Of a DNA stretch of 52,509 nt, positions 1-52,509 are shown in pieces; position 1 is the first letter of the stretch, and each line of letters opens with the position of its first letter. The DNA is from Paludibacteraceae bacterium. Lineage in GTDB: Bacteria; Bacteroidota; Bacteroidia; Bacteroidales; Paludibacteraceae. The notes beneath the pieces were generated by a model. The model did not search any database, was not told the DNA's origin, and saw only the letters and a program-made list of their open reading frames with translations. The translations under genes were made by a program, and so were the position numbers. Where the stretch lies: NCBI GenBank assembly GCA_024401435.1, contig JAKSLB010000021.1, forward strand, positions 1-52,509, given 5' to 3'.

Positions 1-93
1 ATTCTATAGAGAATTTAATATTTAATTTAATGTCCAACTTTCGGGGTTCAGTTCATTAAGAACGCTCCCCTTTTGTTTTATTGTTGTCAAGCT

Positions 94-1842
94 TTATTCC
101 TCATCATCACGGAAACGACGAGGTCCCTTGATATCACTATTTCTCATTCTTTTACTAGAGCGATCATCAAACTTCTTGCTTCTATCTCTACCGCCTCTGA
201 AATCTCTTCCTTCACTTCCACGACCTTCTCGACGAGAGAACTTTCTGTCCCCACCGCGAAAATCATCACGACGACCTCTGCTATCACGTTCATCGCCATC
301 CTCATCATATCGACGATTATTTCTCTCCTCATAACGGCGATTACCTCTATCTTCGAAACGACGATTGTCTCTATTGTCATCACGTCTACGACCTTCAAAA
401 CCTCTTCTATCATCTTTTTGACGATCCCCATAACCTCTTCTGTTATCATCGAACTGACGATCACCACGACTTTGACGTTCTTCACGCTCTTTTTGACGTT
501 GTTCGTAAGACTCGTGTTTTGCAAAGTTCTCATGACGACGACGTTGATACTCACTCAACTCATCCTCACTCATAGATTCTCTATTCCAACGATCTTCGAA
601 TGGACGAAGGAATACGCCATTACGATCATTATATGTCGGAGTATCCGATTCAGCAGCTTTGGCAGCTTCCTCTTCTTTCTTATCAGCACGTTCTTTTAAA
701 TATTCATCTCGACGACCTTTGAACAACTCATATTTACGGAACTCACACTCAATAGAGCCATTCAATAAATGATACTTGACAGATGGTCGCAATCCAATTC
801 TATCAGTAGCCTCACATGGAACAGAAATAATCCATGCAGACATATCCGTGAAATCACTCTTCAATTTAGCACCAATCTCCTCATACAATGAAGCAATGCT
901 ATTCACCTTCAAACGTTCACCATAAGGAGGATTAAACATAACCATCGTATCCTTCTCAGGTCTTGCAACTCCTTGGAATGGTTGATGAGACAATTCAATG
1001 TATTTACTCAATCCTGCGCTCTTCACATTCTCTTCTGCAATACGAAGTGCAGCAGACGAAATATCAGATGCATAAATCTTATGATTAAACTCGCGCTCTT
1101 CTGAATCATCTTCAAACAACTCGTCTAAAATATCTTTGTTAAAATCAGGCCATTTCTCAAAAGCATACCCCTTACGATAAATTCCAGGAGCAATATTCAA
1201 TGCCATCATGGCAGCCTCAATGGCTATAGTTCCAGAACCGCACATAGGGTCCATGAAATCTGTTTGTCCATCCCATCCTGCCAATTTCAACATACCGGCA
1301 GCCAACACTTCATTGATTGGAGCCTCAGTCTGCTCTACCTTATAACCACGTAGATGAAGCGACTCACCTGAACTATCCAACGAAAGTGTACATGTCTCTT
1401 GTGAAACATGAATATTCAATTGAATGTCTGGATTGGTAATACGTACAGATGGACGTTCACCATATTTCTCCATGAAATGATCGGCTATAGCATCTTTTAC
1501 TTTGTACGCTAAAAATTTAGAATGTTTAAAGGATTCCGAAAATACAACAGCATCTATGGCAAATGTTTTCTTTGGGTCCAAATATTGTGACCAATCATAC
1601 GCCTTAACTATATTGTATACCTCATCGGTATCATTGGCTTCAAACTTGTAAAAAGGCTTTAAAATACGGAGAGCTGTACGACATTTGAAATTCGCCTTAT
1701 ACATCAGTTCTTGGTCACCGAAAAAACGAACTCCTCTCGTAATAATTTCAACTTGCTCGGCGCCTAACTCCTGCAACTCTTTCGCTAACACTTCTTCCAA
1801 CCCTTGGAAGGTCTTAGCAATCATTTCAAAACTGTTTGCCAT
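94..1842 (-). CDS. rlmL: THUMP-domain 23S rRNA (guanine-N2) methyltransferase, RlmL-type
   Basis: Predicted SAM-dependent methyltransferase that modifies a guanine in 23S rRNA in the cytoplasm. The 582-residue protein has an N-terminal ferredoxin-like/THUMP region (about residues 45-155), a Rossmann methyltransferase core with the SAM loop DPMCGSGT (198-205) and the catalytic motif NPPYGER (304-310). It covers only the RlmL half of the E. coli RlmKL fusion. From about residue 450 the chain becomes a low-complexity tail rich in Arg, Asp and Gly (RGG- and RRDD-like), probably disordered and RNA-binding; this tail is not part of the family core. The ATG start is preceded by two tandem TAATTTTG promoter-like boxes at 1868-1883. 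The family call is firm; the exact target base is inferred from homologues. Confidence 0.9.
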   Translation of the reverse strand: MANSFEMIAKTFQGLEEVLAKELQELGAEQVEIITRGVRFFGDQELMYKANFKCRTALRILKPFYKFEANDTDEVYNIVKAYDWSQYLDPKKTFAIDAVVFSESFKHSKFLAYKVKDAIADHFMEKYGERPSVRITNPDIQLNIHVSQETCTLSLDSSGESLHLRGYKVEQTEAPINEVLAAGMLKLAGWDGQTDFMDPMCGSGTIAIEAAMMALNIAPGIYRKGYAFEKWPDFNKDILDELFEDDSEEREFNHKIYASDISSAALRIAEENVKSAGLSKYIELSHQPFQGVARPEKDTMVMFNPPYGERLKVNSIASLYEEIGAKLKSDFTDMSAWIISVPCEATDRIGLRPSVKYHLLNGSIECEFRKYELFKGRRDEYLKERADKKEEEAAKAAESDTPTYNDRNGVFLRPFEDRWNRESMSEDELSEYQRRRHENFAKHESYEQRQKEREERQSRGDRQFDDNRRGYGDRQKDDRRGFEGRRRDDNRDNRRFEDRGNRRYEERNNRRYDEDGDERDSRGRRDDFRGGDRKFSRREGRGSEGRDFRGGRDRSKKFDDRSSKRMRNSDIKGPRRFRDDEE

Positions 1843-1987
1843 CTTAATTTTATATAAAAACAGGCTACAAAATTACAAAATTATAGCAAATTTTGAAGAA
1901 TTATGCCAAAATTCTTTGTCCGTCTGTTATGGAACTACAGCTTTATTATTTAACTTTTTCTAACAAGGGGAACTGACGGCTCTTTTA

Positions 1988-2015
1988 GAAGAGACGTGAT
2001 GTGCCGCATCTCTAC
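1988..2015 (-). repeat. 28-nt REP-like palindrome, copy 1 (degenerate)
   Basis: Read on the minus strand this begins GTAGAGATGC and ends CACGTCTCTTC, matching the other four 28-nt copies in the window (consensus ends GTAGAGACGC and GCGTCTCTAC). It sits between the CotH gene and the methyltransferase gene. The right arm has one mismatch to the consensus. Confidence 0.65.
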
Positions 2016-2063
2016 ATTGATTGAATTTTCAACACCCAATTTCATCCATCACTTTAACTAATC

Positions 2064-2102
2064 AAAAAAAGGTCTGCAACACACATTTACGCATTGCAGA
2101 CC
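2064..2102 (-). terminator. Intrinsic terminator after the CotH/LTD gene
   Basis: A 9-bp perfect stem (GGTCTGCAA / TTGCAGACC, 2071-2079 and 2094-2102) is followed on the minus strand by a run of seven T. It lies 22 nt after the stop codon of the CotH/LTD gene. Confidence 0.85.
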
Positions 2103-2123
2103 TTTCAGCTATTACTTTAACAA

Positions 2124-5100
2124 TCAACGTATCTTTACAAACTGCTGATAATAAACACTTCCTTCTGTTTCTATTCTTAATACGTAAATACCTGGAAGAT
2201 AATTATGTACATCTATCTGATTTCCCTGAATGGACTCTGTCATAACCATTCCGTTCATATTATAACAAACACATTTTTGAATTTTCTCATTGCACTGAAT
2301 GTATACAAAATCTGTCACAGGATTTGGATAAATCGTTAAATTGTATTGTGATTCATAATCTATCACATCAGATTTAGAACATGCCATGCCATTCTCGTCC
2401 TTAGGAGATGCTGCCAATGTTTTTCCATCTGCACAATAAGAGAAGATGGTCCACGAATCTCCATTGTCTTTGTCCCTTCCATAAGACTCATTCGTTTCGT
2501 GACTCTCATATCGTACACAATCAATCAAATAACCATCATTCGACAACAAACAAATCTCAGATGGTTTATCCACATTCAACTTGAAATCCAAATAATGAAG
2601 GCCTAATCGACTGTCTCCTTTTGCCCATAACAACATATGACCTCCAGCATCCAATACCATATCATCTAAACGATATGGTAAAGTTGTAGTGGTTTGATCT
2701 TTACTATTAATCAACTGATAACCAGAAAGATTTATAGGAGAAGTACCATAATTGTAAATCTCTATCCAATCTGGATAATCAGAATAATCATCTGGATTCT
2801 TTGACTGCTTGTCACTGCTTGCACAGATTTCATTAATTACCAAAGTTGGTGTAGATGAACTTTCTTTCGTGAAGAGCGCTTTAATTGTCGTCTCTCCTTT
2901 CAATTTACCAGACAAGTAACCTGGTAAGAACATGGGCTGAGCATCAGACTTCTTAACAATCTCAATATTTTCCTCACCAGAAATTTCCCATCCAGAGAAC
3001 TGATAGCCTGCAGGTGCATAAGCATTTATATCTAAATCATAACCAATAACATACTTACCTTTGTATTCAGACATTGCCAAATCATTCAATGTGATAACCG
3101 CATCCTTCACATTGGACTGTATCGTAAGATTCGCAATGCCATCTCCTTTAACATAGGTATTAATATGTTTGTATATGTATTCAGGACGCTGCAATGCAAA
3201 CTTCCTCATGTCTTTTGCCGCATCAACCGAACTTGTGTTTTTATATGCACAATATTCACCCTCTACCAAACCTGTAATACTATCAAATACAGCATTGATA
3301 TTCTCTTCTGTAAACCGAGTGGATAGTTGTTGTAAAAATCTAGTGACAAATTTCTTTTCAAATGTCTTGTTTTTTGACAATGGTTTAAAGATATTTACCA
3401 TCCAATCTTTTTTATTTCCCCATGATGTACTTCCTTCGCCCTGACACCATTGTATCATATCTCTACTGCTACTTCCCGTCCAATCCATACATAATTTGAA
3501 ACCATAATCAGTATCAAATAGAATCCATCTGAAAATACCACCATCTCTTACTCGCCAAATCTTCGTATTATTCCCCGGCCAATCAATGTTAGCAACAAAC
3601 TGCTGAACTATCTGGTAATCTATATACTCATCCATGTCCATACGAGCAGCAGCTCCCTTATAATACGTGTCACTATTAACATCTGTATGATTCAAATAGT
3701 CAACCAACTCATCATAAGCTGTCATATCACCTTTTGTAGCTTTAATACCCAACTGGTCTGATACACGAATCATATCAATTTCATCTTCCTCATAGCCATA
3801 ATTAGAAGCGACATAATCATCACTCGTGCGCTCATGTAAGGCCATCATTCCAATGTACTTTCCATTCAAATAATAAGCAACGGGTTGATAAGCTTGATAA
3901 TCAATGTTCAATCCCAAAGCAAAGGTTTGCATCAATCCATCACGGAAAGGAACACAACTAAATCCACTTCCACCATTTCTTAAATGCAAGTTCCGATGAA
4001 TCATATCGGGTTTTGATTTGAAAAAATGATAATCAAACGAATTCTTACCTGTCTTCTTTGAAGCTTTTAATGATATAGATTTGATTGATTCCAAACGAGA
4101 ACATCCTCCTACAATTTCTGATTCAACCTCTTGTGAAACCACCTGTTTTCCATCGACTATATACTCAAAATTCAATGGTCGCTTCCAATCCTGATTCGCA
4201 TTTGATTTGGTCCGTTGACAATCTTTTTCTCCCTGAATACCATTCTTACCCGTTACAAACATACCCAACATCGGATCATCATAATACAACTCATCGATAG
4301 TAACAGAAACAATTGGCAATGTGAAACCACTACACCTTGTATGTTTATCATCATTAAAAATATAAGAACCTGTTGTTATCTTACTGGATAACATTCCCGA
4401 ATGAACTGCCACGGCTCGTATATTAGTATTCTCTGACACATTAATCGCTGAATTGTAAAGGATTCCATTGGTCTCTGATGGTTCTGTCCCATCCAACGTA
4501 TAATAGATCAAAGCACCTGATGTGGCACAAGACAATGTGACATCAGTGGCAGATTGTAGTACACCCGGATTTTGATTGATTGTAGGTGCTTGACATCTAT
4601 ATGTGTTTCCCAAATTAGGAACTACAAAGGTGTTCTCCTCAAATGGGGATGGATGCATATATCCTTCTCCATCTTCATACCGACCATATGACACATGCGC
4701 ATCTGTATATCCATAGGCTATAGAGTCAATTAACATTCCATCGTATGACAATGTAATATAACCACCATCAGAATCCAACTTATAAGGTGCATGATTATTC
4801 AAGGTTGATTCATCTAACCATAAAATCGATAAACTATTTTTCGTTAAAACTACACTGTTATCAACCATCCAAACCCACTTTTCCTTATAGTTGTTTTTTG
4901 ATGTTAATTTATAATGTGTCAACGTACATTTACTCAAATCAATATCATAAGAAGATGAATTCCTGAACTCTATATAACCAGAAAAATTATAGTTATCCGT
5001 ATTCACATAAGTAGATGTATTACAAGGCATCACCTCATTGATTCGAACAGGTTTGAAATAGTCTGTCGCATCCAACTTGGCTACATACGAATCTTTATAT

Positions 5101-5618
5101 GAATCTGCGCAACGTGTACATTGATGCAATGTATAACCATCCTCATATATGGACGGAGAGACAACTCTTGTCTCATAATTATGTCCTAATGCAGCAATCG
5201 TCTCTGAATAAGATTTTTTACATACTGTACACGTGTGCTCAACAGTACCATCCTTTTCACATGTGGCAGCAATTCTCTTCTCTTGATAGTTATGAGCCTG
5301 AGCTGGGAACGATTCCGTTGTCTTTGCACCACATCGTGAACAGGTATGATTTACTGTTCCCCCCTGTTCACAATCACTTACCAAATACTCTGTATTATAA
5401 TTATGTCCCGCAGGCGGAACAGTCTGAGTGTATGTTGAATCACATTTTCTACATTTATAAATCTCATAACCTTCCGATTCACAATAAACCGTAGAACTTT
5501 CGATTTGAAATTCATGTCTGCAAACTTGTTCCGGACCACCATCTGGTGGAGCTGCGAATATTGTCAATGTAACACAAGACAACAATAAAGATTGTAGTAT
5601 AAGCTGTCTTTTTTTCAT
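2124..5618 (-). CDS. Secreted CotH-kinase / lamin-tail-domain protein with type IX sorting domain
   Basis: A 1164-residue exported protein. It has a signal peptide (about residues 1-22). Four Cys-rich repeats with CxxC pairs separated by GHNY-type motifs follow (about 30-175). Next come a lamin-tail domain (about 190-310), a chitobiase C-terminal-like domain (YYTLDGTEPS, about 345-410), and a CotH kinase-like domain (about 430-790; key stretch NGKYIGMMALHE). A second lamin-tail domain (about 945-1070, LVINEIC...WIEIYNYG) and a C-terminal type IX sorting domain (YPNPVTDF to the end) complete it. CotH proteins are atypical kinases that phosphorylate other proteins in spore coats; the substrate here is unknown. 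It is monocistronic, with its own terminator. Secretion through T9SS fits the PorZ-like gene nearby. The domain calls are confident; the biological role is not. Confidence 0.85.
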   Translation of the reverse strand: MKKRQLILQSLLLSCVTLTIFAAPPDGGPEQVCRHEFQIESSTVYCESEGYEIYKCRKCDSTYTQTVPPAGHNYNTEYLVSDCEQGGTVNHTCSRCGAKTTESFPAQAHNYQEKRIAATCEKDGTVEHTCTVCKKSYSETIAALGHNYETRVVSPSIYEDGYTLHQCTRCADSYKDSYVAKLDATDYFKPVRINEVMPCNTSTYVNTDNYNFSGYIEFRNSSSYDIDLSKCTLTHYKLTSKNNYKEKWVWMVDNSVVLTKNSLSILWLDESTLNNHAPYKLDSDGGYITLSYDGMLIDSIAYGYTDAHVSYGRYEDGEGYMHPSPFEENTFVVPNLGNTYRCQAPTINQNPGVLQSATDVTLSCATSGALIYYTLDGTEPSETNGILYNSAINVSENTNIRAVAVHSGMLSSKITTGSYIFNDDKHTRCSGFTLPIVSVTIDELYYDDPMLGMFVTGKNGIQGEKDCQRTKSNANQDWKRPLNFEYIVDGKQVVSQEVESEIVGGCSRLESIKSISLKASKKTGKNSFDYHFFKSKPDMIHRNLHLRNGGSGFSCVPFRDGLMQTFALGLNIDYQAYQPVAYYLNGKYIGMMALHERTSDDYVASNYGYEEDEIDMIRVSDQLGIKATKGDMTAYDELVDYLNHTDVNSDTYYKGAAARMDMDEYIDYQIVQQFVANIDWPGNNTKIWRVRDGGIFRWILFDTDYGFKLCMDWTGSSSRDMIQWCQGEGSTSWGNKKDWMVNIFKPLSKNKTFEKKFVTRFLQQLSTRFTEENINAVFDSITGLVEGEYCAYKNTSSVDAAKDMRKFALQRPEYIYKHINTYVKGDGIANLTIQSNVKDAVITLNDLAMSEYKGKYVIGYDLDINAYAPAGYQFSGWEISGEENIEIVKKSDAQPMFLPGYLSGKLKGETTIKALFTKESSSTPTLVINEICASSDKQSKNPDDYSDYPDWIEIYNYGTSPINLSGYQLINSKDQTTTTLPYRLDDMVLDAGGHMLLWAKGDSRLGLHYLDFKLNVDKPSEICLLSNDGYLIDCVRYESHETNESYGRDKDNGDSWTIFSYCADGKTLAASPKDENGMACSKSDVIDYESQYNLTIYPNPVTDFVYIQCNEKIQKCVCYNMNGMVMTESIQGNQIDVHNYLPGIYVLRIETEGSVYYQQFVKIR

Positions 5619-5772
5619 TGTAATCTAAATTTAAGGAACCTCTATTATATATTTTTTCTCAAATAAAATACTTCACAAGTATTAGATGATACAAAAGTCA
5701 CAATTACTACTAATATAAAAAAGTTTTTTCAATAAACAGCTAATTTCTTTCAACCTATTATTATTAGGTGGA

Positions 5773-5808
5773 TTCTATAAATTAATTTCCAACGATGAAT
5801 TTATAGAA
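5773..5808. repeat. Inverted pair of the TTCTATAAATT repeat
   Basis: TTCTATAAATT at 5773-5783 faces its exact reverse complement AATTTATAGAA at 5798-5808 with a 14-nt spacer. These are the same ends that flank the larger element before rdgB, so this looks like a minimal version of that element. Confidence 0.65.
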
Positions 5809-5910
5809 CTCAGTCATAACATTCAAAAACCATGTAAAGGAAATTTCATTTTCTTATGTGGCTGAAACCATTTTTTTCTACTGTTTTATATGGATAAACT
5901 TTCTCAAAAT

Positions 5911-5950
5911 AAAAAAACCACAACTGACTCTTCACAGAGTGATTGTGGTT
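5911..5950 (-). terminator. Orphan minus-strand terminator, possible small RNA end
   Basis: An 8-bp outer stem (AACCACAA / TTGTGGTT) and a 5-bp inner stem (ACTCT / AGAGT) are followed on the minus strand by seven T. No minus-strand gene precedes it. A TATCTTTG promoter-like box lies at 6011-6018, which would give a transcript of about 95 nt. It could instead be an attenuator far upstream of the CotH gene. Confidence 0.55.
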
Positions 5951-6177
5951 ACTATTTTAAAGTATAAATGTTTCCTGAGAACGAAATTATTTCTTTTCCG
6001 TTTACGATGGCAAAGATAGTTGGAATGGAGAAATATCAGGGGTAAATCATGTTACAAATCATGGTGAATTTCGTTTCATAATGACCTAAAATAGGGATAT
6101 TTCAACATTTTTTTAGAGTCTGCAACCATAAATTCTTAATTCTTATTTATAATGGTCATTTCTTCAAAAATTATCAT

Positions 6178-6185
6178 TATTTTTG
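6178..6185 (+). promoter_or_regulatory. Candidate promoter -7 box for the rdgB leader
   Basis: TATTTTTG matches the Bacteroidota TAnnTTTG box and lies 12 nt before the repeat element. Transcription from here would carry the whole element as an rdgB leader. No clear TTTG box is seen at the usual distance, so confidence is modest. Confidence 0.4.
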
Positions 6186-6197
6186 TAGATTAAAAAA

Positions 6198-6393
6198 GGG
6201 ATTTCTATAAATTGCCTTGTAGTGATTTGAAGATTTTGTCAGACAGATTGCTGATTAGAAAGAAGGAGCAGTGCGGGCACTATGACTGAGTGAAAATCAG
6301 CAAGATGGCGACAAAAATTCAAAAGCACACAAAAGATGGAAGAATAATCCTTATTTGAAAATTTAAAAAATCGGGGAATTTATAGAAGTCCCC
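6198..6393 (+). repeat. MITE-like element with terminal inverted repeats and a long internal hairpin
   Basis: The left end reads GGGATTTCTATAAATTGCC (6198-6216) and the right end GGGGAATTTATAGAAGTCCC (6373-6392), which are inverted copies of each other. Inside, 6226-6240 pairs imperfectly with 6310-6324, TTGCTGATT (6248-6256) pairs exactly with AATCAGCAA (6295-6303), and AGTGC..GCACT forms the tip. There is no ORF, so it would be a non-autonomous mobile element or a structured RNA leader. It ends 13 nt before the rdgB start codon. Confidence 0.55.
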
Positions 6394-6406
6394 TAAAATT
6401 ATCAAA

Positions 6407-6988
6407 ATGAAAGATTTAGTACTTGCCACCAACAATCCTCATAAAGTAGAGGAAATAAGAAACAAGTTAGCAGATTCGTTGTCCATCAAGACACTTAACG
6501 AATTAGGTTGTTATGATGACATCCCTGAAACATCAGACACCCTTCAAGGTAATGCAAGTCAAAAAGCTCATTATCTCTACGACAAATATGGATGTAATTG
6601 TTTCGCCGACGATACAGGCTTAGAAGTGGAAGCTCTAAATGGTGAACCTGGCGTTTATTCTGCCCGTTATGCAGGATTCGAAAAAGACTCCGAAGCAAAT
6701 ATGCGCAAACTGTTAGCTAATCTTTCAGGGAAAGAGAATCGAAAAGCTCGTTTCCGTACTGTTATATCTCTTATCTGGGAGGGTAAAGAATATTTCTTCG
6801 AAGGAATTGTAGAAGGAACTATTTTAACAGAGAAACATGGATCCGAAGGATTCGGTTACGACCCAATATTCCAACCTAATGGCTATACAAAATCTTTTGC
6901 AGAACTTTCTATGGAAGAAAAAAATAGTATTAGCCATCGAGGACGGGCAGTTGAAAAACTACTCCAATTTTTTAAAACAAATCTTTAA
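6407..6988 (+). CDS. rdgB: XTP/dITP pyrophosphatase (HAM1/RdgB family)
   Basis: House-cleaning enzyme that hydrolyses non-canonical purine triphosphates (dITP, XTP) to monophosphates, keeping them out of DNA and RNA. The 193-residue length is normal for the family. Motifs in order: ATNNPHK at the N-terminus (substrate phosphate), [12 protein letters not shown] (metal site, FADDSGL in most homologues), [20 protein letters not shown] and SHRGRAV near the C-terminus. The ATG at 6407 follows the right arm of the repeat element by 13 nt, so its leader is supplied by that element. The next gene, porZ-like, starts 12 nt after the stop, suggesting co-transcription. Confidence 0.95.
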
Positions 6989-7000
6989 TCCACATATGCA

Positions 7001-9319
7001 ATGAAACTATTCCGATTCTTTTTCTTTCCATTGCTTTTTATATCACTCTCGGTTTCTGCTCAAGAAATGGGGACATGGAAAACTTTCTTTTCCTACAATA
7101 AAATTGATTACGTCACACAATCTAAAGATAAAATTTATGCCTTAGGTGATGGTGTCCTTTTTTCTGTCGACAAAAAGAACGAAAGTCTACAAACATATAC
7201 CAAAGCGGATGGATTATCAGATGGTTATATCAGTCAAATAGCTTACAACGAAACCTTGGATGCTATCATCATCGGATATGACAATAGTAACATAGACATT
7301 ATCAAAGGGAAAAAAATCATTAACATATCGGATTTCAAGAGGAAAGAGATCAATAGCAAACAGATTCACAGTATCACCACTTATGGGAAACTAGCTTATC
7401 TTGCTTGTGAACTAGGAATCGTTGTGGTAGATATGCAAAAAAACGAAATTGCAGATACTTATATCATTGGCGACAACGGAAACTATCTTGCCGCCTACAA
7501 GGTAGAAATCATCGGCAATACAATTTATGCTCTCACACCAGAAGGTATTCGTAGTGCAAACATCAAAGATTCTAATTTGGCCGACTTCTCCAAATGGACT
7601 GAAATTTCATCCATAAATTCAAAAAACACCGCTACTATTGCCCAATTCAATGGTCAATTGATTTTAGTTGACAAGGATTCCATCTCCATATTTAACGATG
7701 ACCAATCCCTCACTAAAATCCAAGATATTCATGATTTTAAATCTATCTCAACATCTACCGACGCTCTTGTTTTTTCAGCAGGAGACTCTGTCTTTAATTA
7801 CGATTCAAAATTTCAACTTAAAGAGATTGTTTTTGTAGACTACTGCAAGCATGCCATCTACACTTCTTCTTCCAATAGTTACTGGATTGCACGTGCTGAA
7901 AACTACTATAACGAAGTCTACAAGATCTACAACCTCTTCAAATATAAAGGGGGAATGGTTGTTGACAAATTCGTCCCTAACGGTCCTCTTGCCCATTCTG
8001 TTGCATTCGTTAAATATCAATCGGATCAACTTATCACAGGTAGTGGAGGTCGTTTTGACATTCCTGAATTGGATCATCCAGGTATCCTTCAAATTATGGA
8101 TAATAATGAATGGACCGTTATCACAGAACCTGATTTTGAATCGGGCGTCACGATTCGAGAGAAATCCAGATTCGTCGATCTACTTGATGCGGCAGTGGAC
8201 CCAACCGATCGTAAAAGAATTTACGTGGCTTCATGGCGTTCCTTATTTGAAATTTATGACAAAAAGCCAAGTAAGCATTATTGGACGGAAAACACCTCTT
8301 TGGTTAACACCAGTAGTCGTATTCTTATTGATGGTTTATGCTTCGATCAGGATAACAATTTATGGTTTACCAATATGCTTTCCCCAACTGGCTTGGTCGT
8401 TAAAAAAGCTGATGGTACATGGCAATCCTTTGCTTACAACGACCTAAGCGACACCTATATCAAAGAAACATTCATCAGCGAAAATGGATACATATGGGTT
8501 CTTCGCCCACGTCTTGCTTCTGGTACTGGCGTCTTTGTACTCAATCAAAATGGTACTCCATTCGACTCTTATGACGACAAATACAAATATTACAGTACTT
8601 TCCAAGATGTAGATGGAAACTCTGTCACTCCTAACGCTTTCCGTTGTATAGCAGAAGACAAAAACAATGAAATTTGGATCGGTACCAGTGCAGGTCCTCT
8701 TATTGTAAGCGATCAACGAAAAATATTTGACAAGGATTTTACAATTGGTCGTATCAAAATCACACGAGAAGACAACGCTAATTATGCAGACTATCTACTA
8801 GGTAGTGATCAAATCAATGCTATCATTGTTGATGGTGGTAACCGTAAATGGTTAGGTTCTGCAACTTCGGGTGTCTATTTACTCTCCCCTGATGGGAAAG
8901 AGACTCTTCAACATTTTACCACAGAAAATAGTCCGCTTACCTCTAACGCCATCATCGATATGGCAATGAACCAAAAGACGGGTGAACTATTTATTGCAAC
9001 TTCCAATGGTCTGTTCTCCTATATGACCAATTCTACAGAACCTTCCGAAGACTATTCCAACGTATACGCATATCCTAACCCTGTCACACCTGACTTTGAT
9101 GGTGAAATTTCAGTCAACGGATTAATGGAAAACAGTTTGGTCCGCATCTCTGACGTCGAAGGAAAAGTCGTTTATGAAGGCTATTCAAATGGAGGAACCT
9201 TCACATGGAATGGCAAAAATTTTGATAACAAACGTGTCGCAACAGGTATCTATTACATATTTGCAGCACAAGAAGACGGTTCTATGAAAATGGTAACTAA
9301 AATCGCCTTCATCCATTAA
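7001..9319 (+). CDS. porZ: PorZ-like beta-propeller protein of the type IX secretion system
   Basis: A 772-residue exported protein. It has a signal peptide (about residues 1-20, cut before QEMG), a body of repeated beta-propeller blades typical of two-component-regulator propeller domains (for example IWIGTSAGPLIV and NRKWLGSATSGVYLL), and a C-terminal Ig-like sorting-type domain starting at YAYPNPVTPDF. In Porphyromonas gingivalis, PorZ is part of the cell-surface attachment complex with PorU, PorV and PorQ, which cleaves cargo and joins it to A-LPS. The order rdgB then porZ is common in Bacteroidales. It implies a working T9SS, which would export the CotH protein of this window. Function is by homology. 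Confidence 0.85.
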   Translation: MKLFRFFFFPLLFISLSVSAQEMGTWKTFFSYNKIDYVTQSKDKIYALGDGVLFSVDKKNESLQTYTKADGLSDGYISQIAYNETLDAIIIGYDNSNIDIIKGKKIINISDFKRKEINSKQIHSITTYGKLAYLACELGIVVVDMQKNEIADTYIIGDNGNYLAAYKVEIIGNTIYALTPEGIRSANIKDSNLADFSKWTEISSINSKNTATIAQFNGQLILVDKDSISIFNDDQSLTKIQDIHDFKSISTSTDALVFSAGDSVFNYDSKFQLKEIVFVDYCKHAIYTSSSNSYWIARAENYYNEVYKIYNLFKYKGGMVVDKFVPNGPLAHSVAFVKYQSDQLITGSGGRFDIPELDHPGILQIMDNNEWTVITEPDFESGVTIREKSRFVDLLDAAVDPTDRKRIYVASWRSLFEIYDKKPSKHYWTENTSLVNTSSRILIDGLCFDQDNNLWFTNMLSPTGLVVKKADGTWQSFAYNDLSDTYIKETFISENGYIWVLRPRLASGTGVFVLNQNGTPFDSYDDKYKYYSTFQDVDGNSVTPNAFRCIAEDKNNEIWIGTSAGPLIVSDQRKIFDKDFTIGRIKITREDNANYADYLLGSDQINAIIVDGGNRKWLGSATSGVYLLSPDGKETLQHFTTENSPLTSNAIIDMAMNQKTGELFIATSNGLFSYMTNSTEPSEDYSNVYAYPNPVTPDFDGEISVNGLMENSLVRISDVEGKVVYEGYSNGGTFTWNGKNFDNKRVATGIYYIFAAQEDGSMKMVTKIAFIH

Positions 9320-9343
9320 TTTAGAACTTTCAGTATTGATTAT

Positions 9344-9763
9344 ATGAAAATAGAAAACTTAGATTCCATTCATCAAACAGCGAAAGAGTTTATCGCTGCT
9401 ATGGGTACTAATAAAGTATTTCTTTTCTACGGTTCAATGGGAGCCGGCAAAACTACCTTCATCCGCGCAATCTGCGAAGAACTGGGTGTGAAAGAAAGCA
9501 TCAACAGTCCTACTTTCGCTATTATCAACGAATACAAAGCCAGTAATGGTAAACCCATCTTCCACTTCGATTTCTACAGAATCAACAAAGAAGAGGAAGC
9601 CTTCGATTTTGGTTACGAGGACTATTTCTACAGCGGGAATATATGCTTTGTAGAATGGCCAGAAAAAATTATCAATCTTCTTCCGGAAGATGCTGTCAAA
9701 GTTTCTATTCAAGAACTTCCTGATGGTTCCCGAGAAGTAACCCTTGACACTATCACAGCATGA
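9344..9763 (+). CDS. tsaE: tRNA threonylcarbamoyladenosine biosynthesis ATPase TsaE
   Basis: Small ATPase that works with TsaB and TsaD in making the t6A modification at position 37 of ANN-decoding tRNAs. The 139-residue protein has the P-loop GSMGAGKTT (about residues 30-38), the conserved SPTFAIINEY, the HFDFYRI strand, and the typical late tryptophan motif CFVEWPEKI. The stop overlaps the ATG of the glycosyltransferase by 4 nt, showing translational coupling. Confidence 0.94.
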   Translation: MKIENLDSIHQTAKEFIAAMGTNKVFLFYGSMGAGKTTFIRAICEELGVKESINSPTFAIINEYKASNGKPIFHFDFYRINKEEEAFDFGYEDYFYSGNICFVEWPEKIINLLPEDAVKVSIQELPDGSREVTLDTITA

Positions 9764-10884
9764 AAATAGGTTACGACGCTAAACGTGCTTTCTTTAATAA
9801 TCGTGGACTAGGCTACTACAGTAGAGACGTCATTCGTCTTTTATCAGACCATTATCCCGATAATCAGTACGTTTTGTATACGCCTAAAACCAAAGGTGCT
9901 ATCCTCTTTCCTCATAACAACTCTAATTGCAAAGTCCGTACACCTAAAGGTATATACTCTTGGGGCCCGCTATCATCTGTATGGCGAACCAGCGGTATAT
10001 GCACCTCTATCCAAGAGGACAAACTGGATATCTATCACGGACTGAGTCACGAATTACCCTACGGAATAGAGAAATGCGGAACTCACACGGTAGTCACCAT
10101 GCATGACCTTATATTTCTCAAGAATCCAGAACTTTTCCCCCTCTTTGATCGTTACTCCTTCCGAAAGAAATATACTCACGGAGCGCATATAGCCGACCGC
10201 ATCATCGCCATCAGCGAAGAGACTAAAAGCGACCTGATCAACTACCTCGGTGAAAAGGAAGAACGTATCGATGTTGTGTATCAAGGATATAGCACAGTCT
10301 TTCGAAATCCTGTTACAGAAGAGCAAAAGGCAATCGTTAAAACGAAATTCAACCTGCCAGATCATTTCATGCTCATCATCTGCGCTATCGAGCGACGTAA
10401 AAACCATGAGCTGATTCTAAAAGCCATGCGTAATCCACAAGTGCAAATTCCTCTTGTTATTGCGGGAAACCCTTCCGAATACAAAGAAACACTACTCACG
10501 ATGATTCATGAATACAAACTAGAAAACAAAGTCTTCTTCATTGGCCATATCGAGACAGAAGAACTGCCTTCTCTCTATCAGTTAGCTGATTTATTCGTCT
10601 ACCCTTCTCTCTTTGAAGGTTTTGGAAGACCCATTCTAGAATCTCTCGTCATGGGTACTCCCGTCATCACAAGCAAAGGAAGTTGTTTCGAAGAAACAGG
10701 TGGAAAAGCTGCACGATATGTATCATGCAACGACGATGAAGAATTGGCCGATGCGATTATCTCTATTACATCCGACTCATCACTACGACAAGCAATGATT
10801 GAAGAGGGATACCGTCATGCCGCTCATTTTTCCGACGAGAACATTGCATCAAAACTAATGGAAACATACAAAAAAATAGTTTGA
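9760..10884 (+). CDS. Glycosyltransferase family 4 (GT-B fold)
   Basis: A 374-residue cytoplasmic or membrane-associated transferase that moves a sugar from a nucleotide donor to a glycan or lipid acceptor. The C-terminal half shows the GT4 signature EGFGRPILE (E286 and E294, the EX7E motif), followed by SLVMGTPVI. The N-terminal acceptor domain starts with GYDAKRAFFNNRGLGYYSRD. The gene overlaps tsaE by 4 nt and is followed 4 nt later by the helicase, so it belongs to a housekeeping operon rather than a polysaccharide locus. The acceptor cannot be predicted. Confidence 0.87.
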   Translation: MKIGYDAKRAFFNNRGLGYYSRDVIRLLSDHYPDNQYVLYTPKTKGAILFPHNNSNCKVRTPKGIYSWGPLSSVWRTSGICTSIQEDKLDIYHGLSHELPYGIEKCGTHTVVTMHDLIFLKNPELFPLFDRYSFRKKYTHGAHIADRIIAISEETKSDLINYLGEKEERIDVVYQGYSTVFRNPVTEEQKAIVKTKFNLPDHFMLIICAIERRKNHELILKAMRNPQVQIPLVIAGNPSEYKETLLTMIHEYKLENKVFFIGHIETEELPSLYQLADLFVYPSLFEGFGRPILESLVMGTPVITSKGSCFEETGGKAARYVSCNDDEELADAIISITSDSSLRQAMIEEGYRHAAHFSDENIASKLMETYKKIV

Positions 10885-10888
10885 CACC

Positions 10889-12211
10889 ATGGTTGAAATT
10901 ATTGAAAATACATTACACGAAATAGGTATTGAAAGCCTCAACGAAATGCAGGTGGCTGCATTAAAAGCCAACGAATCGGGACGCGATATTCTTTTGTTAT
11001 CACCCACAGGTTCTGGTAAGACTCTTGCTTTTCTCCTACCTCTTCTTCGTCAAATGAAATCTGACATTCAAGGCGTACAAGCATTAGTCATCGCACCTTC
11101 CCGTGAATTGGCATTACAAATCGAATCTGTTTTCAAGTCTTTTAAGTCAGGTTTTAAAGTTTGTTGCTGCTGTGGAGGTCACTCTACGGAACAAGAAAAA
11201 CGAACACTCTTAGAAAACACACCTGCACTACTCATTGGTACACCAGGTAGACTTCTCGACCATATACAACAAGGAAACATCCTTCCTGAATCTATCAAAT
11301 TCCTAATTTTAGACGAATTCGACAAAGCTTTGGAATTAGGATTTCAAGAAGAAATGGGAGATATTATCAGTCGACTATCCGGATTAAAAAAGAAAATGCT
11401 TCTATCTGCTACTCGCGCAGAAGAAATTCCCGCTTTTGTAAAGATTCACAATCCAATGATACTAGAATTTTTAGGCGAAAGCGGACAAAAAATTAATTTA
11501 ACAAAATACATCGTTCATTCGCCTATAAAGGACAAATTAGAATCATTGATGAAACTGATTTGTCAAATAGGGAACGAACCTACCCTTATCTTCGTCAACT
11601 ATCGTGAATCAGTGGAACGTGTCGCAAACTATCTTCGTAAACAAGGTGCCGATTGCAAAATGTTTCATGGCGGAATGGAACAAGTTGACCGAGAAAAAGC
11701 ACTATTCCAATTTAAAAGCGGTAGCACTTATCTGCTTGTCTCCACCGACCTTGCCGCCCGTGGTTTGGATATTCTAGATGTGAAACACGTGATTCATTAT
11801 CACCTACCCGTCAATCAAGAAGCCTATACCCATCGAAATGGTCGAACAGCTCGTATGTTCGCAGAAGGAAACGCTTATATCATTCTTCATGGAGAAGAGC
11901 ACTTACCAGACTATCTTTCTGAAGAAGAGTTTAGTGAATTTCAGTTACAAGACAATCCACCTGCCTTAAAACCCTCTGTTTGGGCTTCACTCTATATTGG
12001 CAAGGGGAAAAAAGACAAAATCAGCAAAGGAGATATCGCTGGATTCTTAATGAAAAAAGGAATGTTGGAAAAGAACCAAATAGGTCCTATCGAAGTGTCC
12101 GACAAATGTGCATATGCTTCCATTGCCCGTTCCGAACTCAATGCGTTACTAAAACGCATCCGAAATGAAAAAATAAAAGGTTTAAAAACTATTTTCGAAG
12201 AAAGTAAATAA
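10889..12211 (+). CDS. DEAD-box RNA helicase, DbpA-like, with DEFD motif II
   Basis: ATP-dependent RNA helicase of 440 residues. Motifs: Q-like GIESLNEMQ, motif I SPTGSGKT, Ia APSRELALQI, Ib TPGRLLD, II DEFD (142-145), III SAT, V STDLAARGLD, VI HRNGRTAR. The C-terminal ~75 residues (from VWASLYIGKGKKDKI) match the RRM-like DbpA domain that binds hairpin 92 of 23S rRNA, pointing to a role in large-subunit assembly. Motif II has Phe in place of the usual Ala, and motif VI is HRNGRTAR instead of HRxGRTGR. The gene is tightly packed between the glycosyltransferase and aroB. Confidence 0.88.
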   Translation: MVEIIENTLHEIGIESLNEMQVAALKANESGRDILLLSPTGSGKTLAFLLPLLRQMKSDIQGVQALVIAPSRELALQIESVFKSFKSGFKVCCCCGGHSTEQEKRTLLENTPALLIGTPGRLLDHIQQGNILPESIKFLILDEFDKALELGFQEEMGDIISRLSGLKKKMLLSATRAEEIPAFVKIHNPMILEFLGESGQKINLTKYIVHSPIKDKLESLMKLICQIGNEPTLIFVNYRESVERVANYLRKQGADCKMFHGGMEQVDREKALFQFKSGSTYLLVSTDLAARGLDILDVKHVIHYHLPVNQEAYTHRNGRTARMFAEGNAYIILHGEEHLPDYLSEEEFSEFQLQDNPPALKPSVWASLYIGKGKKDKISKGDIAGFLMKKGMLEKNQIGPIEVSDKCAYASIARSELNALLKRIRNEKIKGLKTIFEESK

Positions 12212-12218
12212 TTAGTCT

Positions 12219-13274
12219 ATGCAAAAGATCAACATATCCAATTCGAAAAATTTGTTATTGGAAGAATTAAAAGAGATAAAACCAGCTTCCACTTTCGTTC
12301 TTACCGATACGAATACGGTAAAACTATGCTGGCCCATACTTCAAAAAGAGATATCTATTCCAGCCGACCACGTAATCACAATTCCGGCTGGTGATGACAA
12401 CAAGCACCTCGAATCACTTGCCTATGTCTGGCAACAACTAAGCGAAAAAGGTGCTACCCGAAAATCCCTATTACTCAACCTGGGAGGAGGTATGGTTACC
12501 GACCTGGGAGGATTTGCAGCCTCAACCTTTAAACGAGGCATTGACTACATCAATATCCCCACCACTCTATTAGGTGCTGTTGATGCAGCTGTCGGTGGCA
12601 AAACAGGTATCAACTTCAACGGATTAAAAAATGAAATTGGAGTCATCAATCCTGCTCAAAGTGTCCTTATCTACGTCGGATTCTTCAAGACACTATCTCA
12701 AGAAAATATCTTTTCCGGATTTGCCGAAATGATTAAACACGGACTTATTTCCAATGCATCAGTTTGGAAACATATCTGCGAAACAAATTTAGACACTATC
12801 GATTACGAAACGCTTCCAAATCTGTTAAGCGAATCCATTCACGTCAAAGAAGAAATAGTAAAAGTGGATCCTACAGAAAAAGGAATTCGAAAAGCATTGA
12901 ACTTTGGTCACACCATCGGTCACGCATTCGAAAGTCATGCGATCGAACGTGGAGAAACCAAATTACATGGGTATGCCGTAGCATGGGGTATGATTGCAGA
13001 ACTTTATCTGAGTCACAAAAAATGTGGATTCCCCAAAGAAACATTGTATCAAGCCATACAATTGATAAAGGAAACTTATGGTGCCTTCCATATCACCTGC
13101 AAAGAGTACGATCGTTTGTACGAATTGATGACGCATGATAAGAAAAACGATGAGAAAGGAACAATTCTGTTTACTCTTCTGTCCAACATTGGCGAAGTGA
13201 AAATTAACACCGTTGTAGAGAAACAAGAGATTTTCGAATCACTTGATTTCTACCGTGATTCTGTAGGTATTTAA
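12219..13274 (+). CDS. aroB: 3-dehydroquinate synthase
   Basis: Second step of the shikimate pathway: converts DAHP to 3-dehydroquinate using NAD+ and a divalent metal. The 351 residues include the NAD-binding LNLGGGMVTDLGGFAAST, the core IPTTLLGAVDAAVGGKTGIN, metal and substrate stretches GFAEMIKHG and NFGHTIGHAFES. It starts 7 nt after the helicase stop and is followed 18 nt later by aroA, so two shikimate steps are made together. Length and motifs are normal. Confidence 0.96.
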   Translation: MQKINISNSKNLLLEELKEIKPASTFVLTDTNTVKLCWPILQKEISIPADHVITIPAGDDNKHLESLAYVWQQLSEKGATRKSLLLNLGGGMVTDLGGFAASTFKRGIDYINIPTTLLGAVDAAVGGKTGINFNGLKNEIGVINPAQSVLIYVGFFKTLSQENIFSGFAEMIKHGLISNASVWKHICETNLDTIDYETLPNLLSESIHVKEEIVKVDPTEKGIRKALNFGHTIGHAFESHAIERGETKLHGYAVAWGMIAELYLSHKKCGFPKETLYQAIQLIKETYGAFHITCKEYDRLYELMTHDKKNDEKGTILFTLLSNIGEVKINTVVEKQEIFESLDFYRDSVGI

Positions 13275-13292
13275 CCCAAAAAGAGTAAAACG

Positions 13293-14528
13293 ATGGAAAG
13301 CATTCGAATATACGCATCATCTTCATTCAATCAGCATTCTACGCAAGTAATTCAATTACCAGCATCTAAAAGCATTAGCAATCGTGCCCTCATTCTCAAT
13401 GCACTCAGTAAAGTACAGGGAGAGATTCATAATTTAGCCGAATGTGATGATACAGATGTATTAAACGAAGCTCTTCACTCCAATGGTAAAGATTTCAATA
13501 TAGGAGCTGCAGGTACCGCAATGCGTTTCCTGACAGCCTACTTGGCAGGGAAACCAGGAGAATGGAGTATCACAGGTAGCGAACGAATGAAACAGCGACC
13601 CATCGGTATCCTAGTAGAAGCTCTTAACCAAATAGGAGCAGAAATATCATACCTTGAAAAACAAGGATTCCCTCCTTTAAAAATTAACGGCAAAGAATTA
13701 GAGGGCGGTGAAATTCACTTAAACGGAGGTGTCAGCAGTCAGTTCATCTCTGCCCTATTAATGATAGCTCCTACCACAAAAAAAGGTATTACACTACATT
13801 TAGAGGGAGAGATCATCTCTCGTCCTTATATCGAGATGACACTTCAAATGATGGAAGAATATGGAGTGATGGCAACCTGGAATGGCAACACCATTCAAAT
13901 TGCGCCACAAACATATCGCACAACACACTATACAGTAGAGTCCGACTGGTCAGCCTCTTCCTATTGGTATGAAATAGCAGCATTAAGTCAAACAAATGTC
14001 CGTTTCTCATTACCTCATCTATATGAAAAGAGTTTACAAGGAGACTCAATGGTCAGAAAAATATTCGAGCCATTAGGTGTATCTACGCAATTCTCAAACG
14101 AAGGGGTTGTAATCTGTCAAACAAAAAATGCGGTTTCTCATTTTGAATATGATTTCAGTTGTCAACCCGACTTAGCACAAACCATTGTGGTCACCTGCTG
14201 TTGTTTAGGTATCACATTTCATTTTACCGGACTTCAAACATTAAAAATAAAAGAAACAGACCGAATAGAAGCCTTAAAAAATGAATGTAAGAAATTAGGA
14301 TTTATTCTCAAAGAAAAGGGGACAGGAACACTACTATGGGATGGAGAGAAGGTGGCATCAGAGACTCATCCACAAATTGCCACATACAAAGATCATCGAA
14401 TGGCAATGGCATTTGCCCCAAGTGCTTTACGATTCAATGATATTACCATCGAAGACCCTGCCGTCGTAAGTAAATCATATCCAAAATATTGGGAAGATCT
14501 GTGGAGTAGCGAAATCTTTACCGAATGA
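13293..14528 (+). CDS. aroA: 3-phosphoshikimate 1-carboxyvinyltransferase (EPSP synthase)
   Basis: Sixth step of the shikimate pathway: joins PEP to shikimate 3-phosphate. The 411-residue protein has LPASKSISNRALI (substrate lysine), GAAGTAMRFLTAYLA, SSQFISALLM, LKIKETDRI and the late KDHRMAMAFA motif. It is a few residues shorter than the usual 420-430, as is common in Bacteroidales. It is the last gene of the forward run; an inverted TTCTATAA-type repeat follows 11 nt after the stop. Confidence 0.95.
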   Translation: MESIRIYASSSFNQHSTQVIQLPASKSISNRALILNALSKVQGEIHNLAECDDTDVLNEALHSNGKDFNIGAAGTAMRFLTAYLAGKPGEWSITGSERMKQRPIGILVEALNQIGAEISYLEKQGFPPLKINGKELEGGEIHLNGGVSSQFISALLMIAPTTKKGITLHLEGEIISRPYIEMTLQMMEEYGVMATWNGNTIQIAPQTYRTTHYTVESDWSASSYWYEIAALSQTNVRFSLPHLYEKSLQGDSMVRKIFEPLGVSTQFSNEGVVICQTKNAVSHFEYDFSCQPDLAQTIVVTCCCLGITFHFTGLQTLKIKETDRIEALKNECKKLGFILKEKGTGTLLWDGEKVASETHPQIATYKDHRMAMAFAPSALRFNDITIEDPAVVSKSYPKYWEDLWSSEIFTE

Positions 14529-14538
14529 TAATCGAAAA

Positions 14539-14571
14539 GGGACTTCTATAACGACAAGTCAATTTATAGAA
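14539..14571. repeat. TTCTATAA/AATTTATAGAA repeat pair after aroA
   Basis: GGGACTTCTATAA (14539-14551) faces CAATTTATAGAA (14560-14571). It matches the ends of the element before rdgB, with the interior reduced to a few bases. Confidence 0.6.
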
Positions 14572-14598
14572 AGCCTCTAAACCAATACCGTTCAAAAC

Positions 14599-14625
14599 AA
14601 AAAAAGCAATTCATCACGAACTGCT
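14599..14625 (-). terminator. Terminator after tRNA-Thr
   Basis: An 8-bp stem with one G-U pair (AGCAGTTC / GAATTGCT on the minus strand) and loop GTGAT is followed by seven T, 22 nt after the tRNA 3' end. Confidence 0.75.
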
Positions 14626-14646
14626 TCTTCATATCTGATTAAAAAA

Positions 14647-14722
14647 TGGAGCCGATAGCGAGACTCGAACTCGCGACCTACTCATTACGAATGAGTTGCT
14701 CTACCAACTGAGCTATAGCGGC
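14647..14722 (-). tRNA. tRNA-Thr (anticodon CGT)
   Basis: A 76-nt cloverleaf read on the minus strand. It has the D-arm AGCTCAGTTGGTAGAGC, anticodon stem ACTCA/TGAGT around loop TTCGTAA (anticodon CGT, decoding ACG), and T-arm GCGAG TTCGAGT CTCGC. The acceptor stem GCCGCTA/TATCGGC has a single C-U mismatch at pair 5-68. CCA is encoded at the 3' end. Confidence 0.95.
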
Positions 14723-14732
14723 AATGCGGGTG

Positions 14733-14763
14733 CAAAAGTAATCTTTTTTTTAAAAACAACAAA
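14733..14763 (-). promoter_or_regulatory. Promoter of tRNA-Thr
   Basis: TTTG (14760-14763) and TACTTTTG (14733-14740) on the minus strand, 19 nt apart, match the Bacteroidota vegetative promoter. The -7 box ends 10 nt before the mature tRNA. Confidence 0.8.
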
Positions 14764-14982
14764 TTTTTTTTATAGATTTGCAGACTATTAGTAGATTGGA
14801 TTCATATCTATCAATTGGCAATATTTTAGAAGGATTTTCAAACAAGTTAACATTTTGGGAAACCTCACTATTATGACTAGAAAGATGATGTGAATGACAT
14901 CTTTTACAATAACAACGGAAGATTTTCAAGGATCTTCTAATACTATCAATTAATAACCGGGAGTTCATACCCCCTTCAAACT

Positions 14983-16104
14983 ATGATAGAGATAAAAAAA
15001 ATATCCTCTGATAAGGAATTAAAGCAGTTTATACGCTTTGCTAACAATCTCTACGCAGGATGTCCCTATTGGGTTCCTCCTTTGGAATTTGACGAGTTAG
15101 CAACTCTTCGTAAAGACAAAAATCCAGCTTTTGAACATTGCGAGGCTGAATATTGGCTAGCCTACAAAGATGGTAAAATTGTAGGTCGTGTTGCCGGTAT
15201 CATCAATCACCTTGCAAATCAGAAATGGGGAAATAAAGTTCGTTTCGGTTGGATCGATTTCACAGAAGATATTGCCGTAGCAGATGCTCTATTGAAAACA
15301 GTTGAAGAATGGGGAAAATCCAAAGGAATGGAAACCATCCAAGGTCCTCTTGGTTTTAATGATATGGATAGAGAAGGTATGCTCGTCGAAGGTTTCGACA
15401 AAGAACCTACCATTGCAAACATCTACAATCATCCTTATTACGTTGATTATATGGATCAATTAGGATATGAGAAAGCTGAAGACTGGTTACAATACAAAAT
15501 CTTTTTAAAGAATGTTCCCGAAAAAATCGAGCGAGTCAGCAGTATGATTGCAGAACGTTACAAACTAAGAACTGTCACTTTTTCTAAAAAAAGTGAATTG
15601 AAAAAATACGCTCGTCCGTTGTTCCATACATTAAATGACGCGTTTGCCAATTTATACAGCTATTCTCAGCTAACGGATAAAGAGATCGATTCTATTGTAA
15701 AAAGTTACTTTACCTTTATTGATCCTAAATATGTATGCCTCATATTAGATGAAACGGACAACGTCGTTGCCTTCGGTATTAGTATGAGTTCGCTTTCCGC
15801 AGCATACCAAAAGGCAAAAGGTAAGCTTCTACCATTCGGATTTGTTCATATTTTGAAAGCTATGAAAAATCCAGCCAAGGTGGACTTATACCTGAATGGC
15901 GTACTTCCTGAGTGGCAAAAAAAAGGTATTCACGCCCTCTATTACACCCAATTGACAAAAAAATATATTGATAATAACATCCACATTGCAATTACCAATC
16001 CACAATTGGAAACCAATGTTAATGCAGTACACATTTGGAGTAACTACGAAAATGAATTCTATTGCAGAAGAAGATGTTATGAGAAAAAAATATCACAAGA
16101 TTAA
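14983..16104 (+). CDS. GNAT-fold N-acetyltransferase-like protein
   Basis: A 373-residue cytoplasmic protein resembling the large GNAT-related proteins of Bacteroidota. The N-terminal half has a GNAT-like beta-strand pattern (AYKDGKIVGRVAGIIN, then IQGPLGFNDMDREGMLVEG). The C-terminal part has a second acyltransferase-like unit ending with GVLPEWQKKGIHALYYTQL and ITNPQLETNVNAVHIW. The late motif is close to the acetyl-CoA pyrophosphate loop of GNATs. Substrate unknown. The thioesterase gene starts 5 nt after the stop, and three genes appear to form one unit. Confidence 0.7.
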   Translation: MIEIKKISSDKELKQFIRFANNLYAGCPYWVPPLEFDELATLRKDKNPAFEHCEAEYWLAYKDGKIVGRVAGIINHLANQKWGNKVRFGWIDFTEDIAVADALLKTVEEWGKSKGMETIQGPLGFNDMDREGMLVEGFDKEPTIANIYNHPYYVDYMDQLGYEKAEDWLQYKIFLKNVPEKIERVSSMIAERYKLRTVTFSKKSELKKYARPLFHTLNDAFANLYSYSQLTDKEIDSIVKSYFTFIDPKYVCLILDETDNVVAFGISMSSLSAAYQKAKGKLLPFGFVHILKAMKNPAKVDLYLNGVLPEWQKKGIHALYYTQLTKKYIDNNIHIAITNPQLETNVNAVHIWSNYENEFYCRRRCYEKKISQD

Positions 16105-16109
16105 GTGCA

Positions 16110-16502
16110 ATGGAGAAAGAAGAGATTATAGAGCTTTTGAAAAAAGATAAATTCATTTTATACAATGGCATCGAACTACTCGAAATTGGAGAGGGAGAAG
16201 CCACAAGTAGAATGAAAATCACAGAAAATCATCTGAACGGATTAGGAACGGTTCAAGGCGGTGCTATTTTCACGTTAGCTGATTATACATGTGCAGCAGC
16301 AGCCAATTCTCGTGGAAAAGCAGCTGTTACCCTTGATGGGCAAATGGACTTCATCAAGGCAGTATCTAAAGGCACTTTAACAGCTCACGCCACTGAGATT
16401 TCGCTTCGTCGTACCATCGCCTCTTATCGCGTAGAAGTAAGAAATGAAGAAGATATGCTCATCGCGACTTTTCAATCCAAAGTTTTCAGAAAAGACGTTT
16501 AG
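16110..16502 (+). CDS. PaaI-type hotdog-fold thioesterase
   Basis: A 130-residue single hotdog domain expected to hydrolyse acyl- or aryl-CoA thioesters. The family helix HLNGLGTVQGGAIFTLADY carries the conserved Asn and Gly-Gly of PaaI enzymes, followed by the strand GQMDFIKAV. It lies between the GNAT-like gene (5-nt gap) and the M15-like lipoprotein gene (3-nt gap). The physiological substrate is not evident. Confidence 0.85.
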   Translation: MEKEEIIELLKKDKFILYNGIELLEIGEGEATSRMKITENHLNGLGTVQGGAIFTLADYTCAAAANSRGKAAVTLDGQMDFIKAVSKGTLTAHATEISLRRTIASYRVEVRNEEDMLIATFQSKVFRKDV

Positions 16503-16505
16503 TTT

Positions 16506-17270
16506 ATGAAATACTGGTCAGTCATATTATGCTCATTCGGACTTACATCCATTGTTTGTTCATGTGATTCTTCCATTTCCAAAGCGGATAAAGTGGAAGA
16601 AAAAGTTGTTAACGTTGTCGAAGATGTTATCGACGAAGATATTGAGGCTATTGACGACTTTGAAGAGTTCATTGAAGACGAATCAGATCATTGTACTGTC
16701 TATTCCAACTTACGTAATAGTCGCAATCTACGAGATCCGAATAAATTACACATAAAAACTGGTAAAGAAGTTGGTCTTAGCGAACCATTCCGAAAAAATG
16801 CCGACTTCCTTGCTGTCAGAGATTCTATCCTACAATCCGGCAAACTTATATTTGTAGATGATGGCGTCTTCTTCAGGAAAAAAACGATGAAACATTCTTA
16901 CCCCTATCTAACACCTGAAGCAGTTCATCTACTAGAGGAAATCAGTACCCGTTTCAATGAAAAACTAAAGCAGAAAAACATGCCAGAATATTCTCTCCAA
17001 CTCACTTCCTGTCTTAGAACAATGGAGAGTCAATCTGGATTAAGAAGGAAAAACAGAAATGCCACCCGTGACACTTCCAGTCACGTTTTTGGAGCATCTT
17101 TTGATATCTCATACTGGGAATTTTACCGTAATTCTGATGGAAGAGTTTATCAATACAAAGTACTTCAAAACGTTCTTTCAAAAACCATCAAAGAAATCCG
17201 AAACGAAAAAAAATGCTTGGTTATCAAAGAAACAGGACAATTCTGTTTTCACTGCACAGTCTTGCGTTAA
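16506..17270 (+). CDS. DUF5715-type lipoprotein with M15 peptidase-like zinc motif
   Basis: A 254-residue protein with a lipoprotein-type signal (Cys18 or Cys20 after LTSIV) and then a strongly acidic linker (residues 29-61, mostly D and E). The C-terminal domain (about 135-254) has the pattern SxHxxGxxxD (S191, H193, G196, D200) and a late His249 in CFHCT, which is the zinc-ligand layout of M15/VanY D-Ala-D-Ala carboxypeptidases. It is therefore likely to act on peptidoglycan in the periplasm. The usual Trp of the late W-x-H motif is Cys here. The domain match is inferred from motif spacing, not from a search. Confidence 0.65.
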   Translation: MKYWSVILCSFGLTSIVCSCDSSISKADKVEEKVVNVVEDVIDEDIEAIDDFEEFIEDESDHCTVYSNLRNSRNLRDPNKLHIKTGKEVGLSEPFRKNADFLAVRDSILQSGKLIFVDDGVFFRKKTMKHSYPYLTPEAVHLLEEISTRFNEKLKQKNMPEYSLQLTSCLRTMESQSGLRRKNRNATRDTSSHVFGASFDISYWEFYRNSDGRVYQYKVLQNVLSKTIKEIRNEKKCLVIKETGQFCFHCTVLR

Positions 17271-17382
17271 ATCGTTTTGAAATTTATATTCCAATAATCT
17301 AATCATTAAAAGGACACATTCATTTTCACTTTCGAAGACTCCTATAAATCCCCCAATTGATAAACGTTTCTTTCATGCTATC

Positions 17383-18108
17383 ATGCAACTGAAAACAAAT
17401 GCCATCGTTTTAAAAATTCAAAAAATCAAAGATAACGCATCTCTTATTCACCTCTATACACAAGAAACAGGACGCGCCACTTATCTATTATATGGTGCAC
17501 AAAGCAAACGAAAAGGGAACGCGCTCTCCTTCTTACATCCTCTTTCTATCGTCTCTATAGACATCAACCTGCGAAATTCAAGAGAATTGAATATCATCAA
17601 TGAAATCAAACAAGAAGAAGCTACAATGGAACTGTTATTTAACCCCATAAAAAGTTCATTAGCCTTCTTCATTGCTGAAATCCTTTTACAAGTTCTTCGC
17701 ACCAACGAAGAAGACGATACACTGTTTGAATTTCTATGTCAATCCATTCTCAAACTCGACCGAGAAACAAAAAACTTAGGCAACTTTCACATCGCATTCC
17801 TCCTTCGACTCTCAGGATTCCTTGGCTTTCAACCCTCTATCGACACCCCTTACACCAACGTTTATTTCGATTTAAAACAGATGGAATTCACCTCTCAAAA
17901 ACCTGAACACCAATATTTCCTTCGATCTTACGAAACAGAAAAAATGAAATTGCTGTTACGAATGAATTATAGAAATTTCCATCTTTATCACTTCACAAAA
18001 TCTGAACGTAGCGAAGTGATTGACCGTATTCTTCAATATTATAAAATTCACACACAAAGTTTCGGAGAAATAAAATCTTTGTATGTTCTGAAAGAGATTT
18101 TTGAATAA
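17383..18108 (+). CDS. recO: DNA repair protein RecO
   Basis: Recombination mediator of the RecFOR pathway that binds SSB-coated ssDNA and helps load RecA. The 241 residues start with the OB-fold typical of RecO (LKTNAIVLKIQKIKDNASLI...TGRATYLLYGAQSK), followed by the helical RecO_C region. The zinc-ribbon cysteines of some RecO proteins are absent; only a few scattered Cys are seen. It stands alone between a TATAAATCCCCC repeat arm (around 17340-17354) and the dksA-like gene. Confidence 0.9.
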   Translation: MQLKTNAIVLKIQKIKDNASLIHLYTQETGRATYLLYGAQSKRKGNALSFLHPLSIVSIDINLRNSRELNIINEIKQEEATMELLFNPIKSSLAFFIAEILLQVLRTNEEDDTLFEFLCQSILKLDRETKNLGNFHIAFLLRLSGFLGFQPSIDTPYTNVYFDLKQMEFTSQKPEHQYFLRSYETEKMKLLLRMNYRNFHLYHFTKSERSEVIDRILQYYKIHTQSFGEIKSLYVLKEIFE

Positions 18109-18246
18109 AACTTACTTCCCATCTGTTTGTCTGTTAATAAATAACCTCATTAAAAATTTTTTATCTAAATATAAATACATAATTTCGCACACGTAACATT
18201 TTTATTGTTATAAAGTTTGAGGGTTTAACTACAAAATTGTAAGTGT

Positions 18247-18627
18247 ATGGCAGAGAAAACACGATATTCAGATGCAGAATTGGAAGAATTCAAAGAGCTC
18301 ATCTTAGAAAAACTAGAAGCCGCAAATCGCGATTACGAAATATTCAAAGCATGTATGGCAAATATGGACGGAAACGACACCAGCGACACATCGCCTACAT
18401 TCAAGCAACTAGATGAAAGCGCTGCTACAATGACCAAAGAAGAAGCTGGTCGTTTAGCTCAACGTCAAATGAAGTTTATTCAACATCTACAAGCTGCTTT
18501 GATTAGAATTGAAAATAAAACTTATGGCATATGTAGAGAAACAGGCAAACTAATTCCGAAAGAACGTTTACGCGCTGTACCTCATGCAACTCTTTGCATC
18601 GATGCCAAAGAAAAAGGCGCAAAATAA
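18247..18627 (+). CDS. TraR/DksA-family transcription regulator
   Basis: A 126-residue DksA-like protein: an N-terminal coiled coil and a C-terminal zinc-finger-like module (YGICRETGKLI...HATLCIDAK). Only two of the four zinc-finger Cys remain (the CRE and LCI cysteines), as in many Bacteroidota homologues. It may bind the RNA polymerase secondary channel and act in stringent-type control. It sits upstream of lspA, an order usual in Bacteroidales, although ileS, often found in front, is absent here. A strong terminator follows. Confidence 0.88.
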   Translation: MAEKTRYSDAELEEFKELILEKLEAANRDYEIFKACMANMDGNDTSDTSPTFKQLDESAATMTKEEAGRLAQRQMKFIQHLQAALIRIENKTYGICRETGKLIPKERLRAVPHATLCIDAKEKGAK

Positions 18628-18644
18628 TACGATTATATCACACA

Positions 18645-18680
18645 GTTAGGAACTCCCTCTATGGGGTTCCTAACTTTTTT
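18645..18680 (+). terminator. Terminator after the dksA-like gene
   Basis: A 12-bp stem (GTTAGGAACTCC pairing with GGGGTTCCTAAC) followed by six T, 17 nt after the stop codon. It separates the dksA-like gene from lspA. Confidence 0.88.
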
Positions 18681-18751
18681 CTTATAACGAGACGACCATC
18701 AGGTCTATAAAGCCAATAACAAGGGAACACCCAAAAAAACAAAAATACAGG

Positions 18752-19408
18752 ATGTCACAAAAGCAAAAAACCATGATTGCATGTGGTTTTATTGGATTAA
18801 TTATTCTAATTGACCAACTTGTAAAAATTTACGTGAAAACACACTTCTTCTTAGGTGAATCCGTAGAAGTGTTCAGCTGGTTTCATATCCGATTTGTGGA
18901 AAATAATGGTATGGCATTTGGTATAGAAGTATTCAACAAAATATTTCTCACCCTATTCCGTATTGTTGCCGTAGGTTTTATTGGCTACTATTTACATCTT
19001 ATTATCAAAAAGAATTATAGCATCGGTTATATTCTTTGTGTCTCAGCACTATTAGCAGGTGCTTTCGGTAACATTATTGATTGTGTATTCTACGGGGTTA
19101 TCTTTGATGGCAGTCAATTCCCTCACTTAGCCACATTGTTCCCTGAAAAAGGATATGCACCTCTATTCTATGGAAAGGTAGTCGATATGCTCTATTTCCC
19201 ACTAATAGACACCACATTCCCTTCTTGGTTACCACTCATCGGAGGTCACCACTTCTCCTTCTTCGACCCCGTATTCAACATAGCTGATTCGGCTATTTGC
19301 ATCAGCATTTTCTGTGCAATCCTTTTTGAACGAAACTATATCAAAGAAGACTTCAAAGAGAAAGATGAAACGGAAAAAACTGACAATACACCCAAAACAG
19401 AAGAATGA
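18752..19408 (+). CDS. lspA: Lipoprotein signal peptidase (signal peptidase II)
   Basis: Inner-membrane aspartyl protease that cuts prolipoprotein signal peptides before the lipid-modified Cys. The 218 residues hold four membrane segments, the conserved VENNGMAFGI, GNIIDCVFYG, and the catalytic dyad Asp145 (KVVDMLYFP) and Asp179 (NIADSAI). It is longer than the ~165-residue E. coli enzyme because of an insertion before the second Asp and a charged tail, as usual in Bacteroidota. The stop overlaps the next gene's ATG. Confidence 0.94.
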   Translation: MSQKQKTMIACGFIGLIILIDQLVKIYVKTHFFLGESVEVFSWFHIRFVENNGMAFGIEVFNKIFLTLFRIVAVGFIGYYLHLIIKKNYSIGYILCVSALLAGAFGNIIDCVFYGVIFDGSQFPHLATLFPEKGYAPLFYGKVVDMLYFPLIDTTFPSWLPLIGGHHFSFFDPVFNIADSAICISIFCAILFERNYIKEDFKEKDETEKTDNTPKTEE

Positions 19409-19788
19409 TGAAATACTTCAAATTACTTTTATTAACTCTTCTTCCTTTGCTCACCAATTGTCATTATGACAAAGGGAATCCTATCATTCCCCAAAAGGAA
19501 ATGTCTCAAATACTTGCAGAATACTATTTGATGCAATCAACCATGACACAATTCGAATTGCCTAATAATGAAAGACGATTTTTCTACTATTCACAAATAC
19601 TAGATAAATATGGCTTCACTGAAGCTGATTTCGACTCTTCCGTCGTTTGGTACACCAAAAATATGGATGTTTTTGAACAAGTATACAAAAACGCCAATTC
19701 TATACTTGAAGCGAAAAAAGATTCTTTAAACAGACTACTAACCTCTCAACCAGAAGGTCAGCCGAAAGAAACTCCTGCTGAACAATGA
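19405..19788 (+). CDS. DUF4296 family lipoprotein
   Basis: A 127-residue protein with a lipoprotein signal ending at Cys19 (LLTNC) and the DUF4296 core MSQILAEYYLMQSTM...FDSSVVWYTKNMDVFEQVY. The family is found almost only in Bacteroidota, next to lspA, and has no known function. It overlaps lspA by 4 nt and the following gene by 4 nt, so the three are translationally coupled. Confidence 0.88.
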   Translation: MMKYFKLLLLTLLPLLTNCHYDKGNPIIPQKEMSQILAEYYLMQSTMTQFELPNNERRFFYYSQILDKYGFTEADFDSSVVWYTKNMDVFEQVYKNANSILEAKKDSLNRLLTSQPEGQPKETPAEQ

Positions 19789-20129
19789 AACGATTTGCTG
19801 CCAACAAAATCTTTTTATCCGAACATCAAATCTATACAAACGCTGTCATCGAATTGTCTGACACAGGTGTGCTAACACATATCACATCCTTATCTGAAAG
19901 TTCTGAAATTCATTCTACACCATTCTTTAACGGCATCATTCTACCTTTTAGTTCCTTGGATTGTCAAAAACATCTGACTGCTGATTTATCCTCTTTTATA
20001 CGCAACTTATTCAATGGAAAGGAATACAAAACAGATGACACTATTTCCGCTTTAACACTTATTTCAAGCGCAAATCTTTTCTCATCTCATGTCATTTCAA
20101 ACCCTCTCATAAAAGAAATTTACCCCTAA
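19785..20129 (+). CDS. Small conserved-position protein, possible reduced amidohydrolase N-domain
   Basis: A 114-residue protein without signal peptide. The start (ANKIFLSEHQIYTNAVIELSD) and the stretch FFNGIILPF resemble the N-terminal beta-sandwich of amidohydrolases, but the metal-binding HxH and the rest of the barrel are missing. It overlaps the DUF4296 gene by 4 nt and converges with yigZ with a 4-nt overlap. Function unknown; the amidohydrolase link is a weak resemblance only. Confidence 0.6.
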   Translation: MKRFAANKIFLSEHQIYTNAVIELSDTGVLTHITSLSESSEIHSTPFFNGIILPFSSLDCQKHLTADLSSFIRNLFNGKEYKTDDTISALTLISSANLFSSHVISNPLIKEIYP

Positions 20130-20725
20130 ATATCCTCTACTGTTAACCCCTCTATTTTTTGCAACTTACTGAGCACTTTTTCATATTCACTCTGACGAAT
20201 CTGTAATTGCATTACACATTCATTATCAAACGTTTGAGAAAGCACCGTCGGTCCATCCTCCTTTATCACTTTCATCACATCATTCATCACCAAATATCCA
20301 AAATGAATGGTGAATGCCACCTCTATCTTCTTCTCTACTATCGTGTTTTGTTCCAAAGCATCCAACGATGCTGTTCTATACGCATTAATCAATCCACTTG
20401 TCCCTAATAAAGTACCACCAAAATAACGTACTACCACCAACAACACATTCACCACATCTTTCGACACCAAGACTCCTAACATCGGCTTACCAGCAGTACC
20501 CGAAGGCTCTCCATCATCATTCGCACGTGTTTCTATGTTCATTGGATTTATCCGATAGGCAAAACACACATGACGAGCATCATGATACTTCTTGCGAAAT
20601 TCATCTATAATAACTTTCACTTGCTCTTTCGTGGATACGGGAAATGCGAAAGCAAAAAACTTACTTCCTTTCTCCTTGTATAATCCTTCTGATGATTCTG
20701 TAATGGTTAAATAGGTATCTTCCAC
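20126..20725 (-). CDS. YigZ / IMPACT family protein
   Basis: A 199-residue protein with an N-terminal UPF0029/Impact domain (DARHVCFAYRI, ANDDGEPSGTAGKPML, VVRYFGGTLLGTSGLI) and a C-terminal DUF1949 ferredoxin-like domain. Bacterial members bind RNA or ribosomes weakly; the precise role is uncertain. The GTG at 20723-20725 (VEDTYLTITES) is chosen as start: the upstream in-frame ATG at 20770 would add a non-conserved hydrophobic stretch and begin inside the REP palindrome at 20759-20786. Confidence 0.85.
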   Translation of the reverse strand: MEDTYLTITESSEGLYKEKGSKFFAFAFPVSTKEQVKVIIDEFRKKYHDARHVCFAYRINPMNIETRANDDGEPSGTAGKPMLGVLVSKDVVNVLLVVVRYFGGTLLGTSGLINAYRTASLDALEQNTIVEKKIEVAFTIHFGYLVMNDVMKVIKEDGPTVLSQTFDNECVMQLQIRQSEYEKVLSKLQKIEGLTVEDI

Positions 20726-20758
20726 GAAAAAACAATATAAAAAATGAAGGTTGAAACT

Positions 20759-20786
20759 ATAGAGACGCATAATTATGCGTCTCTAC
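20759..20786. repeat. 28-nt REP-like palindrome, copy 2
   Basis: 26 of the 28 nt form a perfect palindrome (TAGAGACGCATAA then its reverse complement, 20760-20785). It lies between the helicase stop and the yigZ start, so it may also affect transcript ends. Confidence 0.8.
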
Positions 20787-20791
20787 AATTT

Positions 20792-22609
20792 TTATCGATT
20801 ACGACGGAAACTATCTTTGTTGCGTCGGAACTCTTTTTTAGGTCGACTGCTTTTTTTGTCTTCACCCTTTCCTTTGTTCCATTCCTTATCATCACCCTTA
20901 GATCTTCTTCTATCACGATCATGGCGATCTCTTCTACCTCGACCTCCACCTTCTTCATCCATATCTCGACGAGATTTTCTATCCTTGAAAACTTCCATCA
21001 ATTGGATGCCATCTTTCTGATGTGCAAAGGCACTCATCATAGAAGGAACCACACTCTTATCTACATCAAAGAATGAATAACGAGGTGTAATCTCAATATC
21101 ATGAACGTCTATATCATGGCTATCCGTCGTCTCATTAATCAATCCTAAAACACGTTTTGGTGTAAACCCATCACGTGTACCCATATTGATTTTCAAACGC
21201 ATAACATCGCCAGAGCCTCTTCTTCCTCTTCCAGAACGATCACGATCTCCTCTCGACTTCTTATCCTTAGTATCAGGAATATTCAAATCTGGAGCATCCT
21301 TATAATACTCTAAGAAACGATTGAATTCCTGTGAAACAAAGTTAACAATCAAATCCTCGCGACTGATGTCTTTCAATTGTTCCATAATCATCGGCAAATA
21401 AGGCTGTATCTGCTCTCTATCAACATTTTCACCTGCATTTTGAATTTTACCAATCAACGAGAACAACTGACTCTGACAAACTTCCAATCCAGAAGGGACT
21501 TGCTGTTGCACAAACGTACGATTGATTGTTCTCTCAATCGTTTTGATTCTTCCCTTCTCTTTCGAATGAATAATTGAAACAGAAATACCCTTCTTTCCTG
21601 CACGACCCGTACGTCCACTTCTGTGTGTATAATTCTCCACATCATCTGGTAAGTTATAATTGATGACATGAGTCAAATTGTTCACATCCAATCCTCTGGC
21701 AGCCACATCGGTTGCAACCAATATTTGAAGATTTTTAATACGGAATCGTTGCATTACAGTATCACGTTGTGCTTGTGACAAATCGCCATGCAAAGCATCA
21801 GCATTATAACCGTCTTGCATCAATTTTTCTGCCACCTCTTTTGTCTCTTGACGAGTACGGCAGAAGATGATAGCATATATATCAGGATTGATATCTACAA
21901 CACGTTTCAAGCAATTATAACGATCTTTTGCTTGTACCATATAATAGACATGCTCTACATTTTCCGTTCCAGAATTTTTGCGACCAATAGCAATCTCTAC
22001 ACTATTACGCATATATTTTTTTGCAATGTTAGCAATCTCTTTCGGCATTGTGGCAGAAAACAACAACGTACGTCTCTCCTCTGGAATCTCTTCCAAAATG
22101 CGTTCTATATCCTCCTGAAAGCCCATATTAAGCATCTCATCCGCCTCATCCAACACCAAGTATTTAATAGCGGAAAGATTAACCTTCCCCCTTTCTATCA
22201 AATCGATCAATCGTCCTGGAGTAGCCACCAAAATCTGAGGCGGCACATCCAACTGCTTAAACTGGCTAACAATGTTTTCTCCACCATAAACAGGGACAAT
22301 CTTCATTCCATTAATGTACTTTGAAAAATTTTTCAGATCATTTGAAATCTGAATACACAACTCCCTTGTCGGCGAAAGGACAAGAGCTTGGATTTTTTTC
22401 ACACTGCTATCTGTTAATTGTAACAACGGAAGACCAAAACCTGCGGTCTTACCTGTTCCCGTTTGGGCAAGTGCGACTAAATCCTCTGTACTATCTCCTA
22501 ACAGAAACGGAGTCACTTTCTCCTGAATTGGCATAGGTTCAACAAAACCTAAATCTTGAATGCCATGAAGGATCTCTTCGCTAAGCCCTAATTCCTCAAA
22601 TGTACTCAT
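20792..22609 (-). CDS. DEAD-box RNA helicase, CshA/DeaD type
   Basis: A 605-residue ATP-dependent RNA helicase for cold-related RNA folding, ribosome assembly or decay. It has the Q motif (VEPMPIQEK), AQTGTGKT, PTRELCIQI, TPGRLIDL, DEAD in LDEADEMLNMGF, SAT, VATDVAARGLDV and HRSGRTGRAG. These are followed by a DbpA-like RRM domain (GDVMRLKINMGTRDGF...IDVHDIEI) and a basic tail (RKSRRDMDEEGGGRGRRDR and onward to RRNR). The ATG at 22609 is chosen because a canonical promoter (22637-22668) overlaps the more upstream TTG at 22639. Its tail resembles the tail of the rRNA methyltransferase at the left end. Confidence 0.92.
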   Translation of the reverse strand: MSTFEELGLSEEILHGIQDLGFVEPMPIQEKVTPFLLGDSTEDLVALAQTGTGKTAGFGLPLLQLTDSSVKKIQALVLSPTRELCIQISNDLKNFSKYINGMKIVPVYGGENIVSQFKQLDVPPQILVATPGRLIDLIERGKVNLSAIKYLVLDEADEMLNMGFQEDIERILEEIPEERRTLLFSATMPKEIANIAKKYMRNSVEIAIGRKNSGTENVEHVYYMVQAKDRYNCLKRVVDINPDIYAIIFCRTRQETKEVAEKLMQDGYNADALHGDLSQAQRDTVMQRFRIKNLQILVATDVAARGLDVNNLTHVINYNLPDDVENYTHRSGRTGRAGKKGISVSIIHSKEKGRIKTIERTINRTFVQQQVPSGLEVCQSQLFSLIGKIQNAGENVDREQIQPYLPMIMEQLKDISREDLIVNFVSQEFNRFLEYYKDAPDLNIPDTKDKKSRGDRDRSGRGRRGSGDVMRLKINMGTRDGFTPKRVLGLINETTDSHDIDVHDIEITPRYSFFDVDKSVVPSMMSAFAHQKDGIQLMEVFKDRKSRRDMDEEGGGRGRRDRHDRDRRRSKGDDKEWNKGKGEDKKSSRPKKEFRRNKDSFRRNR

Positions 22610-22636
22610 ATCGTACCTATCAATAAAATTAAAATG

Positions 22637-22668
22637 CAAAATTACTATTTTTTTCGCTTTTTTTCAAA
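22637..22668 (-). promoter_or_regulatory. Promoter of the DEAD-box helicase gene
   Basis: TTTG (22665-22668) and TAATTTTG (22637-22644) with a 20-nt spacer, a full match to the Bacteroidota consensus. It places the transcript start just before the ATG at 22609. Confidence 0.8.
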
Positions 22669-22997
22669 CTTGTTTTTAATATGTTATAAAAACTATAATA
22701 CTGCCACTTTTTCGAACCAGTTGCTAAATTAAGAAAATAAAGTTTAATTTAGCAGATTACATATCTCCCTCGTTGTTTATTTAACGTGAGTTCAATGAAT
22801 TTAACTAATTGATTATAAATTTGGCAAAAGGCTCAAATTATTGTAATATTGCAATGACGTTTTTAGGACTTCCTTCTATTCTCTTAGACGTCTTGAAACA
22901 TTTTCAAGTTTAAATTAAAAAGAAGACTTGATCTTATTTAGCTTACAAAATTTCACGTAATGAATTTTTAGAATCCACCTAACTAAACGAAACCAAA
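22669..22997. other. AT-rich leader region before the arabinofuranosidase gene
   Basis: No ORF. A plus-strand TAAATTTG box lies at 22816-22823, about 180 nt before the start codon, without a clear -33 partner. A degenerate repeat arm GAATTTTTAGAATCCACCT is seen just before the gene. No operator or riboswitch is recognised. Confidence 0.45.
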
Positions 22998-25900
22998 ATG
23001 AGACTTCATTTTTCAAGAAACACAAATGCAAGACATCAATTCATGTGCCTATTTCTTCTCGCAGTATGCGTTACATCCGTGCAAGCTCAGATAGAACTCA
23101 AATTTGATCTGAACAATCGCGGCGACCTCGTTACAGAAGACCATTATGGTATCTTCTACGAGGAAATCAATCACGCTGGAGACGGAGGGCTCTATGCCGA
23201 GTTGATTCGCAACCGTTCCTTCGAAGAAGATATGGACAGCCCTATATGTTGGAGTGCTGTGGGTAATGCTTCAATGAGCCTTACAACTGACAAATTACTC
23301 AACACAGTTCAGCTACGCGCACTGAAAGTCAACATAAAGTCCGAGAATGCCGGCATACGCAACGAGGGATACTGGGGCATCAACATTGTTAACGGACGTG
23401 AATATGACCTCTCATTCTGGCTCCGCGCCGAGGATAGCTACAATGGTAATATCGTTGCTGAACTGCAAAATGCAAATGGACAAAATTTAGGACGTACGAC
23501 CATCAGCATCAATGCTACACAGGAATGGCAGAAATACACTGCCAAAATCACTGCCACAGGAACAGACACCAAGGGTTACATGTCTCTAAAAGGCGACAAA
23601 AAAGGTGTTATCTTCTTGGACGTCGTCAGCCTATTTCCACCCACTTTCAAGGGTCGTAAAAACGGTTGCCGTCCCGACCTGGCTCAAATGTTAGCCGACA
23701 TGCACCCTCGTTTCATGCGCTTCCCTGGAGGATGCTACATTGAAGGGTCGTGGGGAGATGGACAAACCAACCGTTTTGAATGGAAGAAAACTATCGGTCC
23801 CATCGAAGAACGACCAGGACACATGAACCGCAACTGGGATTATAAAGTGACCGACGGACAAGGCTACCACGAATACCTCGAATTGGCTGAAGATCTCGAA
23901 GCAAATGCTATGTTCGTAGTGAACATCGGTATCGGACACGATTGGAGAGTTGATGAAAACGATATTGATCCATTCATTCAAGAAGCCCTTGATGCCATCG
24001 AATATGCCAACGGAGACACAGGAACCTACTATGGACACCTACGCGCCCAAAATGGTCACCCGGAACCATTCAACTTGAAATACATAGAAATCGGCAACGA
24101 ACAAGAGTTTATGCTCAACCGAACAGACTACATGAAACGTTATATGCAGTTCTACCACGCCATCAAGACTCGCTGGCCCAACCTGCATCTCATCGCCGAC
24201 AGCTATTTGTTCGACGACATCACAGAACCCGTAGAACTGAAAGACGAGCATTACTACGAATCTCCCGAATTCTTCATCAGCCAATATGGACGTTATGACA
24301 ACCAGTCCAAATCCACTACACATATCTATGTGGGCGAATATGCCGTGACGAAGGAATATGGCGTTCTTGGAAATATGAATGCAGCCATTGGTGAAGCTGT
24401 ATTCATGCAAGGTTGCGAAAACAATAGCGAAGCAGTCAGAATGATGAGCTATGCGCCCATCTTCACCCATGAGGACAACTTCAATTGGCGTCCCGACATG
24501 ATACGTTTCAATAGCTCAGTGAGTTACGGAACGCCATCGTACTACGTTCAAAAACTATTCTCAAACAATATAGGAAAACAGAATATCCGCTGGACGGAAA
24601 AGAACAATGGTACCAGCCTCAACTCAAACAAAGGTTCCATCGGTTTCGCTACATGGTCCACCGCTGCCACCTTCACAAACCTACAAGCAAAAATTGCAGA
24701 TGGCACTGTCATCACAGGCAACAACACCACCTCTGCAAACTGGATAACATCACTTGGATCATGGAGCATTAACAATGGCATCTTCAAACAAACCAATGCT
24801 TCACAGACGGATGTCCGTTGCGTGATGAACACCGTCTATGACTTGACAGACCTCGATATGACAATTCACGCTACGAAACAAAGCGGTTCAGAAGGCTTCC
24901 TCATCATATTCAACTACATCGACGAAAACAACTTCGCATGGCTCAACCTCGGTGGATGGAGCAATTCAAAACATGCCGTAGAACAATGCCAAAGCGGTGT
25001 TAAAAGCGTTCTCGGAGAAAAAACCGGGTCACTTACCACAGGAAAAGAATACACTATTCGTATCAAAAAAGAGGGTCAACACGTGCGCTGCTATCTCGAC
25101 GGGGAAGCTATCATTGATGCCAATCTTCGCACATATGGAACTCGTACCATCTACACCTCAGCTAACATCAACGATGATACCAACACAATGTACGTTAAGT
25201 TAGTCAACCCTTCCAATAGTCAGAAGAAGGTAACACTTGCCCTCACTGGCGGTCAAGCCGAGAGTGCTGAAGCAGAAATACTCTCAGCCACCAACGGCAC
25301 CGATGAGAATACCACGACAAATCCTCAACGCATTGTACCTCATACTCAACAACTGACCATTCAGGAAGATGGCACAATAGACTACACATGTCCCGCCTAT
25401 TCCGTAGGAGTGATACGTCTGTTAGTCAATAATGTACCTACACAACCAGCTCCACTACCTGAACCCGTTCTTAGTTTTTCCTTTGAAGACGGGAAACCTA
25501 TAGATGACAGCGGCACATATAGCTGCAACCTCATTGGACAGGCATCTATCATCACCCTTGACGATGGTAACCACGTACTCGCCACAGGACACAAGGGTGA
25601 AAAAAGTTATATGGACATACCTGTGGATGCCGCAAAACAGGTTTTTGCCAACGTAAATGACTACACCATAAGCATTAATCTCCTACAACGCATTGGTAAC
25701 AACACGGACAAATTCTGCTGGGCTTACGCCATGGAACGAGGTACCGACCAATACATAGGACTTGTCAACACGGGTGGTAACAACGATTGGTACTACGAAA
25801 TCAAGAACGAAAACACAGAAGGTACTCATTCATACTCTGGTATCAGTATCGGCGACTGGCATAATATCACCTACACGCAACAAGGAAACATCGGGCGAAT

Positions 25901-27023
25901 CTATGTTGATGGACACCTTCAAAACGAGATAAACATGACGTTGAAACCATCATCGTTCATCAACAACATCACACATTTCACCATTGGTCACTCTCCATTC
26001 AGTGCTGACGCCATCATGGAAAATGCACTATTCGACGACTTTTTCATCTTCGACACAGCACTCTCACCCGAACAAGTAATGGAGATAGGACGACGTGCAA
26101 CAGCAATGGAATATGCCGACCGCTACAAAAGTTCCGATGCTGAGTATCAAGCATTCAAGACTTTAGTAAAAGAGGTAAAGAACTACGTCAACGACACCGA
26201 AGATGATGATCTAAAGCAGGCCTACGCCACAGCAGAACGTGTTCTCAACTCAACAAGTTCCACCACCTCCACAATCAACCACGCATACATGACCTTGGCA
26301 GAAGCTGTAACCACTTATCAACAGACACAGCTAATGCTTGCACAAAACGGACAGCCAGCCAACCTCACCTTCCTCATCACGAATAGTTCTTTCACACGCT
26401 ACAACGTAGGATGGCAGGGGGCTGACCTCAGTGTCGCCTACAATGGCTATGCCAACGAGACGGCAGAACAATATTCTTGTCCATTCGATATCTGGCAAGA
26501 AATCGAAGGTCTTCCCGCAGGCACCTATATTCTCACGTGCAAAGCCTTCTATCGTGCTGGCTCAATCGATGCTGGCTACGAAGCATGGCGAAACAACAAT
26601 GCCTCGACACTCAACGCACAACTCTACGCGAACGATGTCAGCACACCATTGCCCAATTTGTTCAGTTCTACCGCCTACTCTTACAATCCTTATACCTACC
26701 CAGACAATCTCAAACAAGCTTCTGCCGCTCTCAATGACGCAAACGCTTACGCACCCGTCTCGGTAAACATTGATATCAACGAAGGACAAACCTTGCGAAT
26801 TGGAATCCGCAAGCAACCTATCGTATCCGCAGATTGGGCAGCATACGACCACTTCCAACTCTTCTATGTAAAAAGCACAACCGATGTGGAAGACGTCAAT
26901 TCAGATCATTCCAGCGATTCTATCTTTGATCTTCAAGGTCGTATCGTCCGCAAAAAAACTAATATGACAACTATGCCTAAGGGATTGTATATCATCAATA
27001 GAAACAAAATGATAATAAAATAA
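22998..27023 (+). CDS. Multidomain alpha-L-arabinofuranosidase (GH51-type)
   Basis: A 1341-residue exported enzyme that removes alpha-L-arabinofuranosyl side chains from arabinoxylan or arabinan. After the signal peptide (1-30, VQA) come a carbohydrate-binding-like sandwich (about 70-210) and a GH51 barrel with RFPGGCYIEG and the catalytic pair Glu368 (IEIGNEQEF, acid/base) and Glu447 (YVGEYAV, nucleophile). An inserted concanavalin-like domain (about 560-710), the arabinofuranosidase C-terminal strands, a LamG-like domain (about 830-1030), a helical linker, another sandwich (about 1110-1290) and a short C-terminal sorting-like tail (DLQGRIV...KGLYIINRNKMIIK) follow. Base composition is visibly more GC-rich than the neighbours, suggesting acquisition. 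It is not next to a SusC/SusD pair. Confidence 0.9.
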   Translation: MRLHFSRNTNARHQFMCLFLLAVCVTSVQAQIELKFDLNNRGDLVTEDHYGIFYEEINHAGDGGLYAELIRNRSFEEDMDSPICWSAVGNASMSLTTDKLLNTVQLRALKVNIKSENAGIRNEGYWGINIVNGREYDLSFWLRAEDSYNGNIVAELQNANGQNLGRTTISINATQEWQKYTAKITATGTDTKGYMSLKGDKKGVIFLDVVSLFPPTFKGRKNGCRPDLAQMLADMHPRFMRFPGGCYIEGSWGDGQTNRFEWKKTIGPIEERPGHMNRNWDYKVTDGQGYHEYLELAEDLEANAMFVVNIGIGHDWRVDENDIDPFIQEALDAIEYANGDTGTYYGHLRAQNGHPEPFNLKYIEIGNEQEFMLNRTDYMKRYMQFYHAIKTRWPNLHLIADSYLFDDITEPVELKDEHYYESPEFFISQYGRYDNQSKSTTHIYVGEYAVTKEYGVLGNMNAAIGEAVFMQGCENNSEAVRMMSYAPIFTHEDNFNWRPDMIRFNSSVSYGTPSYYVQKLFSNNIGKQNIRWTEKNNGTSLNSNKGSIGFATWSTAATFTNLQAKIADGTVITGNNTTSANWITSLGSWSINNGIFKQTNASQTDVRCVMNTVYDLTDLDMTIHATKQSGSEGFLIIFNYIDENNFAWLNLGGWSNSKHAVEQCQSGVKSVLGEKTGSLTTGKEYTIRIKKEGQHVRCYLDGEAIIDANLRTYGTRTIYTSANINDDTNTMYVKLVNPSNSQKKVTLALTGGQAESAEAEILSATNGTDENTTTNPQRIVPHTQQLTIQEDGTIDYTCPAYSVGVIRLLVNNVPTQPAPLPEPVLSFSFEDGKPIDDSGTYSCNLIGQASIITLDDGNHVLATGHKGEKSYMDIPVDAAKQVFANVNDYTISINLLQRIGNNTDKFCWAYAMERGTDQYIGLVNTGGNNDWYYEIKNENTEGTHSYSGISIGDWHNITYTQQGNIGRIYVDGHLQNEINMTLKPSSFINNITHFTIGHSPFSADAIMENALFDDFFIFDTALSPEQVMEIGRRATAMEYADRYKSSDAEYQAFKTLVKEVKNYVNDTEDDDLKQAYATAERVLNSTSSTTSTINHAYMTLAEAVTTYQQTQLMLAQNGQPANLTFLITNSSFTRYNVGWQGADLSVAYNGYANETAEQYSCPFDIWQEIEGLPAGTYILTCKAFYRAGSIDAGYEAWRNNNASTLNAQLYANDVSTPLPNLFSSTAYSYNPYTYPDNLKQASAALNDANAYAPVSVNIDINEGQTLRIGIRKQPIVSADWAAYDHFQLFYVKSTTDVEDVNSDHSSDSIFDLQGRIVRKKTNMTTMPKGLYIINRNKMIIK

Positions 27024-27039
27024 TATAGCCATTATAAGT

Positions 27040-28362
27040 ATGCTTTCTTTTATAAATATTATTATCCCTCTTATATTTTTTTCGTGTCTCTTATTTTTAT
27101 ATCACATAAGTATAGAACCTAATTCAAAAAAAATAGATGAACCATATAATTCATCTTATTCACATGAACCATATAATCCTTTAATTGGACAAATTTTAGG
27201 GTATGTCATACATGACAAAAATTCTTCCGTTCCCAATCAAGTCTATGTTCTTCTTGAAGATAGATTAAAAAAACTCAAAATGGGTACAAACAACATCAAT
27301 AAAACGATAGAAATCATAAAAAAAACGAAATCTATGCCCTATATAAATAGAAATTCCCTATTAGAATATGAAAAGAATTTTATACTCCACAACTGCTTTT
27401 ATTTTTCACTTTTTAAACCTTATTTTTTCCTTCAAAAACAATGTTTTGAACCTCTACTCATGATTACAAATGCTATGTATTCCAAAGATAGCATTAACAA
27501 GAAAAAAAATTTTTATATGCATAGTCTAAAGAATGGCGAAAGATTAAAAGCAATAGCTATTTTATTAAAAAGAATATCGACCATTAGCGGTCCAGAATCA
27601 AATGAAGAAAGGATTATTGCTCTGAATTACATTTCCTCGTTTAAACAAAAAAAGGCATTCAATGAAAATGATGCTAAACTTCTCAAACAAATTTATATGT
27701 CTTTTGATAGCGAAATAGCATATCGACTTTCATACCCTTCCATAGACTTCACTCAATACCTTTCAATAAACGATCGGATAATATTATTAGACGTAATGTT
27801 TAAGATAGCCAACGCTACTGATGGCATTATTTACGGAGAACTATCATTCTTATGTACTTATGCTTATTTTTCTGGCATACCCGAATTAACTTTTAAAAAA
27901 TATTGCCAAAAGTATAACGTAACTTGGTCTTGGAAATATGTTTGCGAAGAATCTCCTTTTGGATACAAACAACACGGGAAATCCTTCATAAATCTCCATA
28001 AAAATTTATGGATAAATTTATCTACAACAAACACAAAAAATAACCAAAAAAAGAAAACTGAATACAAGAAAAAAAATAAGAATACTTACAACGAAGAGAA
28101 TTATTATTCGTACGAACAACAAAAGAACTCGCACGAACAACAAAAGACGTCTTCAGCATCTAACTCTTATTATGCACTACTCAACCTTTCAAAAGATGTA
28201 AGTAATGAAGAAGTCAAAAAAGCTTATCGAAAAATGGCGATGAAATATCATCCAGATCGATTACCTGTTGGTTCTTCTGAAAAGGAAATAAAACAGGCGA
28301 ACGAAATGTTCATCCAAATCCAAAGAGCTTACGAGTATATTTGCAAGGAGCGAAATATGTAA
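27040..28362 (+). CDS. Membrane-anchored J-domain protein with TerB-like middle domain
   Basis: A 440-residue DjlA-like co-chaperone expected to recruit DnaK to the inner membrane. One N-terminal membrane helix (about residues 3-24), a helical TerB-like region (about 180-290: RISTISGPESNEER and FKIANATDGIIYGEL), a Lys/Asn/Gln-rich linker (about 330-370), and a C-terminal J-domain (from SYYALLNLSKDVSNEEV) with the HPD motif in KYHPDRL. The gene is very AT-rich, in sharp contrast to the arabinofuranosidase 16 nt upstream. Confidence 0.83.
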   Translation: MLSFINIIIPLIFFSCLLFLYHISIEPNSKKIDEPYNSSYSHEPYNPLIGQILGYVIHDKNSSVPNQVYVLLEDRLKKLKMGTNNINKTIEIIKKTKSMPYINRNSLLEYEKNFILHNCFYFSLFKPYFFLQKQCFEPLLMITNAMYSKDSINKKKNFYMHSLKNGERLKAIAILLKRISTISGPESNEERIIALNYISSFKQKKAFNENDAKLLKQIYMSFDSEIAYRLSYPSIDFTQYLSINDRIILLDVMFKIANATDGIIYGELSFLCTYAYFSGIPELTFKKYCQKYNVTWSWKYVCEESPFGYKQHGKSFINLHKNLWINLSTTNTKNNQKKKTEYKKKNKNTYNEENYYSYEQQKNSHEQQKTSSASNSYYALLNLSKDVSNEEVKKAYRKMAMKYHPDRLPVGSSEKEIKQANEMFIQIQRAYEYICKERNM

Positions 28363-28686
28363 AAAACACAGAATAGCCATAGCAATTATGGAACCCACGA
28401 ATGCTATTCTTCGTTGGGGAATGCTATTCATCTTTTAGGGCGAATGCAATTCTTCATTTAGGGCGAATGCAATTCGCCCCTACACACTACCGGCGTACGA
28501 ACATTCTTGGGCAATGAGAATGGATTGTCGTGATGACTCCCTTTTATCTCTCTTCCCTTCATTTTCGAACATTTGAATTTAACATGTACGGAATTACACG
28601 CGTTTAAAAGGAAACAAATCAATTATTCTACGGATATGGAACCCCTACGGGCAAGGGGGCGATGGTGTGCAATGTGCATAAAGAAA
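28363..28686. other. Intergenic region with second REP-like repeat
   Basis: Between the convergent J-domain and lipoprotein genes. No ORF with coding character; it contains the GGGCGAAT repeats at 28435-28480. The remainder (28490-28686) shows nothing recognisable. Confidence 0.6.
28435..28480. repeat. Second REP-like family: GGGCGAAT hairpin with partial tandem copies
   Basis: TTAGGGCGAATGCAATTC occurs twice (28435-28452 and 28458-28475). The second continues into ATTCGCCCCTAC, giving an 8-bp hairpin GGGCGAAT-GCA-ATTCGCCC (28461-28479). More diverged ATGCTATTC copies precede it. Confidence 0.7.
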
Positions 28687-29520
28687 TCAATAATATTCAA
28701 TCTCTCTATCCGTCAATTCTGTAATCTGTCCACCGACGTAATGCCCTTGATGTATCCAGTTGTTTTTTTGATCAAACTGATACGTGCAATCTTCTTTTTC
28801 AAATGCTTCATCATTCTCTCCAGTCATCTCCTGTAAAACTAAATTACCACCTTTATCATATGAAAGATGAGCATGTAACATAACCGTCGATTCATCTGGA
28901 GCATAAACAATAAATTCGGACAATTTCTTTTGGTCATTATACTTTTCCTGACGATAATTCACCAACTCCCTCTCACCATTGTATATTTTAATCTCCTTCG
29001 GCAATCCCTCCTTATTCATTTGAACAATGGTTTTTGATGTCAATTTATCATCTTTATCATATGCTAACGTCGTTTCAATCAAATTATCATCATTATATTG
29101 TTTCTCTTCTCTTCGAATAGCATACCCTTCTTCATCTACATCCAATGTTTCAATAAGACGACCCTTTTCATCATATTTAAATTTCGATACAAAATCCAAT
29201 TTCCCAAAATCTGCATACATCTCCTTCTGAGACAAACGTCCTTGATCATTGAAAACAGATATCACCCTCTGAAGAGTGTCCATATCAGAATTAAACCAAT
29301 AAGCAGCCGTTATTTGTCCTTGCTTGTTGAACAAACACTTTACGGAAGAGATCAATTTACCTCTCTGCGCTGTTCCATTCCCATCAACAGCAACATATTT
29401 ACGTTCCCACAAACTTTTCACTTTGCCATTCAAATTCATATCTGTTCTGTCTGAATTTTCCTGACTACAACCCAACAACAAAAGAACGGGAAACAACAAT
29501 AATAATTTAATTATCTTCAT
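28687..29520 (-). CDS. Lipoprotein with YD/RHS-like repeats
   Basis: A 277-residue lipoprotein: signal MKIIKLLLLFPVLLLLGC with Cys18, then repeated beta-hairpin units of the YDEKGRL / YDKDDKL / YNDQKKL type similar to the short repeats of RHS/YD proteins. The start is the ATG at 29520, 4 nt after the RNase R stop, rather than the TTG at 29538. It is likely co-transcribed with RNase R and anchored to the outer membrane. Function unknown. Confidence 0.72.
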   Translation of the reverse strand: MKIIKLLLLFPVLLLLGCSQENSDRTDMNLNGKVKSLWERKYVAVDGNGTAQRGKLISSVKCLFNKQGQITAAYWFNSDMDTLQRVISVFNDQGRLSQKEMYADFGKLDFVSKFKYDEKGRLIETLDVDEEGYAIRREEKQYNDDNLIETTLAYDKDDKLTSKTIVQMNKEGLPKEIKIYNGERELVNYRQEKYNDQKKLSEFIVYAPDESTVMLHAHLSYDKGGNLVLQEMTGENDEAFEKEDCTYQFDQKNNWIHQGHYVGGQITELTDREIEYY

Positions 29521-29524
29521 TGCT

Positions 29525-31726
29525 TTACATTTTTTCAATTAATTCAAAATCCATCTGCTTCTTGTCCAAATTAGTCTTCTTAACACGAACCACCACTTCG
29601 TCACCCAAGCTATAGGTGCGATGATACTTTTTACCTACTAGGCAATAGTTTTTCTCATCAAATGTATAATAATCATCGTCCAAGTCTCGAATAGGAATCA
29701 TTCCCTCACACTTGTTTTCATTCAACTCAACATAGATACCCCAATCTTGGATACCAGAAATGACACCATTATAAGTCTGTCCGACCTTATCCTGCATAAA
29801 CTCCACCTGCTTATATTTGATAGAAGCACGCTCTGCATTTGCGGCTAATTGTTCCATATCGGAACAGTGCTTACACATCTCTTCATAAACTGTCTCGTCC
29901 ACACTCTTACCACCATCTGCATATATATCCAACAAACGATGTGCTATCATATCTGGATAACGTCTGATAGGTGACGTAAAATGAGTATAAAAATCAAATG
30001 CCAATCCGTAGTGACCACAATTGTCTGTTGAATATTCAGCCTTTGCCATTGAACGAATTGCAATTGTTTCTATCAGATTCTGTTCCTTCTTACCTTGTAC
30101 CTGATTTAACAAGTGATTGATGGATGTGGAGATCTCCTTATCCTTACCAGTCGTCTTTAACTTATAACCAAATTTAGAGATAAATTGTGATAAGTTTGCC
30201 AACTTCTCAGGATCTGGCTGTGCATGCACACGATAAATAAAGGTCTTAGCCTTCTCCTCCTTTTTCCTTTTACCAATATGTTCAGAAACCGTTCTATTGG
30301 CTAACAACATAAACTCTTCTATCAGTTTGTTAGCATCTTGCGATTCTTTAAAGTAGACACTCAACGGTTTGCCCTTTTCATCTATTTCAAAACGTACCTC
30401 TGTACGTTCAAAGGCAATTGCACCCGCCTGGAATCGACGTTCTCTCAATTTCTTTGCTAACAAATCCAACGTCAGAATCTCCTCCTTCATGTCACCTTCT
30501 TGCGTCTCAATGACAGCTTGAGCCTCCTCATAAGTGAATCTTCTATTGGATTTGATCACTGTATGAACTATATTATATTTCAAAACATTGGCTTTGTCAT
30601 CCATCTCAAACATAACAGAGAAACACAACTTTTCCTCATCTGGACGAAGTGAGCACAATTGATTAGATAACTTCTCTGGCAACATTGGAACCGTACGATC
30701 TACTAAATATACAGACGTTGCTCGTTTATATGCCTCCTCATTGATACTGTCACCCACCTTAACATAATGCGTAACATCAGCGATATGGACACCCACTTCC
30801 CAGTTTCCATTACTTAACTTTCTAACTGACAACGCATCATCAAAGTCTTTTGCATCTTTCGGGTCGATCGTAAATGTAGGAATGTCCCTACAATCCAAAC
30901 GTTTCTTTATCTCCTCTTCTGTGATCTCTTCCGGAATCTCATTAGCCACATTCTCCAATGCTTGCGGATATGAATACGGCAAACCAAATTCCAACAAAAT
31001 GGCATGCATTTCTGTTTCATTGTCACCTGCAGCCCCCAAGACTTCCAAGACTTCACCGACAGGATTACGATCTCGTTTCTCCCATTCGACTATCCTCACA
31101 ACCGCTTTCTCTCCCGTCTTTCCACCTTTCAATTTATCTACTGGAATGAAAATATCATTCGTCAGTAATTTGTCATCTACCTGAAGGAATGCATAATTCT
31201 CCTTCACATCCAATTTGCCGACAAAGGTGTCATGACCTCTTTGTAGAACCTCCAACACCTGTCCTTCCTGAATCTGGCCCTTCCTTCCAGCAAACAAACG
31301 AACACGAACAACATCTCCAACAATAGACTTGTTGAGATATTTATCCATAATGAATACATCTTTCGAAGGATCATCATCTTGAACTAAAAAGATCTTACCG
31401 CCCGTACGTCGCTCAAGTCGACCTACCACAGAACCTGTAGTACTATCTAAACGATATTTCCCATTGGATGGTTCGGAAAGAAATCCTTGGACAGCTAATG
31501 TATCCAAAATTTGAACCAACTGATGTTTTTGAGTCATAGATGTAACACCTATTTCAAAAGCCACCTGTTTATAATTATATAATTGTGTCGGATTCTTTTC
31601 AAAAAACTTCACCACACGATCAACCATCTCCTGTTTTGTGATTCTGGCTTCTACAATAGAAGATTTAGTCTTTGGTTTCCTTTTATGAGGAAGACTAGCC
31701 CTCGATTTTTTATTTGATTTTGCCAT
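29525..31726 (-). CDS. rnr: Ribonuclease R
   Basis: Processive 3'-5' exoribonuclease (RNase II family) that degrades structured RNA in the cytoplasm. The 733 residues include a basic N-terminus, a winged-helix region (MVDRVVKFFEKNPTQLYNYK), two cold-shock-like domains, the RNB domain with the catalytic Asp cluster TIDPKDAKDFDDAL, the late CGHYGLAFDFYTHFTSPIRRYPD-type motif split around HFTSPIRRYPD, and a C-terminal S1 domain (YNGVISGIQDWGIYVEL). Length is normal for Bacteroidota. The lipoprotein gene follows by 4 nt. Confidence 0.95.
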   Translation of the reverse strand: MAKSNKKSRASLPHKRKPKTKSSIVEARITKQEMVDRVVKFFEKNPTQLYNYKQVAFEIGVTSMTQKHQLVQILDTLAVQGFLSEPSNGKYRLDSTTGSVVGRLERRTGGKIFLVQDDDPSKDVFIMDKYLNKSIVGDVVRVRLFAGRKGQIQEGQVLEVLQRGHDTFVGKLDVKENYAFLQVDDKLLTNDIFIPVDKLKGGKTGEKAVVRIVEWEKRDRNPVGEVLEVLGAAGDNETEMHAILLEFGLPYSYPQALENVANEIPEEITEEEIKKRLDCRDIPTFTIDPKDAKDFDDALSVRKLSNGNWEVGVHIADVTHYVKVGDSINEEAYKRATSVYLVDRTVPMLPEKLSNQLCSLRPDEEKLCFSVMFEMDDKANVLKYNIVHTVIKSNRRFTYEEAQAVIETQEGDMKEEILTLDLLAKKLRERRFQAGAIAFERTEVRFEIDEKGKPLSVYFKESQDANKLIEEFMLLANRTVSEHIGKRKKEEKAKTFIYRVHAQPDPEKLANLSQFISKFGYKLKTTGKDKEISTSINHLLNQVQGKKEQNLIETIAIRSMAKAEYSTDNCGHYGLAFDFYTHFTSPIRRYPDMIAHRLLDIYADGGKSVDETVYEEMCKHCSDMEQLAANAERASIKYKQVEFMQDKVGQTYNGVISGIQDWGIYVELNENKCEGMIPIRDLDDDYYTFDEKNYCLVGKKYHRTYSLGDEVVVRVKKTNLDKKQMDFELIEKM

Positions 31727-31932
31727 ATTCCTTACGTTCTAAATTCTTTTTTTGTAAAATTAAAAAAATATAGTGACTCATAAAAAAAAAGAGAAAAAAA
31801 TATATCATCGATTCTCATTCTATTTGGCAAATATTTTTTCGATAAAAAAAGGAAATGAAACTTCAATCATTTTGTCACATAGCTAATCTTATGTAATTTT
31901 ACCTATGAAAAATAATGACTTAAATTGTAACT

Positions 31933-31957
31933 GAAAGGGACATAATTATTCCCTTTC
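31933..31957 (+). other. Hairpin in the thioesterase leader
   Basis: A perfect 8-bp stem GAAAGGGA / TCCCTTTC with a 9-nt loop lies 24 nt before the thioesterase start codon. No T-run follows, so it may be an mRNA structure affecting translation. Confidence 0.4.
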
Positions 31958-31980
31958 GACAATAAACGATTCAAAAAGAT

Positions 31981-32382
31981 ATGACTCAAAAAGATCTAAT
32001 GCAGACAATGGTCGTACGCCGTTACAAAGTTTTAGAAAGGATGTTAAATGTCAATGGTACACTCTTTGGAGGTGATGCGATGGGATGGATGGACAAAGTA
32101 GGTCACGAATTGGCAGTTTCTATCACAAACAAAACAATGTACACGTTCATGGCCGATAAAATTAAATTTCTCAAACCTGTCTTTTTGAATGAAATGGTAG
32201 AAGTTTGCGCACAACCACTTGAACTCGGACCTGTAAAACTATCTGTACAACTAACTGTCACAGCCGATCCTGAAGGTCCTAACAGACGTGTCGCACTAAC
32301 AGGCATTTACACCTTCGTTCAACTGGACGAACATCATCGTCCACAACGCATCAATTACAATATTCTTTCGGATTTCGCTTAA
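31981..32382 (+). CDS. Acyl-CoA thioesterase (YciA/BFIT-like hotdog)
   Basis: A 133-residue single hotdog domain predicted to release fatty acids from acyl-CoA. The family motif is NVNGTLFGGDAMGWMDKVG, with the conserved Asn-x-x-Gly-Thr and the Asp on the long helix, followed by KIKFLKPVFLNEMVEV. It is a single gene, facing away from RNase R and converging on the sugar symporter gene. Confidence 0.87.
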   Translation: MTQKDLMQTMVVRRYKVLERMLNVNGTLFGGDAMGWMDKVGHELAVSITNKTMYTFMADKIKFLKPVFLNEMVEVCAQPLELGPVKLSVQLTVTADPEGPNRRVALTGIYTFVQLDEHHRPQRINYNILSDFA

Positions 32383-32442
32383 GTGGATTCCCATAAATCG
32401 CATTATCAACACCCATTAAATCTATTTGTGTGGATAAAAAAA

Positions 32443-32470
32443 GTAGAGACGCACAATCGCACGTCTCTAC
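32443..32470. repeat. 28-nt REP-like palindrome, copy 3
   Basis: GTAGAGACG (32443-32451) pairs with CGTCTCTAC (32462-32470). It lies between the convergent thioesterase and symporter genes, 22 nt beyond the symporter stop. Confidence 0.8.
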
Positions 32471-32491
32471 TCAATCTCTATTATTTATTCT

Positions 32492-33934
32492 TTATTCTTC
32501 ATTATTTGCAGCAGCTCTTCTCTCTTCCAAGATTCTTGCATTTTCTTGGATCTTTTTCTCATCTATATTATAGAATGATAAAGCAGCAATACCAATAGCA
32601 GCACCTACTAATGGTAACAAAGCGAATATTTTATTCAACGAGCCAATTGTTTCATCACTTAATTGAGTATTAGCAACAAAACCAATTCCAGCTAAAGCAA
32701 ACGCAGGAACAGCGTTAGCAAATGCAGTACCTAATTTTTGTGCCATTGTTGCAGATGAATAAATCAAACCTGTTGCACGACGACCAGTTATTACTTCTGC
32801 ATTATCAGCAACATCCGCATACATACTCCACATAATAAATCCAGAAGGACCAATACATAAAGTAAATATGATGTTCAAAATAATAATGGCACCAATATTT
32901 GTTTTATCCATAAACAAGAAACAGATTGAAAGGATAGAAGCCAAGATGAAACATCCTAACCAAGTAACTTTCTTTCCAAATTTATTTACGACATACTTGA
33001 TAATGATTGTTCCTATAATTGTAAAGACAGAACCTAATGATAATAACAAAGTACTAACTTTCTCCCAATTTAACTCCTTACCAAACAACGTTCCTGAAAC
33101 ACTAAATACTTCTTCGCCAGTTGCAGGATCTATAGAATAATCTGCCAAACAATACTTAGCATAATAAGGGACCAATCCATTATGAACAAATACAAAGAAC
33201 AACATTGCAATACCTGCAATAGAAAGAGCAATCCATGGTTTGTTGCTAACTAAATCTTTAACATCATCTGACAAGTTGTTTTTTTCTTGTTTAATTGGTT
33301 CAACACGTTCTCTTGTAAAATAGAATGTGAACATTAACAAGATAAATGCAGCGACAGCATAAATCAAAGCAGTATATGAAAATGCTGATTGACTTGAACA
33401 TTCAAATTTGTCTTGAATAGAACGAACAATTGTAAATACAAAACCATAGCTCAATAAGCATCCGATTTGTGCTTCAACATTACGATAAGCAGAAACTTCA
33501 GTTCTCTCTTGAGGATCTTTTGAAATAACACCCATCAAAGCTCCATAAGGAACATTTACAACTGAATACATCAAACGGAACAATAAGAATGTCACATAAG
33601 CATAAACAATCTTCATAGGTTCAGCAAAATCAGGTGTGTAGAAAGTAAAGAATCCGATTATACAGAAAGGCACAACACCAAAGAGAATCCAAGGACGGAA
33701 CCGGCCCCATTTAGTATTCTTTCTATCTGCAACGGCACCAATAATCACATCAAATGCAATATCAATACAAGAGACAATAAAAATCATTGTACCTGCGGCT
33801 ACAGCAGAAATACCAAAATATTCGGTATAAAAAGCCGTTGCCATACAAATCAACCCCCAAAAGAGGTTGCATGCTAAATCACCCGCTCCATAAGCGGTTT
33901 TCTCTAAAATAGAGAGTTTTTGATTGTTTTCCAT
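32492..33934 (-). CDS. GPH-family (MFS) sugar:cation symporter
   Basis: A 480-residue inner-membrane transporter with about 12 membrane segments and the glycoside-pentoside-hexuronide family signature: GAGDLACNLFWGLICM at the N-terminus, then DIAFDVIIGAVADRKNTKWGRFRPW split over the 2-3 loop (DVIIGAVADR, WGRFRPWIL). It is the last gene of the GH94-GH5-GH3 operon, 27 nt after the GH3 gene, so it most likely imports cellobiose or other short beta-glucosides with Na+ or H+. There is no own terminator other than the REP palindrome. Confidence 0.9.
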   Translation of the reverse strand: MENNQKLSILEKTAYGAGDLACNLFWGLICMATAFYTEYFGISAVAAGTMIFIVSCIDIAFDVIIGAVADRKNTKWGRFRPWILFGVVPFCIIGFFTFYTPDFAEPMKIVYAYVTFLLFRLMYSVVNVPYGALMGVISKDPQERTEVSAYRNVEAQIGCLLSYGFVFTIVRSIQDKFECSSQSAFSYTALIYAVAAFILLMFTFYFTRERVEPIKQEKNNLSDDVKDLVSNKPWIALSIAGIAMLFFVFVHNGLVPYYAKYCLADYSIDPATGEEVFSVSGTLFGKELNWEKVSTLLLSLGSVFTIIGTIIIKYVVNKFGKKVTWLGCFILASILSICFLFMDKTNIGAIIILNIIFTLCIGPSGFIMWSMYADVADNAEVITGRRATGLIYSSATMAQKLGTAFANAVPAFALAGIGFVANTQLSDETIGSLNKIFALLPLVGAAIGIAALSFYNIDEKKIQENARILEERRAAANNEE

Positions 33935-33961
33935 ATATAAAAATTTATTGATTAGACTAAC

Positions 33962-35722
33962 TTATTTTAATGCATCTGGATTTAACTTTATCGGAGATAC
34001 ACCCGTAAATGGTATTTCACCACACAAAGCTTTCACAACTGCTCTTTGTGTAAAGGCATCACAACTATATGCATTAATCTTTACTGGGACAATGCCTTCA
34101 TAGATATCCAACACATAAGGATTAGCATACGAAATAGCAATCCGTTTCTTTGGATCAAGCATGTTAGCGGTCCATACAGCAAATGATTCTTTATCCTTTA
34201 ACAAACATGTACCCAATGGATGGAAATAACGATTTTCAAAACATACAAGTACTTTATCATATACATTCAAAGAATCAATTCTCCAACCCCAACTATAGAA
34301 ATGTGGATTGTCCATAATATCAACTTCAAATCCGCGACTTTCTAATTCACTCTTCGTAACAGCAAACTTAGCTTCACTCATTTCAGCACCTACCTCAATC
34401 AACAAGATTCTCTTGCCATTCTCTGCCTTTAATGGTAGATCTTTATTACTGTCTTCTAACAAAGTCACAGCTTTTTCTGCAATGGCAGTTCCTGTTTGTT
34501 GAACTAATTGCTTTGCCTCCTCTGTCATAGGGGTTGAAAGTTCTTGTTTTTTCTCTATCAAACCAAAACGTTCACGCATTGCCCATACACGAGCAACAGC
34601 ATCATCCAAACGAGACATTGGAATCTCTCCCCTGTTAATGCGTGCCTCAACAGTATCCATATATTCAAGCGATGGCCAAAGAACAACATCAGCACCCGCA
34701 GCAAAACATTGTACGGAAACTTCCAATTCATTCTTATAATATCCAGCACATCCACCCATGTTCAACGCATCTGTAATAATAACGCCTTTATAGTTGAACT
34801 TGTTCTTCAAAAGATCTATCATCAACTCTTTAGAAAGAGTAGCTGGAGGCAATTGACCATTAATTTTTTCTGTCTGATAGGCAGGCAACTGAATATGTCC
34901 AACCATAATAGAAGCTGCACCATTCGCAATCAAACCTTTAAATAATTCACCAAATGAAGCATCCCAATCTTCCTTTGATAACGAATTAGCTGTCGTTACA
35001 ATATGTTGATTACGCATGGTTACACCATCACCAGGGAAATGTTTCACGGTAGAAATCACTCCTTGACGATGAAGCCCATTCATTTGACTCTTCAAAATAG
35101 GTAATGCCTTGTTAACATCATCAGAAACAGATCTTTCTACCACCAACTCTTGCAATGGATTCATATTTAAATCACAAACTGGATGCAACAACCAATTGAA
35201 GCCCATTTCTTTTGCTTCCATTGCAATCGATTGTCCTAAGTCATATGCCAAAGCAGTATCACCAGCAGCTCCTAAGGACATGCCAACAGGCAAATGTGTA
35301 TATTTGGGATACGTTTCACCAATACCTCGTTCGAAATCTTCACAAACGAGCATAGGGAATTTCGCATTGTCATTATATTCTTTCAAAACAGCTGGTATTA
35401 ATTCCATCACATCCTTACCATTCGAATGCTCTCTAAAATACCAATCTGGGATAAACAAACTACCTACAGGATATTTCTCCATAAAAGTTTTCATGGAACC
35501 GCCAACCGCACGATGATCTTCAAATCTTGCTTGTACCATCATGGTTTGTCCGATTTTTTCTCTCACACTTAACGATTTCCACGTTGTATCTTGGGGAGTA
35601 AAATCAAATTGCGTTTCTTCCGTGTTTTTCGATGGTTGTTCGGAAGACTGAGACTCTTTCTGCGTACATTGTGTAAAAGCTAACGCAGCAGATATAAAAA
35701 ATAATTCTTTGACAAATCTCAT
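33962..35722 (-). CDS. Glycoside hydrolase family 3 lipoprotein with NagZ-like motif
   Basis: A 586-residue lipoprotein (Cys19 in FTQC) with a GH3 barrel (about 50-400) and a C-terminal alpha/beta domain. The nucleophile is Asp318 (GVIITDALNMGG). The motif KHFPGDG (227-233) plus His240 is the loop that provides the His/Asp acid-base pair in NagZ-type beta-N-acetylglucosaminidases; the position of the Asp is Asn238 here. The neighbours are a cellobiose phosphorylase and an endoglucanase, which suggests a beta-glucoside substrate, whereas the motif suggests a hexosaminide. The enzyme is periplasmic or on the cell surface. The substrate is left open. Confidence 0.85.
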   Translation of the reverse strand: MRFVKELFFISAALAFTQCTQKESQSSEQPSKNTEETQFDFTPQDTTWKSLSVREKIGQTMMVQARFEDHRAVGGSMKTFMEKYPVGSLFIPDWYFREHSNGKDVMELIPAVLKEYNDNAKFPMLVCEDFERGIGETYPKYTHLPVGMSLGAAGDTALAYDLGQSIAMEAKEMGFNWLLHPVCDLNMNPLQELVVERSVSDDVNKALPILKSQMNGLHRQGVISTVKHFPGDGVTMRNQHIVTTANSLSKEDWDASFGELFKGLIANGAASIMVGHIQLPAYQTEKINGQLPPATLSKELMIDLLKNKFNYKGVIITDALNMGGCAGYYKNELEVSVQCFAAGADVVLWPSLEYMDTVEARINRGEIPMSRLDDAVARVWAMRERFGLIEKKQELSTPMTEEAKQLVQQTGTAIAEKAVTLLEDSNKDLPLKAENGKRILLIEVGAEMSEAKFAVTKSELESRGFEVDIMDNPHFYSWGWRIDSLNVYDKVLVCFENRYFHPLGTCLLKDKESFAVWTANMLDPKKRIAISYANPYVLDIYEGIVPVKINAYSCDAFTQRAVVKALCGEIPFTGVSPIKLNPDALK

Positions 35723-35777
35723 ATCTTATTAATGATTAAAAAGGAGAAGACAGACAAGCCCGTCTTCTCCTTAAAGG

Positions 35778-37013
35778 TTATTTAGAATAAATATTGCTTT
35801 CTTGCAAAACAGAAGGATCTGCTTTACCTTCATTGACAACTGAAAGTACCTTTTTAATGTAATCGCCAGATTTTGTTAAATCATTCCAATTCTTAGCAGC
35901 ACATGCACCAGGATTCAAAGCTGAAGATGATCTCTCATTATCAGAGAAACTCCAGTTGCAGAAACTAACCAACTGATTTCCAGCATTCTTTCCACTCAAC
36001 ATCAACAACCATTTATCTGTACGATCAGTATCTAACTCTCCATCTCCATTCGCTGCACACAAACCAAATTCAGAACAGAAAACTGGTAATTTACCTAACA
36101 CATCATACATGTAAGCATACATATTATAATAGTCAGGTTTACCATCTTTTTCAAAACCTTCATTATGTTCTTTTGCATAAAAATGGAAAGCATACATTAC
36201 ATTATCAAATTTCAAACGAGCATCTCTTGGAGGTAATGAATCACATAGATCCTTTCCGTTACCCTGACACATACCTACTTTCAAGCAAGCGTCTACCAAT
36301 TGATCCCATTGAGGAGTACCAACAATGATAATTGGATGAGGTGCACCCACAGCATCATATTCATTTTGAATTGCAGGTATAATGTTTCCAGCATAATCTG
36401 CAATCATATCCCATGTTACATCTGTTTCTTTTGTACATTCCCATGGTTTAAGGGTATCACCCTTTTCCAAACAATTGTTAGGTTCGTTACAAATTTCATA
36501 GATAACATGGTCACTACCTGCATATCTATTAGCCATAAAACGGAAGAAATCCTCTGCTCCAGAATATACAGAATCTAATGGATTACCTGGCGTTAAAATA
36601 TGCCAGTCTACAATACAATAGATACCATATTCACCACAGATATCAATTAAATCGCACATTCTATTACGGAATCCTTCAGGATCTGTATTGTATCCTTCTT
36701 CCTCTACATACATAGCAAGACGAAGTATACTAATACCCCAATCATTCACCAAAGTTTCAATGGATTCCTGGGTGTAACACTCTCCACACCATTGCCATCC
36801 CATTGTACTCATACCAGCTAATTGAACTGGGTTACCATCTTGATCACACAATTGCAAATCTTTCACTTGCAATTTTCCAAATTTAGCAACAGGAGAATTC
36901 TCAGGGTAATTGGAATATATCACTTCCTCTTCTACAGGTTTAGTCGTTCCTCCTCCACATGAACATAAACAAAGACTAGCAACAGCCAATGCACCAATCA
37001 AAATCTTCTTCAT
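35778..37013 (-). CDS. GH5 cellulase-like lipoprotein (endo-beta-1,4-glucanase)
   Basis: A 411-residue lipoprotein (signal with LCLCSC, lipid Cys17 or Cys19) with one GH5 barrel resembling the cellulase subfamily GH5_2. Catalytic residues: Glu177 in YEICNEPN (acid/base) and Glu315 in FCSEFGL (nucleophile); His138 (DWH) and His277 (FHFY) line the active site. Many Cys suggest disulfides. Placed between the GH94 and GH3 genes, it would cut glucan into cello-oligosaccharides for import and phosphorolysis. Xyloglucan or mannan as substrate is not excluded. Confidence 0.87.
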   Translation of the reverse strand: MKKILIGALAVASLCLCSCGGGTTKPVEEEVIYSNYPENSPVAKFGKLQVKDLQLCDQDGNPVQLAGMSTMGWQWCGECYTQESIETLVNDWGISILRLAMYVEEEGYNTDPEGFRNRMCDLIDICGEYGIYCIVDWHILTPGNPLDSVYSGAEDFFRFMANRYAGSDHVIYEICNEPNNCLEKGDTLKPWECTKETDVTWDMIADYAGNIIPAIQNEYDAVGAPHPIIIVGTPQWDQLVDACLKVGMCQGNGKDLCDSLPPRDARLKFDNVMYAFHFYAKEHNEGFEKDGKPDYYNMYAYMYDVLGKLPVFCSEFGLCAANGDGELDTDRTDKWLLMLSGKNAGNQLVSFCNWSFSDNERSSSALNPGACAAKNWNDLTKSGDYIKKVLSVVNEGKADPSVLQESNIYSK

Positions 37014-37091
37014 ACTTTATTTCTTCTTTAATTAATACATATTTTTGAAAATTGAGGAGCGCTCTCAACGAGCCCTCCTCAATTAGTTATA

Positions 37092-39581
37092 TTAACCCAA
37101 AATAACTTCTACAGTGTTTTTGCTTCCAGCAGGTTGCATAGGTACAATGTTACCAGCAACTTCCTTACCGTTAACAACTAACTTCTTAACACCCTTTTGT
37201 ACTCCTGAGTTGGTTACCGTAATGCTATATTCTGCACCACGGAAAATACGTTTAACAGAATATCCCTTCATATCTTTAGGAAGACAAGGATTGATTTCCA
37301 AACCAGTGTATGCAGGTTTAATACCAAGAAGATATTGACTAACAGTTAACCACATCCAAGCTGCTGTACCTGTCAACCATGAATTCTTACCTTCACCTGG
37401 TTTAGCTGCATCTTTACCTGCAACCATTTGACAGTTTACATAAGGTTCTACCTTGTGAAGAGCTTGGTCTTTCAAATACATTGGAGCAATCTTCTTGAAC
37501 AATTCCCATGCATCATTTCCACGTCCTGCAACTGTTTCTCCAATAATTACCCAAGGGTTATTGTGACAGAAGATACCTGCATTCTCCTTGTATCCTGCAG
37601 GATATGAACTAATCTCACCCATCTCAACATGATATGTTGTATAAGCAGGGTTGTTTAGAACCATACCGTGTTCACAATCAAGGTATTTCTTACAAGAGTC
37701 GATGGCTTTGTCTACCATACCCTCTTCCAATCCAATACCAGCCATTGTACAGAATCCTTGGCTCTCAATGAAGATCTTACCTTCTTCACACTCTTTTGAA
37801 CCAATCTTCTTTCCGTAGAAGTCGTATGCACGAAGATACCAATCACCATCCCAACCATGCTTCTTAACTGCCTCAACCATTGAGTCAATGCATTTTTGAG
37901 CACGTTGAGCTTCTGCGTCTTCTCCAATTTGCTTACATAATTCTACATAATCTTTTCCTGTTACAACAAACAAACCAGCAATCATCAAAGACTCTGCCTT
38001 ACTTCCAACTGAGTTGTTTTCTGTTGTTTGGAATGATTCGTTTGGATCCCATGAGAAACAGTTCAAATTCAAACAATCGTTCCAGTCAGCACGACCAATC
38101 AATGGCAACATGTGAGGACCTAAGTTGTTAACAACGTGATTGAATGAAATCTTAAGGTGTTCGAAAAGAGAAACCTCAGAACCTACTTTATTATCAAATG
38201 GAACTGGCTCTTTCAAAATAGAGAAATCTCCAGTCTCTTTTACATAGGCAGTTGTACCAAAAATCAACCAGCATGGATCATCGTTAAATCCACCTCCGAT
38301 ATCATTGTTTCCATGTTTTGTCAATGGTTGATATTGGTGATAACATCCTCCATCTGGGAATTGTGTAGATGCGATATCAATGATACGCTCACGTGCACGT
38401 GAAGGAATTTGGTGAACAAATCCTACCAAGTCTTGGTTAGAATCACGGAATCCCATACCACGACCAACACCACTCTCGAAGAACGAAGCCGAACGAGAGA
38501 AATTAAAGGTAATCATACATTGGTATTGACTCCAAATATTAACCATACGGTTAAGTTTATCGTCATCAGATTTAACAACGTAAACTTCAAGTAGCTTATC
38601 CCACATAGCTGCAAGTTCAGCAAATGCCTCATCAACAGCTTTTACAGTAGAGAAACGCTTGATTGTTTCTAATGCTTTCTTCTTGTTTACAAGAGTCACA
38701 TCAGAATCTTGTGAAGAAATAAGAGCACCACTCTTCTTACGAGCGATATCCTCTTGACAGAATTTTTCTTCTTGTTTGTTTTCTACATATCCAAGAACGA
38801 AGATATAATCTTTGCTCTCTCCTGGCTTTAATTCTACTTCAATATAGTGAGAAGCAATTGGTGACCAACCATGAGCCAATGAATTGCTTGGCTTACCTGC
38901 CATTACACATTGAGGATCAGCAAATTCATTATAAAGACCGATAAATGATTCACGATCAGTATCGTATCCATCAATCTTTGAATTTGTTACTGCATAATAT
39001 GCATAGTGATCACGACGCTCTTTATACTCTGTCTTGTGGTAAATTACGCTACCATCAATTTCAACTTCACCTGTTGACCAGTTACGTTGGAAATTTTCCA
39101 TATCAGTTGCAGCATTCCAAAGACACCATTCTGCAAAAGAGAATAATTTGATCTTCTTAACCTCTTTTGTTGTGTTCTTAAGTGTTACTTTTTGTACCTC
39201 AGCCCAAGTCTTTAAAGGAACAAAGAAAAGTACAGATGCTTCAATACCATTTTTAGACCCAATGATGCGTGTATAATTCATACCATGACGACACTCATAA
39301 AAATCAAGTGGTGTCTTACAAGGTTTCCATCCTGGATTCCAAACAGTACCATTATCATTAATGTAGAAATAGCGACCACCATTATCCATCGGTACACCAT
39401 TGTAACGATAACGTGTTATACGACGAAACTTTGCATCCTTATAAAAGTTATAACCTCCTGCTGTGTTTGAAATCAAACCAAAGAAATCCTCGTTACCTAG
39501 GTAGTTAATCCAAGGAAACGGTGTAGCTGGATTAGTAATGACGAACTCACGGTTCGCATCATCAAAATGTCCAAATTCCAT
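37092..39581 (-). CDS. Cellobiose phosphorylase (GH94)
   Basis: A 829-residue cytoplasmic enzyme converting cellobiose and phosphate to glucose 1-phosphate and glucose, saving ATP. It has no signal peptide and begins with the highly conserved [16 protein letters not shown]. The (alpha/alpha)6 barrel carries [16 protein letters not shown], the catalytic Asp motif [10 protein letters not shown] (about 497-505), and the C-terminal [13 protein letters not shown]. The length fits cellobiose phosphorylase. First gene of the operon with GH5, GH3 and the GPH symporter, preceded by a good promoter. Chitobiose phosphorylase is a less likely alternative. Confidence 0.93.
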
Positions 39582-39640
39582 ATTTTTTCTGTTAATAATT
39601 TATATAATTCTAAAAATAACGCATATTTACATACATCGTA

Positions 39641-39671
39641 CAAATTTAGCACAATATTCGGTCTTTACAAC
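39641..39671 (-). promoter_or_regulatory. Promoter of the cellobiose operon
   Basis: TAAATTTG (39641-39648) with GTTG (39668-39671) 19 nt upstream on the minus strand; one mismatch in the -33 box. The leader is about 55 nt. Confidence 0.65.
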
Positions 39672-39710
39672 ATTTTTTTACAAATGATGTGAATTTTTAT
39701 AAAAACAAAT

Positions 39711-39740
39711 AAAAAAAAAGCTAAGTAATCACTACTTAGC
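39711..39740 (-). terminator. Orphan minus-strand terminator upstream of the cellobiose promoter
   Basis: A perfect 8-bp stem GCTAAGTA / TACTTAGC, loop of 5, followed on the minus strand by nine T. No annotated minus-strand gene lies directly before it; the nearest ends at 40631 and has its own terminator. Confidence 0.75.
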
Positions 39741-40222
39741 CCATAAAACTTACAATAATAATGAAAACAAATAAAAAATGCGAAACAAAAACAGAAGACC
39801 TTTCACAGTCTGAAAACCATATATTACATCATAAACTCTTTTTCTGCATTAACGTCATAGATAAAAAAATATTGTGTTTGGAAACTAAACAACTCATCTT
39901 ATCGTATTTCCACAAAAAACGAAAAGACTTTCAACTGAAAATTAACTCTTATTCACCGATTTTCAATTATCACTTACAACCAAACTTACCACTCAATAAT
40001 TTTTCATCTATGTTTACATTACAAAAATAATAATAATTTACATGATTTAACTATGAATTTTATTGCAAATCGTTGTGATTTTATGTCAAAAAATCCCTTT
40101 TTATCGATTATTTTCACCATTTTAAGTTAAATTAAAACTCCTTTTGGATTTTTTTACATTTTTTCCATTCGCTTTTTTCATCATTCGAATTCATTAATTC
40201 TCATTTAAAAATTTTTAAAATC

Positions 40223-40238
40223 GGGAATTTATAGAAGT
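40223..40238. repeat. Single right arm of the TTCTATAAATT repeat
   Basis: GGGAATTTATAGAAGT matches the right end of the element before rdgB, including the TTTTAAAATC-like stretch to its left. No partner arm is seen nearby. Confidence 0.55.
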
Positions 40239-40246
40239 TACCTTAA

Positions 40247-40478
40247 ATAAAAAGGTCGAATCCTTTACAGCATTCGACCTCCCCCTTCAATATAAAATTT
40301 TAAATATTGTTTATCTAGAAAACAAAGTTTTTATAATCGTCTCAACTTTTAACTTTCCCTTTACCAATTATTTTTATCTTCTATATAAGTTCAACGTATC
40401 TTATTTGACACGTCTCCCTTTTCATAATAGTATCTTGTATTCAGATACAAAATTTTATCGTTTTCTGTTGCAAAAATA
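40247..40478 (-). ncRNA. Candidate small RNA, about 220 nt
   Basis: A TATTTTTG promoter-like box at 40471-40478 and an intrinsic terminator at 40247-40280 (9-bp stem AGGTCGAAT / ATTCGACCT followed by T-run) bracket a minus-strand stretch with no gene. The 5' part can fold GTATC..GATAC. A 14-codon ORF (begins MKRETCQIRY) is the only coding possibility. No known family is recognised and no TTTG box is seen. Confidence 0.3.
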
Positions 40479-40564
40479 ATAGTTGGGGAGATTTTGGAAG
40501 GGGAGTTTTCGAGCAGATTACATAATTTTTAGTGCATTTTACATAATTCGTTCGTTTGTTTCAT

Positions 40565-40608
40565 AAAAAGACAGGAATGTTTCAATCAATTTTGAAACAT
40601 TCCTGTCT
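40565..40608 (-). terminator. Strong terminator after the lipoprotein gene
   Basis: A perfect 17-bp stem (40569-40585 with 40592-40608), 6-nt loop, then five T on the minus strand. It ends the FabG-LolA-lipoprotein unit. Confidence 0.9.
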
Positions 40609-40630
40609 GTATCATCTTTCAACGATCAAA

Positions 40631-41263
40631 TTATTGTTGCATTTCAGTTAAGACGAGTTTTAATTTTAATTTTGGATGATGAATTGTAACAACTTGTTCA
40701 TCAAAAACTGCATTCATTCGCTTGATAGAGCCACCATTTTGAATATTGCGAACGAAACCTGTCTCACGAGGATAAATGAGATAATCACATTCACCATCAT
40801 CTGCATTCACACCATACCCAATCCAATTGGGCTTTTGTGGGTTCTTGTAATAACGTGCAGAGAATTGTTCTGGAACATTCAGCATAAAGATACTTCTGAA
40901 ATCTTTTTCTAAAATATTCAACACAACCTTTTTGTTCATTTGTTCCATACAACTATTGACTATAAAGCTGTCTCTGGAAATAGAGAAATCGAACAATGTA
41001 ATACCGAAAGTTGTCATCATCACCATTCGAAACTGACCTTCAGATTCTTTTGTCAATGCAAGAATACCCGACATTGAATTCTCTTTGAAATCGATTTGCG
41101 CCGTATAATATTTGGCTGTCTCCAATCGATCAAATGCAGGCATTAAATTTCCTCTATGTATTTTTACAGAAGTAGCAGGACGCATCTGTAAGTCTCTAAA
41201 TAACTTAGGGGTGCAACCTGCCACTAAAAACATTAATACAGAGAATATTATGTATTTACGCAT
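40631..41263 (-). CDS. Lipoprotein downstream of LolA, possible LolB-like partner
   Basis: A 210-residue lipoprotein: signal MRKYIIFSVLMFLVAGC with Cys17, then a beta-rich body (YYTAQIDFKENSMSGILAL, FRMVMMTTFGITLFDFSI) that has the look of a LolB/LolA-type half-barrel. It starts 5 nt after the LolA-like gene, so the two are made together. In aryl-polyene and flexirubin clusters a LolA-like chaperone is often accompanied by a lipoprotein of this size; the LolB-like role is an inference from this context. Confidence 0.65.
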   Translation of the reverse strand: MRKYIIFSVLMFLVAGCTPKLFRDLQMRPATSVKIHRGNLMPAFDRLETAKYYTAQIDFKENSMSGILALTKESEGQFRMVMMTTFGITLFDFSISRDSFIVNSCMEQMNKKVVLNILEKDFRSIFMLNVPEQFSARYYKNPQKPNWIGYGVNADDGECDYLIYPRETGFVRNIQNGGSIKRMNAVFDEQVVTIHHPKLKLKLVLTEMQQ

Positions 41264-41268
41264 CTGTA

Positions 41269-41928
41269 TTATTTTATTACAAAGATAGAATCAGACACCT
41301 TCTCATTCATTTTTTTATTAGAAAAAGTGTATTCCGTATAATCATTTTTTGATTGTCCCTTTTTAATAGGTTCAATCATTTTCATTTTTACAACAGAGAA
41401 ATCCTTTGCATCAAGATAGAGGTCAACCTGTTGTGCAAATTTTTGGATATCAGCTGTTTTGGGAGTGATTTTAACCAAATAATTGCTACCATCAAGGAAA
41501 AACTCCAATTTGTAATTGTCGCCCATATTAGCAATATCACCACTCATGCAAGCTGAGATGACCTTTTTCAATTCACCAGCCATAGGATTAGCAGAAGCAT
41601 CCATAATGTTCTTCTTACCATTCATCTCCATCATTAATTTGTTACCATTCATAACTAAATTTTGTTTGAAAGGTACCAAATATTCCAATTTTACTTTATT
41701 CTCTTTTTGATAATAGAATTTACCTGATGACTTCATACTGCTACCCATAGCAGAGACATATTTCTCCTGTGTAAAATCACTTTGAATTGATGTTACATTC
41801 GCAGCAGCTTTTTGCATCTTAGCTTTCAAGTCTGCTACATCAGAAACTGGATTAGCTGCTTGTAATGAAAAAGACATAGAAGCAATTGCTAAAGCAATCA
41901 AGATCAATACTTTCTTCATAATCTTCAT
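41269..41928 (-). CDS. LolA-like outer-membrane lipoprotein carrier
   Basis: A 219-residue periplasmic protein. It has a signal peptide (cut near LQAAN) and the LolA core (AANVTSIQSDFTQEKYVSAM, SSGKFYYQKENKVKLEYLVP, then DLYLDAKDFSVVKMKMIEP). LolA proteins carry lipoproteins from the inner to the outer membrane. Because it lies with FabG and an aromatic lyase instead of in a general locus, it may be a dedicated carrier for an aryl-polyene lipid. Start could be 41928 or the ATG at 41919. Confidence 0.85.
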   Translation of the reverse strand: MKIMKKVLILIALAIASMSFSLQAANPVSDVADLKAKMQKAAANVTSIQSDFTQEKYVSAMGSSMKSSGKFYYQKENKVKLEYLVPFKQNLVMNGNKLMMEMNGKKNIMDASANPMAGELKKVISACMSGDIANMGDNYKLEFFLDGSNYLVKITPKTADIQKFAQQVDLYLDAKDFSVVKMKMIEPIKKGQSKNDYTEYTFSNKKMNEKVSDSIFVIK

Positions 41929-41946
41929 ATTTAATTATTAAACATT

Positions 41947-41974
41947 GTAGAGACGCACCAAAGTACGTCTCTAC
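41947..41974. repeat. 28-nt REP-like palindrome, copy 4
   Basis: GTAGAGACG (41947-41955) pairs with CGTCTCTAC (41966-41974). It lies between fabG and the LolA-like gene on the same transcript. Confidence 0.8.
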
Positions 41975-42002
41975 GATTATTCAATCCTATTTTACGTACT
42001 AA

Positions 42003-42731
42003 TTAAGTATACAAACCACCATTAACAGCGATTGTTTGACCCGTAATATAAGAAGCTGCATCAGAAACTAAGAATCCGACAGTAGCAGCAATCTCTTCTG
42101 GTTCACCGAAACGATTCATTGGGATTTGAGTCTTTAATGTTGCCTCATCCAAATCATGAGTCATATCGGTACGAACAAATCCTGGAGCAACAGCATTAAC
42201 GGTAACACCCTTACGAGCTACCTCCTGTGCCAAGGCTTTTGTTGCAGCCATCACTGCACCTTTAGCTGCAGAATAGTTGGTTTGTCCTGGTAAACCCTTT
42301 TGACCAGACAAAGAAACCATATTAACAATACGGCCATGTTTTTTTGTCAACATAGGTTTCAATACCGAACGAGTCGTATACATGAAACCATTCAAACTTG
42401 TATCCAACACTTTGGACCAGTCTTCATTTGTCATCCATAACAAAAGGTTATCACGACGAACGCCAGCATTATTCACCAAGCATTCAATATATTCACCTTC
42501 ATGAGCCTCTTGCCAATCAGCAATCGATTTTTCAACTTCTGAAGGATTGGCTACATCAAATTTCATTATCTCTCCGTCTGAGTTCTTCTCACGTACCATT
42601 TTCAATGTATTCAAAGCCTCTGCTTCATTAGATTGAAAATTGATAATAACGTAATAACCCATTTCGGCAAGTTTCACTGCGCATGCACGACCAATTCCTC
42701 TGGATGCGCCTGTAACTAAAGCTACTTTCAT
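42003..42731 (-). CDS. fabG: 3-oxoacyl-ACP reductase (FabG-type SDR)
   Basis: A 242-residue NADPH-dependent short-chain dehydrogenase reducing beta-ketoacyl-ACP. It has TGASRGIG at the N-terminus, [13 protein letters not shown], the catalytic Ser/Tyr/Lys set in MVSLSGQKG and NYSAAKG, and GQTIAVNGG at the end. The [10 protein letters not shown] stretch differs from the usual DNLLMRM of housekeeping FabG and resembles that of polyene clusters. Placed between an aromatic lyase and LolA, it is likely a pathway-specific reductase. A near-consensus promoter precedes it. Confidence 0.92.
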
Positions 42732-42781
42732 TGGCTTACTTTTTATAATATCTTATATATTTTCATCACTAAATGAGATTG

Positions 42782-42812
42782 TAAAGATAGGTGTTTTTTT
42801 CTTTATTACAAA
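42782..42812 (-). promoter_or_regulatory. Promoter of the fabG-lolA unit
   Basis: TTTG (42809-42812) and TATCTTTA (42782-42789) with a 19-nt spacer on the minus strand; one mismatch in the last base of the -7 box. Leader about 45 nt. Confidence 0.65.
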
Positions 42813-42896
42813 ACCGATTTCCCTTTCTATGACATTTACAAGGAGTTACGCCGAAACTGTATCGACCAACTCCCAAAAAAAATCGACCACCTTCAT

Positions 42897-42928
42897 AAAA
42901 AAAGGTGCTGACATCTACTGCCAACACC
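42897..42928 (-). terminator. Terminator after the aromatic lyase gene
   Basis: A 10-bp stem with two G-U pairs (GGTGTTGGCA / TGTCAGCACC on the minus strand), loop GTAGA, and seven T, 22 nt after the stop. It separates the lyase transcript from fabG. Confidence 0.8.
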
Positions 42929-42949
42929 TTTCAGATAAATTATAAAATC

Positions 42950-44479
42950 CTAGAATCTCTTATTTCTCAAATATTCTTGCATACGAGCAATATCTTCGTA
43001 TTTAGTAGTATCTTCAACAAACTTAGGGAAGAATGCTCTTATCTCATCATAAATAGCTTTAGTCTTAGGTGCCAACTTATCAGCTGAATTCAAACAATCT
43101 ACACCTTGTACAATAGACATAAAATGAATAGCCATAACTTGATATGCATTATCCACAACTCTCTTAGCCAATAATGCTGAGTTGGTTCCCATACTTACAA
43201 CATCTTGATTATCGTTGTTGTTTGGAATTGAATGAACATACATAGAGTTAGAAAGTGTCTGACATTCTGCTGTGGTTGATGTAGCTGTAAATTGACATGC
43301 TTGCATACCATAATTCAAACCTAATACACCCATATTGACAAAAGGAGGTAAGATTTCATTAATTCTGTCATGATACAAATAATTCATCTGACGCTCCATC
43401 AACATTGTCAATTTCGTAATCGCAATCTTCAACTTATCCATTTCAAATGAAACATAATCACCATGGAAATTACCACCATGATAAACGGTCTTTGTATCAA
43501 CATCCACAATCGGATTGTCGGTCGCTGAATTCACCTCATTTTCCAACACCCTAGCGGTGTTTTGCAAAGTTTCCAATACGGGACCTAAAATTTGTGGAAT
43601 ACAACGTAATGAGTAATATGGTTGAACTTTATGTTTGAATACAGACTCATTTTGATGACCACCATCATATAATGCCTTTTCACGATTCAACAAACACTTA
43701 CTACCCGCACACCATTCTCTCATCATCTTAGCTATTTCGCTTTGACCCGGTTGACGACGTACAGCATTCAATTTTTCATTCATTAAATCATCATACGAAG
43801 AGGCAATTTCATTCACCATAACAGAAGCTATCACAGCCCATTGCAATAGTTGTTGCGCATCAAATAGATTAATCAAACCAATTCCTGTCATAAATGATGT
43901 TCCATTCGTTACTGATAACCCTTCACGAACATGAATATCCATTGGTTTCAAACCTAATTTCTTCAAAACATCTGCTGCAGGTTGGAACTTACCTTCGTAA
44001 TTAACCATTCCCTCTCCGATAAGGGTAAGTGCCATATGAGCCAACTGAACTAAATCTCCACTTGATCCCACACTACCATGCTCAGGAATAAATGGATATA
44101 TATCATGATTGATAAAATTAGCCAAAAGTTCAACCAACTCAGGATGAACACCGGATTCTCCCTGAATGAATGTACCAATACGTGCAATCATTGCAGCCTT
44201 TACATAGATATTTGGCAATGGATTACCTGCACCAGCAGAGTGACTTCTTATAATATTATATTGCAATTGAATTCGTTCATCATCACTAACCCTATACTGA
44301 GCCATCGGACCAAAACCGGTATTGATTCCATAAATCACACGTTCTTTCGAGAATTCTGCTAAAAACTCGTAACTTTTACTTACACGATCCTTGATATTGG
44401 ATGTAAAAGCAATCTTTTTTCCATCAAATAAAATGGACTTTATATCTTTCAACGAGATATATTCCAGTTCGTTTTGCAT
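42950..44479 (-). CDS. Aromatic amino acid ammonia-lyase (HAL/PAL/TAL family), probably tyrosine-specific
   Basis: A 509-residue MIO-type lyase. It has the catalytic Tyr50 (VIYGINTGFG) and the MIO triad Ser139-Ser140-Gly141 (GSVGSSGDLVQLAHMAL), followed by the conserved QILGPVLETLQN, YHGGNFHGDY and SIPNNNDNQDVVSMG. The triad is usually Ala-Ser-Gly; Ser at the first position is a rarer variant. From memory, long stretches match Flavobacterium johnsoniae tyrosine ammonia-lyase better than histidine ammonia-lyase, and no hutU, hutI or ftcD gene is near. It likely turns tyrosine into p-coumarate as primer for an aryl-polyene or flexirubin pigment, with fabG and lolA next door. It has its own promoter box and terminator. 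HutH activity is the alternative. Confidence 0.82.
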   Translation of the reverse strand: MQNELEYISLKDIKSILFDGKKIAFTSNIKDRVSKSYEFLAEFSKERVIYGINTGFGPMAQYRVSDDERIQLQYNIIRSHSAGAGNPLPNIYVKAAMIARIGTFIQGESGVHPELVELLANFINHDIYPFIPEHGSVGSSGDLVQLAHMALTLIGEGMVNYEGKFQPAADVLKKLGLKPMDIHVREGLSVTNGTSFMTGIGLINLFDAQQLLQWAVIASVMVNEIASSYDDLMNEKLNAVRRQPGQSEIAKMMREWCAGSKCLLNREKALYDGGHQNESVFKHKVQPYYSLRCIPQILGPVLETLQNTARVLENEVNSATDNPIVDVDTKTVYHGGNFHGDYVSFEMDKLKIAITKLTMLMERQMNYLYHDRINEILPPFVNMGVLGLNYGMQACQFTATSTTAECQTLSNSMYVHSIPNNNDNQDVVSMGTNSALLAKRVVDNAYQVMAIHFMSIVQGVDCLNSADKLAPKTKAIYDEIRAFFPKFVEDTTKYEDIARMQEYLRNKRF

Positions 44480-44514
44480 TTTTATCTATGTTTTTATTTT
44501 TTCCAAAAATTATA

Positions 44515-44522
44515 CAAAGATA
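44515..44522 (-). promoter_or_regulatory. -7 box of the aromatic lyase gene
   Basis: TATCTTTG on the minus strand, 36 nt before the ATG. No clear TTTG box at the expected distance. Confidence 0.5.
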
Positions 44523-44548
44523 AAACTTTTTTATTTCCAACTATATAT

Positions 44549-44568
44549 GGACTCTTATAAATTCCCTT
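44549..44568. repeat. Single arm of the TTCTATAAATT repeat upstream of the lyase gene
   Basis: GGACTCTTATAAATTCCC, a variant arm just upstream of the lyase promoter box. A second, exact core (TTCTATAAATT) in the same direction is at 44685-44695. Confidence 0.5.
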
Positions 44569-44612
44569 AATAACAAAATATTCTTTCCGATTAGTTTTAT
44601 TTCTTCATACAA

Positions 44613-44652
44613 CAAAAAACTGCCACTGAAAAAGTAATTTCAAGTGGCAGTT
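44613..44652 (-). terminator. Terminator after the His-rich lipoprotein gene
   Basis: A 10-bp stem AACTGCCACT / AGTGGCAGTT, extendable by GAAA/TTTC, with a T-run on the minus strand. It lies ~150 nt beyond the stop, leaving a long 3' UTR. Confidence 0.75.
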
Positions 44653-44801
44653 ATCAAAAAAAAGAAGTTGTTGTCTATGAGTATTTCTATAAATTCATCT
44701 ATCTTTTGCGTTTTCTTTAAAATAGATTATTCCCATTATAACAATGTATTTTTAGAAACACTCTTTATATATAAATTAGTTCTAAATTTCGCTTAATATC
44801 G

Positions 44802-45320
44802 TTATTTATTAAAATCTCCTTTGTCACCATGATGTCCGTGATGATGAGGTTTTTTATCTCCATGATGTTTGTTTGGGAACTGTTTTGGACACATTTTAGG
44901 ACCCATTTTTATGTCAATCAATTGTTTCTGTTCTTCAACAGAAAGACTGTCAAAATTCGCCCACTTTTGTTCCATTTCAGCCTTCTTAGCAGCAATTTCC
45001 GCTTCTCTCTTATCGATTTCTGCTTTCTTTTCTTTCAATAATGCCTTTTGTTCCTCTACAGAAAGACTATCAAATTTCATCCATTTTTCAAATTGCTCTT
45101 TTATTTCTGCTGGACATTCATTTTCAGCAGCAAACGGGCAACCTTCTGGTTTAAATCCCTCAGGACCATGACCATCGTGTTTATGATGTCTTGGACCATT
45201 GCAATCTTCCATTTGTTCATTACTATGACATTTGCCATTTTCCTTATCACAATTGCAACAAGATGTAGCAAACAACACTCCAAATAAAGAAGCTGTTAGA
45301 ATAATAAAAACTTTTTTCAT
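44802..45320 (-). CDS. His/Cys-rich lipoprotein with repeated LSVEEQ helices
   Basis: A 172-residue lipoprotein: signal MKKVFIILTASLFGVLFATSC with the lipid Cys at residue 21. A first segment is rich in Cys and His (CNCDKENGKCHSN, PRHHKHDGHG). A helical part has FDSLSVEEQK twice, separated by a Lys/Glu coiled coil, and a His-rich end (KPHHHGHHGDKG) closes it. The repeated LSVEEQ resembles the LTxxQ motif of Spy/CpxP-type periplasmic chaperones, and the His clusters suggest metal binding; both are inferences. The ATG at 45320 is chosen, since the longer GTG-started frame reaches past the TATATTTG promoter-like box near 45345. No family is recognised with certainty. Confidence 0.68.
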   Translation of the reverse strand: MKKVFIILTASLFGVLFATSCCNCDKENGKCHSNEQMEDCNGPRHHKHDGHGPEGFKPEGCPFAAENECPAEIKEQFEKWMKFDSLSVEEQKALLKEKKAEIDKREAEIAAKKAEMEQKWANFDSLSVEEQKQLIDIKMGPKMCPKQFPNKHHGDKKPHHHGHHGDKGDFNK

Positions 45321-45480
45321 ACACATATATGTTTTAATGTTATGTGTCAAATATAAAAATGTATTTCTATAAAACATAACCGTATCGAAAAAGGACACCT
45401 TTTTATCGACGAAAGACACAAAAGTGACTATTGAGACCCCTAAAACTATAACAGTTTAGACTTTTTCGACTCTTAAAAGC

Positions 45481-45515
45481 AAAAAAAAGTGTGCATGTTT
45501 TTCGCATGCACACTT
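45481..45515 (-). terminator. Terminator after pckA
   Basis: A perfect 11-bp stem AAGTGTGCATG / CATGCACACTT with a 7-nt loop and a T-run on the minus strand, 26 nt after the pckA stop. Confidence 0.9.
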
Positions 45516-45540
45516 CATATAATAATAATTTATAATCAAA

Positions 45541-47142
45541 TTATAATTGAGGACCAGCAGCAACCAAAGCTTTACCTGCAGCGTTACCAGTATACTTAAC
45601 GAAGTTCTTTTGGAAGCGAGAAGCCAAATCTTTAGCTTTAGTTTCCCAATCAGCAACGTTAGCATAAGTATCACGAGGATCCAAGATAGCTGGGTTAACA
45701 CCTGGCAATGAAGTAGGAACTTCAAAGTCGAACATAGGGATCTTCTTTGTAGGAGCCTTCAAGATTTCGCCACTCAAGATAGCATCGATGATACCACGAG
45801 TATCAGGAATAGAGATACGTTTTCCTGTTCCATTCCATCCAGTGTTTACTAAGTAAGCCTTAGCACCTGACTTTTGCATTTTCTTAACCAATTCCTCTGC
45901 ATATTTAGTTGGGTGCAACTCCAAGAATGCTTGACCGAAGCAAGCCGAGAATGTTGGAGTAGGTTCTGTGATACCACGTTCAGTACCAGCCAACTTAGCA
46001 GTAAATCCGCTCAAGAAGTAGTATTGACATTGTTCTGGAGTCAAGATTGATACAGGAGGCAATACACCGAATGCATCAGCAGACAAGAAGATAACGTTCT
46101 TAGCAGCTGGAGCAGAAGATCCTGGTTGAATGTTCTTGATATGGTTGATTGGATAAGATACACGAGTATTTTCTGTTACGCTCTTATCATTGAAATCAAT
46201 CTTACCATTAGCATCAACAGTTACATTTTCCAACAATGCATTACGTTTGATAGCACCATAGATATCTGGTTCATGTTCTTTGCTCAAACCGATCACCTTA
46301 GCATAGCAACCACCTTCCAAGTTGAATACACCTTCATCGTCCCATCCGTGTTCATCGTCACCGATCAACTTACGTTTAGGATCTGTTGATAATGTAGTCT
46401 TACCAGTACCTGACAAACCGAAGAAGATAGCAGTGTTTTGTCCTTGCATATCACAGTTTGCAGAGCAGTGCATAGAAGCAATACCCTTCAATGGCAAATA
46501 GTAGTTCTGCATAGAGAACATACCTTTCTTCATTTCACCACCATACCAAGTGTTGATGATAACTTGTTCACGGGAAGTTACGTTGAAAGCAACGCAAGTC
46601 TCAGAATTCAAACCTAATTCTTTATAGTTCTCAACTTTAGCCTTAGAAGCGTTATAGATAACGAAGTTAGGCTCGAAGTTAGCCAATTCTTCAGCAGTTG
46701 GTTGAATGAACATGTTCTTTACGAAGTGAGCTTGCCATGCAACTTCAACGATGAAACGAACAGCCAAACGAGTAGCCTTGTTTGCACCACAGAAAGCATC
46801 TACTACATAAAGATTTTTGTTGCAAAGTTCTTTCTTAGCGATTTCCTTAACCTTTGCCCAAACTTCCTCGCTCATTGGGTGGTTATCGTTCTTGTACTCT
46901 TCAGAAGTCCACCATACAGTGTCCTTTGAATTTTTGTCCATCACGATATATTTGTCCTTAGGAGAACGTCCAGTGTAGATACCTGTCATTACGTTTACCG
47001 CACCAAGTTCTGTTTCTTGGCCTTTTTCATAACCTTCAAGAGATTTGTCGATTTCTGCTTTGTAAAGCTCCTCATAAGAAGGATTGTGCGCAATTACTGT
47101 AGAACCAGTAATACCGTACTTTGTTAAATCTAAGTTTGCCAT
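45541..47142 (-). CDS. pckA: Phosphoenolpyruvate carboxykinase (ATP)
   Basis: A 533-residue cytoplasmic enzyme interconverting oxaloacetate and PEP with ATP/ADP. In gut Bacteroidales it mainly fixes CO2 toward succinate. Motifs: [11 protein letters not shown], the nucleotide-binding [16 protein letters not shown], the metal-binding GDDEHGWDD, and [14 protein letters not shown]. Length is normal. Monocistronic, with a TAAATTTG box at 47223-47230 and a strong terminator. Codon choice looks more biased than in neighbours, in line with high expression. Confidence 0.97.
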
Positions 47143-47222
47143 GCTTACTTAATTTATTGATTTTATTTTAATTATTAATATTTTCAAATATATCGATCTT
47201 CATTCAAACCGAACTATCCTCG

Positions 47223-47230
47223 CAAATTTA
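47223..47230 (-). promoter_or_regulatory. -7 box of pckA
   Basis: TAAATTTG on the minus strand, giving a leader of about 75 nt. The -33 TTTG is not clear. Confidence 0.5.
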
Positions 47231-47240
47231 ATAAATTTTT

Positions 47241-48650
47241 TTAAATATCACCCAGAAATGATTTTTTTCTTACGTCAAATTCATTCATTTCTTCTTCCTC
47301 CAAATTTCCATCCCATAAATAGTGTTTTGTGTCTTTCACAATCACCTTGGAAAGGAGAAGAACAGAAATCAAATTTGGTATAGCCATAAAGGCATTCATA
47401 ATGTCTGATATATTCCAAACAAGAGACAATCCCAAGGTGCTACCTATAAAAGAAACAAATATCCATACAATCCGATAGGGTCTTATCATTCGTTTCCCAC
47501 CTAAATATTCTACAGATTTTTCTCCACAATAGCACCATCCTAAGATGGTTGAAAATGCGAAAGTGACGATTCCTATCGTTAAAATAGGCATACCCACATA
47601 AGGGATCTTTCCAAACGCAAGTTGCGTCAATACTCCTGTCGATTTGATATCAATAGAATCGTATGCCAAAATACTAGAGACGATTACCAATCCAGTTAAC
47701 GTGCAGATAACCACACTATCCCAAAAAACACCAGAAGATAAAACTAACGCTTGTCTGACAGGATTTTTACTCTTCGCAGCCGCCGCAATAATAGGTGCCG
47801 AACCCAATCCTGCTTCGTTCGAGAACAAGCCCCTTGCGATACCGTAGCGCATTGTCGTCATGATTGCCACCCCTGCAGCTCCTCCAACACCCGCTTTAAA
47901 CGAAAAAGCATCACTGCAAATCCAGCACAAGGCTTCCCACAGATAACTGTGATTCACGAGAAGAATATAAATGCATCCTAATACATAAAACAGAGCCATG
48001 ATGGGAACTAAACACGAACAGATTTTCGTGATTTTCTTCACACCACCGAATATGACTATAGTGACTAACCCCGCGATGATGAATCCTATGATCATGCGGC
48101 AGGTCGACGGGTCGATGAATGTGCAATATTGCGTTATGTTGTCACTTATAGCTTTCGACTGCACTGCATTGCCGATCCCGAAAGCGGCCAAACTGGTGAA
48201 AACGCAGAAAAGAATGGCTAATTTCTTCATTCCCAACCCTTTCTCCAAAGCATACATCGGTCCACCAAGAATTTCTCCGTTCTCTGTCTTCACTCTGTAT
48301 TTCATAGCGAGCAAGCCCTCCCCGTATTTGGTGGCAATGCCGAATATGCCTGTCAGGAAGCACCAGAACACTGCTCCTGGACCACCTAACGAGACGGCTG
48401 TCGCCACGCCAATGATATTTCCCGTACCGATGGTGGCTGCCAACGAGGTGGCTAATGCGCCAAACTGACTTACGTCGCCCGTGCTTCCATCATCTTTTTT
48501 GAGGCTTAACCGTAATGCTGTTAGAATCTTTCTTTGAGGGAATTTTAACTTTATTGTTAAAAAAATATGAGTACCTAATAACAACGCTATCATGGGCCAA
48601 CCCCACACATAACCAGAAAGCGTATCTATAAAATTTGATATTGATTCCAC
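47241..48650 (-). CDS. AGCS-family sodium:alanine/glycine symporter
   Basis: A 469-residue inner-membrane amino acid:Na+ symporter with about 10-11 membrane segments. It has the family stretches GALATSLAATIGTGNIIGVATAV, given here as TSLAATIGTGNIIGVA, then GGPGAVFWCFLTGIFG and FSNEAGLGSAPIIAAAA. The GTG at 48650 is chosen as start: it begins the family-like N-terminus (ESISNFIDTLSGYVWGWP), and a promoter at 48677-48706 lies between it and the upstream ATG at 48767. Monocistronic. Substrate (alanine, glycine or glutamine) is not resolved. Confidence 0.92.
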   Translation of the reverse strand: MESISNFIDTLSGYVWGWPMIALLLGTHIFLTIKLKFPQRKILTALRLSLKKDDGSTGDVSQFGALATSLAATIGTGNIIGVATAVSLGGPGAVFWCFLTGIFGIATKYGEGLLAMKYRVKTENGEILGGPMYALEKGLGMKKLAILFCVFTSLAAFGIGNAVQSKAISDNITQYCTFIDPSTCRMIIGFIIAGLVTIVIFGGVKKITKICSCLVPIMALFYVLGCIYILLVNHSYLWEALCWICSDAFSFKAGVGGAAGVAIMTTMRYGIARGLFSNEAGLGSAPIIAAAAKSKNPVRQALVLSSGVFWDSVVICTLTGLVIVSSILAYDSIDIKSTGVLTQLAFGKIPYVGMPILTIGIVTFAFSTILGWCYCGEKSVEYLGGKRMIRPYRIVWIFVSFIGSTLGLSLVWNISDIMNAFMAIPNLISVLLLSKVIVKDTKHYLWDGNLEEEEMNEFDVRKKSFLGDI

Positions 48651-48676
48651 GAATAACCGATTTGATTTTTTTTCTG

Positions 48677-48706
48677 CAAATTTATATAAATTGTGGATGT
48701 GGCAAA
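48677..48706 (-). promoter_or_regulatory. Promoter of the AGCS symporter gene
   Basis: TTTG (48703-48706) and TAAATTTG (48677-48684) on the minus strand, 18 nt apart, one shorter than usual. It argues against the ATG at 48767 as start. Confidence 0.6.
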
Positions 48707-48806
48707 AGCTTTGTATTGAATGTGAATGTAATGAAAGAACACAAGTTAGCATTGTTTTTGTCGACATTGGTCATATTTCATGTTTTTGAAAATATTACTG
48801 ATTCTG

Positions 48807-49490
48807 TCATAATAGGTAAAATTTATCCTCGTTCCAATTGTTAGGATTGTTGCGTATGTAATTTTGTATTTTATTCATTGTAACGCTGTTCCGAATAATA
48901 TTGTCGTAGAACCTTGGTTGCCAAGAAAATTCATAACCCAATCGGTGAACATGCCTTGAAACTGCAGATTTGTATGACCCAACAATAGATGACAATGTTT
49001 TCGATCCCTGATGTTGAAACCGTTTTTGCCCGATGGTTTGGTATGATTGTGGCATTTGTTGTGTGCATGATACGGCGGATTGGCATGTTGTGGTGGGGTC
49101 GCATGATGTGGTGGGGTCGCATGATGTAGAGACAACGCATGCGTTGTCTCTACCGACGTTTCCGACGTTTCCGACGTTTCCGACATTTCCATTGTTTCCA
49201 ATGTCCCCGTTATTGATTGCAATAATACCATGTATGTGATTCGGCATAACCACAAATGCATCCAATTCAATATTGTCAAAATGATTTTTTAATTCGTGCC
49301 ATAAAACATCGGCGACAGCACCGATGGGCGATAATTTTATTTTACCATCATCGATTTCACCAAAATAATGTATTCTGTCTTTTGTGCAGATGGTTACGAA
49401 ATAGATGGCATTCCATCCATAATCCCAATTCTGCAATCGGGTTGATGGTATTCTGTATTTGTTTCTATATTTCCCATTATTCGATTCCAT
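48807..49490 (-). CDS. REP-associated tyrosine transposase (RAYT, Y1/HUH family)
   Basis: A 227-residue single-strand DNA transposase-like protein. It has the N-terminal beta strand AIYFVTICTKDRIHYFG, the HUH motif in MPNHIHGI (His85, His87), and a candidate catalytic Tyr173 in SIVGSYKSAVSR. The usual C-terminus includes QPRFYDNIIRN and NPNNWNEDKF. RAYTs are thought to cut and spread REP palindromes. Between the HUH motif and Tyr173 lies an unusual ~60-residue low-complexity insert (GNV repeats, then CDPTTS repeats), which includes a perfect 28-nt REP palindrome translated in frame as residues 113-122. Four further REP copies occur in the window. It has the same promoter sequence as the MntA gene. 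Confidence 0.88.
   Translation of the reverse strand: MESNNGKYRNKYRIPSTRLQNWDYGWNAIYFVTICTKDRIHYFGEIDDGKIKLSPIGAVADVLWHELKNHFDNIELDAFVVMPNHIHGIIAINNGDIGNNGNVGNVGNVGNVGRDNACVVSTSCDPTTSCDPTTTCQSAVSCTQQMPQSYQTIGQKRFQHQGSKTLSSIVGSYKSAVSRHVHRLGYEFSWQPRFYDNIIRNSVTMNKIQNYIRNNPNNWNEDKFYLL
49091..49198. repeat. Tandem repeats flanking the REP palindrome inside the RAYT gene
   Basis: Two perfect 18-bp units (49091-49108 and 49109-49126) lie on one side of the palindrome. On the other side are three perfect 9-bp CGACGTTTC units plus two diverged ones (49154-49198). All are multiples of three and keep the RAYT frame open. Confidence 0.85.
49126..49153. repeat. 28-nt REP-like palindrome, copy 5, inside the RAYT coding sequence
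   Basis: A perfect 28-bp palindrome: GTAGAGACAACGCA followed by its exact reverse complement. Same length and outer arms as the four dispersed copies. Confidence 0.85.
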
Positions 49491-49554
49491 TGTGCAATTT
49501 TATTGTTTTAACAAAACAAGATAAAAACATAAAGTTTGACGACCTTCTTTTCTG

Positions 49555-49586
49555 CAAAAATATCACATCACACCCATTTTCCCAAA
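49555..49586 (-). promoter_or_regulatory. Promoter of the RAYT gene within a repeated terminator-promoter unit
   Basis: TTTG (49583-49586), 20-nt spacer, TATTTTTG (49555-49562) on the minus strand. Identical in layout and nearly in sequence to the promoter before mntA (50286-50317). Confidence 0.75.
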
Positions 49587-49598
49587 TGCCCATGCAAC

Positions 49599-49627
49599 AA
49601 AAAAGCCGCACCCAAAACGGATGCGAC
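49599..49627 (-). terminator. Terminator after hepT (shared type, copy 1)
   Basis: A 9-bp stem with G-U pairs (GTCGCATCC / GGGTGCGGC) and six T, about 30 nt after the hepT stop. Part of the repeated unit 49552-49625. Confidence 0.8.
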
Positions 49628-49656
49628 AAAACTTACATGAGTACTGATTTATTATT

Positions 49657-50004
49657 TCATTGCAACTCTGCAATATATTCTTTCAACTGGCTTTGCAACT
49701 CCGGCAAATCCATTTTTACAACTTCCCAAAGAATCATCGTGTCAATTTGGTAGTAATCGTGCACCAAAATATGCCTCATTTTTTCAATAACACGCCAATT
49801 TGTAGCAGAATGAGAATTTTTGAATTCATCAGTCAACTTGCACACAGCCTCACCTATGATTTGTACATTGTACATAGTGGCGTGCAGTCGCAAAGAATCT
49901 GTCGAGAAGGCTTCATAATCTATTCCTTCTGTATATTCATATACTTTTGCTATGGATTGTAACATGTGTTCCAATCTGCCTTTATCTCTACACTCCTCTC
50001 TCAT
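49657..50004 (-). CDS. hepT: HepT-like ribonuclease toxin (DUF86)
   Basis: A 115-residue helical HEPN-type toxin. The RX4HXY motif is Arg77, His82, Tyr84 (RHILVHDY). In characterised HepT/MntA pairs HepT is an RNase and its Tyr is AMPylated by MntA. It overlaps the mntA gene by 17 nt, in the antitoxin-first order. It ends with a terminator of the shared type. The function is by family. Confidence 0.88.
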   Translation of the reverse strand: MREECRDKGRLEHMLQSIAKVYEYTEGIDYEAFSTDSLRLHATMYNVQIIGEAVCKLTDEFKNSHSATNWRVIEKMRHILVHDYYQIDTMILWEVVKMDLPELQSQLKEYIAELQ

Positions 50005-50281
50005 ATATCAGCGTTTTATCTTGTTCCGCACTTTTTTGAGCAAACGGAAGCAACGTCCCCTCTACAACCATATCAACCTTTTTTTTCAAAAGATCTTCCA
50101 GTTCACAAATCATCAAGGCATATTTCAAACCTATTCGTTCTCCTTTTTTGAATGTTACCAATATATCCACATCACTGTCCTCTCGTTCTTCACCACGAGA
50201 ATAGGATCCAAAAATCCATGCCTTTTCGACAGGTTGGGTTCTTAGATAATTAACAATGATATTTACTATATTTTTGTTCAT
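49988..50281 (-). CDS. mntA: MntA-type minimal nucleotidyltransferase antitoxin
   Basis: A 97-residue nucleotidyltransferase with the GSX10DXD motif (Gly25, Ser26, Asp37, Asp39 in FGSYSRGEEREDSDVDILV). In the known systems it neutralises HepT by transferring AMP to its active-site Tyr. The start ATG begins only four bases after the TATTTTTG box, so the mRNA is probably leaderless or nearly so. The gene directly abuts the repeated terminator-promoter unit 50283-50355. Confidence 0.88.
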   Translation of the reverse strand: MNKNIVNIIVNYLRTQPVEKAWIFGSYSRGEEREDSDVDILVTFKKGERIGLKYALMICELEDLLKKKVDMVVEGTLLPFAQKSAEQDKTLIYERGV

Positions 50282-50285
50282 ACTG

Positions 50286-50317
50286 CAAAAATATCACATC
50301 ACACCCATTTTTCCAAA
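50286..50317 (-). promoter_or_regulatory. Promoter of the mntA-hepT operon within a repeated terminator-promoter unit
   Basis: TTTG (50314-50317), 20-nt spacer, TATTTTTG (50286-50293) on the minus strand. Confidence 0.78.
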
Positions 50318-50328
50318 TGCCCATGCAA

Positions 50329-50357
50329 CAAAAAAGCCGCGCCCGAGTGGATGCGGA
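50329..50357 (-). terminator. Terminator after the DUF4143 ATPase gene (shared type, copy 2)
   Basis: An 8-bp stem with one mismatch (CCGCATCC / GGGCGCGG) and six T, about 29 nt after the ATPase stop. Confidence 0.75.
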
Positions 50358-50385
50358 TTTCATGTGTATTTGAGCAATCTCCACG

Positions 50386-51555
50386 CTAACCATCTATACG
50401 AGATACAATGTCAACGATTTCATTCAAATTGCAAACCGTCACGTTTTCTGCGAATGGATAAGAGGACTCGACAGGGGCTACGACATAGATGTCCGTCGGC
50501 TCTAAAAAAGATATCGACTTCCAGAATCCTTCCGTCACAGAGGGAGCCGTAGAGGATTTACATTCTATGGCAACGAGTCGGTTCGAATATTGTAGTACGA
50601 GATCCATTTCCTCTCCCGTAGCGCTACGATAAAAGAAGCATTGCGCATTTCTTGCCACGGAACATACATTCTCGACCACCATTCCTTCCCATGAATTACC
50701 TAACACAGGATTGCTTAGCAAATCATTGAACGACTTTATTCGCAAGATTTGATGCAGCAGACCGCTATCTCTGACATAAATCTTAGGAGATTTCACCAAC
50801 CTTTTTTTTGTGTTCTTAAAATAGGGGGGCAAGGAACGGATAATATATGTTTGTTCCATAATGTCCAAGTAGTGGCGAATGGTTGTTGGGCTCAATCCCA
50901 TGGAAGAGGCAAGTTTGGATGAGTTGAGCAATTGTCCTTGTTCGTATGCTGTCATGGTTAGTAATCTCATCAATTGTGGGGCGGCAATTTGGAATCCCAA
51001 CTGAGGAATGTCTCTTTCAATATATGTGCGGATAAAGTTTTCCCTCCACAAGCAACTGCTATTATCATCAGCCGCCATGAAGCTGTCTGGGTATCCGCCT
51101 CTGAACCAATAATCTTGCAATGAGAAATCTTCTGTCTTATCCACTTCATCAACCAAAAAGGGAGTCAGAGAGATTAGCCCGACGCGCCCAGCCAACGACT
51201 CGGAGGTGTGTTGGATTAAATTTCTGGAGGCCGAACCCAACAAAATGAATCTGCCACGACGTCTGTCTCTGTCAATCTCGCTTCTAAGCACAGCGAAGAT
51301 ATCTGGACGCAGTTGCACCTCGTCCAGACAGATGGTCTTGTTTGCGTTGTATTGGAAGAAAAGAGAAGGCTCGTTTAATTTCGCTAAGTCATCTCTGTTT
51401 TGAAGGTCTAAATACAAGATGTTAGAGTCTTCCTTCTGCATCATCTTTACCAACGTACTTTTTCCACACTGCCTTGATCCTAAGATCGCAACTGCCGGGA
51501 AAATAGACAAGTTCGTCTTGACAAATTCTATGATATTTCTTGAAATATACTTCAT
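50386..51555 (-). CDS. AAA-type ATPase with DUF4143 and PD-(D/E)XK-like domain
   Basis: A 389-residue protein with P-loop GSRQCGKST (26-34), Walker B ICLDE (75-79) and sensor LLGSAS. A winged-helix region (about 208-232, SKLASSMGLSPTTIRHYL) follows, then the DUF4143 domain with a nuclease-like core (Glu290, Asp318 in EMDLVL, Glu331 and Lys333 in AIECKSS). This family is common in accessory regions; its role is unknown, though nuclease or defence functions have been suggested. The ATG at 51555 is chosen over a TTG at 51576, because the TACTTTTG promoter box covers the latter. Confidence 0.88.
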   Translation of the reverse strand: MKYISRNIIEFVKTNLSIFPAVAILGSRQCGKSTLVKMMQKEDSNILYLDLQNRDDLAKLNEPSLFFQYNANKTICLDEVQLRPDIFAVLRSEIDRDRRRGRFILLGSASRNLIQHTSESLAGRVGLISLTPFLVDEVDKTEDFSLQDYWFRGGYPDSFMAADDNSSCLWRENFIRTYIERDIPQLGFQIAAPQLMRLLTMTAYEQGQLLNSSKLASSMGLSPTTIRHYLDIMEQTYIIRSLPPYFKNTKKRLVKSPKIYVRDSGLLHQILRIKSFNDLLSNPVLGNSWEGMVVENVCSVARNAQCFFYRSATGEEMDLVLQYSNRLVAIECKSSTAPSVTEGFWKSISFLEPTDIYVVAPVESSYPFAENVTVCNLNEIVDIVSRIDG

Positions 51556-51573
51556 GTTGTAGCTTGCTTTTTG

Positions 51574-51581
51574 CAAAAGTA
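51574..51581 (-). promoter_or_regulatory. -7 box of the DUF4143 ATPase gene
   Basis: TACTTTTG on the minus strand, 18 nt before the ATG at 51555. No TTTG at the normal distance. Confidence 0.55.
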
Positions 51582-51617
51582 CAAAATAAATATCAGATTC
51601 ACAGTAAAATATAACAA

Positions 51618-51657
51618 AATTTGCAAATCGAAAGTTTAAGTTTCAATTTGCAAATCG
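51618..51657. promoter_or_regulatory. Candidate operator: two ATTTGCAAAT palindromes
   Basis: AATTTGCAAATCG occurs at 51618-51630 and 51645-51657. Each contains the perfect 10-bp palindrome ATTTGCAAAT, 27 bp centre to centre (between two and three helix turns), with GAAA..TTTC between them. They lie 37 bp upstream of the ATPase promoter box, so a repressor or activator site is plausible. Confidence 0.5.
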
Positions 51658-51672
51658 TAGACGTACTTCAAC

Positions 51673-51701
51673 AAAAAAAGCCGCACACAAGCGGATGCGG
51701 C
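51673..51701 (-). terminator. Terminator after the zeta-like gene (shared type, copy 3)
   Basis: A 6-bp stem GCCGCA / TGCGGC with seven T on the minus strand, about 25 nt after the stop. It shares the CAACAAAAAA(A)GCCGC and GATGCG stretches of the other two copies but lacks their promoter part. Confidence 0.78.
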
Positions 51702-51725
51702 AGAGTATAGTTTCTGTCTCTTAAT

Positions 51726-52331
51726 CTAAATCAAGTTTAAAATTATACTTGCCCATTCCGGAATCTGGTCTGTATATTGCTTCGCCAACCTGCCTTCCGA
51801 AAGACGGAAGAGCAATTTTGCGTCTTCATTGTCAATGGAGTTGTCGTAGAAATAGGCCCGGTTTACAACAGAAGATAACTCTTGGCAATTTCGGATGGAT
51901 TGATAATATCTGGAGATGATTTTAGGAATAGGAACGTCATGACCTCCCTTCATCACCCGGTCTACAATTCTTGAGGCATTGATATTAGGCGAGGTTGTGC
52001 ATACAAAAAAAAGTCTTACGAAAAATCCATTTTCAATAGCTCTCTTTATATACTCAACTTTATCATGTCTGGACAAAACAGTTTCGAATATAAGGCTTTT
52101 CTTTTCCGCCAAACACTTTTCTCTTAAGTTCTCGCAATACTGAATAGATTTGAATACTGCTTCTGTAGAATTCCAGTCGCCAAAGATCTCCTGCGCTATG
52201 ATGTCTGGGTTTATATACAAAGCGTCCTCCATCCACTCATGTTTTAAAATTTTCGACGTGATGGATGTTTTGCCAGAACCATTAGGTCCCGCAATAACGA
52301 TTAGGACTGGCTTATGTATATCTTCATGCAT
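51726..52331 (-). CDS. Zeta-toxin-like P-loop kinase
   Basis: A 201-residue kinase with Walker A GPNGSGKT (15-22), the INPDIIAQEIFGDW strand typical of zeta-type kinases, KSLIFETVLS, and Arg-rich lid residues (SRIVDRVMKGGHDVP). Zeta toxins phosphorylate UDP-GlcNAc and stop wall synthesis; related proteins act on other substrates. The ATG at 52331 overlaps the upstream small gene by 8 nt; a TTG at 52349 is the alternative start. The tight overlap suggests a toxin-antitoxin pair. Confidence 0.85.
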   Translation of the reverse strand: MHEDIHKPVLIVIAGPNGSGKTSITSKILKHEWMEDALYINPDIIAQEIFGDWNSTEAVFKSIQYCENLREKCLAEKKSLIFETVLSRHDKVEYIKRAIENGFFVRLFFVCTTSPNINASRIVDRVMKGGHDVPIPKIISRYYQSIRNCQELSSVVNRAYFYDNSIDNEDAKLLFRLSEGRLAKQYTDQIPEWASIILNLI

Positions 52332-52503
52332 ATTTTGGGGATTCTTCAATGTTTTTCCTTAAATCGTCAAAATATTTCTTGCGCGCTTTTTCTGTGCTTT
52401 CCTTCGCCTCCACGGCAACCTCATGCATAATCTGAGCCAACATCTCATCTGTTGGTTCTTCCATGCTGGTTAGCCTGTATTTGTTTAGTATTTCTTCTGA
52501 CAT
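52324..52503 (-). CDS. Small 59-residue partner of the zeta-like kinase, probable antitoxin
   Basis: A short gene starting at ATG 52501-52503 and ending TGA 52324-52326. The product is acidic and helical (starts MSEEILNKYRLTSMEEP, ends NIEESPKYA). Its stop overlaps the kinase start, the layout of toxin-antitoxin operons. It has no family match that I recognise. The window ends 6 nt upstream of the ATG, so the promoter and any N-terminal extension cannot be judged. Confidence 0.68.
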   Translation of the reverse strand: MSEEILNKYRLTSMEEPTDEMLAQIMHEVAVEAKESTEKARKKYFDDLRKNIEESPKYA

Positions 52504-52509
52504 AATCGA

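Follow-up and report, generated by a model that had tools for sequence, protein, structure and literature searches.

An in-frame double-foot REP inside a RAYT-like transposase gene of a Paludibacteraceae bacterium, and its counterparts in homologous genes

A RAYT-like Y1 transposase gene of a Paludibacteraceae bacterium, found in the 52,509-nt stretch of DNA analysed here (the window), carries a perfect 28-nt palindrome within its own coding sequence, between the HUH motif and the putative catalytic tyrosine. Palindromes of this kind recur in that part of homologous genes, where they are read in two frames, agree in type with palindromes flanking the same gene, are dense in and beside it, and are rare in the transposase cores and in other open reading frames. 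Judged from sequence comparison, cognate REPs probably accumulate in cis at their own RAYT gene, the tolerant linker being the coding part where they would survive. REPs in such genes have been known since 2018 (Quentin et al., 2018; PMC6006769) and the window gene is a further case; what we add is the use of frames, the match to flanks, the fall-off with distance and the sole-copy counts, which we did not find in that paper's text on the subclass concerned.

The transposase gene and its palindrome

Features of the window are listed by position.

48807..49490, minus strand: RAYT (TnpAREP) gene, 227 aa, HuH-Y1 transposase of subclass 2.4 type, from profile and PDB matches
49230..49238, minus strand: codons of the HUH motif, H85-I86-H87, both His invariant in a 14-row alignment
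48858..48860, minus strand: putative catalytic Tyr211 in the motif YIRNNP, invariant in the 14-row alignment
48969..48980, minus strand: helix motif G171-S172-Y173-K174; in relatives the corresponding residues correlate with the palindrome inner arm
49126..49153, no strand assigned: perfect 28-nt double-foot palindrome (GTAG ... CTAC), in frame, residues 113-122 (GRDNACVVST)
49083..49127, no strand assigned: 18-nt tandem array, 2.5 copies, adjoining one foot of the palindrome
49153..49190, no strand assigned: 9-nt tandem array, 4.2 copies, coding N-V-G repeats and adjoining the other foot
1988..2015, no strand assigned: decayed REP-like 28-nt element, 2 outer-arm mismatches, 8/14 pairs
20759..20786, no strand assigned: REP-like 28-nt element, 1 mismatch, 13/14 pairs, within a 111-codon open frame of uncertain status
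32443..32470, no strand assigned: REP-like 28-nt element, 11/14 pairs, all open frames across it at most 71 codons
41947..41974, no strand assigned: REP-like 28-nt element, 11/14 pairs, all open frames across it at most 42 codons

Motifs and profile matches bear out the first-pass annotation of the gene as a RAYT-like Y1 transposase. The protein matches NCBIfam NF047646 in two stretches (E 9.3e-15; 54.8 bits, short of the curated cut-off of 80), Pfam Y1_Tnp (E 2.6e-4; 21.5 bits, below the cut-off of 23) and the TnpArep structure PDB 4er8 (E 3.4e-4). Tyr211 of YIRNNP is presumably the nucleophile, a role that we carry over from E. coli TnpAREP. An IS200 transposase (subclass 1.1, with DH[VI]H and Y[IV]ENQ) was excluded by the motifs NHIH and YIRNNP.

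Its sequence features place the gene in TnpAY1 subclass 2.4, which is RAYT group 4 in the scheme of Bertels. As portrayed in the text of Quentin et al. (2018; PMC6006769), this subclass is abundant in Cyanobacteria and Bacteroidetes and has the HuH motif NH[IFV]H, the W motif WQ and the Y motif YIxNNP (their Table 1), a variable insert between beta3 and alphaC that contains short DNA repeats, a longer HuH-Y distance (median 88 aa), and double-foot REPs of the form GT[AG]G ... C[TC]AC. The window protein is alike in having NHIH at 84-87, WQ at 190-191, YIRNNP at 211-216, a pre-alphaC linker so long that 126 residues separate H85 from Y211 and so variable that it is hardly alignable among homologues, an end 8 residues past W219 with no C-terminal tail domain, and a double-foot REP in frame between HuH and Y. 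In that paper's account flanking REPs are a feature of the subclass and not an obligatory one, so membership is judged here by the motifs; no REP with arms of at least 9 nt lies within 500 nt of the window gene, and 46 of 130 homologous genes have one or more there. The residues by which E. coli TnpAREP contacts GTAG are given as W94, Q95, E100, H101 and R104 (PMC6006769), and in a phmmer alignment the window protein keeps W190, Q191 and R200, with D196 and N197 replacing E and H.

The palindrome, GTAGAGACAACGCATGCGTTGTCTCTAC (49126-49153), has 14/14 pairs and no loop, and is the sole perfect loopless palindrome of at least 28 nt in the window; 100 dinucleotide shuffles gave none. It is read in the xGT AGA GAC frame of the open reading frame 48807-49490 (minus strand), and its RNA form would fold into a 12-pair hairpin (-17.8 kcal/mol, z -6.1). 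The initial description of a perfect palindrome translated in frame within the RAYT gene, between the HUH motif and the putative catalytic tyrosine, is thus correct as to pairing, residues and position, and the element is a double-foot REP. That description also mentioned palindrome-coded strings in other transposases, and these are indeed in print: Quentin et al. (PMC6006769) report, in their text on the subclasses, REPs within tnpAREP genes themselves, with the frame intact and generally between HuH and Y, which predominate in subclass 2.4 and are unique to it apart from some in 2.8.

Partial likenesses are found in other systems, as far as the cited texts describe them. The GTAG-tagged REPs of Di Nocera et al. 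(2013; PMC3733652) are also GTAG-footed palindromes translated within genes, but their hosts are varied, many being replication or repair genes, whereas the host in the window is the RAYT itself. Rickettsia palindromic elements likewise lie within protein genes, but have the foot CGTC and lack a dedicated transposase (according to PMC3733652). E. coli TnpAREP with its REP (PDB 4ER8; PMC8266576) shares the HuH-Y1 core, the GTAG foot and the DNA-binding helix alpha3, and unlike the window RAYT it has a C-terminal tail and a bulged REP.

The four further 28-nt elements in the window have the form GTAGAGAC-N12-GTCTCTAC (up to 3 mismatches were allowed in the outer arms and 0 to 2 were seen; 0.06 elements expected by chance). 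They share the outer 8-nt arms with the RAYT palindrome, and have different inner arms and imperfect pairing. The draft genome (3.83 Mb, 204 contigs) holds 14 places with exact outer arms, the RAYT copy included, and the inner arms of that copy occur nowhere else in it, even with 2 mismatches allowed. Kinship of the genome's REP copies with the RAYT palindrome, as first proposed, therefore holds for the outer 8 nt and fails for the inner arms, and absence of shared 28-nt arms was partly the outcome that the proposal had itself named as counting against it. Only 2 of the 14 places lie within an open frame of at least 90 codons, namely the RAYT gene and a 109-codon frame (locus L007) that we do not credit as a real gene.

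The commonest outer-arm copies in this genome (contigs C2, C46, C57 and C79, exact; C68 and C128, variants) have the inner arms GCAATATTTTGC, a type seen elsewhere with RAYTs that carry RGYK. No RGYK RAYT gene is among the RAYT matches in the draft genome, and these copies may for that reason be orphans. A second RAYT-like gene of the same genome (L016; contig C112, 188-1529) has a linker without a palindrome and is surrounded by four 21-nt palindromes, three of which are AGGGCGAAATGCTTTCGCCCT.

Linker palindromes in homologous genes

Homologues were found in 37 of 61 genomes (the organism's own and 60 relatives) and in at least 128 of 295 genomes of the order (E <=1e-10). By record title, homologue loci come from Bacteroidota, Cyanobacteria, Patescibacteria, a Methylomonas, Neomarinimicrobiota and others; viral contigs gave 3 relatives only. 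The first set comprised 130 distinct genes (core identity at most 90%), drawn from genome contigs (77), genome protein or palindrome searches (49), a palindrome-pattern locus (1) and viral contigs (3). Genes were defined with two small HMMs, an earlier regular-expression search having missed 33 loci, and 7 of 145 RAYT-search loci had no open reading frame with both halves. Palindromes were detected as perfect arms of at least 10 nt with loops of up to 8 nt.

A linker palindrome is present in 87 of the 130 genes, most of which came from rankings by likeness to a query or an alignment that included palindrome-bearing members, a selection effect that bears on this fraction; dinucleotide-shuffled linkers gave one in 650. 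Perfect palindromes in the cores are few by comparison (N core, 4; C core, 1). In a fresh phylum-wide set (129 loci, reduced to 112 distinct genes with 14 open reading frames dropped as near copies) the fraction is 61 of 112. When a GAGAC-like foot is required, 82 of the first-set genes and 48 of the fresh ones have such a footed palindrome. Chance origin is ruled out by the shuffles for the window 28-mer, the outer-arm elements and the linker palindromes alike.

Near homologues differ in the presence, position, frame and copy number of the palindrome. Among the window gene and four near homologues it is present in 4/5, in two frames, with L094 lacking it. Some linkers hold several copies (four in L120, three in L153), and near relatives have decayed versions (L225 against L234, L219 against L220). 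A search of near homologue pairs for an empty site with clean insertion boundaries gave none. In the linkers of L144, L154, L111 and L158, repeats resembling half-palindromes precede one complete palindrome (in L154 as CRDAMHDDN repeated). Palindromes also lie in the open frame ahead of the HUH motif in L033, L116, L122, L136, L147 and L148; in L033 the site is the loop after the FGDI strand, and in the other five some may be upstream of the start codon.

The reading frames indicate that the DNA element is what persists. Taking one footed linker palindrome per gene from both sets (n=130), the foot's GTA falls in frame 0 in 93 cases and in frame 1 in 37; frame 2, in which TAG would stop translation, is never used. 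Six distinct genes contain exactly the window 28-mer, five of them in frame 0 and one in frame 1, so that the sequence coding GRDNACVVST in the window gene codes VETTHALSLQ in a relative 76% identical to it. Across 23 gene pairs whose cores are 70-80% identical, the 28-mers agree at 84% of positions and the adjoining 30-nt stretches at 37% (ungapped), and in the 130 palindromes the left GTAG is intact in 108 and both feet in 90. Hence the stretch is not an ordinary conserved protein segment, which the first-pass annotation had named as an outcome that would refute it: the palindrome persists in homologues whose frame, position and surroundings differ. It might still be argued that the coded peptide matters, as a protein-level extension palindromic by accident, given that the frame is kept and some ten residues are added. 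This is hardly credible, and is already contradicted by the 93:37 division of frames and by two different decapeptides from one 28-mer, which rule out a protein-level role for the decapeptide.

A further reading is that palindrome, gene and palindrome descend or are transferred jointly as one inherited unit, with no renewed insertion. The first-set tree has weak support, with stars on 14 of its 127 inner branches. On it inner-arm type shows strong structure, changing 43 times (minimum 60 and mean 64.8 over 200 shuffles), and frame shows less, changing 17 times (minimum 18, mean 22.9). Such structure speaks for joint inheritance; the variation in presence, position, frame and copy number among near homologues, and the multiple linker copies in L120 and L153, speak against it, and we regard it as quite unlikely.

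Matching copies beside the gene and in the genome

When a footed palindrome lies no more than 500 nt from a gene with a linker palindrome, the two tend to be of one type: 6-nt half-arms agree at 5/6 or more positions in 40 of 49 such genes (20/23 in the first set, 20/26 in the fresh one), and 2000 shuffles gave a mean of 6.0 and a maximum of 15. This match in relatives supports the proposal, made at first pass, that the palindrome may be the enzyme's own kind of substrate, as far as sequence agreement can. In the other 9 of the 49 the flanking palindromes are of another type only, and 3 of these come from two loci with RAYT genes side by side. At L174 and L262, two adjacent RAYT-like genes each have a palindrome type of their own in the linker.

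Density falls steeply with distance. Linkers hold 91 footed palindromes in 31.5 kb (2.9 per kb). A separate count gave 2.6 per kb for linkers, against 0.12 per kb in the N core, 0 in the C core and 0.04 in other open reading frames. In non-ORF DNA within 300 nt of the gene there are 39 in 30.2 kb (0.7-2.2 per kb by bin), with successive 100-nt bins at 1.1, 1.1 and 1.0 per kb upstream and 2.2, 0.7 and 1.1 downstream, single-bin counts being small (at most 16). Farther out there are 2 in 14.4 kb at 300-1000 nt (0 at 300-500 nt, 0.2-0.3 per kb at 500-1000 nt) and 4 in 42.4 kb at 1-3 kb (0.1 per kb). The gradient suggests that REPs originate, or are first deposited, in cis.

Copy numbers were surveyed in 27 genomes chosen for an in-gene palindrome of GTAGAGAC type, 25 of them readable (all but G458 and G439). 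In 15 of the 25 the in-gene copy is the sole exact one of its half-arm type (G000, G002, G019, G038, G069, G153, G175, G218, G221, G237, G274, G305, G327, G464 and G629), where exactness refers to the outer arms, and G038 has shortened copies beside the gene. In three more (G203, G338 and G398) every copy is within the gene or at most 300 nt from it, and in seven (G008, G071, G075, G100, G133, G167 and G449) the in-gene type has more distant copies as well. Spread in trans does occur: the window palindrome (up to 2 mismatches) is present 21 times in G046, and of the 22 genomes holding that palindrome, 14 have none inside a RAYT place among the matches listed. Two types other than the in-gene one are dispersed in G002 (contigs C14, C15 and C1), a genome with 47 outer-arm places, and copies of them adjoin other RAYT matches there (C15:190160 and 190461 around 190198-190392; C1:27967 near 28328-28900).

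These distributions bear on a reading that is in essence the published one, in which a dispersed REP family strikes all genes and survives only in tolerant loops. It would account for REPs known within other genes (PMC3733652, as described there), for the linker being the tolerant part, and for cores nearly free of palindromes. Other open reading frames have 0.04 footed palindromes per kb as against 2.6 in linkers, though; the in-gene copy is usually the sole exact one of its type; and the neighbouring genes at L174 and L262 do not share a type. Passive landing is already weakened by this and seems to us very unlikely.

A selected function is another candidate: the RAYT might bind the hairpin in its own mRNA or gene and so limit its own expression, or the in-gene copy might be a reservoir seeding genomic REPs. 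Pairing and feet that persist in a scrambled linker and a changed frame would agree with this, as would the stable RNA hairpin and the sole-copy genomes, among them G002, where the close homologue's in-gene type is alone of its kind at 1 of the 47 outer-arm places. Against it, under the detection rules used here 43 of 130 and 51 of 112 genes lack a linker palindrome, which is therefore not required, and near relatives carry decayed versions. In addition, palindromes sit at varying places in the linker, and density in the 100 nt just 3' of the gene comes close to that of the linker (2.2 vs 2.9 per kb), so that no extra selection is needed. We consider such a function unlikely, including the action on its own gene or mRNA suggested at first pass.

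Accumulation in cis, our preferred account, would run as follows. The window palindrome would be a double-foot REP, with the RAYT whose gene contains it as its cognate enzyme, and REPs of subclass 2.4 would arise or insert mainly in cis, inside the RAYT gene or at most some 300 nt away, presumably by action of the RAYT protein on its own locus as single-stranded DNA. Copies landing in the catalytic core would be removed, and those in the loop between the HUH strand and helix alphaC, a loop we presume to be disordered, would survive in the two open frames because it tolerates about ten extra residues; survivors would later decay, move or be renewed. Several points count against this account. 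To the spread in trans, the distant copies in seven genomes, the nine genes with flanks of another type and the fruitless search for an empty site, all described above, it may be added that copies inside and beside the gene could descend together as a single unit, with no new insertion, that the window locus itself lacks a REP-footed palindrome within 500 nt, and that the genome's 13 other outer-arm copies differ in their inner arms.

Recognition motif, tandem arrays and neighbouring genes

The X-S-Y-K motif sits on the helix ahead of the WQ motif. Extending an ungapped alignment by three residues, we infer that K174 corresponds to position 78 of E. coli TnpAREP, which would be on or near the helix carrying K82, a residue described as contacting the REP (PMC8266576). 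In all 42 first-set genes with inner arms of class A or B and a motif of X-S-Y-K shape, X is G where the inner arm is [AG]NNGCA and R where it is GTTGCA or close to that. Applied to 33 fresh genes, a rule fixed beforehand was correct for 22, against a mean of 8.4 and a maximum of 16 over 10000 shuffles; by class it held in 6/6 for A, 3/3 for E, 9/12 for C (tested slightly more loosely than the fixed rule, GAA being accepted with any foot), 4/10 for B and 0/2 for F. In 15 of the 48 fresh genes with a footed palindrome the motif is absent or outside the rule, and the supported branches of the tree offer 2 independent pairs, too few for a test of the code. A simple universal rule is rejected at 22 of 33, and we treat the link between X-S-Y-K and inner arm as a trend and a lead.

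A bolder version of the preferred account, possible but in our view doubtful, is that each RAYT of the subclass keeps a working substrate copy in its own coding sequence, renewed in cis, with enzyme and substrate travelling and changing as one gene and X-S-Y-K of alphaC forming part of a code for recognition (G reading [AG]NNGCA, R reading GTTGCA, and likewise for other residues). Palindromes that have decayed in near relatives, and the many genes with no palindrome, disfavour a strict requirement for one. If the in-gene palindrome is the enzyme's substrate, matched pairs of enzyme and hairpin could be read from single genes, with no guessing as to which REP belongs to which RAYT; were it also renewed in cis, each gene would be a self-documenting enzyme-substrate pair.

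Tandem arrays occur in 59 of the 128 linkers with a footed palindrome and in 26 of the 114 without (242 linkers in all). In 27 of the 57 usable genes an array stops no more than 6 nt from an edge of the palindrome, where random placement would give 10.4. This counts in favour of accumulation in cis, with the proviso that some arrays are half-palindromes that meet the edge by construction. The arrays could derive from hairpin-primed slippage or from nicking at the feet, and the data do not separate these.

Beyond the RAYT gene, the window contains a 62-nt direct repeat (49552-49613 and 50283-50344; 97% identical, 731 nt apart), part of which recurs at 51674-51700. It brackets a HepT-like RNase and nucleotidyltransferase pair of toxin-antitoxin type (49657-50004 and 49988-50281; Pfam). 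A gene for a zeta-toxin-like kinase (51726-52349) adjoins an AAA/DUF4143 gene (50386-51576).
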